From contig CP072660.1 of NCBI GenBank assembly GCA_029637525.1, positions 124,001 to 188,000 on the forward strand: a stretch of DNA of 64,000 nt, read 5' to 3'. The notes below the pieces were generated by a model. It was not told the origin of the DNA and did not search any database. It saw only the letters and a list, made by a program, of their open reading frames with translations. Origin of the DNA: Desulfurococcaceae archaeon MEX13E-LK6-19 (lineage in GTDB: Archaea; Thermoproteota; Thermoprotei_A; Sulfolobales; Desulfurococcaceae). Positions within the stretch are counted from its first letter, which is position 1, and the number at the start of each line of letters is the position of its first letter. The position numbers and the translations under genes are program-made. Shown here piece by piece: positions 1 through 64,000 of this stretch.

Positions 1-258
1 TACGGCACGATATCCACGGTCTCTAAGGAGACGAGTCCAGGCTTCAACAATTTCTCTCGGCACTAGATCACTCTTGTTAAGAACTAGAATAAGCTCTCTC
101 CCCATGTTTTCAACCATTTGCTCTAGTCTTTTACTTCTAGTACTCATTGGATCCCTTGCATCGAGAACTTCAAGTACAACATCAGCTCTCGATACCACAA
201 GTTTTAAATCATGCCAGCTAGCTAATGTGAAGCCCCTTCGTGTTTTAGTCATTGTCAT
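1..258 (-). CDS. Circularly permuted GTPase (YlqF/NOG2 type), 3' part outside window
   Basis: The minus strand encodes the first 86 residues of a GTPase whose C-terminus lies beyond base 1. The segment DVVLEVLDARDP near residues 26-37 followed by LNKSDLVP (the G4 motif NKxD) near 59-66 is the hallmark order of circularly permuted GTPases, where G4 precedes the P-loop. Such proteins act in ribosome assembly or rRNA binding. The chosen start is ATG at 258; a second ATG lies at 252. The frame stays open upstream to about 325 but has no ATG, GTG or TTG start there. It follows the AK6-like gene by 68 bases in the same direction, so both may serve ribosome biogenesis. The exact subfamily cannot be told without the P-loop half. 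Confidence 0.85.
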   Translation of the reverse strand, partial: MTMTKTRRGFTLASWHDLKLVVSRADVVLEVLDARDPMSTRSKRLEQMVENMGRELILVLNKSDLVPREIVEAWTRLLRDRGYRAV

Positions 259-326
259 GCTTACCCGAGCTATTGCTTGCTGTTGATAAGGGAGTCCTGC
301 CCCTCTACTAAATATTTCGATTCAAG

Positions 327-896
327 CTACTTAGAGAAATACTTCTCTAATTTCTCAAAAGGCTTTAGGGAAAGCCAATCATACTTTAGACCAGGCTCTC
401 CTTCACCTCTAATGATCTTAAGTGCTTCCTCAAGTATTTCTTCAGGGCTCTTGTTGCTTGTATCTATTTCGTATACTTTATCTTCACCGAAAACCTGGAT
501 CGCGTTATGTGTACATACAGAAAGTATTTCCGCCTCAATATTCTCTCTGATTTTATCCCACCACCATCCTTTCTTTTTAAGTCTCTCTTCTAGAACCTCG
601 GGGTCTGTGCGTAGAACTATTACCTTCTCAACGTATTCACGTGGAATTATTTCACCGTAATGACTATCTATTATGACTAACTTGTTGTTCTCAATAATCT
701 CTTTCACACGCCTGACGAGCGCTTCCTCGTCTATAACAAAACTCGCTACTTCCTCGTCGTAGTCAGTATACAATCCCTCCTTTAATACAAGTTCACTTAA
801 GTCAATATGTACTGCACCAAGTTTTTCAGCAAGCATTTTAGCCAGTGTTGTCTTTCCTGTACCAGGAGTCCCCATTACTACTATTACTTTACCCAT
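327..896 (-). CDS. AK6/Fap7-type nucleotide kinase (putative adenylate kinase)
   Basis: A 189-residue P-loop kinase. The N-terminus VVMGTPGTGKTT (residues about 6-17) is a Walker A motif. It is followed by an HIDLSELV segment and by DSHYGEIIP, typical of the AK6/Fap7/hCINAP family; the WWWDKIRENIEAEI region matches the LID/helical part. Family members are adenylate kinase/ATPases that help mature the small ribosomal subunit, through Rps14 and uS11 contacts in eukaryotes and archaea. Length matches the archaeal family at about 180-190 residues. The start ATG overlaps the end of the upstream PP-loop gene by 13 bases, so translation is probably coupled. Biochemical function is inferred from family membership. 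Confidence 0.88.
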   Translation of the reverse strand: MGKVIVVMGTPGTGKTTLAKMLAEKLGAVHIDLSELVLKEGLYTDYDEEVASFVIDEEALVRRVKEIIENNKLVIIDSHYGEIIPREYVEKVIVLRTDPEVLEERLKKKGWWWDKIRENIEAEILSVCTHNAIQVFGEDKVYEIDTSNKSPEEILEEALKIIRGEGEPGLKYDWLSLKPFEKLEKYFSK

Positions 897-2170
897 TTCT
901 TCTCCCTCAGGAACTCTTCAATAAACTCTTTACCGCATAGTCTATTCCACAATTTTCTCGTCATAATATATAATTCTAGACTACGGAGTGCAGGGCATAT
1001 ATAACACCCTATTCTATAGAAGCCTTGTTCATACAATGGATTAACTGGTAGTTTATTTAGATACATGTATAATTGTACATGTGCTGTAGACCATTGCTTT
1101 ATTGGCGCAACCTCGATCATCTTATCACTCAACTTCCTTACTGGAGACCTATGGCTCCTAGAAACAGACTCAGCATCCCTATCACCGACAACAACAAGTA
1201 CTTGTTCGTATCCACGCGTAATTTCTTCTAGTTTTTCCTTGAAAGCCTTTGTCTTTAGTCCTGTACACCATCTATTTGTTTTAGTTGGTAACCCCTTCTC
1301 CTTAACAGCTTCATCTATCTTTGCAAAAGCCTTCACGACCTCAATACCATAGTATTCCTGAACTTTACTAACATACTCTATTGTTTCAGGAAATTCTAGG
1401 CCTGTATCAACATATATTGGATACACTTTGTTTTTCCCATAGCACTTTATGGCTAGGTCAAGTACAACAATACTATCCTTGCCCCCACTAAAACTAACAA
1501 CAACAATATCGGGATTACCAGTTATCTCGAAGATTTTGCTAGAAATCCTCATATGCTCCATTATAATACTCTTGTTCTTATCAAGAAGTAAATTGAAGTC
1601 ATTACTATATCTTTCATTACTTACTTCCTCGAGTATGAGCTCTCTTCCTTCATCTGGTATAGTTAGTCTCCCTACTATTCTTGGCCCAGAATATATGTCA
1701 TGAACGCCGCGAAACTTTCTTAAAACAAGAGGTGTTTCCGGAGGATTCTCCATACCGAGTTCTTTTAGGAGACATACAGTGTCAGCGCCTATTAGAAAAA
1801 ACATGTCATAACCTGGGTGAGGTTCTAATCCGTATAGTTTCTCTCCTTCTTCTGAGAGAACAAAGCATTCATTGTATGTAGCAGTTAGTCTTAACCTTGC
1901 TCTCGCTCTCTCGATCGTTCTAACTAGTTCTAGTGGAGGGATGCTGGAGAGATTCCTTGCTCCAGCATATTCTACAACATATTTGGGGTTAACTAAACGG
2001 GATCTACCATACCCGGGCTTGATCTCGATAACATATCCTTCTTTCAATGACTTCTCTGTTGATACCTTAATCCACCCTCTGTAGAATTTGGAGACAACTT
2101 TAGAGACATAGTTTAGGTCTTTTTTCTCAACTACTATGGTATAAATTGTTTCTACTTCACTATACTTCAT
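884..2170 (-). CDS. PAPS-reductase-family PP-loop protein with cysteine motif
   Basis: A 428-residue protein. The C-terminal half carries the PP-loop SGGKDS (residues 228-233) of the PAPS reductase/ATP pyrophosphatase superfamily, then VDTGLEF near 255-260. C302 (NRWCTG) with C389 and C392 (IGCYICPA) look like Fe-S or Zn ligands. The N-terminal about 200 residues form a separate basic region, perhaps an RNA-binding domain, which I do not recognise with certainty. Real PAPS reductases are usually shorter, and no sulfate-assimilation partners are visible, so a role in thiolation of RNA or DNA, or in another adenylylation reaction, is as likely as sulfate reduction. It overlaps the upstream PD-(D/E)XK-like gene by 11 bases and the downstream kinase by 13, pointing to one transcript. 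Confidence 0.82.
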   Translation of the reverse strand: MKYSEVETIYTIVVEKKDLNYVSKVVSKFYRGWIKVSTEKSLKEGYVIEIKPGYGRSRLVNPKYVVEYAGARNLSSIPPLELVRTIERARARLRLTATYNECFVLSEEGEKLYGLEPHPGYDMFFLIGADTVCLLKELGMENPPETPLVLRKFRGVHDIYSGPRIVGRLTIPDEGRELILEEVSNERYSNDFNLLLDKNKSIIMEHMRISSKIFEITGNPDIVVVSFSGGKDSIVVLDLAIKCYGKNKVYPIYVDTGLEFPETIEYVSKVQEYYGIEVVKAFAKIDEAVKEKGLPTKTNRWCTGLKTKAFKEKLEEITRGYEQVLVVVGDRDAESVSRSHRSPVRKLSDKMIEVAPIKQWSTAHVQLYMYLNKLPVNPLYEQGFYRIGCYICPALRSLELYIMTRKLWNRLCGKEFIEEFLREKKWVK

Positions 2171-3365
2171 GTTTTACTAGCTCCTCTAATTTATTGAGAT
2201 CAAGTTTTCCGTTATTGTAGAGTATGATTATTTTTTGTAGCAGCCGGGCTAGTTTCTCGTCTTTGATTTTTATTATTGTTTCTCCATGCGATTTAGCATA
2301 TCTAGATACATGCTCGGCGACAACAGCCAGTTTATTTAGGTCGAAGCCTACGTTATCGTACACAATGATCCCATGTGATTCAAGTTCGTGTCTAACCTCG
2401 TCTGGTACACTGTATCTCGAGACTAGTATCATTTCACGTGGATTATAGACACTCTTGTATAACTCAACAACTTTTACTTCGTTTAGCCTAATACCCTTCT
2501 TTTCTTTTGCTTGCTCTATAGCTTCTTTCCTCGTCACTCCTAGTACTTCTGCCAGACCATCCCACAATCCTTGGATCCACAGGTTTCTCCATTCTTCGGC
2601 TGTCAATGGTCTAGCTAGTGGGCCACGTACATCTCTTACGCGAGCATACCAGTCTATGAGTTCTTTACACTCTACTATCAAGTCCGGTTTCTTTACGGGA
2701 GGATTGCTATTTGTATCAAGTATATCCATTATCCTGCCGCCATAGATCATCATATCGGGTCTTAGAGCTGTATAGAGCTTCCATGACTCTTTTAGATCGC
2801 TTGTATCCTCCCATGCTAGAGGCCTGGGTGCCTCTAGGAAAAAGCTTAGGCTACCCTTACCAGGTATGTCTATTACGAGATTAGGGGGTATCCAGCGTAG
2901 TTTTTGCTTACCGCTACGCTCTAGGCTTAAGACATAGTGTTCTGGGTAGATCACCAATGTTCCATTCCTATGTAAATGGTATATTATTCCGAGGAACACC
3001 CAGTTCTGATATAATGTACGTAGGTTTGTCTTCAAACTTGTACGAAGAGCTGCTGCAGCCTTTGGCCCATATTCTTCTGGCTTAAGTCTCCCTCTTAGTA
3101 GGTCATGTGTGTATATGAATAGTTTCTTCTTCAAATGCTGCCTAGGATTCTTTATAAAGCTCCCGAATTCCCTGCTGAATAGAACATTCACGAATCCATA
3201 TTTGTTACTGGTTTCCTTGAGTAGTCTCTGGAACACTTTGATCCATTGGCTAGCTTCTTCAATGGGTTCTTTGCCTATTGCACAATCAACAAAGCATCCA
3301 CTAACATCTTTTTCTCCAAGACACTTTTTCGCACACTCTATAGCTTCCTCATTACTCCTGATCAC
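2160..3365 (-). CDS. Uncharacterised PD-(D/E)XK-like protein with N-terminal twin CX3C
   Basis: A 401-residue protein of no family I can name, starting with GTG. Residues 11-28 hold C11-x3-C15-x8-C24-x3-C28, a twin CX3C motif that could form two disulfides or bind metal. The middle contains FFLEAPRPL (E178), RPDMMIYGG (D204) and KPDLIVECKEL with E232-x-K234. This layout fits the E...PD...ExK active site of PD-(D/E)XK nucleases. The C-terminus (about 290-401) is helical with a Rossmann-like VSRYSVPDEV segment. It overlaps the PP-loop gene downstream by 11 bases. Nuclease activity is inference from motif order; a non-catalytic restriction-like fold remains possible. Confidence 0.75.
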   Translation of the reverse strand: MIRSNEEAIECAKKCLGEKDVSGCFVDCAIGKEPIEEASQWIKVFQRLLKETSNKYGFVNVLFSREFGSFIKNPRQHLKKKLFIYTHDLLRGRLKPEEYGPKAAAALRTSLKTNLRTLYQNWVFLGIIYHLHRNGTLVIYPEHYVLSLERSGKQKLRWIPPNLVIDIPGKGSLSFFLEAPRPLAWEDTSDLKESWKLYTALRPDMMIYGGRIMDILDTNSNPPVKKPDLIVECKELIDWYARVRDVRGPLARPLTAEEWRNLWIQGLWDGLAEVLGVTRKEAIEQAKEKKGIRLNEVKVVELYKSVYNPREMILVSRYSVPDEVRHELESHGIIVYDNVGFDLNKLAVVAEHVSRYAKSHGETIIKIKDEKLARLLQKIIILYNNGKLDLNKLEELVKHEV

Positions 3366-3477
3366 TTTTATTCCCAGGTATTACTTATTCTGAACAATAC
3401 CTAAATACCTTAAGCAAAAAGATAGTATAGCGTCTACACTAGAGTGTTTCTGCACCATTAAAAGGAGGTGTCTACTT

Positions 3478-3804
3478 GTGTCTGAAGAGAAGAAAGATCT
3501 TATTCAACGCCTTGAAGAACTTCTCAAGCAAATGAATCCCTGGGAGAAGAAGCCTGTTTTGAAAGCTGGTCGTATTATTGTTGAACTCGTAAAGCTCCCT
3601 GAAAGGAGAAAGAAGTCCTCTATAGAGCCCGAGAAACTCGTTTTACATATCAGACTTGAAGATGCGTTTCGCGGCGTTTTCATCGAGAATGTTGATGAAC
3701 TTGAGGATCTCGCTGCCGCCATTAGTGCTGAGAAGATTAGGGAGATAGCAAGAGCTTTAACCGAGATTTCTAAAAAGAAACGCGTCCAGGAATATGAGCT
3801 ATGA
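3478..3804 (+). CDS. Small conserved-looking archaeal protein, unknown function
   Basis: A 108-residue charged protein starting at GTG, with a strong Shine-Dalgarno AAAGGAGGTG at about 3460-3469. It has an N-terminal helix (residues 3-20), a central strand-rich part (KAGRIIVELVKLP, KLVLHIRLEDAFRGVF) and a C-terminal helix ending in lysines. There are no cysteines, signal peptide or membrane segments. It is divergent from the PD-(D/E)XK-like gene and overlaps the 3' end of hyuB by six bases on the other strand. I recognise no domain. The strong ribosome site and the codon-typical composition argue that it is real. Confidence 0.7.
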   Translation: MSEEKKDLIQRLEELLKQMNPWEKKPVLKAGRIIVELVKLPERRKKSSIEPEKLVLHIRLEDAFRGVFIENVDELEDLAAAISAEKIREIARALTEISKKKRVQEYEL

Positions 3805-5466
3805 TTCCTCGTCTCCACAGTAGTAATATTTCCTTACATATTCCATCGTGATCTTTTCTTCAACCACATCATTTTCAACGAGTTTTCCATCTCTTCTACA
3901 CGGATCCCCGTAGCCTCCACCACCTGGAGTGTTTATATATACTATATCATCTCTTCTCAATACAACAGTGTTCTTTGAACCAAGCTCAATAACTTTTCCT
4001 TCCCTAACAATGTAGTGGTAACTCGGAGCCCCAGGCTCTCCCCCAGCTAGCCCCCATGGCCTTAGTTTTTCTCTCTCAGAGAACACCGTTAGTACGACAT
4101 TGTCTTCTAGAATCTTGAACGCTCTTGTTACACCTAGCCCACCACGATACCTGCCTGCTCCACAACTATCTCTTCTTAGCTCATATGCTACAAATAATAT
4201 CGGGTATTCTCTCTCGGCAATTTCTATTGGTGTATTCAGTGTATTTGTCATATTAGTATGGACACCGTCTACTCCATCAGATACTGGTCTCCCCCCGCTC
4301 CCGCAAGCTATTGTCTCGTAGAACGCCCAATTCCTTCCTCCAAGAAGTACGTTTGTCATAGTTCCACAGCTTGCCGCAGGTACAAGGTCAGGAAAAGCCT
4401 TTGATAACGCCAAGTATACTACATCAACTATTCTCTGCGATGTCTCGAGATTACCTCCACCTACAGGTGCTGGTGGTTTTGGATTCAATATCGTTCCTTC
4501 AGGAGCATTTATAGATATTATTTTGTAGAAACCTTGATTCATAGGCAACTCGGGGTCTATTATTGTTTTGAGAGCGAATGATGTCGCTGCCACTGTTACA
4601 CCATAAACAGCATTTAAGGGCTCATCTACTTGTTCACTAGACCCGGTATAGTCAACAATTAATTTATTTGTTTTAACTGTAATTCGAGCATGTATTCTCA
4701 GCAACTTACCCGTCTTGGACTCAAGATAGTCTTCCGCTTCATATACTCCTTCCACACGATACTTCTTGACTAGATCCGCTAGTTTGTTCCTAGTGTAATT
4801 CATTGTATACTCTATTATCTTCTCATAGGCTTCACTTATCGTTTCTACACCATGCTTTTCTACAAGTTCAACTATTCTTTTCTCACCAATATTCAAGGCT
4901 GCTATCTGCGCCATTATGTCGCCTTTGAAGTACTCTGGTGTTCTTATGTTTGCTTGTATTAGCTTCATAACATCGTCTCTAAGCTTGTTTTTCTCAACTA
5001 TCTTTACTGGGGGTATGACTAGTCCTTCTTCATACAATGTTTTTGCATCAACACTAATGCTCCCGGGAACACTACCACCTATGTCTACATGATGCGCTTT
5101 GTTTGCTACAAACGCTATTATTTCGTCTCCATAGTATACTGGTTTTAAGAGCATTACATCGTTTAGATGGGTTCCAGTAATGTATGGATTATTCGATAAT
5201 ATTACATCACCGGGTTCTAGTGTTTCCCCTTCCTTTTCTATCCATGATACAATATTTTTTGATGCCACAACCATGCTCCCTAGATGTACTGGTATATGCT
5301 CGGCTTGTGCTACAAGATCTCCGTTTGGCGATAATATTGCGCAAGAATAGTCTTGTCTGTCCCTTATATTGGGGCTAAATGCTGTACTACGTAGTATTAC
5401 GCCCATTTCCTCGGCTGTATAGATCAGTGCATACTTGATTACTTCTATTGTAATAGGGTCAATCAT
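3799..5466 (-). CDS. hyuB: Hydantoinase B/5-oxoprolinase family, HyuB subunit
   Basis: A 555-residue HyuB-family protein. It starts MIDPITIEVIKYAL and ends with the glycine-rich NTPGGGGYGDP segment typical of the family. LSNNPYITGTHLNDV and NKAHHVDIGGSVPGS are also conserved features. Family members pair with HyuA to hydrolyse ATP while opening cyclic amides such as 5-oxoproline or N-methylhydantoin; related pairs carboxylate acetone or acetophenone. The gene lies five bases downstream of hyuA on the same strand, so the two subunits are co-translated. The substrate cannot be read from the sequence. The 3' end overlaps the convergent small gene at 3478-3804 by six bases. Confidence 0.92.
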   Translation of the reverse strand: MIDPITIEVIKYALIYTAEEMGVILRSTAFSPNIRDRQDYSCAILSPNGDLVAQAEHIPVHLGSMVVASKNIVSWIEKEGETLEPGDVILSNNPYITGTHLNDVMLLKPVYYGDEIIAFVANKAHHVDIGGSVPGSISVDAKTLYEEGLVIPPVKIVEKNKLRDDVMKLIQANIRTPEYFKGDIMAQIAALNIGEKRIVELVEKHGVETISEAYEKIIEYTMNYTRNKLADLVKKYRVEGVYEAEDYLESKTGKLLRIHARITVKTNKLIVDYTGSSEQVDEPLNAVYGVTVAATSFALKTIIDPELPMNQGFYKIISINAPEGTILNPKPPAPVGGGNLETSQRIVDVVYLALSKAFPDLVPAASCGTMTNVLLGGRNWAFYETIACGSGGRPVSDGVDGVHTNMTNTLNTPIEIAEREYPILFVAYELRRDSCGAGRYRGGLGVTRAFKILEDNVVLTVFSEREKLRPWGLAGGEPGAPSYHYIVREGKVIELGSKNTVVLRRDDIVYINTPGGGGYGDPCRRDGKLVENDVVEEKITMEYVRKYYYCGDEES

Positions 5467-5471
5467 GGCTT

Positions 5472-7532
5472 TTACTCCTCTCTAATCCTTATTGTAGTGT
5501 ATTCATCTACGTATCCACTATAACCTGGAGGGATCACTATCGTACTATCAATACTCTCTATAATCGCAGGTCCTTTGATTACCGCCCCTGGCCTCAGCTT
5601 CTCTCTATCATACACGTTTGTACTAGTCCATTCCGTTTCTTCGAAGAACACTTTTCTTGTACTACCGGGCTCTGGCTTATATGGTATCGGCCTGGTTTTC
5701 TTTACTATACTTGGTTTGGGCGTGTATCCATAGGCAGTTATTCTTGCTACTACTATGACTACTTCTTCATCCAGGTGTTTGTACCCATACTTCTCCTGGT
5801 GCATTGCATGGAACAACTCTATTGTTTTCTCAATAGGCTTCACATAAGGTACAGTTATTTCGTATGCTTGTCTTGCATACCTTATATCAAGTGTTCGCAC
5901 GATCTTTATATTATCTGGCTGTACTCCTTCTTCAAGAAGAGTTTTCACTGCTTTTTCTTCAAGCCTCTTGAAGACTTGTTCTAGCTCTTTATCATCTACT
6001 TCATTATTAGTCTTCATTACTGCCTGATGGTAATCGTGCTTATAGTCTGTTAGTAGTAACCCTAGTGCCGAGAATACCCCGGGTAACGGCGGGATTATTG
6101 TCTCTTTGATCCCTAGTTCTCTCGCCAACTCGACAGCGTGTAGTGGCCCAGCTCCCCCGAATGCATATAGTGTGAATTCACGGGGGTTTAGCCCTCTCTC
6201 AATGCTAACTATTCTCAATGCTTTCGCCATTAATGTATTTGCTATCTTGATTATCGCTAATGCTGTCTCCTCTATGGAGAGACCTTGCTTCCTAGCTATC
6301 TCTTCTATCGCTTTCACCGCCAATTTCTTGTAGAGTCTCACTCTTCCACCTGCGATTTGCTCCGGCAACCTTCCCAGCACCAGGTTCGCATCTGTTACCG
6401 TTGGATCCACTCCTCCTTTACCATAGCATGCTGGGCCCGGGTCTGCTCCAGCACTCACAGGTCCTACTCTCAGTGCCCCGCCTGGATCTATCCAAGCTAT
6501 TGACCCTCCTCCAGCACTCACCTCTACTATGTCTATGTACGGGTGCCTAACCGGGTACCCTGATCCCTTCACGAGTCTTCCCATGTGGATTTCTCCGCCA
6601 ACCTCGTATTCATTAACCATCAACGGCTCTCCGTTGATTATTGTCGATGCTTTAGCCGTCGTGCCTCCCATGTCGAATGCCAGCGTCTTCTCAATACCCA
6701 TGATCTTGGAGAAGTATGCTGTTGCTATTGCTCCCGCTGCTGGACCGCTCTCTATGAATGCTGCCGGGTTTTCTACCGCGTAGTCTAGTGATGATACTCC
6801 TCCATTGCTCTTCATAACTAATAGTTTCCCATTGAACCCTCTAGCCCTAAGGTTCTCCGAGAGGATCTTAAGGTATTTTGCTAATACAGGTTTCAGCAGC
6901 CCATTGACTACTGTTGTACTCGTCCTCTCATACTCCATAGGCCTAGGATCTACTTCATGACTCGTTACAACTATTGCACTCGGGCATTCTTCCTCGATAA
7001 TCTTCTTCGCCTGCATCTCATGTCGAGGGTTTATGTAGCTGTGTAGGAACGATATAATGAAGACATCTGTTTCACTACACCATCTCCTAGCAATCTCCTT
7101 GACGGCATTGGTGTCAAGAGGCTCTATCTCCCCGCCATCCGGGCCTATCCGTCCTCCCACACCAATTCTTCTATGCCTAGGTATGAGTGGTCGTGGTTTC
7201 TTGAAGAACGGATTATAGAGTTCTGGTCTATTCTGTCTCCCAATCTCTATTATGTCACGGAACCCCTTGTTGGTTATAAGGAGTGCTCTAGGCAACTCTA
7301 GGTTCTTTTGTCCAAAGAAAATATTGGTTCCAAGCGTTGACGCGTGAACAAGAACTTCTATGTCTTCTATAGGAAATTCCGTTGACTCAACCGCTTCCAC
7401 AACACTAGCCCATGCCTCACGCGGTTTCGTCGAGACCTTCAGGTAAACAAGAACGCCGGTTTTATCATCAAATCCCACGAGATCAGTGAAAGTACCGCCG
7501 ACGTCAACCCCTACTCGTATCACTCCATACAT
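5472..7532 (-). CDS. hyuA: Hydantoinase A/5-oxoprolinase family, HyuA subunit
   Basis: A 686-residue HyuA-family protein with an ASKHA-type ATPase fold. VGVDVGGTFTD near residues 7-17 is the first phosphate-binding loop. FDMGGTTAKAS near 290 is the second nucleotide loop, and SAGADPGPACYGKGG near 365 is a strongly conserved family segment. YAFGGAGPLHAVELA near 460 closes the ATPase core. With HyuB it forms an ATP-dependent amidohydrolase or carboxylase of uncertain substrate, probably in amino-acid or peptide catabolism. The ATG start at 7532 has GAGGAG-like bases just upstream. It is followed after five bases by hyuB. Confidence 0.92.
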   Translation of the reverse strand: MYGVIRVGVDVGGTFTDLVGFDDKTGVLVYLKVSTKPREAWASVVEAVESTEFPIEDIEVLVHASTLGTNIFFGQKNLELPRALLITNKGFRDIIEIGRQNRPELYNPFFKKPRPLIPRHRRIGVGGRIGPDGGEIEPLDTNAVKEIARRWCSETDVFIISFLHSYINPRHEMQAKKIIEEECPSAIVVTSHEVDPRPMEYERTSTTVVNGLLKPVLAKYLKILSENLRARGFNGKLLVMKSNGGVSSLDYAVENPAAFIESGPAAGAIATAYFSKIMGIEKTLAFDMGGTTAKASTIINGEPLMVNEYEVGGEIHMGRLVKGSGYPVRHPYIDIVEVSAGGGSIAWIDPGGALRVGPVSAGADPGPACYGKGGVDPTVTDANLVLGRLPEQIAGGRVRLYKKLAVKAIEEIARKQGLSIEETALAIIKIANTLMAKALRIVSIERGLNPREFTLYAFGGAGPLHAVELARELGIKETIIPPLPGVFSALGLLLTDYKHDYHQAVMKTNNEVDDKELEQVFKRLEEKAVKTLLEEGVQPDNIKIVRTLDIRYARQAYEITVPYVKPIEKTIELFHAMHQEKYGYKHLDEEVVIVVARITAYGYTPKPSIVKKTRPIPYKPEPGSTRKVFFEETEWTSTNVYDREKLRPGAVIKGPAIIESIDSTIVIPPGYSGYVDEYTTIRIREE

Positions 7533-7581
7533 CCTCCTCTCTATTGCTTCCCGGTATACTGTTTATATTGATGTTGTAAAC

Positions 7582-8310
7582 TTATTTCCCTGCCAGTATT
7601 GGTAGTAGATCTAGGTTTTCGGGTTTTTGCTCTATTACTTCTCTTTTTTCACGGATCTCTTTGATTAGCTTATATATGGTTGATGCCGTCATCAGTACCA
7701 TGGCTATTATCGTCATTATTATTGCTCTCAATGTTGTTTCCGGCGGTGTTATTATGCAGTATACTGTTGTCTTGTTGTAAACAATTATTGTCTCGAGCAC
7801 GCCATCGTTACTTATGAATACTTGTTGTGGCTGATTACAGTACACTATGTTTTCGGCAACTACATGGTTATGTATCTGGTATACCGGTATCAGTATTGTC
7901 AAGAGTATTATTGCAGCTGATAAGAAGATCAGGTTTATAGCCCACGTGATATATTTTCTCCTTATCTTCGCTATTAGCAGGAGCGTGTATATTGTTACGA
8001 GTATAATCACTATATTCAATGCTATAGAAATATAGGTTCTTATATCGGTCATGCGTGTTCTCAGTAGTGTATAGTACTCTTCATTCCTTAAATCAAGCCA
8101 TGCATAACCATAGGGTATATGGAAGCTTGTTGTATTACTGATCTTGTATCCTTTAATATCTATAACCGTTTCTTCTAGGTCTGCGTATCCCTTGAGATAC
8201 CCATTGTATGTTATAATGTTTGTTGTTGCTACGCTATATAGTATGTATATTGACGTTATTAATAGAAATAATGCTATTATTTCTGGTGCTGGTTTCTCGA
8301 GTATTTTCAT
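7582..8310 (-). CDS. Four-helix membrane protein, unknown function
   Basis: A 242-residue membrane protein beginning MKILEKPAPEII. Hydrophobic segments lie near residues 10-28, 85-110, 115-140 and 195-220. The long loop between the first two is rich in tyrosine and has an Asn-Thr-Thr sequon, so it probably faces outside. The start is set at ATG 8310 because it overlaps the TGA of the upstream gene as ATGA and has GGTGAAG just before it; the frame could open further upstream (to 8424) but that part reads inside the neighbour. Together the two form a coupled envelope pair. No family is recognised. Confidence 0.72.
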   Translation of the reverse strand: MKILEKPAPEIIALFLLITSIYILYSVATTNIITYNGYLKGYADLEETVIDIKGYKISNTTSFHIPYGYAWLDLRNEEYYTLLRTRMTDIRTYISIALNIVIILVTIYTLLLIAKIRRKYITWAINLIFLSAAIILLTILIPVYQIHNHVVAENIVYCNQPQQVFISNDGVLETIIVYNKTTVYCIITPPETTLRAIIMTIIAMVLMTASTIYKLIKEIREKREVIEQKPENLDLLPILAGK

Positions 8311-9089
8311 GTTTTCTTCACCACTATTGTCTCTGTTGTTGTATAGTTTATTTTTGTACAAACAATCTTTATGTGGACAATGTTTGTGTTTATAAGTGAT
8401 GTAAAGTATGGTGTGTATGTCCATGTCTCTCCTGGGTTCAGTACTATGGGTTCATTCATTGTCTTGTTGCTGATAATAAATGTGTTGTTAGCTAGTGTTA
8501 CATTATAGTATATTTCTATAGAGAAGGGAAGTGTGTTTATTACTTGTACAGTATTGTTTACCAGCTTGATTTCCGGCGGGGTTAGTGTTATAGTTTCTAT
8601 TTTCGTGTACTTAAACATCCCTATGGTTGTGTTAAGGAATACTGTTATGTTTAGTTTTGTCTCAAGTTTCGTTATAAGTGATTCATTACGCACATACCTG
8701 GTGAACGTTATCTTGCCTTCTCCTGTCTCATAATTATAGCCTACGCCAGAGCCTCCAGAAAATATATCTACACTTGTCCCGTTTACGAGGGCTTTTATCC
8801 CGTATATACGTAACGTATCTGATTTATTTACGTAGACTAGTGGTACGTTTTTTGTCTTTATACATATTTTTAGTACTATGTAATTCTCCGTTATCCTTGT
8901 TATTCTTACATCTTTAATAATTATTTCTTGAGAGAAAACATTTTCATGTGTTTTCTCGAGTTTACTTGTTTCACTAAGTATTGATGGCGTGTATATTAAC
9001 TGGAAAAATATGAGCGTGAGTAGGGACAAGACTATGCATAGTATTGCTACGTTGTTCGGTAGAGTAGAAGGAGGAGGCTCATATCCCAA
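8307..9089 (-). CDS. Secreted, membrane-anchored sequon-rich protein
   Basis: A 260-residue protein with one N-terminal hydrophobic segment (residues about 13-32, after MGYEPPPSTLPNN) and an extracytoplasmic beta-rich body. About ten Asn-x-Ser/Thr sequons are scattered through residues 85-250, such as NKS, NGT, NES, NIT and NTT. This is typical of N-glycosylated archaeal surface proteins. The C-terminal part may hold an immunoglobulin-like or CARDB-like fold (PFSIEIYYNVTLANNT, NPGETWTYTPYF), which is an inference. Its stop codon is coupled by ATGA to the four-helix membrane protein, suggesting they form a complex or act together at the envelope. Confidence 0.72.
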   Translation of the reverse strand: MGYEPPPSTLPNNVAILCIVLSLLTLIFFQLIYTPSILSETSKLEKTHENVFSQEIIIKDVRITRITENYIVLKICIKTKNVPLVYVNKSDTLRIYGIKALVNGTSVDIFSGGSGVGYNYETGEGKITFTRYVRNESLITKLETKLNITVFLNTTIGMFKYTKIETITLTPPEIKLVNNTVQVINTLPFSIEIYYNVTLANNTFIISNKTMNEPIVLNPGETWTYTPYFTSLINTNIVHIKIVCTKINYTTTETIVVKKT

Positions 9090-9341
9090 AACTATAGGTC
9101 CCCAGTATCATAGTTCCGCCAGGTTATTAATAAGTACAACTACATAGTACAGAAAACAAGCAAATTATCATTGATAAGATGAAGCCTTGTATGTTCTATA
9201 GTAACTCAGGAACTATTTCTCAATGCATACATAATTTTTCTATGTAATATTAATGAAAAACCTTTTCTCTAGCAACTAGTCAGAGATTTAGATGAGCCAC
9301 CATGGAATCTCTCGAGAGTATATCGTGGGAATTTCTCCAGA

Positions 9342-9485
9342 CTACGTCTTATCTAGAAGCTCCTTATATCCAGTCTTAACATAATCAAGAATACCTAGGT
9401 GAAGATGTCTAGAAATATGATTGATTAGATTTAATATAGTTTGGTTCACCAGTTTATTAACTTCTATAACTTCCGATTTACTGGT
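9342..9485 (-). pseudogene. Possible gene remnant in the 9090-9548 gap
   Basis: This 459-base gap contains no intact gene. On the minus strand an open stretch of 47 codons between two stops reads like the helical C-terminus of a protein (EVNKLVNQTILNLI then HLHLGILDYVKTGYKELLDK). It has no plausible start or upstream domain, so it may be the tail of a decayed gene, or chance. Nothing else in the gap is convincing. Confidence 0.2.
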
Positions 9486-9548
9486 CTAATTATTTCGAAA
9501 CCCATTTAGAAAACCATCAAGGTACTGTTTTTCATCGAGTATGGGGTG

Positions 9549-10784
9549 ATGATATTGGAGGATAAGAACAATATAAACAAAGTCTTTGAACTTCGGTGCA
9601 GGACAATCGATTACTTTGGTGTTGGAGCAATAAAGAAGATTTCTGATATCATCAAGGACTTAAAAGAAAACCTTGGTGTTGATAAAATACTTCTTGTCAC
9701 TGGAAAAAGATCTTATAAAGTGAGTGGTGCTTGGGATTATGTCAAGCCGGCCCTAGAGGAAAACAATGTCGAGTATGTAATCTACGATAAAGTCAGTGCA
9801 AACCCAACTGTTGATATGGTTGATGAAGCTACAAAACTAGGGAAAGAATTTGGGGCAAAAGCTGTTATCGGGATAGGTGGAGGCAGCCCTCTAGATACTG
9901 CAAAGAGTGTTGCTGTTCTCCTCGAGTATAAAGATAGAAATGCAAGAGAGCTATATGAATTAAAGTTCAAGCCCACCAAAGCTGCTCCAATAGTACTAAT
10001 CAACTTAACTCACGGTACTGGTACTGAAGTCAACAGGTTTGCTGTAGCGACAATTCCTGAAAAGAACTACAAACCAGCAATCGCCTTTGACTGTATATAC
10101 CCAATATACTCTATAGATGACCCAACATTAACCATAAAGCTTCCTCCAAACCAAACCAGGTACGTTACCGTTGATGCGTTAAATCATGTTAACGAAGCTG
10201 CTACTACAATTACATCTTCACCATATTCGAAACTATTAGCCAAGGAAGCCGTTAGATTGATTGTCAAATATTTGCCTGCAGTATTAAACGATCCAAGCAA
10301 CATCACAGCCAGATACTACCTATTGTACGCATCAGCTATTGCCGGAATAAGTTTCGACAACGCATTACTACATCTAACACACGCTCTAGAGCACCCGATA
10401 AGTGCGGTAAAACCCGAAGTACCACATGGTCTAGGTCTCGCTGTTTTAATGCCGGCCGTAGTCAAGCACATATATCCATACGAAGCAGAAACCCTTGCAA
10501 GCATTTACGAACCACTAGCCCCCAGTCTAAAAGGAGTGCCCGGCGAGGCCGAATACATTGCAAAGAAAATAGAAGAATGGCTATTCAACATCGGTATAAC
10601 CCAGAAACTATCAGATCTAGGTTTCACCGAAAAAGACGTTGATACCCTAGTAAGACTCGCATTCGAAACCCCCATTCTAAAAGACCTCATTATGCTAGCA
10701 CCATTACCGTTTGAAACCATCGAAAAGAGAAGGGATGTCGTTAAACAAATTTACATGGAATCATTATACCCGTATAATAAGTGA
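9549..10784 (+). CDS. Iron-containing (type III) alcohol dehydrogenase
   Basis: A Fe-ADH family protein of about 411 residues. The N-terminal Rossmann-like part has GIGGGSPLDTAKSVAVLL (about residues 115-130), the family NAD(P)-binding signature. The C-terminal helical domain has the metal ligands: Asp in VDALNHVNEA, then His in HALEHPISAVKPEVPHGLGLAVLMP. It interconverts alcohols and aldehydes or ketones with NAD(P)H, probably disposing of reductant from peptide or sugar fermentation. GTG 9546 and ATG 9549 are both possible starts; ATG is chosen, with a GGGGTG tract immediately upstream. It stands alone with an AT-rich gap on each side. Substrate is not predictable. Confidence 0.92.
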   Translation: MILEDKNNINKVFELRCRTIDYFGVGAIKKISDIIKDLKENLGVDKILLVTGKRSYKVSGAWDYVKPALEENNVEYVIYDKVSANPTVDMVDEATKLGKEFGAKAVIGIGGGSPLDTAKSVAVLLEYKDRNARELYELKFKPTKAAPIVLINLTHGTGTEVNRFAVATIPEKNYKPAIAFDCIYPIYSIDDPTLTIKLPPNQTRYVTVDALNHVNEAATTITSSPYSKLLAKEAVRLIVKYLPAVLNDPSNITARYYLLYASAIAGISFDNALLHLTHALEHPISAVKPEVPHGLGLAVLMPAVVKHIYPYEAETLASIYEPLAPSLKGVPGEAEYIAKKIEEWLFNIGITQKLSDLGFTEKDVDTLVRLAFETPILKDLIMLAPLPFETIEKRRDVVKQIYMESLYPYNK

Positions 10785-10960
10785 GCCAAGTAATTATTTA
10801 CCATATCTCCCCAAACCATATCATCTATTTTTATTATTCTATTTTCATTGTATTACCTATTGTCTACGGATCACTAGAAGATTGTTCAAAAGAACATTAG
10901 TCTAGAACCATTAGATGTGTTTGCCAAAGAAATTCGGAAAAGCTGTATGGAATATGTTTG

Positions 10961-12184
10961 TTACCACCATTTCTGTTCTGGGTACGATTCTACATACCAA
11001 GGCAGTACTCTGACAATCTTCCCAAACATTTCATTTCTCATGTGTTCGTCGGGTATTGGTGGATTGTATTCACCTGCTGTCTGTACTCTATAGCTTAAGC
11101 TTAGATTGACTTGCTCTCCTTTGGCGTATTTTGCTATGGCTTCCATCTTGTCTAGTACAGGTGTTATCTCCTTAAGCAATCTTTTGTTGGTCATGGTTTC
11201 TTTGAGGCTTTTCACTATTTCCAGTACTTCATCAGCGTTTCTATTGTCTATGGTTTCTTCACTGGGGTCCATGAATGTTGCTTTGTTGAATTCTATGAAT
11301 CTCTCGAACCAGTATCTCGCGGATTTGTTGATAACCAGTGTTATCGCTTCTTTTAGGGCTCTTTGTGGGTCGTAGCTTGCTCCTTCATTCACCATTTTGG
11401 CTATCGTGTACAATGGTATTTTGGAGGCTTCAACCTGGTTGGCTGGGTTAGCAGCATAACCTGAGACTATCTCGGCCAGATTCTCGGCTCTATTAATAAT
11501 CGGGCCTACATGTAGTCTTGTGATTCCTCGGCATGTAAAGTAGTCGTTTACGGGATAGTTATCCCAAATAAATGGTTTTCTACCAAGAACCCTCGTGGTT
11601 TTCTCTATGTCTTCTCTAGTGATACTTATTGAGCAGACATACATCCCGGTCCACATGACGTGTATTTCTGGGTCAAGTAGTCTACCGAGCTCGGACATGT
11701 AGTCTTCAACTATTCCGCGATAATAGGTTGGACAGAGTATCATGTTCTTAGGGCTGAGTTCTTTGTATACGTGGTTAACGAGTTTGGCTTGTGCTTCAGC
11801 GAGGCTCTTGAATCCTTTTCCACGAACAACCGGGGGGATATCGTCTAGGAATAGAGCTATACTTTCTACACCAAGATCCATGAACAACCCGAATTTCCTC
11901 AGCAGCAATCCTAGATCGGTTTGGGACGAGTAGTCTATATCAAGTCCCGGGCTGAGAGCGAAAACAGGCTCGACACCATACCTCTTACATGCATCAACAA
12001 ACATCGTGAACCTGTCAATAAAACTTGTGTCATAGGGGTTTCTCCACCATACCCTGTGGTAGGGATCCCATTTAGGGCCATAGATATACAGTTTTAATTC
12101 TATCCGCCCCAGGAACTCCACGATACTTATCCTATCTACCCAATCCCACACAGGCCCATAGAACCCCTCAACAACACCAAACAT
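10961..12184 (-). CDS. GH84-type beta-N-acetylglucosaminidase (hyaluronidase/O-GlcNAcase-like)
   Basis: A glycoside hydrolase of about 407 residues. The N-terminal FGVVEGFYGPVW, then YIYGPKWDPYHRVWWRNPY (about residues 33-51), ALSPGLDIDY (76-85) and LFLDDIP with the catalytic pair D114-D115 all match GH84 beta-N-acetylglucosaminidases, which use substrate-assisted hydrolysis of GlcNAc. I place the start at ATG 12184, which has GGTGGTGG just upstream and puts the TIM barrel at residue 1; a GTG at 12238 would add 18 residues. No signal peptide is visible, so it acts inside the cell or is exported some other way. The C-terminal about 130 residues are helical. Substrate could be chitin fragments, glycoprotein or cell-surface N-glycans. 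Confidence 0.85.
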   Translation of the reverse strand: MFGVVEGFYGPVWDWVDRISIVEFLGRIELKLYIYGPKWDPYHRVWWRNPYDTSFIDRFTMFVDACKRYGVEPVFALSPGLDIDYSSQTDLGLLLRKFGLFMDLGVESIALFLDDIPPVVRGKGFKSLAEAQAKLVNHVYKELSPKNMILCPTYYRGIVEDYMSELGRLLDPEIHVMWTGMYVCSISITREDIEKTTRVLGRKPFIWDNYPVNDYFTCRGITRLHVGPIINRAENLAEIVSGYAANPANQVEASKIPLYTIAKMVNEGASYDPQRALKEAITLVINKSARYWFERFIEFNKATFMDPSEETIDNRNADEVLEIVKSLKETMTNKRLLKEITPVLDKMEAIAKYAKGEQVNLSLSYRVQTAGEYNPPIPDEHMRNEMFGKIVRVLPWYVESYPEQKWW

Positions 12185-12244
12185 CCCAGTACCACCACCA
12201 AATAATCCATCACACATCCATTCTAGGTACAGAACCACTATAAG

Positions 12245-12493
12245 TTAAACAATACTCCCGTTAATCAATAACCACACCAAGCCCGTTAAGCTAAAATACA
12301 TGGCCACCACATAAAAACCATATCCACAATCCAGCCACCTACATCTCCAAGCAGCCACAATACCCTCCATGAACACGGGAAGAATAATACCATTTTCCTC
12401 TCTAGGACAACAATACTTCAGGTACCTCCGCCGGAGAAATCCTGGTAATAGCCTTCGCGCGCCACCGTACATGTTTTCAAGCATAGAGTTCAA
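12245..12493 (-). CDS. Short doubtful ORF upstream of GH84 gene
   Basis: An 82-codon frame starting at TTG with an arginine-rich N-terminus (RRLLPGFLRRRY), a C-C pair, and one hydrophobic C-terminal segment (YVVAMYFSLTGLVWLLI). The frame continues open upstream to a stop near 12545 without a better start. It could be a small membrane protein or the end of a decayed gene. No domain is recognised and no clear ribosome site is seen. The stretch from 12494 to 12890 beyond it holds no feature other than the tRNA-Thr promoter. Confidence 0.3.
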   Translation of the reverse strand: MNSMLENMYGGARRLLPGFLRRRYLKYCCPREENGIILPVFMEGIVAAWRCRWLDCGYGFYVVAMYFSLTGLVWLLINGSIV

Positions 12494-12843
12494 TAACTCT
12501 TCCTGTCTCCGACGTGGTTGCTCTACAAGCTTCTCATAACCAACTCAGGCATAATCGAAAATATCCTCATAACCATCAATACTTAGTCTATGGAAAACCA
12601 CAATCACCATTTTTGTCTCAAGAAAACTGGATAAAGAAATCTTAACATAATAATCAACTTGACTAGGCCTACTTTTCCTCCTGATAAAATACCTACTACC
12701 ATCACCATCCCGGAGCCCGGCAATTCAAGAAGCATAATCAACCAAGTCAAAAAACACCCATTAATTATTATAGGCGGTTTATGAAACGTCTAATACCTAC
12801 CACTAAGCACTGCATTATACACCAATTAACATGAAGAAGTAAA

Positions 12844-12853
12844 ACTATATAAT
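12844..12853 (+). promoter_or_regulatory. TATA box for tRNA-Thr
   Basis: The sequence ACTATATAAT lies 38 bases before the 5' end of the tRNA. It fits an archaeal TATA box with initiation about 25 bases downstream and a short 5' leader removed by RNase P. Confidence 0.5.
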
Positions 12854-12890
12854 CCCACAGAATAAACCAGATACTACTCTAGAGAAAAGA

Positions 12891-13043
12891 GCCGCCGTAG
12901 CTCAGCCGGTAGAACTCCGTATACTCCGATGATACGGAGTATCGGAGTATTGGCAGCGCCGCCCTGGTACTCCCTAGTACTCTAGGGTACTCCGGGGACC
13001 GGAGAGGCGGAGGTCCCGGGTTCGAATCCCGGCGGCGGCTCCA
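12891..13043 (+). tRNA. tRNA-Thr(GGU) with two introns, CCA encoded
   Basis: Removing two inserts gives a canonical 73-base tRNA plus CCA. Acceptor is GCCGCCG with CGGCGGC, D stem GCTC with GAGC, anticodon stem CCGCC with GGCGG around loop CTGGTAA, and T arm CCGGG-TTCGAAT-CCCGG. Intron 2 (12970-13004, 35 bases) lies at 37/38 and has an exact bulge-helix-bulge: helix CTGG with CCGG, 3-base bulges TA|C and AG|A, inner helix TCCC with GGGA. Intron 1 (about 12914-12955, 42 bases) splits the D stem after position 22 or 23, and most of it folds into a long hairpin of ACTCCG/CGGAGT repeats. Its splice motif is relaxed. The anticodon GGT marks threonine. Confidence 0.93.
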
Positions 13044-13052
13044 CTCTTTCTT

Positions 13053-13246
13053 CGGATCTCTTCCCTATATCTTTGTATTAATTTGTTCGATAGCATTAGT
13101 TCTATGCTTTTCTTCTAGTGTTATTGGTCTTATGTTGTTTGTTGGGGGCTACCTCTATGTTTGCTTTGTACCTTAGTGTGGTTAGTAGCAAGTACAAGTT
13201 ATTTGAAGCTAAGTGGAAAAAAGAGATGCTATTTCTAACTAGGTAA
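13053..13246 (+). pseudogene. Possible frameshifted membrane-protein remnant after tRNA-Thr
   Basis: Right after the tRNA the plus strand reads hydrophobic protein in one frame (SLPYIFVLICSIALVLCF, then VIGLMLFVGGYLY) up to a stop near 13194. It continues in another frame as LYLSVVSSKYKLFEAKWKKE to a stop at 13244-13246. A one-base frameshift would join them into a C-terminal membrane segment plus cytoplasmic tail. No start codon or N-terminal domain is present. The rest of 13247-13450 shows nothing recognisable. Confidence 0.22.
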
Positions 13247-13450
13247 GCTAGAGGAGACATCGCCATATCATGGAGCTGAGTCATGATCCCATGAATAATG
13301 AGTGGTGTCCTGTAGAACAGTTAATTTTAAGGTTACATTATTATTTTGCTTATAAATGTAGTTCGAGAGCTTTGTATTACTTTACTTATTATACTATACA
13401 GAGTTTTGTACTAGTATAACAAGATTTTTCTACTTTTCAAATAGCATGAT

Positions 13451-13807
13451 ATGCTGAGTAGGTGTTTAGTATTGTCTATTACCCGGTCTTTGGGTACTGA
13501 AGTTGAAGAACATGATAGCGGTAAGGCCAAACTCGTACCTTTCTTGTTTCGTGATATAGCTCCGTGTATAGGGGTTTTTCTTGCCTGCACTATTAATGCG
13601 GATGACCCGTTATGGCATCGAATAAAAACTATTATTAAAGCAATACCAGTGATAATAGAGCTAAACCAGAGTCTAGCTCTTCGCGATAAAATCAGGCTAT
13701 ACAACCTCATGTATGAGTACATGTATAAATATGGATATCTAAACCATCCCAAGTGCCATGAACTATACGAGTACCTCAAGAAAACAAAAACCCGTAACCG
13801 TCAATAA
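13451..13807 (+). CDS. Hypothetical protein, small and unassigned
   Basis: A 118-codon frame from TTG or ATG near 13451. The C-terminal two thirds (DPLWHRIKTIIKAIPVII, RDKIRLYNLMYEYMY, CHELYEYLKK) look like a soluble helical protein with charged residues spaced as in real coding DNA. The first 30 residues are less convincing, so the true start may be further in. An antisense frame covers the same bases but is rich in Ser/Arg and looks like a shadow. No family recognised. Confidence 0.4.
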   Translation: MLSRCLVLSITRSLGTEVEEHDSGKAKLVPFLFRDIAPCIGVFLACTINADDPLWHRIKTIIKAIPVIIELNQSLALRDKIRLYNLMYEYMYKYGYLNHPKCHELYEYLKKTKTRNRQ

Positions 13808-13819
13808 ATCGTTTTGCAT

Positions 13820-14011
13820 CTACCATACCTCCCAAGAGTTTACGTAAATTAATGCCTCGCTCGCTTTTCCGAAACACCAGCCTGACAAATAGATCTTATC
13901 TTGTCTATAACTGAAGTCTCCAAAACGGCTTATGTTGAAGAGGATCTTGCAGGAAGAGTCTTCGTACTCTTCTAGAGTAAGCCGGCTAGTAGAAGATGCT
14001 ATACAGGCCAA
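13820..14011 (-). CDS. Short unassigned ORF, possible gene fragment
   Basis: A 63-codon frame starting at TTG and ending NSWEVW. It carries LTLEEYEDSSCKILFNISRFGDFSYRQDK-like sequence, plausible protein but without a ribosome site. The frame stays open a further 10 codons upstream. It lies downstream of the 14048-14704 gene on the same strand, so it may be a separate small gene or a detached fragment. No domain is recognised. Confidence 0.28.
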   Translation of the reverse strand: MACIASSTSRLTLEEYEDSSCKILFNISRFGDFSYRQDKIYLSGWCFGKASEALIYVNSWEVW

Positions 14012-14047
14012 TAATACTTGCCGTAAACTAGGTTTTAAACGCTATCA

Positions 14048-14704
14048 TTAACAACACTTGTCTGTATTGAATATAGTCTTTATTTTCTCTTTTTGTCTAG
14101 TTGGCAGAAACATATATCTATTACATATACTTTTTATTAAACGTTCATATGATGTCTTGTACCTCCAGTAGTTTACCGGTATGTACCACCATTCATCTCC
14201 TTTTTCACCATAAATTCTCCGCGGTACAACAAGAACTAAAATATAGATTAACAATAACAGAATCAATACTGTCAACATACCAGATAATATTACGGCAAGG
14301 AACATTGAGAGAAATATTAGTGAACTTATCATTAAATCGCGTCTAGCCCATTTAATTTTCTTAGCTAGAATCCTTGCTTCAATAATATCGCCTACTAGTT
14401 CATCGAATAAATTCTGAGCAGTAGTCGCATCATGTATTTTCTCTCTAACAACAACTAATCCACGTGTTCTAAAATAGGTACTTGCTATAAATTTATCAAT
14501 CAAACTCTTGCTCCCATAGACATCAACATAGCCATCAGAGTAGACAACGACTTTTATACTCTTGAGAAAACCTATTTTAAAGACATAAATACGACCATAA
14601 ATGCTCTTTTTGAAAGAATAACCACTGTACTTGAGAAATTCTTCTAAACAATCAATAACATCACTTGGATTACCAGTAATTCTGACACGTACCAAAATAT
14701 CCAC
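14048..14704 (-). CDS. Membrane protein with N-terminal soluble domain, unknown function
   Basis: A 218-residue protein. Residues 1-90 form an alpha/beta domain that reads like two short strand-helix units (MDILVRVRITGNPSDVIDCLEEF, SIKVVVYSDGYVDVYGS). Two adjacent hydrophobic helices lie near 125-160, followed by a basic tryptophan-rich tail (EWWYIPVNYWRYK). The layout suggests a cytoplasmic domain with a membrane hairpin. No family is recognised. No partner gene is adjacent; the gene on its 5' side is divergent. Confidence 0.6.
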   Translation of the reverse strand: MDILVRVRITGNPSDVIDCLEEFLKYSGYSFKKSIYGRIYVFKIGFLKSIKVVVYSDGYVDVYGSKSLIDKFIASTYFRTRGLVVVREKIHDATTAQNLFDELVGDIIEARILAKKIKWARRDLMISSLIFLSMFLAVILSGMLTVLILLLLIYILVLVVPRRIYGEKGDEWWYIPVNYWRYKTSYERLIKSICNRYMFLPTRQKEKIKTIFNTDKCC

Positions 14705-14908
14705 CTATTAAATAAATCAATACCCAGCAATGTTTTATTCTTCTATAGAACACGATTTTGATCAACGCATTCTATCACATATAGAGTGTCTAAAACATAG
14801 TACCAAAAATATTGTATTGTTAAATAAACCTTGGAAGCACCATCATACAATACATATATTAGCAGTTATAGACAAAACAGAATACAATATAGTAATGGTG
14901 AGTAGTTA

Positions 14909-15265
14909 TTGTTTTGGAAAATATTTTCTGGTACTAAGCTTGTTCAACCTATTGTAGTATTCCTACTTGTATTGGCTGCGGCAATATTTGGTGTTTCACG
15001 TGAATGGGCTTGGTACATTACTGCTTCTCTGGTCTGTCTTGTCATGTTTGTATCACTACTTGTCTTAGGGGGCCTCTTAGAGTTCGGATTTAAGAGACCT
15101 TTCTACATTGTTATCTTACTTCTACTGATCACCCTAAGTCTTTCCTTCTTTTGGATAGGTATAACAGGGAATCCCTATGATCCATTGATAATTCTTCTCG
15201 TAGGCCTAGCTGTATCTATAATAGCTGGCAACATAATCAGTATTAGAGAGAAAAAGAAGATGTAA
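14909..15265 (+). CDS. Small four-helix membrane protein, unknown function
   Basis: A 118-residue protein made almost wholly of four hydrophobic segments (about residues 12-29, 34-55, 63-82, 88-108) with a basic tail REKKKM. The ATG at 14909 is used. No charged residues are buried in the helices in a way that suggests a transporter, and no family is recognised. A 75-codon overlapping frame at 14730 looks like noise. Confidence 0.5.
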   Translation: MFWKIFSGTKLVQPIVVFLLVLAAAIFGVSREWAWYITASLVCLVMFVSLLVLGGLLEFGFKRPFYIVILLLLITLSLSFFWIGITGNPYDPLIILLVGLAVSIIAGNIISIREKKKM

Positions 15266-15459
15266 TACGGCAACACTTAGTAGCTATAGTGTTAGATGAT
15301 AATTAGGCTCTTTTGCTTTATCTCTAATTTTATCCTGCTATAATCACCGGCATTGAAGTCACGGTAATCTATAAGACACAGAAAGTAAGTATACTTGAAA
15401 AGTGAAAATGAGAAAAACTATTGAGGTAATAGTTGTTTAGACGCTCTTAGTCTTTACAT

Positions 15460-16857
15460 TTATCCTCTCGCCTTAAGTAACAGTATAACGATGATCGCAA
15501 TCATTATTGCAGCGGCAATTAATGCCATGGGATTCTGTACTAGATTCTCAATTACTCCCGTTGAGGTTTCTGTCTCACTAACCGTAACGTTCACTTTGGA
15601 TAAATCCTTTAGTTTTACTGTTGATGGTTCTACCTCAACATTTTCATCGCCTGGCGTTACTGTAGCTGTTTTTTCAAGCATTTCATCTACTTCTTCACCA
15701 TACATTTCCTCGAGAACACTGTTACTCTTCACTAACTGCTTGTATGTTTCGAAGAATTCCACAAGCGCATTTAGTGTGTCTTTAGGTGTTTCAGCACCCT
15801 TTGCTCTGATCTTGGGCGTTTCTATACTATATTCCATTACGCCATTATTGAAGCTCAATTCTATACTACCACTTGATGGAAGTACCTCAAATTCTTCTGC
15901 AGCATAAGCTATGAGGCCTGCAGTGGCCATTTGGAATGCAATAAACTCCTGGAATTCCTCAGATTCAACAATATCCATAGTCTTGTTAAACGGGATCCAT
16001 CCAGGGAGCTCTATAGACCCAGGCACCCAAGTCATATTAAGTGAACTATATTCTCCGATTTTTTCTTCAGCTACTTCAGGCGGGTAGGTAGTATTTAGTT
16101 CAAAATACATTTTCAAAGACGAGTTCTTTAGGGAGAACACTGTATTAATCTCCATAAATCCTTCTGTAAACGATTTATTGAATGAGCCTAATACATCCTC
16201 TCTAGATAAATTCATGTACTCCTCTGCATACTCAGCGTATTTATCCATATCAACAGTGATATTAAACTCAATAATATACTTACCATCCTGCGTTGAAACG
16301 CTAAGCTTACTTATATCAATCCATGTTATTCCAGCCTGTTGTAAATACATCTCAACCATGAGCTCATTGAGGAACAAGAAAAACATGCCAAGTACATCAG
16401 AGATCCCTCCTTCTACAGCTATAGCAATTTCTCCACAATAATTCTCAATAGGTGGATTCTTGGTGGCATGATATAGAATATCATTTCCTCTAAGAATCAA
16501 CGAGCCGTTACTACTGGAGAGCTCGAAGACTATATCAGTAACCCCATTTACAACAGCGTCATTTGATGAAATGCTCTGATTAAAACTAAATGTGAGCTCA
16601 CTAACTGTATTAGTGTTCTTAACATCATTGAGTTCTCCACTAAACACTATACGAATATTGTCTTCACCAAAGGTATACTCAACTTGGATATTCCCTGTTC
16701 CATCAAAATCCACTTCCTGGCTACCACTAAGATAGAGTTTTACCGAGTTATCGGAGTATACTTCAATTCTAATAGAATCATTCTCACCGTAGGTTACCAA
16801 TATCGGAGATACTACAAACAAAACTAGTAGCAATACCACAAACAAGGTTTTGTACAT
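15460..16857 (-). CDS. Secreted surface protein with C-terminal membrane anchor
   Basis: A 465-residue protein. An N-terminal signal peptide (YKTLFVVLLLVLFVVSPILVT) precedes a large beta-rich exterior domain. A single hydrophobic helix near residues 442-462 (MALIAAAIMIAIIVILLL) ends in a short basic tail. About ten Asn-x-Ser/Thr sequons are present. The body is acidic and glutamate-rich near the anchor. This is the layout of type I surface glycoproteins or stalk-like S-layer components, but no known domain is recognised. The upstream region 16875-16905 contains an AT-rich CTATAAAATTTATAG that could serve as its promoter. Confidence 0.75.
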   Translation of the reverse strand: MYKTLFVVLLLVLFVVSPILVTYGENDSIRIEVYSDNSVKLYLSGSQEVDFDGTGNIQVEYTFGEDNIRIVFSGELNDVKNTNTVSELTFSFNQSISSNDAVVNGVTDIVFELSSSNGSLILRGNDILYHATKNPPIENYCGEIAIAVEGGISDVLGMFFLFLNELMVEMYLQQAGITWIDISKLSVSTQDGKYIIEFNITVDMDKYAEYAEEYMNLSREDVLGSFNKSFTEGFMEINTVFSLKNSSLKMYFELNTTYPPEVAEEKIGEYSSLNMTWVPGSIELPGWIPFNKTMDIVESEEFQEFIAFQMATAGLIAYAAEEFEVLPSSGSIELSFNNGVMEYSIETPKIRAKGAETPKDTLNALVEFFETYKQLVKSNSVLEEMYGEEVDEMLEKTATVTPGDENVEVEPSTVKLKDLSKVNVTVSETETSTGVIENLVQNPMALIAAAIMIAIIVILLLKARG

Positions 16858-17410
16858 ATTATTCCACCTATTAGGGTATAATACAGTCTATAAAATTTAT
16901 AGATACATCTAGTTCTGAGATACAAAACACTCCTAGAAAACATGGCGAGTACAAAACTACACAAACATATACTTCATGAATATTAAAAATCTGTGAAAAG
17001 ACAATGAATACTTTCATATACTTTTAACCTTTCTCATCGTTGCTAAACACATTAACTTCAAGAATAGTGAGAGGCTACTTATCCCGAACATGGAAGTACA
17101 TTATAGATCACAATGGCTTAATTAATTTCGTATTTCATAGCAATCCTATCTAAACTATGTTGACGAGTTAGAATAAAGAATCAAATGCATCTAAAACACT
17201 ATTATTCACTAACAGAGTTCATCAATTATCCTACAGTACATTAGATTACAATAGTTAATTAGGGGTCATTCTTTGGTTTGAAAAACTATAGCTCACAGTA
17301 GTTATATTAATCATCACCCTAGTATTTGCCTTAACTACAGAAATAATTTTTGTCTCTAAGTACTTATTTTTGAGTGGAAAAACTGTATCATAGTCTCGAG
17401 TATCGTCGAG
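16858..17410. other. 553-base AT-rich intergenic region without recognisable genes
   Basis: This divergent region between the surface-protein gene (minus) and the HEPN membrane gene (plus) shows no open frame, GC island, tRNA or repeat I can support. It probably holds only the two promoters; the AT-rich palindrome-like CTATAAAATTTATAG near 16889-16903 is the best TATA candidate for the minus gene. Confidence 0.5.
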
Positions 17411-19045
17411 ATGGTTTACATGAATTATTTTTGGCTGCGTATAGTAGAGATCATTATATTTAGCATAATCGTAGGTGCTGTACTAGCTAGCATCATTGGT
17501 ATTCCTTATGCTATTGTACCCGTAATATTATTCTTCACATACCTGTTACTAGGCCTAGTTGAATATACTAGTACAACACCTATTATCCATGTATTTCTAC
17601 CAATAAGTCTATTTGGAGTAGGATTATTGAGTTCACGTATGATCTATGGTACTATAGATACGGATCATTATGTCTATGTAATGATTCTCTATATGTTGTC
17701 AGCATTCATATTATACACTACAATATATTCTATGACGAGAGTAATCTTAGGTGAAAGAAGCCATAGATTCACAGAAGAATATAAAACAACAATATTACTA
17801 ATGAACATATTTCTAGTAACAACTACAACACTAACAATATGGCTCACCATGGAAAAAGCCATACAAATATGGGCTTCAGTGATATTGATAACACTCATGT
17901 GGACATTATGGATAGCATCAAGATATTATGTGAATAAAAAAGCAATAGAGCTTACAATATTTAAACAAATAGGAACAGGAAGAGGAGTTTTTAAACACCC
18001 ACAAGAACCTGAAGTTGAAAGAGCATTACTTACACTTATTGTATTCATGACTATACCTGTATTCGCAATACCATTACTCTTTATATACACAAAATTTGCC
18101 TTAACACAAAGAAGTTTCATACCACTAGCACTTCTAGGAATATATGAGGCAATGGCATGCCTGCTATATTTTGTTTTTCACGCATTAACAGCCCATGGTG
18201 CATACATAGAGGAGCTAATAGATAATAGGAAACTCGTTAGAATAGAACATTATGATGTATTTGAAACCTGGGAAGATGCATCATGGTTTCTAAATAGATC
18301 AGTAGGATATTACTATAGAGCAAGATACCTCACAGCTCTTTACATGCTGTTCCAAGGCCTTGAAATACTAGCGAAAAAACACAATTTAAAAGAACTATAC
18401 TATAAGAATTTACATACAGCTATGAGTGAAGGACTAAAATACATTAAGAACAATAACCTAACCAAATACGTAAAAATAAATACGTTAGAAGAGACTCTTG
18501 ACAAACTAAATGAAGAAAACACATGGGTTATAGAAGCATCAACAAAAATAATTGAAGAAGAACCCGGAGAGGTAAAAGAAGCATACAAGAAATTATACAT
18601 AGATCTGATAAATATGTATCTTAATATAATAGAAGATCCTGAAAAAGTATTAGCGGAGAAAAACAAAATAATAGATAATACAGTGAACAAACTAAGAAGT
18701 TTCATAAAAAACAGAATAAGTAACGATAATTACAAGAAGGCTCTAGAAGACATCATAACGAAACTACTTGAACTAAAAGAAAAACAGAACATACAACAAG
18801 AAGATCTTGAATTTGTTCTTGAGAAAAAACCACTGACTATCAATATGCTAAGAAACTACCTAGTTCATGGACAACTAGTAAGAAACGCCATAGTCTATAA
18901 AGGTAGTAGAAAATTATTTGATGAACTTCTATCAAATCCCGCTATATTATACAGTATATATACGCTTACGATAGCATATGTCGTCAAAGAATTAAATGCA
19001 TATCTATCACAGGTACAGAGCATGTATAATAAACTACATGTATAG
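17411..19045 (+). CDS. Polytopic membrane protein with C-terminal HEPN-like domain
   Basis: A 544-residue protein. Residues 1-270 hold about eight hydrophobic segments. From about residue 290 it becomes a soluble helical domain beginning WEDASWFLNRSVGYYYRARYLTALYMLFQGLEIL, which resembles the first helices of HEPN domains. Near the C-terminus LRNYLVHG gives R481-x4-H486, the RNase-type Rx4-6H HEPN motif. HEPN domains act as RNases in toxin, CRISPR and tRNA-targeting systems or as non-catalytic scaffolds. Coupling to a membrane bundle suggests a membrane-tethered RNase or sensor. No nucleotidyltransferase partner lies next to it. The 3' end overlaps the convergent UspA-like gene by 12 bases. 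HEPN assignment is by motif only. Confidence 0.72.
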   Translation: MVYMNYFWLRIVEIIIFSIIVGAVLASIIGIPYAIVPVILFFTYLLLGLVEYTSTTPIIHVFLPISLFGVGLLSSRMIYGTIDTDHYVYVMILYMLSAFILYTTIYSMTRVILGERSHRFTEEYKTTILLMNIFLVTTTTLTIWLTMEKAIQIWASVILITLMWTLWIASRYYVNKKAIELTIFKQIGTGRGVFKHPQEPEVERALLTLIVFMTIPVFAIPLLFIYTKFALTQRSFIPLALLGIYEAMACLLYFVFHALTAHGAYIEELIDNRKLVRIEHYDVFETWEDASWFLNRSVGYYYRARYLTALYMLFQGLEILAKKHNLKELYYKNLHTAMSEGLKYIKNNNLTKYVKINTLEETLDKLNEENTWVIEASTKIIEEEPGEVKEAYKKLYIDLINMYLNIIEDPEKVLAEKNKIIDNTVNKLRSFIKNRISNDNYKKALEDIITKLLELKEKQNIQQEDLEFVLEKKPLTINMLRNYLVHGQLVRNAIVYKGSRKLFDELLSNPAILYSIYTLTIAYVVKELNAYLSQVQSMYNKLHV

Positions 19046-19840
19046 TATAGGAATAGGCGATTTCTTCAACAATAACTCCTCATCTTTACTAAGTTTGTAA
19101 AACCAGAGTATAGGATGAAGTATTTTATGCTTAATAAATACCGTTCTATCAACAATGAACAGGTCATTATTCTCAGCAGTATCCAAAATCTCATCAATAT
19201 AATTCTTCTTATATCGTGTAATGGGCTCGACATGTACTTTGACTTTTCTTGAAGAAGAATACATCTTAACAGTATGTACATCAATGGATCCTGGTTTCTC
19301 CATTGTTATAAGTGAAACCTCTGCACCAAGTCTTTCTGCTAATTTAAAACTAAAGTATAATGCTTGATTGCTGATACTGGGTTTAGAGACGAGAAGCATC
19401 AACTTCTTAATATCTTGCACCCATCGAGATCTAGCTGTAGAGACAAGAACAAGCCTATGACTTCTATGTGCCTCTACAAATAACTTACTACCGATTTTCC
19501 CCATTATATCGGGTGTAGTGGCAACAATTAGGTCTGCTTTAATACTTTTAATAAATTTTATGAAGTCGCGACCTGGTTTCCTGCTTTGTATGATCTTTTT
19601 TTCTATATTCTTGACACCTTTTTCAATAAGAGTTTTCTCTACTAGATCTATAGAGTCCATTGCAATACTATAAAGTACTTCATGATGCATTTTTGTATAC
19701 ATGGTTCTTGCGCCATACTTGGGGATTGTTGACACAATATAGTATGTCGCTAATGGGTATAGTATGGCAGCTATTGAAGTAGCTTCTACTATTTTCCTGC
19801 TCTTTATGGCACAAACAACAATATTACGGACATTTATCAA
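19034..19840 (-). CDS. UspA-like two-domain protein, likely transporter partner
   Basis: A 268-residue protein that reads as two tandem Rossmann-like units. The first (NIVVCAIKSRKIVEATSIAAILYPLATYYIV then IKADLIVATTPDIMGKIGSKLFVEAHRSHRLVLVST) matches the universal stress protein order. The second begins near residue 142 (IKKLMLLVSKPSISNQALYFSFKLAERLGAEVSLITM). The glycine-rich ATP loop of ATP-binding Usp proteins is poorly kept. The gene lies 23 bases downstream of the ion transporter gene, and Usp domains often regulate such transporters. The basic first unit may bind nucleotide. Regulation of the transporter is inference from position. Confidence 0.68.
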   Translation of the reverse strand: MINVRNIVVCAIKSRKIVEATSIAAILYPLATYYIVSTIPKYGARTMYTKMHHEVLYSIAMDSIDLVEKTLIEKGVKNIEKKIIQSRKPGRDFIKFIKSIKADLIVATTPDIMGKIGSKLFVEAHRSHRLVLVSTARSRWVQDIKKLMLLVSKPSISNQALYFSFKLAERLGAEVSLITMEKPGSIDVHTVKMYSSSRKVKVHVEPITRYKKNYIDEILDTAENNDLFIVDRTVFIKHKILHPILWFYKLSKDEELLLKKSPIPILYM

Positions 19841-19863
19841 ATGAGACCACGCACCCTACCCTA

Positions 19864-21186
19864 TTAGAGTAGTACGTACCTAAAAATTAAGTATAACGTT
19901 GAAATTCCTACAGTCAATAGCATAACCATCATACCATTCTTTGTGAAATACTTAAATGAAATATGATAACCATTTCTTTCGGCGATACCTGCTACAACAA
20001 TGTTTGCACTGGCACCCACAATAGTACCATTACCACCAAGACAAGCACCCAGACTCAAAGCCCAATAAAGAGGTGTAGCATCAACACCTACAGCATGTGC
20101 CAAGTGTGGTATCAATGGCACCATAACCATTACAAAAGGTATATTATCTATAAATGCAGAAAGCAATGCAGAGATCCATACAATAACTACAATGAGTGCT
20201 AATTTATTCGAAGATAGAGCCAAGATACCACTACCTATAAACCCAAGAACACCAAGTGCTTCAACTCCACGTACAACAATAAACATTGCTATAAAGAAGA
20301 CAAGTGTGGACCAATCTATAAATCCCAAAATTTCCTCATAGGAAATATAATTCCTAGCCAACAATAACACGAGGCCCGCCCCAATCATTGCAGGTATAGC
20401 AGGAGGATAACCAAGAATATCCTCCAAAAAGAACAGTACTATTACAAAAAACAATACACCAAGAGTCCTCCTCATTAATACAGTATTCACATTAACAGAT
20501 AACACTGTCACAGTACGTTTAGCATTGACTTGATATTCTTTAAGCCACTTTTTATTTACCAACTTGAAAAACAGGATAAATATTAGAAAATCGATAACAA
20601 CTATTGGCGTAAGATTATATATAAAACTCATGAAACCGAGATCAGCTACAGACCCTATTATAATATTGGGTGGATCCCCGATTAATGTTGCTGTACCACC
20701 AATATTTGATGCAAATACTATTGCGAGCAATACAGGTCTCGGATCAATACGTAGTTCCGAAAATATATCCAACACAATAGGTGTTATCAACAATACTGTT
20801 GTTACATTATCAATAAAGGCTGAAACAAAAGCTGTAAAACCAGCTAAGAGAAAGACAAGCATGTAAGGTCTATCATAGAACCTCATTAGAATTACTGAAG
20901 CAACATAACGGAAGAAACCTGTCTTGCTCAAGACTCCAACAATAATCATCATGTTCATCAGTAAGAGTATTGTATCAATATCTATACCGGATAATAATTC
21001 ATCGAAACTAGTAAATTTTAACACTATATTTAGTAGGAAAATGACAGCTGCTGTTAATAGTGCTGCTGGAGTACGATGCATTATCTCCAAAATCAGAAGA
21101 GTATAGAATACAAAAAGCACGCCGAAGCCTAAGGCGACATATATTATATTAATTTCAGCACCCGCTGTCGTGGTTTTAGTCCCCAA
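19864..21186 (-). CDS. ArsB/NhaD-type ion transporter (IT superfamily)
   Basis: A 440-residue protein with about eleven membrane helices. FTAFVSAFIDNVTTVLLITPIVL (about residues 115-137) and ISALLSAFIDNIPFVMVMVPLI (about 338-360) are the two repeated re-entrant motifs, and SNIGGTATLIGDPPNIIIG (about 157-175) is a strongly conserved IT-superfamily segment. The family includes arsenite permeases, Na+/H+ antiporters (NhaD) and the P-protein. With no arsA, arsC or arsR nearby, sodium/proton exchange is the more likely role. It is followed by the UspA-like gene in the same direction. Start is GTG or ATG at 21186 with MGTKTTTAG outside. Confidence 0.88.
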   Translation of the reverse strand: MGTKTTTAGAEINIIYVALGFGVLFVFYTLLILEIMHRTPAALLTAAVIFLLNIVLKFTSFDELLSGIDIDTILLLMNMMIIVGVLSKTGFFRYVASVILMRFYDRPYMLVFLLAGFTAFVSAFIDNVTTVLLITPIVLDIFSELRIDPRPVLLAIVFASNIGGTATLIGDPPNIIIGSVADLGFMSFIYNLTPIVVIDFLIFILFFKLVNKKWLKEYQVNAKRTVTVLSVNVNTVLMRRTLGVLFFVIVLFFLEDILGYPPAIPAMIGAGLVLLLARNYISYEEILGFIDWSTLVFFIAMFIVVRGVEALGVLGFIGSGILALSSNKLALIVVIVWISALLSAFIDNIPFVMVMVPLIPHLAHAVGVDATPLYWALSLGACLGGNGTIVGASANIVVAGIAERNGYHISFKYFTKNGMMVMLLTVGISTLYLIFRYVLL

Positions 21187-21307
21187 GACCTAGTTTTCTA
21201 CGCGCAAACAGCCTAATAAGTAATTATTCTTAAATTTGTTAAACTCTAGTTAATGACAAATACTATTATATTGTTCACACGTAAACAAGTAATAATTAGT
21301 GAAAACC

Positions 21308-22585
21308 ATGTCTGCAAAATCTTCACGTATACCAGGTTTCTATAAGCTACCTATAGAGGAGAGATTAAAGAAAGTTGCAGAATGGGCGAACTTAACTACC
21401 GAAGAAATAGAACTACTTAAGAACATGGGCAATCTCGATGTAAAAATAGCTGACTCTATGATAGAAAATGTTATAGGCGGTATGACGTATCCTTTTGCCG
21501 TGGCAACAAACTTCAAAATAAACGGCAAAGACTACCTTATACCAATGGTTATTGAAGAGACAAGCGTAGTTGCTGCTGCAAGTAATGCTGCAAAAATGCT
21601 ACGCGAAGGACAGGGTATTATAGCTCGGGCTGGACCACAATACATGATTGGACAAATACACTTGGTCAAAGTAACAGCCCCAAAATACAAAGCTATGAAG
21701 ATTATCGAGAAGAAAGAAGAAATTCTTGAACATGCCAACCAGCAGGATCCTATTCTCGTAAAACTAGGCGGTGGCGCTAAGGACCTGGAAGTCAGGGTGC
21801 TTGATACACGCATGGGTCCTGTTATAGTAGTGCACTTGATAGTCGATGTACTTGATGCCATGGGCGCCAACGCTGTTAACACTATGGCAGAGTCTATAGC
21901 ACCTATTCTAGAGAAAATAACAGGCGGGGAAGCACGCCTAAGAATAATATCAAACAATGCTGTCTACAGAATAGTACGTGCATGGGCTCGAGCATCTCCA
22001 GAAGCTGTTGGCGGTAAGGATGTAGCCGAGAAAATAGTCGAGGCAAGCATACTTGCCGAAGCAGATCCCTATAGAGCTGTAACACATAATAAAGGTATAA
22101 TGAACGGTATCATAGCCGTAGCATTAGCAACAGCACAAGACCATCGTGCAATAGAAGCAGGAGCACATGCATACGCTGCCAGGACAGGAGTATACAAACC
22201 ATTAAGTACATGGGAACTCGATGAAGAAGGTTATCTTGTTGGATCACTCGAAATACCATTACAAATAGGTATTATTGGTGGAGCAGTAAAAGTACATCCA
22301 ATAGCTAGAATAGCATTAAAGATCCTCGGAGTGAAAACAGCAAAAGAACTAGCAGAAATAATGGCCGCAGTAGGATTAGCCCAAAACCTCGCAGCACTAA
22401 GAGCACTAGTAACCGAAGGAATACAGAAAGGACACATGAGACTACATGCCAAAAACTTAGCTATAATGGCTGGTGCGACAGGTGAACTAATAGATATCGT
22501 TGCAGAACAAATGATAAAAGAAGGGAGAGTACGCTTCGACTATGCCAAAGAACTAGTAGAAAAGTATAAGAAAAACCTACAATAA
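21308..22585 (+). CDS. hmgA: HMG-CoA reductase, class II-type
   Basis: A 425-residue enzyme (GTG 21299 would add three residues). ENVIGGMTYPFAVATNF, PMVIEETSVVAAASNAA (E83/E84), DAMGANAVNTM (183-193), THNKGIMNG with K262, AQDHRAIEAGAHAYA with D278, and GHMRLHAKN with H376/H380 match the catalytic set of the class II enzymes known from Pseudomonas mevalonii and Archaeoglobus. It reduces HMG-CoA to mevalonate with NAD(P)H, the committed step of archaeal isoprenoid lipid synthesis. Most crenarchaea use class I, so this copy may have come by transfer or replacement. The gene stands alone between a divergent transporter and a converging regulator. Confidence 0.93.
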   Translation: MSAKSSRIPGFYKLPIEERLKKVAEWANLTTEEIELLKNMGNLDVKIADSMIENVIGGMTYPFAVATNFKINGKDYLIPMVIEETSVVAAASNAAKMLREGQGIIARAGPQYMIGQIHLVKVTAPKYKAMKIIEKKEEILEHANQQDPILVKLGGGAKDLEVRVLDTRMGPVIVVHLIVDVLDAMGANAVNTMAESIAPILEKITGGEARLRIISNNAVYRIVRAWARASPEAVGGKDVAEKIVEASILAEADPYRAVTHNKGIMNGIIAVALATAQDHRAIEAGAHAYAARTGVYKPLSTWELDEEGYLVGSLEIPLQIGIIGGAVKVHPIARIALKILGVKTAKELAEIMAAVGLAQNLAALRALVTEGIQKGHMRLHAKNLAIMAGATGELIDIVAEQMIKEGRVRFDYAKELVEKYKKNLQ

Positions 22586-22840
22586 ACTACTAGATCACAT
22601 TTTCTGCATTCCACTTACTAAGAGCACAATAATATACTTCTAAGCTCTTTTTCCCACGTCATCAATCAATTGACCAGTAAAACAGTTTATTCACCTTCGA
22701 TCCAGATTCTCGCAAAGCTTTATACTAAAGATCATTTAAACAGCTTTATATTGGGAACTATACCTGGAAATCAGCACTTTATGTTTTGAGTTCTATTATT
22801 GTATATTCTTAAGTTAAACACTTTATAGGACATGTACTAG
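22586..22840. other. Intergenic spacer with twin AGCTTTATA elements
   Basis: The spacer between HMG-CoA reductase and the winged-helix gene has AGCTTTATA twice, at 22716-22724 and 22742-22750, 26 bases apart. Both point in the plus direction, but no plus-strand gene follows. They may be promoter relics or an unseen short transcript. No other feature was found. Confidence 0.3.
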
Positions 22841-23155
22841 TTACTTCTTAATCTTTTTAATCATTAAAATGATCTCCATAATTTTCTCATAACCTTTTTG
22901 CGTCAAAGCAATCTTCACACGAGGGCGATCAGCGATAACTCTCTTCAAAACTATATATCCTTCACTTTCAAGTTTCTTGAGATGACTCCAAAGATTCCCT
23001 GGTGTTAAATCAAGCACCTGTACTAGATCAGAAAAATAAGCCTCCTCTCTAGCAAGCAAATAGATCATTACAGCTAGCCTGACAGGTGCTCCAAACACTT
23101 TGTTCTTCGCCAGGGTTTTCACTAACTCTGATACAGTTTCATCACTGTGGCTCAA
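22841..23155 (-). CDS. Winged-helix transcription regulator
   Basis: A 104-residue protein. Residues 20-90 form a winged helix: helix KVFGAPVRLAVMIYLLAREEAYFSDLVQVL, recognition helix region TPGNLWSHLKKLESEGYIVL and a wing VIADRPRVKIALTQKGYEKI. This is the MarR/ArsR-like HTH used by archaeal repressors. It follows the membrane gene at 23183 by 27 bases on the same strand, so the two form an operon, a common archaeal layout in which a membrane partner modulates the regulator. Start GTG or ATG at 23155. The likely target is its own operon or the divergent ABC exporter, which is inference. Confidence 0.82.
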   Translation of the reverse strand: MSHSDETVSELVKTLAKNKVFGAPVRLAVMIYLLAREEAYFSDLVQVLDLTPGNLWSHLKKLESEGYIVLKRVIADRPRVKIALTQKGYEKIMEIILMIKKIKK

Positions 23156-23182
23156 TATACTACACCATGGTACTCTGTAGTT

Positions 23183-23842
23183 TTATATGCTCATTGATTT
23201 ACTGATGTAATAGAATGAAATGATGATGTAGAGGAGTAGCGCTATAGATGCGGCGAAACTCCAGGCGACATCTATGTTTTTGTATAATATAATGGCACAG
23301 GTGGCTAGTCCTGCTAGAAAGAACGCCGAAGAGAAAATGAACTGCATTCTTAAGGAAACGTTGTAAGCACGTAAAATACCTATGTATATAGACATATTTC
23401 CAATCCCAAGAAATACTAGAAACCCTACAGGAGTATACAATCCGTTTGTAAGTATCGGGATAATAATCCAACCGACGACAATACCTAAAGCCCATCCAGC
23501 ACCATATATCTTGCTAAACTTTCTGGATGCTTTTCTTTCTATACTATTAAAGTCTATATTAAAGTGCATTCTCACAATTTCATCAATAAACCTTACACCC
23601 TTAGAAAATCTAGATAGTACCACAATAATCATTATAATCCAATAGAACGTGATAATACATCCCTCTATATTAGGATCATGTATTATATCTAAACCGAATA
23701 ATAACACAGATAACAATATACAACCTGCAATAGCAATACTCCATAAAAGATATGCAAGCCCTGCTTTAACATATATCACAAACAACAGTTTTCTTTCAAC
23801 ACGTTTTAAAACATTAACAAGCTCCTTTACTTCCTCACTCAA
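23183..23842 (-). CDS. Polytopic membrane protein, partner of winged-helix regulator
   Basis: A 219-residue membrane protein with an N-terminal amphipathic helix (SEEVKELVNVLKRVERKLL) and about six or seven hydrophobic segments. A cytoplasmic loop of about 40 residues (RFIDEIVRMHFNIDFNSIERKASRKF) separates helices three and four. No family is recognised. It is cotranscribed with the downstream winged-helix protein and divergent from the ABC exporter, so it could be an anti-regulator or sensor. Confidence 0.68.
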   Translation of the reverse strand: MSEEVKELVNVLKRVERKLLFVIYVKAGLAYLLWSIAIAGCILLSVLLFGLDIIHDPNIEGCIITFYWIIMIIVVLSRFSKGVRFIDEIVRMHFNIDFNSIERKASRKFSKIYGAGWALGIVVGWIIIPILTNGLYTPVGFLVFLGIGNMSIYIGILRAYNVSLRMQFIFSSAFFLAGLATCAIILYKNIDVAWSFAASIALLLYIIISFYYISKSMSI

Positions 23843-23997
23843 CGATAATACACCTTTGACCCTGTTTACAATATCAAGTAATCATTTGTACTAAATATAT
23901 TATATACTGCATTACTCTTCTGTCTCGCAAAATAATCTAATAGTATTAAAGTTCTAAAAGATAATAGGATTATGATAACGAAATCTGGGTTGGTAGG

Positions 23998-24930
23998 TTG
24001 CCTAATCCTATACTAGTTGTTGATAACATTGTAAAGAAGTATAATGATAAAATAGTACTAGAAAACGTTAGTTTTAGTGTTGAAGAAAATACTATCTACA
24101 GCTTGTTAGGCCCTAATGGTGCAGGTAAAACAACTCTATTAAGTATAATAACAGGGATTGTCTTGCCAACATCGGGAGAAGTTAAAATCTATGGTCGTGA
24201 CCCAAAAGACCCTGATACAAGGAGGATCATTGGATACTGCCCACAAGAGCCGGCTGTTTACGAGGAGCTAACTGGTTATGAAAACTTGCTCTTTTATGCA
24301 AGGCTTTACGGAATAGACGAGTCCTCTGCAAAACAGAGAATACATGAGTTACTAGAAACCTTTGGCCTAAAAGAACATTCAAATAAGCTCGTAGGCAAAT
24401 ACTCGGGAGGTATGAAGAAGAGATTAAGTTTAGCCATAGCTCTACTGCCTGACCCCAAGATACTAATATTGGATGAGCCAACAACTGGAATGGATCCTGG
24501 AATTAGAAGAGAGACATGGGATCTTATATTAGACTTGAAGAAGAAGGGGAAAACAATTATTCTTGCAACACATTACATGGAGGAAGCTGATATTCTATCA
24601 GACAAGGTAGCAATAATAAATGAGGGAAAGATAATAGTTGAAGGAGCTCCTGAGGAACTAAAAAAGAAGTATGGGCCAAAATCAGTTATATCCATAGAAC
24701 TGGAAACACCAGCCACTAAAGAGGTAGTTGAAGCCGCTAAGACGTTTTCTCCAAATATTTATACAGAAGATAATATACTCAAAATACCTACCGATGAACC
24801 GGATGAACTTGTCCCCAAGATAACCTCATTGTTCTATGAAAAAAAGATCAAGTTTAGAGCATTACGCATTACAAAACCGACTCTTGAAGATGTTTTCTTA
24901 AAACTCACTGGACGGAGGTTGAGAGGATGA
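23998..24930 (+). CDS. ABC transporter ATP-binding protein (ABC-2 type exporter)
   Basis: A 310-residue ATPase starting at TTG, with GGTAGG just upstream. Walker A is GPNGAGKTT (residues 38-46), signature SGGMKK (136-141) and Walker B ILILDEP (155-161), followed by the H-loop ATHYMEEAD. The last 90 residues are the usual C-terminal regulatory extension of drug- or polymer-exporting ATPases (DrrA/CcmA type). The TGA overlaps the permease start as ATGA. Substrate is unknown; candidates are lipids, antibiotics or daunorubicin-like drugs. Confidence 0.93.
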   Translation: MPNPILVVDNIVKKYNDKIVLENVSFSVEENTIYSLLGPNGAGKTTLLSIITGIVLPTSGEVKIYGRDPKDPDTRRIIGYCPQEPAVYEELTGYENLLFYARLYGIDESSAKQRIHELLETFGLKEHSNKLVGKYSGGMKKRLSLAIALLPDPKILILDEPTTGMDPGIRRETWDLILDLKKKGKTIILATHYMEEADILSDKVAIINEGKIIVEGAPEELKKKYGPKSVISIELETPATKEVVEAAKTFSPNIYTEDNILKIPTDEPDELVPKITSLFYEKKIKFRALRITKPTLEDVFLKLTGRRLRG

Positions 24931-26204
24931 AGTGGGGTCGAGTAAAAGCCTTTGTTGCGAAAGATCTGAAGGCTTTATTTAGAGATAAAGCAACCGTGTT
25001 CTGGATATTTATTTGGCCACTTATCTGGGTATTCATGGTTGCATATGTCTTCCTGCCTCCATCAATTGGTACCCCTGTTACACTCGATCTAGGAGTAATT
25101 AATAACGATAAGTCAGAGGCGCCGTTCAACGGTACAACATTTGTTAAAATACTTGATGAAATGGAGTATAAAGACGTTAAACTATTTAATATAAAGATTT
25201 ATGATGATGAAAATACTCTTATAAGCGATCTAAAGAAGGGGGCTCTAGATGCTGGCATAATAATACCTGATGGTTTTGGTAAAAACTTGACAATGGGCCA
25301 AGCACACATAAAGGTATTTGTTGGAGCTAGGGATCCTTATTCGGGTCAAGTGAATTCAGCGATAATAATGGGGGTTATAGAAGCTTTCAATGAACAGGTT
25401 TCACTAAGGAAGATAAATTATACTATCACTAATATACCGGAGAACATGACAATACCTATAAATGAAACCAAGGTTCCGTTGAAGGAGTTCTTGAAAACAT
25501 ACCTTATAGGAATAGCTAAGCCCATAAATGCGTCGTTCGAAGAAGTAAAACCTGAGGCACTTAGGTCTAGAGAAACTATTGTTGGATGGTATACTCTTGG
25601 AGCTGTTGGAATGCTATTCCTCTATGGAGGATTTAATATAGGAGCATTAATGGCTGTTGAAGAGAAAGAGAAAAAGACCTTGAAGAGAGTGCTTTCGACA
25701 CCAACATCTGAAACTGACCTACTTGTGGGGAAGACTATTGCCGGTCTTATAACCCTGGGCTTGTCGGCAGTAGTAGCAATAATAGCTGGAGTTTTTGCTT
25801 GTAATGCAAAGATACTATGGGATCCATTGAACCCTACACACTGGCTCGTCATACCATTAATAATTGCTACAGGATTAATGACTATAGGCATAGGCATATT
25901 CTTATCATTATTATCAAAAACAGTACGTGGCGCAAGTAGCTTAGCTACAATACTAGGTTTAATGCTCGCCTTCACTGCTGGCATATGGTTCCCGAAAACA
26001 TGGATGCCCTACTGGATGCAGCTATTAGCTGACATATTCCCTGTAACATGGGCTATAGATACTATACGTTCAATAATGGTATTTAACATATCATTGGCTG
26101 AACTGTACCAAGATATAATAAAGGTCTTCGTGGCAACAATAGCAATCTATGCATTGGGAGTGGTTATCTACAAGGAAACGATAAGGAAATATTTAGAGGA
26201 GTAA
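24927..26204 (+). CDS. ABC-2 type permease
   Basis: A 425-residue permease. A first hydrophobic helix near residues 18-42 (FWIFIWPLIWVFMVAYVFLP) precedes a large exterior domain (about 50-215) with sequons. Five more helices follow between about 215 and 415. This is the ABC2_membrane_3-like layout with a wide extracytoplasmic loop. It is translationally coupled (ATGA) to the ATPase. Its 3' end overlaps the convergent DUF1152 gene by 12 bases. The pair exports an unidentified substrate. Confidence 0.9.
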   Translation: MKWGRVKAFVAKDLKALFRDKATVFWIFIWPLIWVFMVAYVFLPPSIGTPVTLDLGVINNDKSEAPFNGTTFVKILDEMEYKDVKLFNIKIYDDENTLISDLKKGALDAGIIIPDGFGKNLTMGQAHIKVFVGARDPYSGQVNSAIIMGVIEAFNEQVSLRKINYTITNIPENMTIPINETKVPLKEFLKTYLIGIAKPINASFEEVKPEALRSRETIVGWYTLGAVGMLFLYGGFNIGALMAVEEKEKKTLKRVLSTPTSETDLLVGKTIAGLITLGLSAVVAIIAGVFACNAKILWDPLNPTHWLVIPLIIATGLMTIGIGIFLSLLSKTVRGASSLATILGLMLAFTAGIWFPKTWMPYWMQLLADIFPVTWAIDTIRSIMVFNISLAELYQDIIKVFVATIAIYALGVVIYKETIRKYLEE

Positions 26205-27215
26205 ATCCCTGCAAAGTTTTTCTCTTTCTTTCCGCCTTATCTCATTAAGCAGCTCGCCTTTTATCTCCACACCTTTATAGATTAGAAGACTTTTCTCAAG
26301 ATTGTACTCTGTATAGATACATTTTTTGTTCAGTTTATCATTGGCTTCATCAAGACTTGTTGTATTATCAACAAGTTTAGCTAATGGAGACAATTCATAG
26401 ACAATATTTGTTTTCAAAAAGAATGTTATCGCTTGCACTGGTGTCACCTTCACAATTCTAGAACCATTCCTAATCGGGTAATCACCATAGAAACCCTTGT
26501 ATGCAAGTAGTGGTAGTTTACTTGCTTCACTAATACTCTTCTCCAAAATCTTTTCGAGAATCCATGCTTCATATTTTGTTAAAGCCTTCGCAGTAATGAA
26601 TCCGCCTTTACTAGCAATGGCAGCTATTCTTGTCAACAGATAATCTGGATCAAGTTCACCATCACAACCAAGCCCATGTACTGCTAATAAACTATTTTTA
26701 AAACCAGCAAAAGCGGCAAGACCCATTGAGTCGGCTAAGGGGCTCCATAGATTATCCTCATTACCAACCGCAAGTACGTCACCACCAACATCAACAGCAA
26801 TAAACGCCTCCAGACCAAGGGCGTCAGAGAGTTCTTCAAGACCCTTCTTGAACCCACTAACCCCCTTCCATAAATCGACAACATAGACCGGCTCTCCAAC
26901 TACACTGGAAACACGTGCAACCTGGGGTTTGAACTTATTACCGTTACGCTCAACAATAGAATCCCCATTAACTACAATGCTGTGCTCGCCAACAACTTTT
27001 ATTCCATGAAAACAATCAAGAGGTATAGGTCCTGGCTCTGGATCCACAACAAAACGTTCCCAAGCAATTGATCCTATGTAGGCGTCTCTACCAGTACTAC
27101 GTCTAATCCACAAAGCTAGTGTAGCTGCAGTAACAACGTCTCCTCCACCACCTATACCGAAAACCATTACTGATCTTGGTTCATAGCCAAACAAGTCTAT
27201 GATAAAACTCTTCAC
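26193..27215 (-). CDS. DUF1152 family protein
   Basis: A 340-residue protein beginning MKSFIIDLFGYEPRSVMVFGIGGGGDVVTAATLAL. The N-terminal glycine-rich GIGGGGDVV loop, the IGSIAWERFVVDPEPGPI segment and VDVGGDVLAVGNEDNLWSPLADSMGLA (about 137-163) are typical of the archaeal DUF1152 family. Function is not established; the glycine-rich loop and conserved Asp residues suggest a nucleotide-binding or metal-binding enzyme. It is convergent with the ABC permease and 69 bases from the M42 peptidase. Confidence 0.78.
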   Translation of the reverse strand: MKSFIIDLFGYEPRSVMVFGIGGGGDVVTAATLALWIRRSTGRDAYIGSIAWERFVVDPEPGPIPLDCFHGIKVVGEHSIVVNGDSIVERNGNKFKPQVARVSSVVGEPVYVVDLWKGVSGFKKGLEELSDALGLEAFIAVDVGGDVLAVGNEDNLWSPLADSMGLAAFAGFKNSLLAVHGLGCDGELDPDYLLTRIAAIASKGGFITAKALTKYEAWILEKILEKSISEASKLPLLAYKGFYGDYPIRNGSRIVKVTPVQAITFFLKTNIVYELSPLAKLVDNTTSLDEANDKLNKKCIYTEYNLEKSLLIYKGVEIKGELLNEIRRKEREKLCRDLLL

Positions 27216-27284
27216 TTATGACACCCATATGTAGGAAAAACTGTTTCAGTATAAAATTTAGTTGCTTACAAAAACAGTATTATA

Positions 27285-28406
27285 CTACTTTATTTGCTTT
27301 TTCAATGTCTCTCTAATCCACTCTTTATTTACTCTTTTTGTGAAACCTAGAAGCAGTTTTACAGCATTGACTACATCATTTAAGTTAAGTACTTCTATTG
27401 GAGAGTGAATGTACCTTGTTGGTATGGATATTGTACCAGCTGGTATTCCTTCTCTAGTCAACTGTATCGCTGATGCATCAGTTGTACCGCCGGGTAATAC
27501 CTCAAGTTGATAAGGTATTTTCTCTTCTTCAGCAGTTTTGATCAATAGTTCTCTGATTGCTGGGTGTGCAATTAATCCTGTTCCGCTTCTACCATCCATG
27601 ATCTTTATGGCTGGTCCTTTACCAATCCTAGTAACATACTCATCCTCAGGGACGCCAGGTATGTCGGAAGCTATTGTCACATCAAGAGCTATACCTAGGT
27701 CTGGGGATATAGCGAATGCGGCTGTTCTCGCTCCCTTTAACCCCACTTCTTCTTGTACGGTCGCAACAACGTATACGTCTACAGGTTGTTGTCCGTCAAG
27801 AGCTTTGAAGTACTCGATCATTGTTACAACACCGACTTTATCATCAAAAGCTCTACCGGTAACTACGTCGGGATTACCTAGTTTTACTACGTCTCTCTCG
27901 ATAACAGCTATGGAGCCCACTGTTACACCAAGTTTCTCTGCCTCTTCTCTACTAGATACCCCGATATCAATAAATAGATCTTTCATAGGTGTAACTTGTT
28001 TAGCTTCCTCGGGCTTCATTATGTGTGGGGGCTTTGAGCCTATAACACCTCTTATAACCCTCCCCTTAAGGGTTTTTACTAGAACTCTTTGCCCAGGTAA
28101 TATACGTTCACTCCAACCACCAATGGGTGTAAACTTTAGGAATCCCTCTTTCGTTATATGCTTAATCATAAGACCGATCTCATCCATATGAGCGGCAACC
28201 ATAAGTTTTCCTTCGCCACCACCCTTCTTAACAGCAATAACATTACCCATTGCATCAATCCACAACCTATCAGCATAAGGTTCAAGTTCTTCAACAACGG
28301 CATTCCTGATCTCTTCTTCAAAACCAGAAGGAGATATTATATTACACAGTCTTTTAAGGATCCTATAAACACTCTTCTTATCGACAGTACTGGTCAATAC
28401 AACCAC
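27285..28406 (-). CDS. M42 family aminopeptidase (TET-like)
   Basis: A 373-residue zinc or cobalt aminopeptidase. Metal ligands and catalytic residues are visible: H73 in AAHMDEIG, D188/D189 in GRAFDDKVG, E219/E220 in VQEEVGLKG, D242 in LDVTIASDIPG and the C-terminal RYIHSPIEV histidine. M42 enzymes of archaea assemble as dodecameric TET particles that degrade peptides made by the proteasome. The annotated GTG start overlaps a GAGGTGG ribosome site; a TTG at about 28394 is an alternative start that would remove four residues. It probably works with the nearby M1-like peptidase in peptide catabolism. Confidence 0.93.
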   Translation of the reverse strand: MVVLTSTVDKKSVYRILKRLCNIISPSGFEEEIRNAVVEELEPYADRLWIDAMGNVIAVKKGGGEGKLMVAAHMDEIGLMIKHITKEGFLKFTPIGGWSERILPGQRVLVKTLKGRVIRGVIGSKPPHIMKPEEAKQVTPMKDLFIDIGVSSREEAEKLGVTVGSIAVIERDVVKLGNPDVVTGRAFDDKVGVVTMIEYFKALDGQQPVDVYVVATVQEEVGLKGARTAAFAISPDLGIALDVTIASDIPGVPEDEYVTRIGKGPAIKIMDGRSGTGLIAHPAIRELLIKTAEEEKIPYQLEVLPGGTTDASAIQLTREGIPAGTISIPTRYIHSPIEVLNLNDVVNAVKLLLGFTKRVNKEWIRETLKKQIK

Positions 28407-28486
28407 CTCAAAGAGATCTCAGAGAGATAAAATAAATATCTACTTCCACTTGTCCAAAAATAGATTAGAATAGGTAGAGAACCCCC

Positions 28487-28548
28487 GGGTGATGAACAAC
28501 CGCGGGACAGAAAATAAATGAAGAACCTTGGGGGCACTTCATCTGATC
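28487..28548 (+). ncRNA. Candidate C/D box sRNA
   Basis: Box C GTGATGA at 28489-28495 is followed by a 12-base guide, a D' box with one mismatch (CAGA, 28508-28511), a 6-base spacer, C' ATGAAGA (28518-28524, one mismatch), a guide and D box CTGA (28543-28546). C to D spacing of about 47 bases suits archaeal C/D RNAs. The second guide is 18 bases, longer than usual, and no terminal stem is seen. It lies on the GC-richer part of the intergenic region. Confidence 0.4.
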
Positions 28549-28645
28549 ATATAATCATTAAATACCCCCAAATAGATCTTATAAGAACCCGTTTGTTTCA
28601 TCAACATATTACAATAAAAACAAATAATCCCTCATAAAGAAATAC

Positions 28646-28653
28646 CTTTTATA
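28646..28653 (+). promoter_or_regulatory. TATA box for the H/ACA RNA candidate
   Basis: CTTTTATA is preceded by AAGAAATAC, which may be a BRE. Its centre at about 28650 predicts initiation near 28675, exactly where the folded RNA begins. Confidence 0.45.
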
Positions 28654-28675
28654 GTACGGGGGTCAGGGACCCGGG

Positions 28676-28732
28676 CAACAGGGCCGTACGGCCCATGGGA
28701 TGAGCCCGTGGACGAATGGCACGGCTACACTT
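28676..28732 (+). ncRNA. Candidate H/ACA pseudouridylation guide RNA
   Basis: A GC-rich island in AT-rich spacer. Lower stem GGCCGT (28682-28687) pairs with ACGGCT (28721-28726). Upper stem CCATGGG (28693-28699) pairs with CCCGTGG (28705-28711) around loop ATGAG. Between them is a pocket of ACGGC on the left and ACGAATGGC on the right. ACA follows at 28727-28729, 15 bases below the upper stem, the spacing expected of H/ACA guides. A TATA box sits about 25 bases before the RNA start and a pyrimidine-rich tract follows. No clear K-turn is visible in the short apical loop, and a competing hairpin (GGGCC-GTAC-GGCCC) exists. Confidence 0.5.
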
Positions 28733-28801
28733 CTTCTCCATAAGAATGATAAACAAGGAAAAGTAGAGAAAAGAAAACCTGATTACGTTTTAAACAAATA
28801 G

Positions 28802-30067
28802 TTACTGTTGTAAGTATTTCTCAATTTTCTTTTCGACTTTTTTACTTACACTTGCTATTTCTTGGAGAAGTTGTTTCCATGTAATGCAATACCTTTTTTG
28901 TTCTTCCATAGATTTTCTCATATGGTTGGAGAGTATACTGTTTAGTGTGTCATAGCCTATTTCCTTAGCTATTTCGTGTAGTATGGTTTCTCCTACTATT
29001 CTCCAGGATTTTTCCTCGACATCAGTAAGAGGCATTGGTATTTTTGTTGGTGGTTTGTAGCCTTTTTGTTTCATTAATTCTTTAGCTTGTTTCATAATCT
29101 TCTTTACTCTGTCTTTTAGTTTCCTTATCTTGAGTTTATCAAGTAGTACCGTTGTTATGTACTCTGGAATAGCTTCTGTTAACCATGTTGAATCACTACT
29201 ACATGGCTTGATGAATCCTCCCCACCATGTGTGGGAAAGTTCATGGATTAAATTCGCTTTAAGTGCATCAATAGTCTTTACATACTCTTTATCTAGGGCA
29301 ATTAACGTTCCTGCTTTATACCCTCCTGTTTTATCGAGGAATACTATGTGATACTGGCTATACGGTGGTTCAACACCATATACTTCTTTGTATAACCCCT
29401 CAATTTCTTCGATGACATCATATAATTGTTTTGAAGGATACATTTGCTCGCCTACAATATATGAATAAACAGTTTTTCTACCAGAATACTCCGTCTTGGC
29501 AAACGGCCCTATGATGAATTCTAGAGCACTGGTTTTATATCCACTAGTGTAAATCCACTCCCCGTCTTCTATACCTTGGAACTCTAGTGAGGCAATAGCT
29601 ACTAGTCCATCTCTTAATTTAAACCTCATCACACTAATAACGTGCTCACAAAGAATAAGGCTTTCAACAATGTTCTTGCACGCCATCGTAAATGGGTACC
29701 ATAGTGTTTCCGCTCTACCTATATGGAGTTTATCCCTACTACCCCAATGACTTATTAGAAGAGGTTTAAGCAACCCTTCATATTTTATTCTAATACCATA
29801 GACTGGCTGTCTTAATAGTATATCGACGCGATTAACATCAACAACACCTACATCAGGATCCTTTGTCAGCGTAGATTTTAGTTCGAAGGGTGATTGCGTC
29901 AAAACTTCTTTAACAACAAGCCCAGGGTTAAGCCATAGACATTTCTCACCATCAATAGCATCTCTAAAACCTATTGTCACATCAAATACCAACTTATTGT
30001 CTACCATACTTATTCTCGCGACAACACTTGATGGAATAAGTTTCTCTAACAAACTAATATCACTCAA
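28802..30067 (-). CDS. M1-like gluzincin metallopeptidase, short form
   Basis: A 421-residue protein. HELSH (H275, E276, H279) plus E298 in LTEAIPEY, 18 residues after the second His, form the HExxH-x18-E zinc site of M1/gluzincin enzymes. The N-terminal 200 residues are beta-rich, as in M1 proteins. The GAMEN exopeptidase loop is absent; the corresponding place reads KAGTLIALD. The protein is also half the length of classic M1 aminopeptidases. It may therefore be a peptidase with altered substrate choice, or have a non-aminopeptidase role. It is not signal-peptide bearing. Confidence 0.8.
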   Translation of the reverse strand: MSDISLLEKLIPSSVVARISMVDNKLVFDVTIGFRDAIDGEKCLWLNPGLVVKEVLTQSPFELKSTLTKDPDVGVVDVNRVDILLRQPVYGIRIKYEGLLKPLLISHWGSRDKLHIGRAETLWYPFTMACKNIVESLILCEHVISVMRFKLRDGLVAIASLEFQGIEDGEWIYTSGYKTSALEFIIGPFAKTEYSGRKTVYSYIVGEQMYPSKQLYDVIEEIEGLYKEVYGVEPPYSQYHIVFLDKTGGYKAGTLIALDKEYVKTIDALKANLIHELSHTWWGGFIKPCSSDSTWLTEAIPEYITTVLLDKLKIRKLKDRVKKIMKQAKELMKQKGYKPPTKIPMPLTDVEEKSWRIVGETILHEIAKEIGYDTLNSILSNHMRKSMEEQKRYCITWKQLLQEIASVSKKVEKKIEKYLQQ

Positions 30068-30120
30068 CCTGGGAACCCCCTGCCATTGAGAATGCTCCTT
30101 GCTAGAAACAATATAGTCTC

Positions 30121-31143
30121 TTGAACAAAATAAAAGTAACCTTGAAGAATAATAGAGTGGTGTATTATACAGTGTCTATAGTAAATAAGTACATTATATT
30201 AAGGGAATGTTTTACCGGCCATATTAAAAATAAAAACATCGATCTAAACCTTACTCTAGGTGTTTATAACTATGGTTTTTGGTTTAATGGTAAAGAGGGT
30301 ATAGTTATTCTTGAAGACAAAGAGCCAGTCATAGCTATCATTAATATCAAGACCAGGCAATACAAGATCTACTCTGCAAATAAGTGTAGTGATAATTATA
30401 TTGATAAATTAGAGTGGACTCTAGGGTTAAAAGAAGATCTAAGCGAGTTCTTCAAAATAGCCAAAAACGATCTGTTATTGAGTTTATTTGCTACGAAATA
30501 TAGTAGATGGCGCCCTAGATCAACCAGTTTATGGTGGTCTTTAGTTATTGGTGTCTGTCAACAAAACGCTAGTTTTATACAAGGATGGAAAATGCTCTAC
30601 AATATCATAAAACTTTACAACAGAGCCGTAGTTATTAACGAAAAGAAGAAAACAATAATACCTCTACCACCATCACCCGAGCATATATTAGCTGAACCTG
30701 AGATCCTTGTGAAAGCAAGAGTGGGCTATAGAGCAAAAACTATAGTCAATATAGCTAAACATATCCTGAAAGAAAACATGGAGACCATAGAAAGAACTAG
30801 TTCGGTTGATCTAGAGAAGAAGCTGACAAAAATCAAGGGTATTGGTCCTTATACTGCACGTCTAGCATTAGTCCTCGCTTTTAGGAAGTATGATCTCCCT
30901 CCAGTAGATAGGTGGTTGAAAAAGATTATAGCGCTAGTATACAATGTTGATGAAAGACACGCTGAAGAAGTATGGGTTGACAAGTGGGGTAAATGGAGTG
31001 GACTTGCAGCATTAGCCGTAACAATAACTCTCGACGCAGAACCTCTAACTAGAGCTCTTGAAAGAATAAAGAATAGAAAACTATTGCCTGAAGACCAAAC
31101 CAGTAAACCCACGCCATTGAATTTATGGCGTTTTCTTAAGTAG
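30121..31143 (+). CDS. HhH-GPD superfamily DNA glycosylase
   Basis: A 340-residue protein starting at TTG. Residues about 235-275 hold a helix-hairpin-helix with KIKGIGPYTARLALVL, then LPPVDRWLKK whose Asp is the conserved catalytic aspartate of HhH-GPD enzymes. The N-terminal domain is beta-rich, as in AlkA and OGG1. No four-cysteine Fe-S cluster loop is present, so it is not an endonuclease III. It excises damaged bases; substrate (alkylated bases, 8-oxoguanine) cannot be assigned from sequence alone. It stands upstream of galT without clear operon linkage. Confidence 0.85.
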   Translation: MNKIKVTLKNNRVVYYTVSIVNKYIILRECFTGHIKNKNIDLNLTLGVYNYGFWFNGKEGIVILEDKEPVIAIINIKTRQYKIYSANKCSDNYIDKLEWTLGLKEDLSEFFKIAKNDLLLSLFATKYSRWRPRSTSLWWSLVIGVCQQNASFIQGWKMLYNIIKLYNRAVVINEKKKTIIPLPPSPEHILAEPEILVKARVGYRAKTIVNIAKHILKENMETIERTSSVDLEKKLTKIKGIGPYTARLALVLAFRKYDLPPVDRWLKKIIALVYNVDERHAEEVWVDKWGKWSGLAALAVTITLDAEPLTRALERIKNRKLLPEDQTSKPTPLNLWRFLK

Positions 31144-31219
31144 AAATAAAATTCTTTCTTTAATCCCTCAACTGAAATAATAAATAAGGAAATAACCAGA
31201 ACCATCTGGTGCTTCTATA

Positions 31220-32233
31220 TTGGCGGAAGATAGAGTGCTTGAGCTAAGATGGGATCCCATTTTAGGAGAATGGGTTATGGTTTCTAGTATCAGAGAGAAA
31301 AGACCGTGGAGACCCCATGGTTTTTGCCCATTTTGCCCTGGGGCTCCCGAAATGGGATATGGGTGGAAAGTAAAGATTGTAGAAAATAAGTATCCTATGT
31401 TAATAGAGAACCCCCCTCCTGTAAAGAAGCACTGGTTTTATACAAAGAAAGAGTCCCGTGGGAAATGTCTTGTTGTAGTGGAAACTCCTGTACATGACCT
31501 CGATGACTTAAGTGACCTAAGTATTGACGATATAGGACACGTTATTCGTGAAATAAAGAACGCGCTTAACCATTACAGAGACAAGCATTGGGCGAAGTAT
31601 TTCTTCTGGTTTCGCAACAAAGGAGAGGAAATAGGCGTTTCACTAAAACACCCACATAGCCAAATATACATACTCCCCTTTATACCCTCAAAGATTGAAA
31701 GAGAACTCATTAACTCCAAAAGGTTCTTTGAGAAAGAGAACGAATGTCTTTTCTGTAAAATAATATCGGTTGAAAAGAAAGATAAAGAAAGAATAGTATT
31801 TGAGACCAAGGAGTGGATCTCTTTCATACCGTTCTATGCCCATTGGCCTTTTGAAGTACATATATATCCTAAAAGACATATCCAACTGCTCACAGAACTT
31901 AACGATAAGGAAATCAATGAACTTGCTATTACCCTGAAAACTGTTCTTCAGGGTATCAAAAATATTTTTGAGAGACCAATGCCGTACATGATGGTTTTAC
32001 ACCAGGCACCATTAGATAACCATTATCCCTACTATCATCTCCACATAGAAATCTATGGCATATACAGGCCTTCGGGTAAAATGAAGTATGCAGCAGGAAT
32101 GGAGACTGGTGGAGGAAACTTTACATATGATTCCATGCCCGAAGAAAATGCTGCAAAACTACGTCATGTAATAAATAGTCTTTATAAAAACAATTATGAG
32201 AATACTTCGTGTAGACAAGATATGGTGAAGTAG
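31220..32233 (+). CDS. galT: Galactose-1-phosphate uridylyltransferase
   Basis: A 337-residue GalT. Two cysteine pairs, C36/C39 (CPFC) and C176/C179 (CLFC), can bind zinc. The catalytic HPHSQ lies at 144-148, with H146 the nucleophile that takes UMP. It exchanges UMP between UDP-glucose and galactose-1-phosphate. Start is TTG at 31220. galK follows after two bases, and galE is 0.9 kb further on, on the other strand, so the Leloir pathway genes are grouped. Confidence 0.95.
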   Translation: MAEDRVLELRWDPILGEWVMVSSIREKRPWRPHGFCPFCPGAPEMGYGWKVKIVENKYPMLIENPPPVKKHWFYTKKESRGKCLVVVETPVHDLDDLSDLSIDDIGHVIREIKNALNHYRDKHWAKYFFWFRNKGEEIGVSLKHPHSQIYILPFIPSKIERELINSKRFFEKENECLFCKIISVEKKDKERIVFETKEWISFIPFYAHWPFEVHIYPKRHIQLLTELNDKEINELAITLKTVLQGIKNIFERPMPYMMVLHQAPLDNHYPYYHLHIEIYGIYRPSGKMKYAAGMETGGGNFTYDSMPEENAAKLRHVINSLYKNNYENTSCRQDMVK

Positions 32234-32235
32234 TT

Positions 32236-33513
32236 TTGCACAATTCTGTCATGAGGGCAATAAAGTTCTTTAAAGAATACTTTGGTGAAACACCACATAA
32301 AATAGTGTCTGTTCCAGGAAGACTGGATTTTCTTAATACCCATCAAGACTATAAGGGGCTACCAGTGGTCTCCATAGGTGTTAATTTAAGATGCTTTACC
32401 GCTATAGCAAAAAGTAGTAGCGATAGAAGTATTGTCGTATCATTTAATTTGAGAATATATAGGAAAAAATACTATGACGTGTTCTCCGTGAAGAACATTG
32501 GCTCTATAGAAAAGAAATTGTTTAGTAACTATCTTAAATCATGCGTGAAAGTGCTCATTGATTCAGGTTATAGATTAGAAGAATTCAAGGCTGGAATATA
32601 TAGTGATGTACCCATAGGAGCTGGTATGGCGAGTAGTGCCGCACTAACCACCAGTTTTATTGGTGCACTAAATAGTCTCTTTAACTTAGGGCTCTCGAGG
32701 AAAGATATTGCAGAATATGCATATAAGGCTGAACATGATGTGCTCGGTATACCTTGTGGTAGATTAGATCAGTATGGCTGCGTGTATGGAAACATATCAT
32801 TGATCAATACGAAACCTCCTTATAACGTGGAGCAATTACCGAAACTAGAGGGTGTTTTTGTTGTTCTTGACTCAGGTATAAAGCATAGTACAGCCAAAAT
32901 ACATCCACGTCGCCAAGAGGAAATAAATACCGGCTTAAGACTGCTTCTCACCCAAAACATACCAGATAGTTTAAGGAGAAAGCTTGGATACAACTACTGG
33001 GAACCAGAATGGGGTTCTCTTAGTCTAGAAGAGCTAGCTCCCTATCTTAGTAAGTTGCCACCTACGCCACGGAAAAGAATAGTATTTACGATCAAAATGC
33101 ATAAGTCTACCATTGAAGCCTTAAAGATACTTAGGGGCAACGCTGTAGACCACGATTTTCTCGAAGAAGCAGTATCTACCGTACGTCAATTCTTACAAGA
33201 GGAAGTTTCGTTAGAAAACAAAGAGGAGCTCATAGGTCTTATAATGACTTATCAACATATACTTCTTAAGGAACTCTATGATGTTAGTCTACCTATACTA
33301 GACAAACTCGTTATAGAATCAATTAAAGCAGGAGCTTATGGAGCAAAACTAAGCGGTGCCGGGCTAGGCGGCGTAGTAATAGCTTTAGCCAGAGACTATA
33401 ACGTGGCCAAGAACATAATTAAAAAAGCATCCATTATAGGGGCTAGACAAGCCTGGATAGTTGAAGTAGATGACGGCATAAAAGAACATCAAATTGAAAA
33501 AATTCTCTTGTAG
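32236..33513 (+). CDS. galK: Galactokinase (GHMP family)
   Basis: A 425-residue GHMP kinase. VPGRLDFLNTHQDYKGLPVV (residues 26-45) is the galactokinase signature region, VPIGAGMASSAALTTS (125-140) the ATP loop, D178 in PCGRLDQYG the likely catalytic base and SGAGLGGVVIAL (near 375) the third motif. The start is TTG 32236, two bases after galT; an ATG at 32251 is possible. It phosphorylates galactose with ATP. The usual GEH in motif 1 is replaced by NTHQD, a small variation for the family. Confidence 0.94.
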   Translation: MHNSVMRAIKFFKEYFGETPHKIVSVPGRLDFLNTHQDYKGLPVVSIGVNLRCFTAIAKSSSDRSIVVSFNLRIYRKKYYDVFSVKNIGSIEKKLFSNYLKSCVKVLIDSGYRLEEFKAGIYSDVPIGAGMASSAALTTSFIGALNSLFNLGLSRKDIAEYAYKAEHDVLGIPCGRLDQYGCVYGNISLINTKPPYNVEQLPKLEGVFVVLDSGIKHSTAKIHPRRQEEINTGLRLLLTQNIPDSLRRKLGYNYWEPEWGSLSLEELAPYLSKLPPTPRKRIVFTIKMHKSTIEALKILRGNAVDHDFLEEAVSTVRQFLQEEVSLENKEELIGLIMTYQHILLKELYDVSLPILDKLVIESIKAGAYGAKLSGAGLGGVVIALARDYNVAKNIIKKASIIGARQAWIVEVDDGIKEHQIEKILL

Positions 33514-33515
33514 TC

Positions 33516-33785
33516 TCAGCGTTTGTTTTTCTTCCGTAGCCCCAAATATGCCGCTATACTGTGTCTGTTAAGATATATATGGATTATTGATACACCCAAT
33601 GCTATAAATGAGAAGTATGTATGTAGTTCAGCAACAGTTCTCAAACTCACTCCTCTAACAATCTTATAGAATAATTCACTAGAACCCATGTATAACACTA
33701 TTCCCGTTAATGCTGTAGCAATCCATGCAACTAATAGCGTAAGAGAAACTATTCTCCTTACCATGAAGATATTCATGCAATTCAC
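33516..33785 (-). CDS. Small membrane protein resembling DUF4405/cytochrome b561-like
   Basis: An 89-residue protein. Two to three hydrophobic segments hold histidines in LHTYFSFIALGVSIIHIYLNRHS (three His). This resembles the DUF4405 family of predicted haem-binding membrane subunits; the assignment is a guess. It ends convergently two bases after galK and follows a secreted protein gene with which it may be cotranscribed. Confidence 0.6.
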   Translation of the reverse strand: MNCMNIFMVRRIVSLTLLVAWIATALTGIVLYMGSSELFYKIVRGVSLRTVAELHTYFSFIALGVSIIHIYLNRHSIAAYLGLRKKNKR

Positions 33786-33803
33786 CCCTTATCTTATTCT
33801 ATC

Positions 33804-34328
33804 TTATTCCTCCTTCACATAGATTTCTACGTTAACTTCCTCTTTATCTCCGAATGGACAGTTTTGTCCATAGAAAAACGTGACAGTTACTGTACCGTTA
33901 CTATTAGCTTTAACAATAAGCTCTCGTACAAGCGTACGTGAATCCACAAGTTTATTACCCGTATCATTGATAACTTCTACACCACCACTGACGCTATATT
34001 CTAATCTCCAACTTGAGTAGGGGCAAGGTTGACTGTGTCTGAAATACACTCTGATTGTTATCTTAAACTCACTCCCTGGCTTAACTAAAACAGCCCCTGG
34101 CGTTACTTCAAGCCTATCTGAGCCAATGTTTGAACATGCAATTTCTTTTAATACCGTTATTATACCCTCGCTTTCACTACTAGTGGTACTAGTTGTTGTA
34201 GTTATGCTTGTTGTTGTTTCACTAGAAGATACCATACTTTCTATTGCTGGGATAACTATGTTAGTTAATATTGGCAGTATTGCTATAAGTAGTCCAATAG
34301 CTATCACAATAATTAATCCCCTATCCAC
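33804..34328 (-). CDS. Secreted or anchored protein with Thr/Ser-rich linker
   Basis: A 174-residue protein. An N-terminal helix (residues 4-27, GLIIVIAIGLLIAILPILTNIVIP) is followed by a Thr/Ser-rich linker (about 34-54) and an Ig-like beta domain. The domain contains four Cys (C63, CPYS, CPFG) that could form disulfides. Pattern fits an archaeal cell-envelope protein. No named family is recognised. It lies 18 bases upstream of the small b561-like gene, so the two may form an envelope redox unit, which is speculation. Confidence 0.65.
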   Translation of the reverse strand: MDRGLIIVIAIGLLIAILPILTNIVIPAIESMVSSSETTTSITTTTSTTSSESEGIITVLKEIACSNIGSDRLEVTPGAVLVKPGSEFKITIRVYFRHSQPCPYSSWRLEYSVSGGVEVINDTGNKLVDSRTLVRELIVKANSNGTVTVTFFYGQNCPFGDKEEVNVEIYVKEE

Positions 34329-34455
34329 TCTAAATCACCACATGGCTTCTCTCAAAGCAAATACGGCTATTGTATAATAATAAATCTTAGCATGAATAAA
34401 CTGTTCCGGAACATTCATGAACTTATCTGAAGAAACATGCATCTTTTTACCAAGT

Positions 34456-35451
34456 TTACTCTTTACCTAGAAGTTCTCTAACAGTTTTCCTTACGGCTTC
34501 ATATGAGTTCCATCGTGGACTCCATCCTATTGACTTTAACTTACTTATATCTAGCAACATTAACTTAACATCACCAGGCCATCCCCGTCCATCTGGTGTT
34601 GTCTTAACGAACACGTATTCCACGTTCTTTAGCCCCATTTCTTCCACAATAATATCGGCTATTTTAATGACCTGTATCCAATCACTGCTACCTATGTTAA
34701 ATACTTCGTAGTCATTATTACTCTCTTTAACTAAATAATTAAAAGCATGCAGTGTTGCATCAACTGCATCATATACATGTAGATAACTCTTTTTCTGTGT
34801 ACCATCACCTAGTATTTCTAGTCTCTTGGGGTTTTTCTTGAGCTTGTTTATGAAGTCTATTATAACGCCATGATTTGATCTCGGACCTATTATGTTTGCA
34901 TATCGAGCTATTAGGACTTTGAATCCATAAAGCTTTGCGTAGGAGATATATAGTGCTTCACAGGCAAGTTTTGTTGCCCCATATACTGATATTGGTTCAA
35001 GAGGATGATAATCTTCTGGTGTTGGTATAATTTTTGCTTCACCATACACTGTTGAAGAACTTGCAAATACGTGGTATTTAACATCGTGTTTTCTAGCTGC
35101 CTCAAGGACATTAAACGTGGCATAAATATTTTCGTTAAAATGACTACGTGGGTCAACACTAGAAACCCTAACTTCAGGATTTGCTGCAAAATGAAAAACT
35201 ACATCTGCATCCTTAAATGAATCAACCCACTGTCCATTAGGATCTTTTAAATCTGCTTTTACAAAACTAAAATATCCCTTACCCATATGCCTGGATAAGT
35301 TATCTAGCCTACCATTACTTAGATTATCCACCACAATTATTTTCTCGGCCCCCCGTCGCGAAAGCTCATCAACTAAATGACTACCGATAAAGCCTGCTCC
35401 ACCAGTTACAATAACCCTATTAAGTACCCCACTAACATCTGTCATTACCAA
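34456..35451 (-). CDS. galE: UDP-glucose 4-epimerase-like SDR
   Basis: A 331-residue extended short-chain dehydrogenase. GGAGFIG (residues 17-23) binds NAD+, SSSTVYG (131-137) supplies the Ser/Thr, and Y157-x3-K161 (YGATK) is the catalytic pair. FHFAANPEVRVS and LHVYDAVDAT are typical of epimerases. With galT-galK nearby, UDP-galactose 4-epimerase is the best call; an archaeal UDP-GlcNAc epimerase or a sugar dehydratase is an alternative. The start is set at 35451 (GTG/ATG); the first residues before VLNRVIVTGG are poorly conserved, so the true start may be later. Confidence 0.86.
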   Translation of the reverse strand: MVMTDVSGVLNRVIVTGGAGFIGSHLVDELSRRGAEKIIVVDNLSNGRLDNLSRHMGKGYFSFVKADLKDPNGQWVDSFKDADVVFHFAANPEVRVSSVDPRSHFNENIYATFNVLEAARKHDVKYHVFASSSTVYGEAKIIPTPEDYHPLEPISVYGATKLACEALYISYAKLYGFKVLIARYANIIGPRSNHGVIIDFINKLKKNPKRLEILGDGTQKKSYLHVYDAVDATLHAFNYLVKESNNDYEVFNIGSSDWIQVIKIADIIVEEMGLKNVEYVFVKTTPDGRGWPGDVKLMLLDISKLKSIGWSPRWNSYEAVRKTVRELLGKE

Positions 35452-35634
35452 CCACTTCCCGTTAAGCTTACTTCCTTAGAGAAACCATATCAACACATAA
35501 TAATTAAATGTTACTAAACACACACGATACTACAATTCACATCCATAAACCCAATTAATAATGATCTGAGAAAGATTTTTCTCTAAATACATTACTTTAA
35601 CATTTGTGTGAAAAGATCTTATGAGGGGGATTTT

Positions 35635-36618
35635 ATGAGGATAGGATTGTATGGTTTTGGTTCAATAGGTAGGTTATTAGCAAAAGTTGCTCTTGAAAGA
35701 GGGCATGAAATCGTAGCAGTTATTGACATAGATCCGAAATTACAAGGTAAAGACGTGGGGGAAATACTTGGGATCGAGCCTATAGGCGTCTATGTTACTA
35801 GCTCTATAGATGAGCTGGCAGCAGCCGACGTGGTACTACATGCAACAGGTTCTTATCTAGATAAAGTATACGATCAAATCTTGAATGTTATTGAAATGGG
35901 TCTTGATGTTGTATCTACTTGTGAAACCCTAGCTTACCCCTACTACAGATACCCTATTCTTGCCAGAAAACTTGACGAGAAAGCAATAAGTTACGGTGTA
36001 ACAGTTCTTGGAACTGGAATTAATCCCGGGTTCTTACTTGATACACTACTAATAGTATTATCAGCATCCATACCTTCGATCAAAAAGATCAAGGCAGTAA
36101 GAAGCCTTGATGCATCAAAGAGAAGACTACCATTCCAGAAGAAAGTAGGCATAGGGTTAAAGCCAGAAGAATTCAGAAAGAAGCTTGAAACAGGAGAACT
36201 CACAGGACATGTTGGTTATGCTGAGTCAGTATTGCTCATAGCTGATGCTGCTGGTATTCAGTTATCACGTGTAGAAGAGAAACAAGAACCTGTTGTAGCC
36301 GAAAAAGAAATCACTATCGGGGAGAAGAAAATAACTCCAGGAACAGTCATTGGAATAAAAGGTTACGGCAGAGGATTTATTGGAGACAACGAGATTATCC
36401 GTATAGAGTTTCACGCTTATGTCGGTGCTGATGAATATGAGAAAATAATTATCGAAGGAAAAGACTATGATATAACATGGACTAGTTCTGGTACACCTGG
36501 TGACATGGGTACAGCATCTGTACTTGTATCAATAGCTGAAAACATAACTAAACTCCCTATAGGCCTTATAACAATGGCTGATATAATACCATTTAAACCA
36601 TTTCTCTCAACAAAATAA
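35635..36618 (+). CDS. Dihydrodipicolinate reductase-like dehydrogenase (2,4-diaminopentanoate dehydrogenase type)
   Basis: A 327-residue NAD(P)-dependent dehydrogenase from ATG 35635, chosen because GAGGGGGA precedes it. GLYGFGSIGRLLA (residues about 4-16) binds NAD(P). VLGTGINPGFLLDTLLIVLSA is a hallmark of the Ord/2,4-diaminopentanoate dehydrogenase family, which acts in ornithine degradation. No partner aminomutase genes are nearby, so the native substrate is uncertain. It sits alone between divergent galE and converging PAP2 phosphatase. Confidence 0.85.
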   Translation: MRIGLYGFGSIGRLLAKVALERGHEIVAVIDIDPKLQGKDVGEILGIEPIGVYVTSSIDELAAADVVLHATGSYLDKVYDQILNVIEMGLDVVSTCETLAYPYYRYPILARKLDEKAISYGVTVLGTGINPGFLLDTLLIVLSASIPSIKKIKAVRSLDASKRRLPFQKKVGIGLKPEEFRKKLETGELTGHVGYAESVLLIADAAGIQLSRVEEKQEPVVAEKEITIGEKKITPGTVIGIKGYGRGFIGDNEIIRIEFHAYVGADEYEKIIIEGKDYDITWTSSGTPGDMGTASVLVSIAENITKLPIGLITMADIIPFKPFLSTK

Positions 36619-36650
36619 TAGAAATCATTATCCTTAATTACCATAATATT

Positions 36651-37526
36651 TCATAACAATTTTTTCACACCAACAATAAATGCAGGCATGATAGCTGCAT
36701 AGAATAATGCATAGCCATAGATAGGTGCATGATATACTTTAACAACAATATGAGCTACCAATATTATAGACATTATTATAGCAACAGTCACTATATATAC
36801 AATACATTTCCTCCCAAATGCCTCCTTATTTATTTTCTTTAAATCTTCACGATACTTAATATATAACAATGCACCAATGGATAAGCCAGCAATCTTGTAA
36901 GATACACCAAGAGAAAAGAGAACCCCGCTTAACAAACTCAGACAAGACGTCAGTAAGCCTAAGATTATTAGTGATTTTTTAAACCAAGATTTTGTGAGAA
37001 AATACACAATTAATGTAATCATTAAACCAACGGCAAAACCCCCTAAGACATCAGTTACGTAATGTACTCTTAGTGCGACACGCGACAATGCTATTGAAAA
37101 CGTTACTATGGTACCAAGAACAATAAGACATCTTTTTCTCATAGTTAATATAAGCATTGACCAAAAACTAGTAGCTACTTGTGTGTGTCCACTTGGGAAA
37201 CCATAGCCTTCAGCACTATCTCTCCACAAGCTTTCAGGCGGTCTGGGCATTTTGAAAGCGTTCTTCAAGATAATATTGGTAGCTCCCGACAGCATTATCG
37301 TGTAAAATAGTATGATACCTAAATCAGCATCAATAAATACCAATACTAGTAAAGAAAAGACCACGTAAAAATATTCTTCACCTAAACTAGACAAGAGCTT
37401 CCATATAAGAACATTATCAGTCAAAATAGCACTGATTAACAATATTACTGTAACTAATGATATACCGTACATTACTAATTCTATTATTCCCAGCTTCAAC
37501 CCATGGTTCGTAACACGAAATACCAT
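36651..37526 (-). CDS. PAP2 family lipid phosphatase
   Basis: A 291-residue membrane protein. The full PAP2 motif set is present: K88-x6-R95-P96 (KNAFKMPRP), PSGH with H114, and S148-R149-x5-H155-x3-D159 (SRVALRVHYVTD). Around seven hydrophobic helices surround them. It dephosphorylates lipid phosphates or polyprenyl diphosphate, recycling the dolichyl-type carrier used in protein glycosylation. Many sequon-bearing surface proteins in this window fit that job. Confidence 0.9.
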   Translation of the reverse strand: MVFRVTNHGLKLGIIELVMYGISLVTVILLISAILTDNVLIWKLLSSLGEEYFYVVFSLLVLVFIDADLGIILFYTIMLSGATNIILKNAFKMPRPPESLWRDSAEGYGFPSGHTQVATSFWSMLILTMRKRCLIVLGTIVTFSIALSRVALRVHYVTDVLGGFAVGLMITLIVYFLTKSWFKKSLIILGLLTSCLSLLSGVLFSLGVSYKIAGLSIGALLYIKYREDLKKINKEAFGRKCIVYIVTVAIIMSIILVAHIVVKVYHAPIYGYALFYAAIMPAFIVGVKKLL

Positions 37527-37589
37527 ACATACACAGCCTCCGGCAATTATCTGTTATGCAATTGATTAACAGTAGTATAATATTACAAT

Positions 37590-38273
37590 CTATTGTTCTC
37601 TTTTTCGCTTACTCCACGACATAGCTATTTTCTTCAAGCAAGCATGGACTGCCAATACTGCTATTGGTAAAAATAATGCCTCAAGCAATAATATATGTGT
37701 TTTAACTATTATGTAAGGATATATTTTTTCCAAAATACCTTCTAAACCCATTTTAGCACCCAAGAATCCTCCAATGAGCTGTGTAACAGACAGGGCAGGC
37801 ACAAATCTATAACCCATTACACTAATTATCCCATAAGCTAAAGCAACGAATATTGCTGGTGCTATATACGTTATAACTACATCAGCAGTAAAAGTAGAGT
37901 ATACTGCAACGATTACCCTATCTCCCAAAGGATATTCTATGGAACTACCATAATAATGTCTTGATAATTCCCCGGCCCGAACCCATTCTCGACACATCCC
38001 CAAGCTAATATACTTAGTTGAATTACCTACACCACTTTTTTCATAACAAACACCAGTAATATGCACATAAACGACTGTACCATAAACATCTTCGGTATAA
38101 TTTACAGGACCAATTTTTCTTGGTGGATAAATTATTTCCTGTTCAAGAAATACGTTGTATCCTCTAGCTACAGTGTAGCCAAGAATATACGCCATTCCGA
38201 AAGCAACAATAATCAAAATTGCCGTCTTAATATATCTTGTCCTTCTTTGAATAACTGTCTCCACTTCCATCAA
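37590..38273 (-). CDS. Membrane protein of unknown function
   Basis: A 227-residue membrane protein. A first helix near residues 14-36 is followed by an exterior part of about 95 residues with two sequons, then three hydrophobic segments between about 130 and 215 and a basic tail SKRKREQ. Cysteines occur twice in the exterior part (C77, C90). No family is recognised. It is upstream of the PAP2 gene on the same strand. Confidence 0.62.
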   Translation of the reverse strand: MMEVETVIQRRTRYIKTAILIIVAFGMAYILGYTVARGYNVFLEQEIIYPPRKIGPVNYTEDVYGTVVYVHITGVCYEKSGVGNSTKYISLGMCREWVRAGELSRHYYGSSIEYPLGDRVIVAVYSTFTADVVITYIAPAIFVALAYGIISVMGYRFVPALSVTQLIGGFLGAKMGLEGILEKIYPYIIVKTHILLLEALFLPIAVLAVHACLKKIAMSWSKRKREQ

Positions 38274-38375
38274 CCCATTTTCTCCGAATTAATTTACTAG
38301 TTACCGCTAAATAAGTATATTAATTGTTTTTAGAAATATTACTATTATCTAGGACTCCCAAATAATGTCCCGATA

Positions 38376-38441
38376 GGATGATGAACGACCAATCTACAGA
38401 TCATCTTAATATTTGGTGAAGAAAAACGCCCTTTCTGACAT
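38376..38441 (+). ncRNA. Candidate C/D box sRNA with two 12-base guides
   Basis: Box C ATGATGA (38378-38384), 12-base guide, D' CAGA (38397-38400, one mismatch), C' GTGAAGA (38416-38422, one mismatch), 12-base guide and D CTGA (38435-38438). Both guides are 12 bases, the normal archaeal length. It fills the 171-base gap between two minus-strand genes and lies on the plus strand. No obvious terminal stem was found and the targets are not identified by eye. Confidence 0.6.
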
Positions 38442-38444
38442 TCT

Positions 38445-39224
38445 TCATGACTGTATATTGAATAGACATGCCTCCTCATCTTTGATCATTGATATATTCT
38501 TTCCCAATAATTCCTCTAATAAATACTGGTAGAATGTGCAGCAGGTAACGTTTCCAAAATGTTTGATCTTAATTACAACATCGTTATTTATGAACGTAAC
38601 CCCAGCCAATTGTGCGATACCAAGAGACTCCAGCAATTGAACAAGTACTTCTGGTTCTAATTGAGTTTTCACAATCGCCATGATGTCTTCGGCAATTCCT
38701 TTCGCTAATTTCCTTAAATCCTCGCTATTCATTGTAGATAGTATATTTATAACCTTATCAAAAGGAAGGATTACTGTTTTCTTTTCAAGTAAGTATGGAG
38801 GATATGTAAAGCTGTTTATAAACATCTTTGTAAACGGTTTTTTTGACTTAAGCACTTCGACGAGCTCTACACCATCAATATCAGCCACTTCACCTGCTAT
38901 CTTCCATATATTTCGTTCCTTCTCAGTAACAAGTACGAATACGCCCAGAAAACCTTCACTAACTCTAAAAATCTGTGTCTCAAGAAGCACTATTTTACGA
39001 TTAGTCGTAAATATTTTGATTATATCCTTTAACGAATCGCTTGTACAGAAGACACGTATACCAAATATAAAACCGTCGCCAACAACCCTAATAGGCGATG
39101 GGTATGGGGCTTCATAGAAACTTTGTCTTCTAGGAACAATATAGTTTCGCAACTCGGGCAGTCTCTCACTAATAATAGACCTAAAGTACTCTCTTAATGA
39201 TGGACGTAGCTCTATGTCACTCAA
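38445..39224 (-). CDS. Hypothetical protein, possible distant V4R-like C-terminus
   Basis: A 259-residue soluble protein. The N-terminal half (about 40-140) reads as alternating strands and helices (FIFGIRVFCTSDSLKDIIKIF, KIVLLETQIFRV, IAGEVADIDGVELVEV). The C-terminal part ends FGNVTCCTFYQYLLEELLGKNISMIKDEEACLF, which recalls the Cys-containing end of V4R ligand-binding domains. That likeness is weak. No DNA-binding domain is visible. Its stop codon lies seven bases after the D box of the plus-strand sRNA candidate. Confidence 0.6.
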   Translation of the reverse strand: MSDIELRPSLREYFRSIISERLPELRNYIVPRRQSFYEAPYPSPIRVVGDGFIFGIRVFCTSDSLKDIIKIFTTNRKIVLLETQIFRVSEGFLGVFVLVTEKERNIWKIAGEVADIDGVELVEVLKSKKPFTKMFINSFTYPPYLLEKKTVILPFDKVINILSTMNSEDLRKLAKGIAEDIMAIVKTQLEPEVLVQLLESLGIAQLAGVTFINNDVVIKIKHFGNVTCCTFYQYLLEELLGKNISMIKDEEACLFNIQS

Positions 39225-39298
39225 CTAACACACCACATGTCGTATGTTAACATCAAGAAGATAATTATATTTAGGGTTGGATAAATCTATTGCACTAA

Positions 39299-39349
39299 GG
39301 ATGAAGAGAGCCCGGGTCTGACACGTGATGAACGCGCTCTTCACGGACT
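39299..39349 (+). ncRNA. Candidate C/D box sRNA upstream of nadE
   Basis: C ATGAAGA (39301-39307, one mismatch), 10-base guide GAGCCCGGGT, D' CTGA (39318-39321), 3-base spacer, C' GTGATGA (39325-39331), 12-base guide and a degenerate D CGGA (39344-39347). The D'/C' spacing is ideal. TGAAGAGAG at the 5' end can also pair with CTCTTCA at the 3' side, so a plain hairpin is an alternative. It lies 44 bases upstream of nadE, so it may share or replace the gene's leader. Confidence 0.45.
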
Positions 39350-39392
39350 TTCTCTTTTATGTAGAAAATTCACAAACTAGTAGGTGGTTAAT

Positions 39393-40226
39393 ATGAAGAG
39401 AATCACAATAAGTGACCTCTTGAATTTCGATATTAATACCGTGGAGAACACTATTAAAGAGTTTATTCGCGAAATTATAGAAAATTCTGGCGCAAAAGGT
39501 GTTGTTATAGGATTGAGTGGCGGTGTTGATTCAAGTACAGCAGCAGCTTTGGCGGTAAAGGCACTCGGTAACAATAGAGTGCATGGACTAATAATGCCTG
39601 ATCCAAGGACTACACCTGAAGCCGATGTTAAAGATGCTATAGACCTTGCCAAGAAACTAGGCATAAACTATACCATAATAGATATATCAAAGATTTACGA
39701 TTCTTTTGCAGAAAATATACCGTTTTTCAATGCAGACCATAATATTGCATGTGGAAACCTTAGAGCGAGAATTAGAATGATACTACTATACTACTACGCT
39801 AATCTAAACAACTACTTAGTTCTAGGATCTGGCGATAGAAGCGAGATATTAATAGGATACTTCACAAAGTATGGTGATGGAGCAACTGATCTCATGCCCT
39901 TAGGATGTCTATATAAGACACAGGTTAGGCACCTAGCTAAGTATCTAGGTATACCAGAAAAAATATACAATAAACCAAGTAGTCCAAGACTATGGCCTGG
40001 CCATATGGCAGAGGAAGAACTTGGTATGAAGTATACTGAAATAGATCTTGTACTCTATAGTTTATTCGACCTTGGCTTAAAACCTGAGGAAATACCCGAA
40101 GCCACAGGAATTAGTATTGAGAAAGTTCAGAAAATAATCGAATTACATAGAAAAAGTAGGCATAAAAGAGGGACTCCACCAATACCATCATTACCTAATG
40201 TTCCAGAACCTATTAAAGAGTTATAG
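39393..40226 (+). CDS. nadE: NH3-dependent NAD+ synthetase
   Basis: A 277-residue NAD synthetase from ATG 39393, preceded by GGTGG. The PP-loop LSGGVDSS lies at 41-48. GSGDRSEILIGYFTKYGDGATDLMPLGCLYKTQV (about 150-185) is the conserved deamido-NAD-binding region. There is no glutaminase domain, so it uses free ammonia, as is usual in archaea. It catalyses the last step of NAD formation from deamido-NAD, ATP and ammonia. Flanks are unrelated genes. Confidence 0.95.
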   Translation: MKRITISDLLNFDINTVENTIKEFIREIIENSGAKGVVIGLSGGVDSSTAAALAVKALGNNRVHGLIMPDPRTTPEADVKDAIDLAKKLGINYTIIDISKIYDSFAENIPFFNADHNIACGNLRARIRMILLYYYANLNNYLVLGSGDRSEILIGYFTKYGDGATDLMPLGCLYKTQVRHLAKYLGIPEKIYNKPSSPRLWPGHMAEEELGMKYTEIDLVLYSLFDLGLKPEEIPEATGISIEKVQKIIELHRKSRHKRGTPPIPSLPNVPEPIKEL

Positions 40227-40280
40227 GGGAAAGTTTCTAAATCTATGAAATCATACTAATTACATACTTTTATGTAAAAG

Positions 40281-40814
40281 CTAATAAGGCTCTATTAATA
40301 TACGGTACTCATTTTCACCCGGATTAACATAGATTTTCTTTCTTGTCAAACTATGTATCCATAGCGAAGTAAATGGTCTTGTAATAATATTTAGCACCGT
40401 ATCAAATCCATTATTAATTTCTATTGTTATTTTAGGCGAGCTAAACGTCATCCATTCTTCAAACGCTATTTTGTAGGTACTCCCTTCAGCACTTATTTTT
40501 AAGTCAAGGTTCTCTATAACTGCCTTGATTTTTCCTTCAGTATGTTCAGTAGTAATGATAACTGGTTTTTCAAAACCAATATCGATCTCTGGACCTATTT
40601 TAATTAATATTCCCTCGAAGACTACTTTAGGTAATTCACTATATTCTATAACAATACTTGTTTTTCCACTTAATTTCACTACGGCTTTTTGAAAACCCGT
40701 CGCGTAGCAATGCTCGGCTAAATATTCTCTTCCGCTAACAACGACTCTTCCTTCCTTTACTTCAACTAGCACTTTTAAGCCGCTATATTCTTTAACACCA
40801 CTGCCTTTATACAC
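40281..40814 (-). CDS. Hypothetical beta-rich protein
   Basis: A 177-residue soluble protein, almost entirely alternating short strands (KEGRVVVSGREYLAE, KTSIVIEYSELPKVVFEGILIKIG). It has no signal peptide or membrane segment and one or two cysteines. It resembles a jelly-roll or beta-sandwich but no family is recognised. Convergent with nadE, divergent from the phosphoesterase. Confidence 0.6.
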   Translation of the reverse strand: MYKGSGVKEYSGLKVLVEVKEGRVVVSGREYLAEHCYATGFQKAVVKLSGKTSIVIEYSELPKVVFEGILIKIGPEIDIGFEKPVIITTEHTEGKIKAVIENLDLKISAEGSTYKIAFEEWMTFSSPKITIEINNGFDTVLNIITRPFTSLWIHSLTRKKIYVNPGENEYRILIEPY

Positions 40815-40928
40815 TTTTGTAACTCACCTAGCTACCCCTACATCTAAGACCTTCATATAGTATTAGTTAACTGGTTTATCTTCCTTAAGTAGCAAGCATA
40901 ATTAGTAGTAAATACATGGTGAAATGCT

Positions 40929-41582
40929 ATGAGATTCCTAGCAATAACCGATATACATGGAAGAACTAATGTTGTAAACAAACTTAAAGGCGTTATTAAA
41001 AACAATATTGACTATGTTATTGTTGCTGGGGATATAACACATTTTGGAAGCTTAGCTGAGGCACTAAGAATACTATCAAGTCTAGCAGAAATAGCGCCAG
41101 TACTCTTTGTACCAGGTAACTGCGATCCCCCGGAACTTCTTAGACATAATTCTTTCAACGGAGATATCTATAACGTACACAATAAAGTAATACAAGTAAA
41201 TGAATACAGTATCTATGGAATTGGAGGCAGTATCATAACACCTTTCAATACATTCATAGAATATAGAGAAGATGAACTAACAAAATTCCTTAGCCAACTC
41301 AAAGAAATCGATCCTAGCAAGACAATCATTGTAACTCACAATCCACCATACGGTATACTTGATAGAACATTTTCAGGAATTCACGCCGGGTCAAAGGTAT
41401 TTAGAGAATTTTTAGAAGAGAAAAAACCATTATTATGGATAACAGGTCATATCCACGAAGCACAAGGTGTTGAAAAAATTAATGGGACAACAATTATTAA
41501 TCCTGGGCCCTTGTTTAAAAGATACTATGCATTAATTACTATCGAGAAAAACACTATTGACGTTAATATAAAACGGTTCTAA
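40929..41582 (+). CDS. Calcineurin-like metallophosphoesterase
   Basis: A 217-residue phosphoesterase. The family motifs appear in order: DIHG (residues 7-10), GDITH (about 36-40), GNCD (about 63-66), THNPP (about 138-142) and GHIHEAQG (about 176-183). This is the YfcE/MJ0936-like class acting on phosphodiesters with two metal ions. Its substrate is unknown. The stop overlaps the convergent HAD gene by four bases. Confidence 0.92.
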   Translation: MRFLAITDIHGRTNVVNKLKGVIKNNIDYVIVAGDITHFGSLAEALRILSSLAEIAPVLFVPGNCDPPELLRHNSFNGDIYNVHNKVIQVNEYSIYGIGGSIITPFNTFIEYREDELTKFLSQLKEIDPSKTIIVTHNPPYGILDRTFSGIHAGSKVFREFLEEKKPLLWITGHIHEAQGVEKINGTTIINPGPLFKRYYALITIEKNTIDVNIKRF

Positions 41583-42370
41583 GTTTTAAGAACATTAATA
41601 AATTCTTTTAGATCATTGACTACATAAGTTGGATTATATTTACTGATCCTTCCATCATTAGGCCTAGTGACTCCAGTTAAAACAAGGAGTGTATCAACAC
41701 CGGCTCTTCTACCGAGCTCTATATCTGTATCAAGTCTATCGCCTACAACAAGTATCTCATGCTTATTTACATGATGTTTCTTTAGAATGTAGTCAATAAC
41801 CCATGTATTTGGTTTACCTGCAACGAAATCCGGGCTCCTTCCTGTAGCTACCGTCAAAGCACCGATTATGGAACCCGCACCAGGTTCTTCACCTTTTTCC
41901 GAAGGATATGTAGCATCAGTGTTAGTTGCAATAAATAATGCACCCATCCTAATATAATGGGAGGCCCTAGATAATTTGTTGTATGTTAGGAATCTATCAA
42001 TACCAACCACAACTGCATCAACAGTCTCCTTGTCAACAACCACATGAATACCTTTGAGTACTAGTTCTTCTACTAAACCATTCTCACCTACTACAAACAC
42101 TGTATTCAAATTCTTGGACACCAGATACTCTGCCGCTAGGAAACCACTTGTTAATACGTCTTCATAGTTAATGTTTAGCCCAAGACTCTTTAGCCTATCG
42201 AAATACTCTATTCTTGTCCTAGATGAGTTGTTTGTGAAGAACACTATTCGTAGTCCTTGTTCTTGCATGAATTTAATTGCTTCAATATTTTGTCTAAGAG
42301 GCTCTTTACCACGCCAAACAACTCCATCCATATCCATTAATACAAGCTTATACTTAATCATTTCATTCAA
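41579..42370 (-). CDS. HAD-IIA family phosphatase
   Basis: A 263-residue HAD hydrolase of the NagD/4-nitrophenylphosphatase type. Motif I is MDMDGVVWRG (nucleophile Asp in DMDG, residues about 12-15), motif II FFTNNSS (about 44-50), then KPNTWVIDYIL with the conserved Lys and VVGDRLDTDIELGRRAGVDTLLV (about 213-235) with the metal-binding Asp. The C2-type cap lies between motifs II and III. Likely substrates are phosphoglycolate or sugar phosphates. Starts overlap slightly with the preceding gene on the same strand. Confidence 0.92.
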   Translation of the reverse strand: MNEMIKYKLVLMDMDGVVWRGKEPLRQNIEAIKFMQEQGLRIVFFTNNSSRTRIEYFDRLKSLGLNINYEDVLTSGFLAAEYLVSKNLNTVFVVGENGLVEELVLKGIHVVVDKETVDAVVVGIDRFLTYNKLSRASHYIRMGALFIATNTDATYPSEKGEEPGAGSIIGALTVATGRSPDFVAGKPNTWVIDYILKKHHVNKHEILVVGDRLDTDIELGRRAGVDTLLVLTGVTRPNDGRISKYNPTYVVNDLKEFINVLKT

Positions 42371-42683
42371 CCCTATTTCCCTGTTTTAAGGATATTATTT
42401 TAGAAAATATTTTCTCAATAAACACGTCTTTATTATCCGAGAAAACATAGGTTCCACGAGGATCTTCTTCTATACTATAACAATTCCACAACATTACCTC
42501 GTCAGTCCTAATAATTTTTGCATAGTAAGCATAAGGTGTCTTTTTCGCACATACTATAAAGCCTTTATCATTAAGCAATACAAACATATCATAATCATCC
42601 TGTTTCTCATGCAAAACTTTTTTGAATAGATTTTTGGAAGACATTTTTATCTTCTCAACAATATCCCCAGGTATACTATACAT
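42363..42683 (-). CDS. Hypothetical small protein upstream of HAD phosphatase
   Basis: A 106-residue protein from ATG 42683, chosen for the GGTGG ribosome site just upstream; the frame is open further out but that part reads inside the DUF2070 gene. It is a compact alpha/beta protein: helix GDIVEKIKMSSKNLFKKVL, strands DMFVLLNDKGFIVCAKK and DEVMLWNCYSIEEDP. It could be a roadblock-like or ligand-binding domain, which is a guess. Its 3' end overlaps the HAD gene start by eight bases. Confidence 0.58.
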   Translation of the reverse strand: MYSIPGDIVEKIKMSSKNLFKKVLHEKQDDYDMFVLLNDKGFIVCAKKTPYAYYAKIIRTDEVMLWNCYSIEEDPRGTYVFSDNKDVFIEKIFSKIISLKQGNRVE

Positions 42684-42708
42684 CAATACACCACCTATTC
42701 TAGTGACC

Positions 42709-44358
42709 TTATGCTGGCAAAATAAGTGTAAGCGCAATTGGTACAAAGAGAACGTTAATGAAGTCAATAATCATTACTTTATAGAATAGTTTTTCTAAAA
42801 ACCATTTTAGCCTCCATATACTATTACCCATTAATGGCGCCTTGAATACTATGTTATTATAATAGAGCTGCTCCTGTGAACAATTATCAAGAGATTGTTT
42901 TACTAACTCCCTCGTCTTTTCCAAAAGTTCTCTACTTAGCTGAATGGGTTTGTAGACTTCTCCCGAGAAAACACCTGTTTCACTATGTTCATCATTAGTA
43001 ATTACTTCCGCTATATCGCACCCCTGCATGGTCATTTCCTTGATTAGTTCCTCTCTTACACCAGGCTCCATATTGTTTCCAGGTATGTAGAGTATACAAG
43101 TATACTTTTCTCCAGTCTTCAGCGTGAGAAGCGTAATCTCTCCATTGACTACACCGGGAGTGTTATTTATCTTGCTTGATGATACACCTACACAGTAGTT
43201 CAGGTTCTGTATTTTGATTCTTTTTATGGAATCAACTACTTTGTCTATCAACGTAAATATACTGGTTATGTCGGGTTCAACTGTTAATTCACTATTATGC
43301 GAATCAATAACTACTATTGGTTGGATACCTTCTTCAACACTTTTCCTCCAAGCGTACTCTTGAATACTGTAGGGTAGATCGTCTATACCCCCATTTGTTC
43401 TAGAGAGAAAAACTAGTGCCATGCATGAGAAAAGACATACAAGTGCTTCCCATTCATTTACACGAACAGTAAAAGTGTCTATAGGAATGCACTCTCTTCC
43501 TTTCTTGCTACGGATAGCATTGCTTATTAGTTCAGCATATTTAATAGCATATTCTTTTAATGCAATGTTTCTATCATGACTGCCCATTCCATGTAGAATC
43601 AACGTCTTATACTCTTTTAGAAAACTGCTAAGAATTGATGGAAAATCGCTACTTCCGATTCTACCAAATGGACCATAATGTATGTCAGTATAGATTATTG
43701 CTGCATTACTTGTTGATATTATATGTGCTTGTATGTTTTTAAATACAGATAATCTCGAGAAGATCCTCTCAATAAGCTTCTCTCCATTGAGCTTATATCT
43801 TAGAAAACCTATACCAACACTTAATACATCTATACCCCTGATCTTATGCCTTGCGACATAATACGCTGTACCTATGCTTAATAAAGCTGGTATTACACCA
43901 TAAACGAATATTATTACATTACTCTTAATAAACATAAACACTACAAGTGCCAAGAATAGTGAAGAAACCAACACGTAGGTTATGGTTTTTCTATTAAGAC
44001 CCGATATTCCTACTATTAATATTGAGAGTAGACCAGATAAACTAGCCAAAACCACTGATACACTAGTTATACCCAGTAACTCTTTGACAACTAGTACAGG
44101 AAACAGTACAAGGACAAGTGAGAACAATATGTATCCAAGTACTCGTTTAACCGTGGAAAAAGGATTTTTTTCTACTAGCCCATACAGGTAAAGCAATAGT
44201 GCTGAGAGTATAATTAATGAAACAAATACTTTAAAGAAAACACCTAATATTGTATAAAGTACCAGAGATGTCAATACAATAAGAGCCATGATAACGGTTT
44301 TTGATGGTAGACTAAATAGTACTCTGTAATATTTCTGTACACTAGACCTGTTACCCAC
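42709..44358 (-). CDS. DUF2070 family membrane protein
   Basis: A 549-residue archaeal protein. About six hydrophobic helices occupy residues 18-185. A cytoplasmic or exterior domain follows with YTDIHYGPFGRIGSSDFP (about 225-243), HGMGSHDRN (about 258-266) and VIDSHNSELTV, the conserved His- and Gly-rich motifs of DUF2070. A last hydrophobic helix lies at the C-terminus (FINVLFVPIALTLIL). Function is unknown; the histidine motifs suggest a metal-dependent activity. Confidence 0.82.
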   Translation of the reverse strand: MGNRSSVQKYYRVLFSLPSKTVIMALIVLTSLVLYTILGVFFKVFVSLIILSALLLYLYGLVEKNPFSTVKRVLGYILFSLVLVLFPVLVVKELLGITSVSVVLASLSGLLSILIVGISGLNRKTITYVLVSSLFLALVVFMFIKSNVIIFVYGVIPALLSIGTAYYVARHKIRGIDVLSVGIGFLRYKLNGEKLIERIFSRLSVFKNIQAHIISTSNAAIIYTDIHYGPFGRIGSSDFPSILSSFLKEYKTLILHGMGSHDRNIALKEYAIKYAELISNAIRSKKGRECIPIDTFTVRVNEWEALVCLFSCMALVFLSRTNGGIDDLPYSIQEYAWRKSVEEGIQPIVVIDSHNSELTVEPDITSIFTLIDKVVDSIKRIKIQNLNYCVGVSSSKINNTPGVVNGEITLLTLKTGEKYTCILYIPGNNMEPGVREELIKEMTMQGCDIAEVITNDEHSETGVFSGEVYKPIQLSRELLEKTRELVKQSLDNCSQEQLYYNNIVFKAPLMGNSIWRLKWFLEKLFYKVMIIDFINVLFVPIALTLILPA

Positions 44359-44434
44359 TACTAATCCTACCTCTTATCAGAGAGACCTTGTTTCTAGTTT
44401 ATTAAAGTCTATACTGCATTCGCTTATGGAGTAC

Positions 44435-44986
44435 TTACTCTTTTTCTTTTTTCTTCTTCACTTTGTAGTATGTTGCCGCTATGAATACTATTAGCGCTAA
44501 TACGCCTCCTATTTCCTTTCCAGTTATAGTAGGCCAATAAGAGTATATTCCGAAGAAGACTAGAATTGAGCCTAGTAGCGTTAATGCAAAGTCTATGACT
44601 TTCTCGGCTAAGACATAGGAGAGCCCCATGCTAACTATGATTATGACTATGAGCGCGGCAATATTTTCTTCAAGACCAAGAGCTACTCCTGCTACCACAC
44701 CCAGTATTAATCCTATAACAACCGATATAGCTGCTTTAACAATAAACCAACCTAGGAATGCTCCAACAAGGAAAGCAATTACTGATATTATTATTGCTTG
44801 AGATGTTCCTACGTCAAGCCATCGTGTTAACAAGATATACATTGCAACAGATATTACACCGCCTGAGACAATCATCATTATATATTTCAACAATGTTTTA
44901 CCAATGAATGCGATAATTATTCCTCCTATAATCAGAGCTATTGTCACGTAAATACTGGCTTCACCAGTAATAATGGCTTCCTGCAA
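44435..44986 (-). CDS. Six-helix membrane protein rich in glycine
   Basis: A 183-residue membrane protein with about six hydrophobic segments. The glycine spacing (VVIGLILGVVAGVALGL, IIGGIIIAFIG) allows tight helix packing. A basic tail KVKKKKEKE ends it inside the cell. Family is not recognised with certainty; TMEM198-like or DUF4203-like proteins have similar layouts. The region upstream to the tRNA-Ala gene is short. Confidence 0.65.
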   Translation of the reverse strand: MQEAIITGEASIYVTIALIIGGIIIAFIGKTLLKYIMMIVSGGVISVAMYILLTRWLDVGTSQAIIISVIAFLVGAFLGWFIVKAAISVVIGLILGVVAGVALGLEENIAALIVIIIVSMGLSYVLAEKVIDFALTLLGSILVFFGIYSYWPTITGKEIGGVLALIVFIAATYYKVKKKKEKE

Positions 44987-45064
44987 AAATATCCCCTCAT
45001 TAAATAGGGCTTAATAGTGAAAATAAAACATTTACTACCATTAATAAAGAAGGTACAAGGATTA

Positions 45065-45159
45065 TGGTGGACCGGCCGGGATTCGAACCCGGGACCTCCG
45101 CCTATCCCTGGCTTCGAACCGTGCGAGGGCGGCGCTCTTCCAGGCTGAGCTACCGGCCC
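45065..45159 (-). tRNA. tRNA-Ala(CGC) with an anticodon-loop intron, CCA encoded
   Basis: After removing an 18-base insert at 37/38 (45104-45121), the minus strand gives a canonical 74-base tRNA plus CCA. The acceptor GGGCCGG pairs with CCGGTCC and contains G3-U70, the alanine identity pair. The anticodon loop is CTCGCAA with anticodon CGC. The intron folds by itself as a small hairpin (GGTT with AGCC), but the flanking bulge-helix-bulge has a G-A mismatch in the central helix, so its splice motif is relaxed. Confidence 0.95.
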
Positions 45160-45211
45160 ACCTCTCTTTAACACACATACAATCTGGGGGCTTAATAATT
45201 TAGCATTCCAT

Positions 45212-45223
45212 CTATTTATATAG
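45212..45223 (-). promoter_or_regulatory. TATA box for tRNA-Ala
   Basis: On the minus strand TATATAAAT is the core, about 55 bases before the mature 5' end of the tRNA. It is a typical archaeal tRNA promoter position with a leader. The same AT tract could act in the plus direction for the downstream sRNA. Confidence 0.4.
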
Positions 45224-45277
45224 TATTAACGTTAAGAAGTATTGCTTAATACACCCGAGTCCCTACTGACTAATCGA

Positions 45278-45354
45278 GGGGCCCGTGAGAAGATGTAGGC
45301 GACGGGCGGCCTGACAAGTGATGATCCATTGTAGCATTAATTCTCACGGGCCCC
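45278..45354 (+). ncRNA. C/D-type sRNA candidate with 14-bp closing stem, 16S C1402 guide
   Basis: GGGGCCCGTGAGAA (45278-45291) pairs perfectly with TTCTCACGGGCCCC (45341-45354). The 49-base loop has D' CTGA (45311-45314), spacer CAA and C' GTGATGA (45318-45324), an exact archaeal K-loop. The 11 bases GCGACGGGCGG before D' are complementary to the 16S segment CCGCCCGTC (E. coli 1399-1407) and, in crenarchaea as I recall, two bases further. The base five positions upstream of D' pairs with C1402, a universally 2'-O-methylated position in bacteria. Terminal C and D boxes are degenerate, so this may be a single-guide form closed by the long stem. Confidence 0.7.
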
Positions 45355-45365
45355 GAATATATGGT

Positions 45366-45441
45366 ATGCCTATGAGGAGCAGCGGATAAACTGAATACCA
45401 AGAATACTTAATCACGTGATGAAACTTGCTTTCTGAGGCAC
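45366..45441 (+). ncRNA. C/D box sRNA candidate with terminal stem
   Basis: TGCC (45367-45370) pairs with GGCA (45437-45440). C ATGAGGA (45372-45378, one mismatch), 12-base guide GCAGCGGATAAA, D' CTGA (45391-45394), spacer, C' GTGATGA (45416-45422), 10-base guide AACTTGCTTT and D CTGA (45433-45436) follow in the canonical order. Having both boxes, two guides of the right length and a closing stem makes this one of the best candidates in the window. Targets were not identified by eye. Confidence 0.65.
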
Positions 45442-45463
45442 TATGACGAAATAAAATGACAAG

Positions 45464-45471
45464 TTTATAAA
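45464..45471 (+). promoter_or_regulatory. TATA box for tRNA-Ile
   Basis: TTTATAAA lies 60 bases before the mature tRNA 5' end, leaving a leader of about 30 bases from the expected start point. Confidence 0.42.
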
Positions 45472-45526
45472 CCCAGTCCTGTAACAATATGGAATACGGA
45501 ATAGAAAGAGTCTTGAGGCCGGGAGT

Positions 45527-45628
45527 GGGCCCGTAGCTCAGCCTGGTGGAGCGCCCGTTGGCCGAAAAGAGTGAGGCCAGGCGAAGCTGATAACCGGGAG
45601 GTCGGGGGTTCAAATCCCCCCGGGCCCA
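45527..45628 (+). tRNA. tRNA-Ile(GAU) with an intron at 30/31, no encoded CCA
   Basis: A 28-base insert (45558-45585) interrupts the anticodon stem between positions 30 and 31. Without it the molecule is a perfect 74-base tRNA: GGGCCCG/CGGGCCC acceptor, GCTC/GAGC D stem, CCCGG-CTGATAA-CCGGG anticodon arm, GGGGG-TTCAAAT-CCCCC T arm. Bulge-helix-bulge is exact: central helix CGCC with GGCG, bulges CG|T and AA|G, inner helix TGGCC with GGCCA. After A73 the DNA reads CTT, so CCA must be added. Confidence 0.94.
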
Positions 45629-45735
45629 CTTCTTCTTTGTTCCTCTACCTTAGTAGTGCCTTAGTAGAAATTCTTATAGATCAGAATAGTTACACCAATC
45701 TCTCTCCTCTTTATATTCTATTTATACTGTAATGG

Positions 45736-45951
45736 GTGGAATTGGTGGAAAAACACGTACTCACCGTAACTATAGATTTGAATGCTCTAGCTCATCGCCT
45801 TATTGGAAGCAAGAAACAATATATTAGACCACAAGAACTGGCTTACGAGCTGAGTATTTCCGTGAGATCCGCAGGTAAACTTCTTTCTCGGTTAGCAAAG
45901 ATGGGATATGTTGAGAAGTGGAGTAAGAACCTCTATAGAATAAAACATTGA
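45736..45951 (+). CDS. Small winged-helix protein
   Basis: A 71-residue protein starting at GTG. The order helix (IDLNALAHRLI), helix (RPQELAYELSI), recognition helix (SVRSAGKLLSRLAKMG) and wing (YVEKWSKNLYRIKH) is that of a winged-helix DNA-binding domain. It follows the tRNA-Ile gene and precedes a convergent aminotransferase. It may be an archaeal global or local regulator, or a nucleoid-type protein. No partner or ligand domain is present. Confidence 0.75.
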   Translation: MELVEKHVLTVTIDLNALAHRLIGSKKQYIRPQELAYELSISVRSAGKLLSRLAKMGYVEKWSKNLYRIKH

Positions 45952-45972
45952 TATTTAAGTAAAAATAATTGT

Positions 45973-47091
45973 TTAAGCTAAATCTTTAATGTAATCGATT
46001 ACTTTCTTTAAGTCTTCAACAAGCGCAAAGCCCATCATGCCTATTCTTACAAGTTTATCAGCATACTCGCCTAAACCTGTTGCAATAACGAAACCATATT
46101 TTTCTTTAAGCTTTTTAACAACATTCTTTGCTCCATTAACTTCTATTACCGCAACACTATAAGCACGTATACTTTCGTCTTTTACCAGTGGTTTGAGACC
46201 TTTTTCTTCAGCATAACTATATACTTCTTTTGCTCTTTCTTTATGCAATTCGAAGTAATTCTTGACGCCATAGTCATGAATTTTCTTTAAACTAACATAC
46301 AGACTAACGACATTATTTATAGGCGGTGTTGTCACAGTCCAACCATACTTGTCCTTGTATTCTATATACTTACATAAGTCCATGTAAAACGGTGTTTTCA
46401 CTTTATCTTTCTTTTCATAAATTAAATCAACCATTTTCTTATCTAGAGCAATAATCGATAGACCAGGGTATGCACCTAAGCATTTCTGAGGACCCGTCAC
46501 AATAGCTCCAAGACCCCATTCATCCATTTTTATTTCTTCTGCACCAACACTGGATACACCATCAACAATAACTATCGAACCTGTTTCCGCCGCTGCTTTA
46601 CCTATTTTATCAAGATACCTTACAGCCGTACCAGCACTAGTTTCATAATGTACTACACCAACAACATCATAACCACCTTCTTTAATCTTGTCAACTACAA
46701 TATCTGGATCACTAACACTTCCTAAAGGAGCTTCAATTGAATCAACATTACTGGTATATCTTTTAACGATCTCCTCCATCCACGTACCAAAGAAGCCATG
46801 TTTAATAACTAAGACGCGATCTTTTGGCGTGAGAATATTAATAAATACAGACTCTATACCGAGCGTAGAGGAGCCAGGCATCAATATTACTTTGCATTTT
46901 TCAGAAGCGCCAACAATTGGTTTCATGAGTTTTTCAATATTATTGTATAGTAGAGAAAATTCTTCAGAGCGGTGACTAAACACACTTGTGGATGACGCTT
47001 TTTTCACTTCGTCAAGCGGGTCTACAGGGCCAGGTATAAATACTTTCTTTATTTTATTTATCATTTTAATTGGGTCGGACAAAACATTCAC
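45973..47091 (-). CDS. Class V aminotransferase (alanine-glyoxylate/serine-pyruvate type)
   Basis: A 372-residue PLP enzyme. VIVDGVSSVGA holds D177 (cofactor nitrogen contact), and VTGPQKCLGAYPG holds K203, the PLP Schiff-base lysine. PGSSTLGIES and HGFFGTWM are family segments. Fold type I alanine-glyoxylate and serine-pyruvate aminotransferases are the nearest kin; the organism may use it for serine or glycine metabolism. The N-terminus may begin at a later ATG (about 47064). Confidence 0.92.
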   Translation of the reverse strand: MNVLSDPIKMINKIKKVFIPGPVDPLDEVKKASSTSVFSHRSEEFSLLYNNIEKLMKPIVGASEKCKVILMPGSSTLGIESVFINILTPKDRVLVIKHGFFGTWMEEIVKRYTSNVDSIEAPLGSVSDPDIVVDKIKEGGYDVVGVVHYETSAGTAVRYLDKIGKAAAETGSIVIVDGVSSVGAEEIKMDEWGLGAIVTGPQKCLGAYPGLSIIALDKKMVDLIYEKKDKVKTPFYMDLCKYIEYKDKYGWTVTTPPINNVVSLYVSLKKIHDYGVKNYFELHKERAKEVYSYAEEKGLKPLVKDESIRAYSVAVIEVNGAKNVVKKLKEKYGFVIATGLGEYADKLVRIGMMGFALVEDLKKVIDYIKDLA

Positions 47092-47191
47092 CCAAAACCC
47101 CTCCCAACACCATATAAACTGGTGACCAAACGACTATTATTTATTACCATAACTATGGACATAATATTAAACTACTTAAAACGAATTATCT

Positions 47192-48085
47192 TTACAAAAA
47201 CAATTTACTTATTAACAAATCAGTTGATATAACAAAATACTTGCCATGAACGTAGCCCAGTATGTTCTCAACAACGGGGCATTTCCATCTAAATACTAGT
47301 ATGATCTTATTGGCTAACGCAATATCTTTTAGTTCCTCAAGCTTCTCGATAATACAATCAATACCAATGGGGTTCCTGATGAGGATTAAGTCATTGTCTC
47401 TTATCGCCTTAAATAATTCAAATGATATGTCAGCAGGTTTATTAAGTACATGATAAACAAGACTGGTTTCCATTAGTGCATCTTTGAGGTCACCCAAAGA
47501 TTGCTGAAAACCTATCAAGTCGTTATATATGTATACGTTAACATCAATATTCTTTTCAGCAAGCATAGTTATGAAGAGTTTATCAACCCATAAACTAGCC
47601 AAGCTACCAGGAAAATACGCTAATGAAGAACCTGACGGCATATAGTCTATTACTTTGAGTACCTCTAGACCAGGCGGTGCGGGATTAGATAGTATGGATG
47701 ATAACTTCGTGTAATCTATATTGTCTGTTTTACTCTCAATAAAAAACCATGGGTCATCAACAAGTATAGATAATATTATTGTTCTTGATAAAACATCTTC
47801 TATACCCATACTCCTTATGGAACTTGTAATCGATAAGGCAATATCGTATAGTTTCTTTGTCATCAAGAATATTCTTCTCCTCAACGACAATAGCTTCTTT
47901 TTACTATCAAATAAGTTGATAAGTTTTAGAGAACCATAATGTATTTCATAAAGAGGTTTTTCACCAATATTATCTACAATATATTTAAAAATTATTTTTA
48001 CCTCATTATACCCCAAATCAACAATTTTAATAAAACGATACAATCTCTCGATTAAACAAAAAATACAGTCAACAGATAATTTCAT
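47192..48085 (-). CDS. Divergent DUF89/ARMT1-like protein
   Basis: About 297 residues from ATG 48085, preceded by GGTGAAAG; a start at 48112 would overlap the upstream gene. The N-terminus MKLSVDCIFCLIERLYRFIKIV matches the CxxC-LxxR opening of archaeal DUF89 metal-dependent phosphatases (damage-control proteins). The usual phosphatase D-x-x-G-N/D metal motifs are weak; the relevant part reads VYIYNDLIGFQQSLGDLKDA. It may be a degenerate member. It is coupled closely to the amidohydrolase-like gene upstream. Confidence 0.5.
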   Translation of the reverse strand: MKLSVDCIFCLIERLYRFIKIVDLGYNEVKIIFKYIVDNIGEKPLYEIHYGSLKLINLFDSKKKLLSLRRRIFLMTKKLYDIALSITSSIRSMGIEDVLSRTIILSILVDDPWFFIESKTDNIDYTKLSSILSNPAPPGLEVLKVIDYMPSGSSLAYFPGSLASLWVDKLFITMLAEKNIDVNVYIYNDLIGFQQSLGDLKDALMETSLVYHVLNKPADISFELFKAIRDNDLILIRNPIGIDCIIEKLEELKDIALANKIILVFRWKCPVVENILGYVHGKYFVISTDLLISKLFL

Positions 48086-48089
48086 TCTT

Positions 48090-48968
48090 TCACCATTTAT
48101 TATAAACAACATCTAGTGCTCTTGCTACTTCTACTTCATTAACAACATAAACCAGACCTTGTTCAACAACTATGTCACCATCTACAATAACTACATCTGG
48201 TAAATACCCTCTAGCGAGAATGGTTTGTGGTGCGTGTTTTAACAATGGTGCTTTTAATGGTTTTCTAGCATCATATATGGTTATGTGTGCTCTTGCATTT
48301 TTCTCTATAAAACCATTATCAAGACCCAATATCCTGTACGGGCTTGTCAGTACTTTAATGATGTCGACGAACCCATATTTTCTTAATGCATGAGAAAGCA
48401 ATGCATTTACATTAACAGTGTTCTTCAGATAAACAATACTGCAATGGGGACTTATTTCATCATAGCAAATCCTTTCTCTAGGTAGATCACTATCTACTTT
48501 TATTCCATAGATCGACTTATTGTTAATAATGTTTCCATAAGAATTAAACAAGTTCTCATCGCCCATTATTGCAATAGGTATTGAAAGTGTTTTCGCTACA
48601 TCAATAGCTAGCTGAATATACTCCATGTTTTCATTGTAGATCACCGGCAGAGTAATGCCGTTAGCTAAAAGCTCGTAAAAAGCTGCTTTAATGAAGCCTT
48701 TGATCTCTTCTTTACTAAATACACTAAGATCATATTTGTCGGTTATACCCCTAAATGGGTATAATGATGGCGTTAAGGCTACAGAATACCCGTGAATTAC
48801 AATAGCTTTCTTATCAAAAGTATAATGGAGCTCACTCAAACTATACTCTACCGGTGGCTCCCGTCCAAGATCACCTATAGTGTTTTCATCAATGTAGACA
48901 AACCCTTCTTCAAATACACCGTTTTCTCTTACGTAATATACTTTATCTATTAGTATCCTGACACCCAA
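48090..48968 (-). CDS. Amidohydrolase-like protein without the metal-binding HxH
   Basis: A 292-residue protein. It opens with the composite beta domain of amidohydrolases (GVRILIDKVYYVRENGVFEEGFVYIDENTIGDLG) and ends with the matching segment HITIYDARKPLKAP...PDVVIVDGDIVVEQGLVYVVN. Where a GxxDxHxH metal site should be, it reads VIHGYSVALTPSLYPFRG, so the catalytic histidines are lost. It could be a non-catalytic homologue, a binding protein or a diverged enzyme. Neighbours are the DUF89-like gene and an AT-rich divergent spacer. Family kinship with dihydroorotase or imidazolonepropionase is inferred. Confidence 0.68.
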   Translation of the reverse strand: MGVRILIDKVYYVRENGVFEEGFVYIDENTIGDLGREPPVEYSLSELHYTFDKKAIVIHGYSVALTPSLYPFRGITDKYDLSVFSKEEIKGFIKAAFYELLANGITLPVIYNENMEYIQLAIDVAKTLSIPIAIMGDENLFNSYGNIINNKSIYGIKVDSDLPRERICYDEISPHCSIVYLKNTVNVNALLSHALRKYGFVDIIKVLTSPYRILGLDNGFIEKNARAHITIYDARKPLKAPLLKHAPQTILARGYLPDVVIVDGDIVVEQGLVYVVNEVEVARALDVVYNKW

Positions 48969-49037
48969 TATTGTTCACCACTATTATGATTGACGTATAG
49001 ATCATCATTTTTCCATTACCAGATTATTTGTTTACCT

Positions 49038-49045
49038 ATGTATAA
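49038..49045 (+). promoter_or_regulatory. Possible TATA box for the gene at 49101
   Basis: ATGTATAAAGG occurs about 55 bases before the start codon. It fits an archaeal TATA box with a short leader. It is a single-site guess. Confidence 0.3.
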
Positions 49046-49100
49046 AGGTGGTAAAGAACATTAAATATGCATTGCATATAGCTAAGTGAAGGGAATAATA

Positions 49101-49607
49101 ATGGAGTGTATTATGTTTGAGATACGTTTCAAAAAGCTACAGAAACCTATTGATCACGGAATCGTCGCCGGGATAATTAATCCCTGCATAAAAAACGATC
49201 ATATAAAACCAATGATAATAATATATGCCGATGAACACCCTATTGGTGAAATGCTTGAAGTAAGTGTGCTAGTAGACAAGTACATAGAATTCACTTCCCC
49301 TTATTTCCTGATCATTGAAGCCGATGTATACCAAGCAGAACTTCTAAATCCTGAAAATGTAAAAGAGCTTGCAGAGAAATTAGGTATACGACGTTACTTC
49401 TTAAGCAAATGGAATATAATAGATTTATACATGGTGACTCAAATAATAGAAAAACACTCTCTTGACACATTTCTTAGCAATATATTGAAAACCAGAGCTA
49501 GCGAGAACCCGTATGTTCAAGGGCTTATAAACTATTTACGGAGAAATCCCCAAGGAAAGGATCTTCTTGTGAAAACAGAAACTGGTTGTAAACTATGTTC
49601 TGAATAG
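49101..49607 (+). CDS. Hypothetical protein upstream of aldehyde oxidoreductase
   Basis: About 168 residues from ATG 49101, which has AAGGGA upstream; GTG 49086 would add five residues. The protein is a soluble alpha/beta fold with IEFTSPYFLIIEADVYQAELLNP and a C-terminal TGCKLCSE, whose CxxC could bind metal or be redox active. No family is recognised. It lies 71 bases before the tungsten enzyme in the same direction. Confidence 0.6.
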   Translation: MECIMFEIRFKKLQKPIDHGIVAGIINPCIKNDHIKPMIIIYADEHPIGEMLEVSVLVDKYIEFTSPYFLIIEADVYQAELLNPENVKELAEKLGIRRYFLSKWNIIDLYMVTQIIEKHSLDTFLSNILKTRASENPYVQGLINYLRRNPQGKDLLVKTETGCKLCSE

Positions 49608-49678
49608 CAAGGTTCTACAGGAATTATGATAACATTTTTATCAAATAACGATAAGAATAATAGACATGGTGTATTGTT

Positions 49679-51505
49679 TTGAATGGCTGGCTAGGAGTTC
49701 TATTAAGAATAGACCTTACTAGAAATAAGATTATTAAACAAAAAATAGAGCCAGATGTTCTAACAAAATTCATAGGTGGACGAGGTCTCGCAATAAAAAT
49801 TCTTTGGGACGAGCTACCACCAGGAGTTGATCCATTATCTCCTTACAATAAACTTGTTATAGCCGCTGGACCCCTTAGTGGGTTACCAGCCCCCTCATCA
49901 GGAAAACTCGTTGTAGCAGCAAAGAGCCCGTTGACAAATGGTTATGGTGATGGAAACGTTGGTACATGGGCTTCCGTAGCATTAAGAAAAGCTGGCTACG
50001 ATGCTATAGTCGTTGAAGGCAAAGCAAAGAAACCTGTTTACGTATACATTGAGAATGATAAAGTAGAAATTAATGATGCCTCAGACCTATGGGGGCTTGA
50101 TACATTCAAAGCAGAAGACGAGTTAATCAAAAGACATGGAAAAGACTCGGGTGTACTACTAATAGGTCCTGCTGGAGAAAACATGGTAAGATACGCCACA
50201 ATAATATCGATGAAAGGGAGAAGCGGTGGACGTCCTGGAATAGGCGCTGTCATGGGCAGTAAGAATTTGAAAGCTATAGTAATCAAGGGATCAAAAGAAG
50301 TACCATTAGCTGACAAAAAGGCTTTTACAGAATTATCAAGAAAAGCGTATGAAGATATTCTATCAAAAGAAAACTACGACTTCTGGAGAAGACAAGGTAC
50401 AATGGCCACTATTGAATGGGCTCAAACAAACTCTGTTCTACCAACAATGAACTTTAGAGAAGGAATATTCGATGACTATGATAAGATAAGTGGTTCCTAC
50501 ATGGAGAAAATCAAAGTTGAACAAAGAGGATGCCCGTACTGTAACATGCAGTGTGGAAACGTAATACTTGATGAAGAAAAGGAGAAAAGCGAACTAGACT
50601 ACGAGAACGTGGCAATGCTCGGAAGCAACATCCTCATAGGCTCTCTAGAGAAAGTAGCTGTTCTCAATAGACTATGTGATATGCTGGGTATAGACACAAT
50701 ATCAATGGGCAGTTCTATAGCATTTCTAATGGAAGCCACCGAGAAGAAACTTATCAAAGACGGTATCGAATGGGGCGACTTCAAGGCAGCCAAACAACTC
50801 ATCATAGATACCGCATATAGACAGGGTCTCGGTGCTCTAGCAGCAGAAGGCACAATGAGAATGAGCATGTATTTACGCAATGGATCCGAAGAATGGGCAA
50901 TGCATGTAAAAGGCCTTGAAGTCTCAGCTTACGATTGCCATGCTGCACCAGGTATGGCCCTAGCCTATGGCACCTCACCCATAGGCGCCCATCACAAGGA
51001 TGCCTGGCTCATAGGACTAGAAGTGAAAATGGATAGAGCCGCTTACAACCGTGAGAAAGTAGAGAAACTCATTGAATGGCAGAGAATTAGAGGAGGATTA
51101 TTTGAGACATTAACAACCTGTAGACTACCATGGATCGAAGTAGGTCTTGACCTAGAATACTACCCCAAACTACTGAGTTATGCAACGGGAGTCACATACA
51201 CGCTCCAAGACATATACACTGTAGCTGATAGAGTCTACACGCTAATAAGATCATTCTGGATACGTGAATACAATGGATGGGATAAGACATACGATTATCC
51301 TCCAATGAGGTGGTTCAAAGAGCCATTAACTAAGGGACCATATAAGGGATGGAAACTAGATATCAACAAGTACGATAACTTCCTAAGAATGTACTATGAG
51401 ATGCGTGGATGGGATGAAAGGGGTATACCAACAAAAGAGACGCTTGAGAAACTTGGTTTAAGCGATGTTATACCTGTTCTTAGTAAAATTGTTTCACTAA
51501 CCTAA
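49679..51505 (+). CDS. Tungsten-containing aldehyde ferredoxin oxidoreductase family
   Basis: A 608-residue AOR-family enzyme starting at TTG. The 4Fe-4S ligands C285, C288, C292 (CPYCNMQC) and C481 (TTCRLPW) are in the expected order. [10 protein letters not shown] (about 33-42), [21 protein letters not shown] and [16 protein letters not shown] (185-200) are pterin-binding landmarks. It oxidises an aldehyde with ferredoxin, as in sugar and amino-acid fermentation. Which of the AOR/FOR/GOR/WOR types is not clear. The preceding CxxC-bearing gene may be an accessory protein, which is inference. Confidence 0.93.
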
Positions 51506-51622
51506 GTAAACATGGACATTAAAACCCGCTCATCATTTTTCTTTTTCTCTACCAACTATTCTTTAATTCCTGCGAATCATGTACTATTGAGGTAACTGTA
51601 ATTGTGACTACAGGTGTTGAGT

Positions 51623-52030
51623 ATGATGAGAAACATCAAAATAGAAGAGCTAAAGTTCAAGGGTAAGGTCGTTTCTGGTATAGGGGAAGGGAGGAAATAT
51701 GTAGAAATCTATAGTAGCGTCATAGAGGATGTTCTTGGAATAAAACCTTTCCCCGGAACATTAAATATAGATGTGGGAAAAGATTTATCACCCATTCTCT
51801 CTAAACTTTGTGCATTCACTATACCACCACCATCACCTAAGTATAAACCCGTTTTAGCTTTCATGGGTGCTGTGGAGGGTGTTAATGGTTATTTTATAAA
51901 ACCTTACGCGAGTATTCATGGAGGAAATATAATTGAATTCATAACATCAATAAATATGAGGAAGACCAAAAACCTGAAAGACGGTGACACTGTAGAGCTT
52001 GTTATATATAAATTCTCGTTTACTACATAG
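51623..52030 (+). CDS. ribK: CTP-dependent riboflavin kinase (archaeal type)
   Basis: About 135 residues, with possible starts GTG 51614, ATG 51623 or 51626. FKGKVVSGIGEGRKYVEIYS (about 12-31) and LGIKPFPGTLNIDVGKD (about 38-54) are the RibK/DUF120 motifs; the PGTLNI strand-turn binds the flavin and CTP. It makes FMN from riboflavin using CTP, as in Methanocaldococcus. The classical N-terminal winged-helix part of larger homologues is absent. Confidence 0.88.
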   Translation: MMRNIKIEELKFKGKVVSGIGEGRKYVEIYSSVIEDVLGIKPFPGTLNIDVGKDLSPILSKLCAFTIPPPSPKYKPVLAFMGAVEGVNGYFIKPYASIHGGNIIEFITSINMRKTKNLKDGDTVELVIYKFSFTT

Positions 52031-52039
52031 TGGAGCACA

Positions 52040-52696
52040 TTATTGTTCTTTCCTATAAGGACAAAGCCTATTGAATAGACAGTAACGACATTCCCAATCC
52101 CAGCGTGGATGCACTTTATCATCTATTGTCTCTTTGACGCGTGTCTCGAGAATGCCAGTATCTTCCCAAGGATCTATAGAGTATTCTACAATCCTATCAG
52201 GTGTTATATATATCAACACACCTTTCTTAGCGCCTGTAAAGAGTAAATAGAATCTTATTTGTTCAATATGATGATAATGAGGGGTGCCTTGGCTTGATCT
52301 GGCAGTCTTTATTTCAACAACAATACCTTTATCTGGATCATATGCATCAATACGTCCTTTAACATGATATTGTTTCTCACCTATACTCACTATAGTTTCA
52401 ACAGGGTATTCTACTTTGAATCCCTTTGCTGAGAGAATTTCTTCAAGCCCGCGATGTACAAGATCACCCAGCACGTGTGGTGGCTCAAAAGCAAAAGTAA
52501 GTTCAGGTAATACATGTCTTAAATGATATTTATGACTACACGATACCAGGTCTGTAACATATATTATCGATGGGTCAATTAGTTCATTATATCTCTCTTT
52601 AAAATCCCTATATTTCTCCTCATACAAAATCTTAGTGATTACATCAGATGACAAGAATTCTTCAAGCAATACATTCAACCCCGTAAACCCAAGCAT
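52040..52696 (-). CDS. Solo Cas4-like RecB-family exonuclease
   Basis: A 218-residue protein. YVTDLVSCSHKYHLRHV gives the first Fe-S cysteine (about residue 48); VLGDLVHRGLEEIL the conserved His/Leu helix; VKGRIDAYDPDKGIVVEIKTAR holds the PD-(D/E)XK site (D, then E-x-K); and CRYCLFNRLCP near the C-terminus carries the other three cysteines. This is the Cas4/AddB-like layout. No cas1, cas2 or CRISPR array is within the window, so it is a stand-alone Cas4 that may serve DNA repair. Confidence 0.9.
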   Translation of the reverse strand: MLGFTGLNVLLEEFLSSDVITKILYEEKYRDFKERYNELIDPSIIYVTDLVSCSHKYHLRHVLPELTFAFEPPHVLGDLVHRGLEEILSAKGFKVEYPVETIVSIGEKQYHVKGRIDAYDPDKGIVVEIKTARSSQGTPHYHHIEQIRFYLLFTGAKKGVLIYITPDRIVEYSIDPWEDTGILETRVKETIDDKVHPRWDWECRYCLFNRLCPYRKEQ

Positions 52697-52755
52697 ATAT
52701 CCCAGAGAATACTATATTAGGACTATAGATATTAAAGAGTCTTCAGGATATTACC

Positions 52756-52815
52756 AGGTGATGAAGACACACCCTTTGACGACAGAGAATGGATGACGAA
52801 AGTGGCCAGGGCTGA
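52756..52815 (+). ncRNA. Candidate C/D box sRNA
   Basis: C GTGATGA (52758-52764), an 11-base guide, D' TTGA (52776-52779, one mismatch), C' ATGACGA (52793-52799, one mismatch), a 12-base guide AAGTGGCCAGGG and D CTGA (52812-52815). Plus-strand location in the short gap between two minus-strand genes. The downstream gene stop begins at the next base. No terminal stem is evident. Confidence 0.55.
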
Positions 52816-53337
52816 TTACTTGTTTTTATTTCTAAGAATCATTTCAAGATAAGTTTCTTCAACAACTTCATAGTTTATTTTTAACATATCAATAACGTTC
52901 TTGATTTCTTCTTCACTACACTCTATTTCAACAAAGAACCCTAATTTTTCTACATAATCCAATGATATAAGGCATCTCCCTAGTTTATAGTATTCTCTTT
53001 TCTTCTTAATGACTGCCACATCTTTAAAGCCAAGTTTCTTAAGCAAATAATCCATGTCTACGCATGAACTTACGCGTACTTCTACTTCTTCACGCTTTTT
53101 GAAAAGCCCTTCTTCTCTAGGACCCTTGTATGTAATTACACATTCAACAGTATTTCCCTTACGTATTTCACGTAATCTAAGAGCTTCATCTGTTCTCGAA
53201 AAGTCTCTGACTGGATGCTGATAATACGTATCGTGTTCCTCGACTGTATACAAGTATACAGCATTTATTTTCTCAAGAATTTTTTTGATATACTCTTTAC
53301 TGGAAAAAGGCCTGATCTTTACTTCTGTCTCAATCAT
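52816..53337 (-). CDS. CYTH domain protein (CyaB/thiamine triphosphatase-like)
   Basis: A 173-residue CYTH protein from ATG 53337. IETEVK gives the ExExK signature (residues 3-7), followed by DTYYQHP, ALRLREI, ECVITYKGP and the final ISLDYVEKLGFFVEIE that line the triphosphate tunnel. CYTH enzymes hydrolyse triphosphates or make cAMP (class IV adenylate cyclases). The start overlaps the stop of the AEC transporter gene as ATGA. It is in one operon with that transporter. Confidence 0.92.
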   Translation of the reverse strand: MIETEVKIRPFSSKEYIKKILEKINAVYLYTVEEHDTYYQHPVRDFSRTDEALRLREIRKGNTVECVITYKGPREEGLFKKREEVEVRVSSCVDMDYLLKKLGFKDVAVIKKKREYYKLGRCLISLDYVEKLGFFVEIECSEEEIKNVIDMLKINYEVVEETYLEMILRNKNK

Positions 53338-54245
53338 GTTGGAAGCACCAGTATACCCGTCCAATAGAGAGTGAAGACAACTGCTACAGAAATAAAAGTA
53401 GATACAAGTGTTGCCGTTGAGACCAACTCTTGGTTCCACTGGTATATGCGGGCAATGATTATATTAGTTAATGCCGGGGGCATAAATGCTTCTACCAATA
53501 TCTGATAAAACGCTTCTATAGGCAAATTAAGCCATGACATTAGCACGATGTGTATTAGTGGAGATAAAGTTATCCTATAGAGTGTTATAGAAGCTATTGG
53601 CTTAGTATACCTGGTTAAACCAGTAATATCAAGCGGTAAAGCATATCCCATTACAAATGCTGAACCATACGTCACAATTACTGATATGAATGGCTTAACA
53701 ACCGCTAGAGAAAAGTATAGTTCATAGGAAAAGTAGTGGATAATGTTACCAAATATGAAGCCATAGAGGACAGGTATTGACAGAATTGTCTTTAGTATAT
53801 TCCTGCTACCTCCTAGTATACCTCCTACCGTTAAATGCAAAACCATTGTAATCAATGCATACATTGCAGCATACTTTATATTACCATAAAGTACCATTAC
53901 CACGGGAAAACCAAGATATATTGTATTCTGGAATATCGATGTTAAAACAAATGCTTTTTTAAACCTAGGATCTGGTTCACGCACCATAACCCATAGTATA
54001 ATTAGCGAAATAAAAACATATAGTAATGATACAATAGATATTGAGAAGTCTGCAAGAGATAATCCTCTTTCAGCAAATATCGTCACGAAAAGCACTGGCA
54101 AGAGAATATAGTAGATAAGTTTTGTCAAGTAATTCATCGGCTCTTCAATAAGTTTTGATCTATTAAAGCGTTTGCCCAGGAATTTCACAGAATATCCTGT
54201 AAATATTGTCGCAAACAAAATAGTTATCTCTAGCATACCAGGCAT
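53334..54245 (-). CDS. AEC family transporter (auxin efflux carrier type)
   Basis: A 303-residue protein with about ten hydrophobic helices in two repeats separated near residue 150. FQNTIYLGFPVVMVLYG (about 106-122) is the conserved Asn- and Pro-containing segment of the AEC family, and ALTNIIIARIYQWN is near the C-terminus. Such carriers move organic anions or amino-acid derivatives, driven by ions. Substrate unknown. The CYTH gene starts inside its stop codon. Confidence 0.85.
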   Translation of the reverse strand: MPGMLEITILFATIFTGYSVKFLGKRFNRSKLIEEPMNYLTKLIYYILLPVLFVTIFAERGLSLADFSISIVSLLYVFISLIILWVMVREPDPRFKKAFVLTSIFQNTIYLGFPVVMVLYGNIKYAAMYALITMVLHLTVGGILGGSRNILKTILSIPVLYGFIFGNIIHYFSYELYFSLAVVKPFISVIVTYGSAFVMGYALPLDITGLTRYTKPIASITLYRITLSPLIHIVLMSWLNLPIEAFYQILVEAFMPPALTNIIIARIYQWNQELVSTATLVSTFISVAVVFTLYWTGILVLPT

Positions 54246-54279
54246 CTACTAGTTCCACCTCCGCAGAGATCTTCTACGT

Positions 54280-55344
54280 TTACGCTGTTCCCCATAAGTT
54301 TCTAACTACTTTAATTAACTCAGATAACACTCTTTCAACATCATTACACGTCAAAGGCAAGCTCTTAGTTTCCCTATCATGAACGGGGTTTTTCATGCCA
54401 AGAAGGCCTGCTACGAATGCTGGCAACCCATACTCTAGACCGGGGCCATAACCTCCCTCAAGTATGCTAACAACAGGTTTTCCTAGTTCTCTTAGTTTTA
54501 TACCAATATTATAATATGTATTAGAGGATATCATCAATTCAGCCATTCCATCGCCTTTGTATCCATCAAATCCTGCTGATACAAGTATAATTTGTGGATC
54601 GTAATCTTTTATTAAATTGATCGCAAACTCTAAAGCCTTGTTGTAGCAATCATCCCCAGCCATAGGAGGTAATGGTATATTTATATTGTAGCCTTTTCCT
54701 CTACCTTCGCCTATCTCGTCTATGTATCCCGAATTAAAGGGATACAGTGATTTGGGATCTTGATGGATACTTATGAACAAAACCTTATCCTGTTTATAGA
54801 ATATTTCCTGAGTACCATTACCGTGATGTACATCAATATCAAGAATGACAACACCTTCATAGCCATTGTTCAAAATAGTTTTTGCAGCACCAGCTACATT
54901 ATTGAATAAACAAAATCCTTGTGTTGGCGCTCCACAAGCTTTACCTCCAATACCTGTATGGTGTCCCGGCGGTCTTACCAAGAGAAGGTAATTATTTTTC
55001 TTCTCAATAGAGTCGAGAGAGTAGTGTATAGCTGAGCCAAATGCATATAATGCTGTCTCAAGAGAATCTTTAACAACATAAGTATCAGGATCTATTTCCG
55101 CAGGAGCTTTAGAGACAAGATCAACAACATAGTCTATATAACCTTTTGCATGTACAACCTCGAGATCCTTAATATCGGCCTTGACAGGTTTAAACCATTC
55201 AACAACATTTTTTAGCCCATAACGTGCAATAGCTCTTAAGGCTTTCCTCAATCGTACAGGATGCTCAGGATGGGGACGCCATGGTTTATGTCCTGTAGCA
55301 AAGATTTCTCCGTAGACTATGCCAAGAGAGCTCATGGAACTCAC
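54280..55344 (-). CDS. Histone deacetylase-like amidohydrolase
   Basis: A 354-residue arginase/deacetylase fold enzyme. RPPGHHTG gives the two active-site histidines (H128, H129), DIDVHHGNG gives zinc ligands D171 and H173, and SAGFDGYKGD gives D260. PTQGFCLFNNVAGAA and LEGGYG are family segments. Archaeal homologues include acetylpolyamine amidohydrolases and acuC-like proteins; histone or Alba deacetylation is another option. It lies 34 bases upstream of the AEC transporter in the same direction. Confidence 0.93.
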   Translation of the reverse strand: MSSMSSLGIVYGEIFATGHKPWRPHPEHPVRLRKALRAIARYGLKNVVEWFKPVKADIKDLEVVHAKGYIDYVVDLVSKAPAEIDPDTYVVKDSLETALYAFGSAIHYSLDSIEKKNNYLLLVRPPGHHTGIGGKACGAPTQGFCLFNNVAGAAKTILNNGYEGVVILDIDVHHGNGTQEIFYKQDKVLFISIHQDPKSLYPFNSGYIDEIGEGRGKGYNINIPLPPMAGDDCYNKALEFAINLIKDYDPQIILVSAGFDGYKGDGMAELMISSNTYYNIGIKLRELGKPVVSILEGGYGPGLEYGLPAFVAGLLGMKNPVHDRETKSLPLTCNDVERVLSELIKVVRNLWGTA

Positions 55345-55375
55345 CCGCTAGAAAATAAATTTAATGATTATGAGT

Positions 55376-56665
55376 TTACACCACCTCCATGAGCGATATA
55401 GTAAATCCTTGTGTTTTATGAATATGAGGGTAAAGCCTCTGTATTCTTGTGTCTATAAAGCTTCTGCTACCAATAAAGGGTTTTTGGTTAAGTAACTCAA
55501 CATAACCTTCCCTCTCGAAAGACTTTACAATATCCTCGTTTTCTTCAACTGTCACTGTACAAGTCGAGTATAATATCTTGGTCCCTCTCCTAGCTCTTTT
55601 GACAATATTATTAATTAGCCTATACTGTGTTCTCACTAATTCTTTAAGCATATTCTTTGTTAAATGTAATTTGAGTTCCGGCTGTAGAGACATACGCCCA
55701 ATACCGCTACAAGGAGGATCTATAATAACTACATTGATCTTATCCATAGCCCTAAGTGGCATATACATGGAGGAATCTGTAGCTATAAACAATATTCTTT
55801 CTTTCAAACCAAGCCTCTTTGCCAGCTTAACAGCATCAATAAGCATTGACAAAGAGATGTCTTGTGCATATACCCTTGCTGCACCAAGTTGTGCTAAATG
55901 TGTTGTCTTAAGTCCTGCTCCTGCAGACACGTCAAGCACATTCTTATTATGCACATCAACTATATGACCTGTAAGTATACTTGCTTTATCCTGAATTACA
56001 TAGTATCCTAGCTTATACAATTTTGTTTTAGCCAATGCACCTCTACTACCCTTCACAACCTCAAGGCAATCATATAGATCTTTATCCTTCTTTACATGGA
56101 AACCTTCATCCCGCAGGAGAACAATTAAATTATCAGACTTAATTCTATGTGTTGATACACGAAGCCATGTCGTGGGGTCCCGTAACAACGATTTTAGAAA
56201 TGATTCAAGATTAGGGATCCTAGCTCTTTGTAGATACTTTAGCAACCACATAGGAAAAGAATATGCTATATGTAGTCTTCCTGTCCGTACAAGGTTGCTC
56301 CTAATGTTCTCATAATCAATATCTTTGAGACTAAATATCTCTGTTGGAATTCCCATTTTGTCAACAATTTTCTTTAGCCTACTTATTTTCGCCTTATCCC
56401 TACCCAGAGTTAAAGAATACGTAATCACACGCAACAACCATTTCTTTAAACAAGAATACCTCTTAACATTAATCCCAATCGAATCCAAGAGATAGTCAAG
56501 GAAGATATAATTCCTTAAAACACCGAGGGTTATTACACGAACAACTGGTTTCATGAATTCAAGCTCCTTGTTTCTTGTAAAGAAACTAGTTGCTACGTCT
56601 CTCAAGCTTTTTCTTCTTTTTTCAACATAGGCAAGTATTCTAGCTGCGACTTCTTCAGGATACAT
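55376..56665 (-). CDS. NOL1/NOP2/Sun family RNA m5C methyltransferase
   Basis: A 429-residue enzyme. Residues 240-310 hold the SAM-binding motif VLDVSAGAGLKT (243-254), and IIDPPCSGIGR (C319) plus YSTCTVT with C369 (the nucleophile) are motifs IV and VI. An N-terminal about 130-residue helical NusB-like domain is present (YVEKRRKSLRDVATSFF). It methylates cytosine in rRNA or tRNA. Start at 56665 with MYPEEVAARILAYV. Confidence 0.92.
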   Translation of the reverse strand: MYPEEVAARILAYVEKRRKSLRDVATSFFTRNKELEFMKPVVRVITLGVLRNYIFLDYLLDSIGINVKRYSCLKKWLLRVITYSLTLGRDKAKISRLKKIVDKMGIPTEIFSLKDIDYENIRSNLVRTGRLHIAYSFPMWLLKYLQRARIPNLESFLKSLLRDPTTWLRVSTHRIKSDNLIVLLRDEGFHVKKDKDLYDCLEVVKGSRGALAKTKLYKLGYYVIQDKASILTGHIVDVHNKNVLDVSAGAGLKTTHLAQLGAARVYAQDISLSMLIDAVKLAKRLGLKERILFIATDSSMYMPLRAMDKINVVIIDPPCSGIGRMSLQPELKLHLTKNMLKELVRTQYRLINNIVKRARRGTKILYSTCTVTVEENEDIVKSFEREGYVELLNQKPFIGSRSFIDTRIQRLYPHIHKTQGFTISLMEVV

Positions 56666-56733
56666 TTTGACTAACCCTTATGACGTTACTCTTTTAATCT
56701 CCTTCTTTAACCTAGGTTAAATGGGGCGTAAAT

Positions 56734-57360
56734 TTGTCGTCGCTACTAAGAGTAAGACCAACAAAAATAGAGTTAATAAGGCTTAGGAGGAGGCTTGAGC
56801 TATCAAAGAAAGTCCATAAGATCCTTAGAGAAAGACTAACTATCCTTGTAAACGAGTTCTTAACCAGGATTAGAGAAGCTATAGAATTAAGAAGAAACGT
56901 GTCAGTAACTTTTCTTAGCGTGTACAGAGAAGCAATAGCCCTCTACGGGTTCTTTGGCGAAAAACTCCTTGAGCATACAGTAAATACCACAAAAAAGCCT
57001 TCTGAAGTAATCATAGGTCATGAGAACATCATGGGCATAAAAGCATTGTCAACACAATTTATTAAAGGAGAATACGTTGAAACACCTGTTGTTCAGGACA
57101 TCAATGTATTCAGAGAAAAATCAATACAGTTGATCCAACAAATAATAGAGCTTGGAGAAATAGAGAGAGCACTATACTCGCTCGGAAGAGAAATTATTAG
57201 AACCAAGAGGAAAGTTAATGCACTTGAATACATATTGATTCCACAGCTAAGAAATACGATAAAGTATCTTCAAATGAAGTTTGAAGAAAGGGAAAGAGAA
57301 GAGAAGGCTAGGTTAAAGCGCGTGAAGGCACTTTTGGAGAGGAGAAGAAGTGGAGTCTAA
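56734..57360 (+). CDS. atpD: V/A-type ATP synthase subunit D
   Basis: A 208-residue coiled-coil protein from TTG 56734. RVRPTKIELIRLRRRLELSKKVHKILRERLTILVNEFL at the N-terminus and TKRKVNALEYILIPQLRNTIKYLQMKFEEREREEKARLKRVKALLE at the C-terminus are the two helices of the central rotor stalk of the A1Ao ATP synthase. It links the catalytic head to the membrane ring. No other atp genes are in the window. It overlaps the DUF61 gene by 11 bases. Confidence 0.95.
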   Translation: MSSLLRVRPTKIELIRLRRRLELSKKVHKILRERLTILVNEFLTRIREAIELRRNVSVTFLSVYREAIALYGFFGEKLLEHTVNTTKKPSEVIIGHENIMGIKALSTQFIKGEYVETPVVQDINVFREKSIQLIQQIIELGEIERALYSLGREIIRTKRKVNALEYILIPQLRNTIKYLQMKFEEREREEKARLKRVKALLERRRSGV

Positions 57361-57757
57361 TGACTACATCGATAAACTTTTACGTGAAGAGCTAAGGATA
57401 GTGAATAAACATTTACCATACAAGAGAATTTCTTTAGAAGAATTATTGAAGGAAGATATTCCCCACATAGTGCTAAGAGATGGTTCTGTGCATCTATTTA
57501 AAAAAGAGGAGCTTACGCTATTAAGTAATATTATTCCAAAAGAGAAGTGGAGCGAACTAAAACTACCCATAATAATAGAAGCTAATCTTTCTCTTGGTGA
57601 ACATATATATGTCGTCAGGGAACCAATTGCTGCTTACGCCATAGCTAAAATTCTTGAGAAAGAAGATTATCGCATACCATTAATTATTTACGGTAAAGAA
57701 TTACCTATCATTAGAAAGAAACTAAGAACAACCACAACAATAGTCTTCTTACCCTAG
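57350..57757 (+). CDS. UPF0216/DUF61 family protein
   Basis: A 135-residue archaeal protein starting at GTG. LREELRIVNKHLPYKRISLEELLKEDIPHIVLRDGSVHLFKKEELTLLSNIIP is the DUF61 signature, and LPIIIEANLSLGE follows. Function is unknown. It overlaps atpD by 11 bases and is followed by the LOG-like gene after 25 bases, forming a small operon. Confidence 0.88.
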   Translation: MESNDYIDKLLREELRIVNKHLPYKRISLEELLKEDIPHIVLRDGSVHLFKKEELTLLSNIIPKEKWSELKLPIIIEANLSLGEHIYVVREPIAAYAIAKILEKEDYRIPLIIYGKELPIIRKKLRTTTTIVFLP

Positions 57758-57782
57758 GAATAATTAGTGAATGGTGATTTTG

Positions 57783-58319
57783 ATGGATATAGTGTATTAC
57801 ATAGGTATAGCTGCTTCAAGCGAAGAACCCGTACCAAGCATTCTAGAGAGCAATGCCAGAGAGTTTATTGATGAACTTTTGGAATTCAAAAATAATATTC
57901 GTCTTGTATTGGGTGGATACTGGGGCTTAATGAAGATTATCGCTGATTACGCCAAAAACAAGGGTATAGAAGTAATATTTATTCTACCAGAATTTCCACG
58001 AAGTACTCCTCCAAGAGTAAAAGAATTTATTCCTATACATACTGAGCTTGGCTACAAAACAAGGAGTGTAATACTTACATCAACAAGTGATGTGCTGGTT
58101 TGTCTTGGTGGACGTATTGGCTCTATAATAGAGATCATGCTAGCTTATGGGTTTAGCAAACCTGTTGTTATACTAAGAGGGTACAATATGGATACTGATA
58201 AAGTAGAAGAGGCTTTTGGAGAATACATTGACTCACGAAAATTAGCTAAAGTATATTATGCTTCAACAGGGCGTGAAGCAGCAAAAATTGTATTGAATCT
58301 TCTTGGACTAACTACATAA
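57783..58319 (+). CDS. LOG-family/Rossmann nucleotide-binding protein (diverged)
   Basis: About 178 residues from ATG 57783 (an earlier ATG lies at 57771). The order YYIGIAASSEEP, NIRLVLGGYWGLMKIIADYAKNKGIEVIFILPEF and SDVLVCLGGRIGSIIEIMLAYGF fits the lysine decarboxylase-like/LOG fold. The classic PGGxGTxxE is replaced by LGGRIGSIIE, keeping the glutamate. LOG enzymes release cytokinin-like nucleobases; other members bind nucleotides. It is the third gene of the atpD-DUF61 operon. Confidence 0.82.
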   Translation: MDIVYYIGIAASSEEPVPSILESNAREFIDELLEFKNNIRLVLGGYWGLMKIIADYAKNKGIEVIFILPEFPRSTPPRVKEFIPIHTELGYKTRSVILTSTSDVLVCLGGRIGSIIEIMLAYGFSKPVVILRGYNMDTDKVEEAFGEYIDSRKLAKVYYASTGREAAKIVLNLLGLTT

Positions 58320-58333
58320 TTAGTACTTCGATA

Positions 58334-59359
58334 TTACATGTAAAGACTTGCTCTCTGGAGTGCATGCAACAATTTATTGATATCAATGTCTTTAGGAACT
58401 CTGACAATAGCGAGATTAGGGTGCCCGGCTATATCGAGGGCTATACCTTCTCCTAAGAGATACTTGGCAACCCTATAGGCTTTCCCACCAGAAGCCTTGA
58501 TTATAAGCAAGTCATAGTTCTTTGTCGTAGTAAAGAGGACAGCCACAGGCGATTTAAGGATGTGCGCTATTTTTGATGCAAGTGCTGTCGAGCCACGTTT
58601 CTTCCATTTACGTCGTGCATCAACAAATTTTAAGTAGCCAACTTTCTGTGCAGACAAGGCTAGGTCTGTTGCAATACTCTTAAGTTCTTCATCCCTTTTC
58701 TTCACTGCTTCACGTACTTTTTCAAGTATTCTAGGATCAAGAGGCTGTGGTAAAGGCAGTGGATTTGCAAGCCATTTTACAATAGTAATCCATATTTCCT
58801 CATCTCTCCTTATAGTTAATGCCTTTGAGAATAGAGATACCATCTCAAGCATCTTCATATACTCTTTAGGCACCCTAATACCCTTATCCATAAACGATAC
58901 CGTTTCAACAAATATTCTCAATCTATCAGTCACAGGGACATTATTTTTACGCAATACATCGTAAACTAACTTAGCAGTAGGTTCTCTTCCAACATAAAGT
59001 TCATCAACAAGTTCTTTTAATCTATTCACATTGTTTAATGTCGATATATGGTGATCAAAAAATATAATCTTCTTTATACCTATATGTTCTTTCATAAGTC
59101 TGAAAACATTCTCCATTTTAGGAAAATACGGTATGTCAAGCAGTACTATTGCATCATACGATGTTCTTAGCTCACTGATAAAGAATTTGAATTTCTCCGG
59201 ATCAAAAGGCTTGAGATCAACTAGTGCCCGAGATTTTAATGGATATAACCCTAGTTTTTCCTGACTATACAATATTAAAGCAGACGCTATTATTCCATCA
59301 GCATCCCAATCTCCAGCTATGAATACCCTCGGTATTCTCTCTGGCCTTTTCATATGCAA
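58334..59359 (-). CDS. DHH-family phosphoesterase (RecJ-like)
   Basis: A 341-residue protein. IAGDWDADGI (DxDADG, residues 17-22), VLLDIPYFP with the conserved Asp and FFDHHIST (DHH) are the metal-binding motifs of the DHH superfamily. ALASKIAHILKSPVAVLFTT and GHPNLAIVRVP lie in the DHHA1-like C-terminal part. In archaea such proteins include the RecJ-like GAN nuclease of the replisome and other phosphoesterases; which one cannot be said. Convergent with the LOG-like gene. Confidence 0.86.
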   Translation of the reverse strand: MHMKRPERIPRVFIAGDWDADGIIASALILYSQEKLGLYPLKSRALVDLKPFDPEKFKFFISELRTSYDAIVLLDIPYFPKMENVFRLMKEHIGIKKIIFFDHHISTLNNVNRLKELVDELYVGREPTAKLVYDVLRKNNVPVTDRLRIFVETVSFMDKGIRVPKEYMKMLEMVSLFSKALTIRRDEEIWITIVKWLANPLPLPQPLDPRILEKVREAVKKRDEELKSIATDLALSAQKVGYLKFVDARRKWKKRGSTALASKIAHILKSPVAVLFTTTKNYDLLIIKASGGKAYRVAKYLLGEGIALDIAGHPNLAIVRVPKDIDINKLLHALQRASLYM

Positions 59360-59429
59360 TCCCTTTGCTTTACACCACTAACTCCCATTGTACACCCAAT
59401 ATTTTTCTTTTACCAGGTTATCCTTATTG

Positions 59430-59930
59430 TCATTTATTTTTCAAATTCTTTGATAGACCAAGAAAGCCGCTACCCATTACTGCAAGTACTAGAGCATTAA
59501 ATATTCTTTCAAAGATGGGTGATAAGTCTAAATGTATACTTCCATAGGATCCTATTGTAAGATCTATAACACCCCATCCAAACTTTACAAACACTACATA
59601 AAGCAGGATTATTGTTATTATTGATCCTATTACTGGTCCGTACAGTATGAATTCCTTTATTAGACTAGATACCACAGATAAGCCAATAAACATTATCAAT
59701 AAGATTATATCGAATTCAATACTAATAGGTAGACCACTTATACTTGAAGAACCGCCAGTACTTGACAATAATGACTTAGAGACATAATCTAAAGCCGTAG
59801 AGATCGATGCAAACACAAGTAGGTATTGTATAACGCCTTTGACGCACCCTATAGCTATAGCTTTTGCTATCTTTGTTTTCGCTTGTTCCCTACTGATACT
59901 CGTGAAAAATACTGGCGCTACCATAACCAA
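59430..59930 (-). CDS. Four-helix membrane protein of unknown function
   Basis: A 166-residue membrane protein with about four hydrophobic segments and a glycine-rich third region (GPVIGSIITIILLYVVFVKFG). It starts one base before the upstream gene's stop, so the two envelope genes form an operon. It ends in NLKNK. No family recognised. Confidence 0.65.
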   Translation of the reverse strand: MVMVAPVFFTSISREQAKTKIAKAIAIGCVKGVIQYLLVFASISTALDYVSKSLLSSTGGSSSISGLPISIEFDIILLIMFIGLSVVSSLIKEFILYGPVIGSIITIILLYVVFVKFGWGVIDLTIGSYGSIHLDLSPIFERIFNALVLAVMGSGFLGLSKNLKNK

Positions 59931-60764
59931 TCACCCACTTGGACTAAGAAGGATAAAGAATTGGTTCAACAACACGCCATCATCTGCATGATATATATTT
60001 ACTTTCAGTACAACACCGCTTGAAACTGGTTCATTAATTATTGTTGCATCACTATAAACACCTTTTACTATGAATGATACAACTTCGTAATTTTTATTAT
60101 TTAAATCAACTGTTTTAACTGTACTAAAAACTATTTTTGTACCTCTATACACCTCAACTTTTAATCTAGTATTGTACTCTACTGCTTCTTTAGGTTTATA
60201 GAATAGCATGAATACTCTAGTATGCGTGCTATTAATTTTCTCCACAGATAGTCTTGGCGTAAATAAGCTAGTTATTATATCCCTTGCTATGGTTGACGTG
60301 TTTATAGTAACTTTTTTCCCGTTAATTTCTTTCTGAACAGGATAATTTACTCTTAATGAAAGAAGCTCCGTAAACTCCTTCTCTATTTTCATAGTAAAAT
60401 TCCTGCCATCAACTAATTCACTATATTTTATTTTCAAAGGTATAGTACCGCCATAAGTTGTTTTATCACCCTTTATTGTAAACGTAAATAGTTCTTGATC
60501 ACCTACTAACAACGTAATTACCGTACCCTCAAGTGGCTTAGGATCCTCTATTTCAATCTTATAATCAAGTATAATCTCAATGTAATCATTTGTAACTTTA
60601 TTCACACTAACGGGGACCAATACTAATTTTGCTTTAGAAATAGCGTTAGTAGCAGGTACTACTTTATCGTAATATTCAAAAGCAGTATATCCGGCAACAG
60701 CTATACCTGCTATTAAGAGCAGTATACCAATTAATTTCACTGCAAAAACAATAGCTTTACCCAC
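59931..60764 (-). CDS. Secreted, N-terminally anchored protein of unknown function
   Basis: A 277-residue protein with one N-terminal hydrophobic helix (residues 7-28, FAVKLIGILLLIAGIAVAGY) and a beta-rich exterior body. Sequons (NFT, NTS, NST) occur but are fewer than in the other surface proteins. It resembles the paired exterior/membrane layout of 7582-9089. No domain recognised. Upstream spacing suggests its own promoter. Confidence 0.68.
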   Translation of the reverse strand: MGKAIVFAVKLIGILLLIAGIAVAGYTAFEYYDKVVPATNAISKAKLVLVPVSVNKVTNDYIEIILDYKIEIEDPKPLEGTVITLLVGDQELFTFTIKGDKTTYGGTIPLKIKYSELVDGRNFTMKIEKEFTELLSLRVNYPVQKEINGKKVTINTSTIARDIITSLFTPRLSVEKINSTHTRVFMLFYKPKEAVEYNTRLKVEVYRGTKIVFSTVKTVDLNNKNYEVVSFIVKGVYSDATIINEPVSSGVVLKVNIYHADDGVLLNQFFILLSPSG

Positions 60765-60896
60765 ATTTTACACCTTATGAAATATTTTAAACTAGTGACT
60801 ATAAATTTTCTGTGATTGTTAAAAAATATATACCGTTTTCTATGCGTTAGCGGTAGTATTCAAGAATGTCTTTAGAACTTTTCAGGTAAAAACACT

Positions 60897-60906
60897 CTTT
60901 AAAAAT
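60897..60906 (+). promoter_or_regulatory. Possible TATA box for nurA-herA
   Basis: CTTTAAAAAT is 47 bases before the nurA start codon, which gives a leader of about 20 bases. The surrounding spacer has no other clear element. Confidence 0.3.
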
Positions 60907-60952
60907 CCAAATATACACTTACGGGTAAAGAATAAACTTAGGGTATAAGAGC

Positions 60953-62272
60953 ATGGATCTAGCTAGTACAATAGATAAGTATTTATCATTAGTTGAAGAA
61001 GTCCTTTCAAGCAAAATAGATAATGTGTACAGAGATATCTCCTCTCGTCTAGAAAATCCCATAAACTATGTTCGTGAAACCGAGCCCAGTAGCCCTGTTT
61101 TCGAGGGCAACAAGATCATTCATGAAGTCGATGAGGGTACCTTATACAGGAAGAACGGAGAATGGGTAATATTGGGTGTTGATGGCAGTAGCCGGGCTGT
61201 AGATACGCCATATATGTTTCTAGGACTAGCCACCGTATCTATTTATTCGAGAATTCTAGGAGAAATTCTTGATCACCCTCCTCTTCCAGCTAAATATCTT
61301 CTTCCACCCATGGATATTCCTTTTATCGCAATTTCCCCTGATTTTCCATTGAATAAGGTTATCCCCGATGTTTTTCTTACAAGTCCTGCAGGTGTCCCCT
61401 ATGACCGTGATTACAATAAGGCGCTTATACTAGATGAACTAAGGTTTACTCTTGAAAATACCGCTCTTCTTCATATAGCACAAAACACCAATTTAATAAG
61501 AAGTGTTTTAAGGCAAGAAGGAATACTTGTTTTCATCGATGGACCAGTCTATCCCGTCCCAAACCTGTTTAGGCAACACTATAATCTTGTCACCAAAAAT
61601 TTGCCAAGCCGAGGTAGATTAGATGATTACGTTGCTAGTTGGAAAGAACTTCTAAAATATCGTCTCACCGCTATTAAGGCTCTTGAAAAACAAGGAGTCC
61701 CCGTTATAGGCATTGTTAAGAGAATAGAGTCTTCACGTTTACTTTTATCCACAAATAATTTTATTGAACTAGTAAAACAGCAGAAACTATGGGTTGGAGA
61801 TCTTGGGAACGATCAAGCATTTATAGATTCCATATTAAGACTCATGCTTGCTAGGAAAAATATTACACAACCATATAGAGTAATGTATATAGGTCCTATA
61901 ATCGTACCTGCCGAAGCAACATACTTAGATCATTATCTAGAGAACGTCCCAGATAAAATAGTATATTATGTTCTCATACCTTTGAACAAGTATGGTAGTG
62001 AAAAGATTATGTACACCTTATTTAGAGTTGAAGTAACCAAGAATTCGTATAAGCTTCTAGGTGAAGACTCCCTGTCTATCCTAGCTCCTGTTTTCAAGGA
62101 TAGCATCTTATCAGGTACTACATTACCTGTCTCGATACTGTATGCTGACAAGAGGTCTAAAACATTAAGCAGGAGTTTAGCAAATATAATAGCTAGGGAT
62201 CTGGAGAGAAGAGGTGTTCCACTAACTTACGATACAATAAGAACTATAGAGGCATATAATATTGGTGGTTGA
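60953..62272 (+). CDS. nurA: NurA 5'-3' nuclease
   Basis: A 439-residue NurA. GVDGSSRAVDTP with D77 is the first catalytic aspartate region; VFIDGPVYP (about 200-208) and later WVGDLGNDQAF follow the family order. NurA resects DNA ends together with HerA, Mre11 and Rad50. Length is typical. Stop overlaps the herA start by 11 bases. Mre11 and Rad50 are not in the window; they could lie further right. Confidence 0.92.
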   Translation: MDLASTIDKYLSLVEEVLSSKIDNVYRDISSRLENPINYVRETEPSSPVFEGNKIIHEVDEGTLYRKNGEWVILGVDGSSRAVDTPYMFLGLATVSIYSRILGEILDHPPLPAKYLLPPMDIPFIAISPDFPLNKVIPDVFLTSPAGVPYDRDYNKALILDELRFTLENTALLHIAQNTNLIRSVLRQEGILVFIDGPVYPVPNLFRQHYNLVTKNLPSRGRLDDYVASWKELLKYRLTAIKALEKQGVPVIGIVKRIESSRLLLSTNNFIELVKQQKLWVGDLGNDQAFIDSILRLMLARKNITQPYRVMYIGPIIVPAEATYLDHYLENVPDKIVYYVLIPLNKYGSEKIMYTLFRVEVTKNSYKLLGEDSLSILAPVFKDSILSGTTLPVSILYADKRSKTLSRSLANIIARDLERRGVPLTYDTIRTIEAYNIGG

Positions 62273-64000
62273 GAATACGGTAAAAATCTATGAAGATTTA
62301 AAGAAGAAGATCGAGGCAGCCGAGAATATAGCAAGAGAACATGGTGTAATAATCGGCAGAGTATCAAGAAGCGCGCCATCAAGTATTAACGAAGAAGGAG
62401 GTATAGTAATATTTGATGTGGATCCCGAAGTTTACTTCACTAACTTCGAGGATATCGCCCGTAGTGGTGGATACTTAGCTGTAGTAGATATAAAATCAGG
62501 CGAGATCATAAGTCTCCGAATAATAGAGGTCACTAGAGAGGATCTTCTTGCACAACTCAACTTACCAGAATTCACTACAAGTCTTCCAAGACCAGAAGCA
62601 ACCGGTCTTTTAACACGAACACGCGTCAAAGCAAAACCTCTCTTAGCCTACAATCCTGAGAATGGCGTTGTAAGTGTTGCAGGATATGTTATCGAACCAC
62701 AGTCACCAATAATTAAGCCTACACGCGTTGATACCATACAGAAGATCTTAGGGCTACCTACTCAAGGAGTTTTCCTAGGATATGTAACCATAGGAGACCA
62801 ACCGGCATTCAATGGTTTAACCCCACTTTATTTACCGCTAAAAGCTTTTTACCAACACGTCCTTGTCCTTGGAACAACAGGCTCTGGCAAAACTACATTA
62901 CTTAAAAACCTTGTTTCAGCTTTTACAAGCTGTTATAATTTCGAGTGTAGTTTATTACACGAAAAACCTTCCATAATAGTAATGGATCCCAATAAAGACT
63001 ATGTTCATTTGCCTCTAAAACCTCTGTGGGAGAAAACTGCCGGAATTAACTGGGACCTCGAAAAGAAACTTCTTGAAAACACCATGAAAAAAATTAGAAG
63101 ACCAAAAGGATTGGTAATAATATTACCGATAACACAACATGTAATAGACAGGCTAATTACTGAGGAAACGACTTGGGTCAAGGCAATCCGAATCATAGCT
63201 GACGAATACTTCAAAGAAACCTATAAGTCCGTTATAGAACGAGTAGGCTGGAGGATAACAGATTACAATATAGAGGTAATAGATCAATCGTCAAAAGGAA
63301 GTCTTAGATATGCTTGTATAGAAGCCACCATTGACTACGGTAACAACGAGAAAGACTCAATAGAGTTATTCATAATACCATATGGGTTCAGATTTAAATA
63401 CATGGAGCCACGAGAATTCATTGAGTTAAACCCGTTCTTTACACAACAAGCCAAAGATGCATTGTATAGGATATTGATTAGATTAAGAAAAGAAGGTGTA
63501 ATATTCAATACATTAAATGAATTATATGAGGCAATCCAGCAAGCAAAAATTTTGAAGAGAGAAAGAAAACAAGCTACAACACCGGTGATCGAACCACGTA
63601 GAAATAAGATCCTTGAGCTCATTAATAGTTTTGCTATCCATAAAGCAACTTTAGATAACATAATAAGACAAATAGGCTCAATGATTGATACAGGATTTTT
63701 TGATATAAAGATACCTTGTAAGGAAACTCAGGAGAAAGATTGCTATCTCCCCGAACCAAGTATTGAGGTTATTCTAGAAAAACATTTGACTGATCTAAAA
63801 GGATATCCCATTGTTGTTGACCTAGAATATCTACAGGAAAATAGTCCTGGAGACCCAACACAAGCAATCTCGATAGCAGCTTTCAGAATTCTTAACAAGA
63901 TCTTCTTATGGAAGTTGATTAAATCACGTTCACGAGAAATCTCGCAGCCCGTCCTCATACTTATGGATGAAGCACATAGATTCTTCCCAAGTAGAGGAGC
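62262..64000 (+). CDS. herA: HerA DNA-translocating ATPase, 3' part outside window
   Basis: The first about 579 codons of HerA, continuing past the window end. The start is TTG 62262 or GTG 62265. The N-terminal HAS barrel (residues about 20-180) is followed by Walker A TTGSGKTT (about 205-212) and, near 565-573, Walker B ILMDEAH. Between them is the HerA-specific helical insert. HerA forms a hexameric motor that loads and powers NurA in DNA end resection. Confidence 0.93.
   Translation, partial: MVVENTVKIYEDLKKKIEAAENIAREHGVIIGRVSRSAPSSINEEGGIVIFDVDPEVYFTNFEDIARSGGYLAVVDIKSGEIISLRIIEVTREDLLAQLNLPEFTTSLPRPEATGLLTRTRVKAKPLLAYNPENGVVSVAGYVIEPQSPIIKPTRVDTIQKILGLPTQGVFLGYVTIGDQPAFNGLTPLYLPLKAFYQHVLVLGTTGSGKTTLLKNLVSAFTSCYNFECSLLHEKPSIIVMDPNKDYVHLPLKPLWEKTAGINWDLEKKLLENTMKKIRRPKGLVIILPITQHVIDRLITEETTWVKAIRIIADEYFKETYKSVIERVGWRITDYNIEVIDQSSKGSLRYACIEATIDYGNNEKDSIELFIIPYGFRFKYMEPREFIELNPFFTQQAKDALYRILIRLRKEGVIFNTLNELYEAIQQAKILKRERKQATTPVIEPRRNKILELINSFAIHKATLDNIIRQIGSMIDTGFFDIKIPCKETQEKDCYLPEPSIEVILEKHLTDLKGYPIVVDLEYLQENSPGDPTQAISIAAFRILNKIFLWKLIKSRSREISQPVLILMDEAHRFFPSRG

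Follow-up and report, generated by a model that had tools for sequence, protein, structure and literature searches.

The RNA encoded at 45278-45354 on the forward strand of the window (the whole stretch of 64,000 nucleotides analysed, from Desulfurococcaceae archaeon MEX13E-LK6-19) is, judged by sequence comparison, a genuine archaeal box C/D sRNA with two guides and with canonical RNAs among its orthologs. Its function appears to be the ordinary one of a C/D sRNA; its closing helix is long and its terminal K-turn non-standard. It belongs to an old and widespread guide-RNA family. Its D' guide most likely directs methylation of C1402, the universally conserved nucleotide at the decoding site of 16S rRNA. 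The proposal as a whole, a double-guide sRNA with L7Ae at the K-loop and at a non-standard terminal K-turn and with methylation of C1402, is probably correct; we infer transcription, protein binding, methylation and compensation by the stem, and the parts of the RNA, its pairing, its orthology and the covariation of stem and of guide with target can be read off the alignments.

Architecture and distribution of the RNA

A perfect 14-bp inverted repeat encloses a 49-nt loop that holds CTGA-CAA-GTGATGA. The original prediction had given this repeat, the motif and their coordinates, and all were exact on re-reading. The 77-nt RNA has a folding energy of -39.9 kcal/mol (z = -5.5), and none of 200 shuffles was equally stable. 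The gene is flanked by two tRNA genes, a tRNA-Ala on the reverse strand (45065-45159) and a tRNA with an intron on the forward strand (45527-45628), in a source genome that consists of one contig of 1,910,795 bases and contains a fibrillarin gene. A TATA-like box (TTTATATA, 45215-45222, forward strand) lies upstream and, by its letters, is a possible promoter.

All parts of the RNA are on the forward strand. The 5' arm of the closing stem (45278-45291), which is the C-helix of the terminal K-turn, pairs with the 3' arm (45341-45354), and the two arms covary across orthologs. The stem thus juxtaposes boxes C and D, as in other archaeal box C/D sRNAs. It is followed by the 3-nt bulge G-A-U (45292-45294), the N, R1 and U2 of box C, in a register set by canonical orthologs, and by a degenerate box C, AUGUAGG (45293-45299; consensus RUGAUGA), placed by ortholog alignment. 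Box D' (CUGA, 45311-45314) and box C' (GUGAUGA, 45318-45324) are both conserved and, with the loop CAA between them, make the K-loop of D' (CUGA) and C' (RUGAUGA) that is expected of an archaeal C/D sRNA, here at 45311-45324. Ortholog alignment likewise places a degenerate box D, UUAA (45337-45340; consensus CUGA), whose A45340 is the partner of G45295 in a retained G.A pair. The original prediction had described the terminal boxes as degenerate, which is accurate as a description, and they become readable once the orthologs are aligned.

A covariance model of the RNA matched 58 of 398 genomes of the phylum, among them members of other classes with canonical boxes (f23, f29, f59); its weakest matches (f12, f13) have no clear terminal motif and may not be orthologs. 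A DNA search gave a match in 27 of 61 genomes, and a pattern search in 63 of the 214 genomes of the order, some of which are not true orthologs. Named carriers belong to the Desulfurococcales, e.g. Staphylothermus and Thermogladius. The covariance-model and pattern matches include RNAs with canonical RUGAUGA/CUGA boxes, and both guides are conserved across most of the order.

Guides and their targets in 16S rRNA

Guides of 12 and 10 nt stand upstream of D' and D, within the 10-12 nt usual for rRNA guides of archaeal C/D sRNAs, and both have N+5 targets in 16S rRNA. The D' guide (45298-45309, GGCGACGGGCGG) pairs with the 16S of the organism itself (L001) over 12 nt, with 11 Watson-Crick pairs and one GU, at the target CCGCCCGUCGCU. 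With box D' at 45311, guide position -5 faces the fourth nucleotide of the target, which in the numbering of E. coli K-12 rrsB is C1402. The original prediction had proposed a match to the decoding segment of at least 9 and likely 11 bases, pointing to C1402; alignment to the organism's own 16S extends the match and bears out the target nucleotide. Shuffled D' guides reached a run of at least 12 nt, GU allowed, in ~2% of trials, so that the 16S match taken alone is moderate evidence.

The second guide (45326-45335, CCAUUGUAGC), which was absent from the original prediction, pairs with the organism's own 16S at GCUACAAUGG over 10 of 10 positions, all Watson-Crick; counted from box D at 45337, its N+5 target is A1236 (E. 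coli numbering, rrsB). A shuffled D guide reached an equal or longer run, GU allowed, in ~12% of trials. Because the runs of the two guides are matched by ~2% and ~12% of shuffles, pairing alone is not decisive.

The target of the D' guide is further indicated by a compensatory change. The 16S of G065 reads CACUGCCCGUC, with CUGCCC where others have CCGCCC, and the guide of its ortholog is GAUGGGCAG where others read GAYGGGCGG, which compensates the change in the 16S. Other members of f6, the family of G065, share this guide change, as read from their guides; the 16S was read for G065. Two orthologs from other classes (L238, L242) carry GATGGACGG, which would suit a 16S reading CCGUCCGUC, as seen from the guides. 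Taken together, conservation, the compensatory change of guide and target and the covariation of the stem place the sRNA far beyond chance. Since the D'/C' K-loop is perfect, guidance to C1402 does not depend on the question of the terminal K-turn alone.

The two sides of the RNA differ in constraint. In f1, the Desulfurococcaceae, the spacing between C' and box D is variable, with D guides of 11-15 nt; in f2 the D guide is 12 nt. In one genus (g6; L023, L024, L027, L059, L061, L063, L064, L065) the A1236 guide has been replaced by several unrelated D guides and the C1402 guide has been kept. The drift in spacing and this replacement indicate weaker constraint on the D side in f1, in line with its worn terminal motif.

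Equivalents of C1402 are ribose-methylated in P. abyssi (Cm1376, the position of E. coli m4Cm1402), yeast and human (PMC7005279). In Arabidopsis the equivalent nucleotide is methylated by a C/D snoRNP (PMC11542601), and in bacteria C1402 is modified by the protein enzymes RsmI and RsmH (PMC7694415). Position 1402 is unmentioned in the main text of PMC4644070. The RNA described here, whose family is conserved across one crenarchaeal order and in some further classes, would connect a guide RNA to a nucleotide ribose-methylated in bacteria, archaea and eukaryotes. Bacteria use proteins to place this methyl group; plants and, on present sequence evidence, these archaea use C/D guides. The U43-type C/D snoRNA for Arabidopsis 18S Cm1645, the equivalent of E. 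coli 1402 (PMC11542601), has the equivalent target nucleotide; the likeness drawn here is one of target.

Terminal K-turn and closing stem

Canonical orthologs of the form stem|NRU|GA...CUGA|stem share a single register with stem|GAU|GU...UUAA|stem here. Examples are GGACC-GAT-GAGG...CTGA-GGTCC in G075 and GGGC-TAT-GAAG...CCGA-GCCC in f11, against stem-GAU-GUAG...UUAA-stem in this RNA. Alignment A1 shows an invariant A and G in AUG and a U conserved to at least 90%, so the box C uridine of the K-turn internal loop, U45294, is present. Box C position 6 and box D position 1 covary as a pair when the sequences are read in the bulged register (27 of 39 versus 17.8 shuffled, p = 0.0016), with p = 0.02 among non-canonical sequences and p = 0.08, not significant, in f1 alone. 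The shared register and this covariation argue that the scaffold of the terminal K-turn has been kept, and the K-turn likely forms. The idea in the original prediction that the long stem replaces the K-turn was not upheld, since in the ortholog register neither the bulge nor the uridine of box C nor the first sheared G.A pair has been lost.

In a simple standard K-turn, G.A and A.G pairs come after a bulge of 3 nt. Here the bulge and G45295.A45340 are present and the second sheared pair is U45296-A45339, which places the motif in the non-standard class at best; the sRNA was therefore filed as a variant of the archaeal box C/D sRNA. The second sheared pair was found in 1 of 35 f1 sequences, in 0 of 9 in f3 and f4, and in 32 of 35 elsewhere; among the three that lack it there, L240 at least was misplaced by the parser. 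Because the terminal-motif parser required U, G and A at three sites, counts at these are non-independent; alignment A1 is independent. Loss of the second sheared pair is, as judged from these sequences, a lineage feature of f1 that is common to f3 and f4. No covariation of the 2b.2n pair was found within f1, and we claim no selection for the U-A pair.

L7Ae is described as recognising box C/D through the terminal stem, the box C uridine and two sheared pairs, all of them needed (PMC7994747); the same paper cites Kuhn et al. for a requirement of two sheared GA pairs for L7Ae binding to C/D RNA. Of these features the RNA has the stem, the uridine and a single sheared pair. A K-turn that L7Ae binds still forms with A.A at 2b.2n, and non-standard K-turns usually hold A at 2b and vary 2n (PMC3985660), whereas 2b is U here. 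The closest comparison is Kt-23 of Thelohania solenopsae (PMC3985660), which is bound by L7Ae and has in common with this motif A for G at 2n, the first G.A and the 3-nt bulge. It differs in that Kt-23 retains A at 2b, where this RNA has U and a possible U-A Watson-Crick pair.

The inner stem pairs by Watson-Crick rules in 132 of 148 cells across orthologs (best of 5000 shuffles, 91), and its covariation score, 0.698, falls to 0.181 on shuffling and to no more than 0.32 when the register is slid by one. In f1 the closing stem is longer, the genus median being 9 versus 4.2 bp (p = 1.5e-5); non-canonical forms as a whole also have longer stems (6.0 versus 4.2 bp, p = 0.01). Genera were treated as independent in both comparisons, which makes the p-values optimistic. 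Stem lengthening appears as a lineage feature of the Desulfurococcaceae. These statistics fit, without proving, a long helix that would support, and so compensate for, the worn K-turn. In f3 and f4 (L069, L070, L072, L010) the stem has a bulge of 3 nt (AAA/AGA) or larger, 4-5 bp outside the K-turn, and then another helix.

In comparison with archaeal double-guide box C/D sRNAs (RUGAUGA/CUGA, with K-turn and K-loop), the RNA shares two guides of ~12 nt, the exact D'/C' K-loop, N+5 targets in 16S and orthologs with fully canonical boxes. It differs in its box C (AUGUAGG), its box D (UUAA), the U-A in place of the second sheared terminal pair, and a closing stem of 14 bp where other families have ~4 bp. 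In the proposed mechanism L7Ae would bind at two places: the D'/C' K-loop, which is intact, and the non-standard terminal K-turn, where binding would be weaker or assisted by the long stem. This terminal K-turn would consist of a 14-bp stem I, the GAU bulge, G45295.A45340 and then U-A, A-U and G.U pairs. Nop5 and fibrillarin would join after L7Ae. The D' guide would pair with the decoding segment of 16S, and fibrillarin would 2'-O-methylate the P-site nucleotide C1402; the D guide would pair with 16S 1233-1242, with predicted methylation of A1236 or help in folding of the 3' domain. Terminal K-turns in the family range from intact to worn, and closing stems from 2 to 16 bp, a natural series on which the extent of terminal K-turn needed by a C/D particle could be tested.

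Alternative readings and neighbouring loci

The erosion of the terminal motif could go further than we propose. If the terminal K-turn were functionally lost, the helix would close the ends without L7Ae, and the RNP would be one-sided, with L7Ae at the K-loop and catalysis at the D' guide (C1402) only. The second sheared pair is gone in 34 of 35 f1 members and in few elsewhere, stems are longer in f1 (9 versus 4.2 bp, p = 1.5e-5, uncorrected for phylogeny), the C'-box D spacing drifts there, and g6 swaps the A1236 guide and retains that for C1402, all of which speak for this reading. Full loss should, however, allow drift, and the bulge, the box C uridine, G.A and C6-D1 are retained; one f1 member (L019) still has the full tandem GA/AG. 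We regard this reading as unlikely; were it true, the guide RNA of the Desulfurococcaceae would be a natural one-sided C/D RNP in which a long Watson-Crick helix closes the particle and C1402 is still served. A continuous helix, in which GATG would face the four box D nucleotides without any bulge, is far less probable. The stem does abut GATG in nearly all f1 members, but the same trinucleotide is the NRU bulge of canonical orthologs, and C6-D1 covaries in the bulged register. The nucleotide before AUG varies in alignment A1 (G, A or T; A or T in L004, L067, L070 and L194), a variation incompatible with a continuous helix in which that G takes part in a sheared pair. This arrangement, with the stem on GATG opposite NNAA, was dropped when searches with CCC-GATGA...CTGA-GGG returned canonical sRNAs in which GAT is the NRU bulge, and in view of the C6-D1 covariation.

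Other readings concern what the RNA does. It might act mainly as a folding chaperone of 16S that joins the 1236 and 1402 segments, with methylation secondary. Its two guides target distant parts of one rRNA, the box D position is loose in f1, and such sRNAs have been put forward as chaperones (PMC4644070); on the D' side, however, both the spacing and the N+5 position (C1402) are constant, and Cm is found at the C1402 site in P. abyssi and eukaryotes (PMC7005279), leaving this reading distinctly improbable. A chance inverted repeat, or another RNA element with no guide function, might be argued from the 12-nt run in ~2% of guide shuffles and from an Rfam search of 45278-45354 that found no family above threshold, but against the conservation, the covariation and the compensatory change of guide and target it is hardly credible.

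Beside the double-guide sRNA, a second C/D sRNA lies directly downstream at 45365-45441, with box C ATGAGGA (45372-45378), the guide GCAGCGGATAAA, D' CTGA at 45391, C' GTGATGA at 45416 and D CTGA at 45433. No good rRNA match was found for its guides, the conserved one included. It is kept beside the first sRNA in nearly all Desulfurococcaceae. A survey of the genome for the K-loop pattern gave 18 matches versus 20 for the reversed-pattern control, which is not above background, and no count of C/D sRNAs was drawn from the pattern. A further K-loop, CTGA-CAC-GTGATGA, occurs in the window at 39318-39331 and possibly marks another sRNA. At 12891-13040 the window has a tRNA gene match of 150 bases, hence with large insertions (introns) within it.
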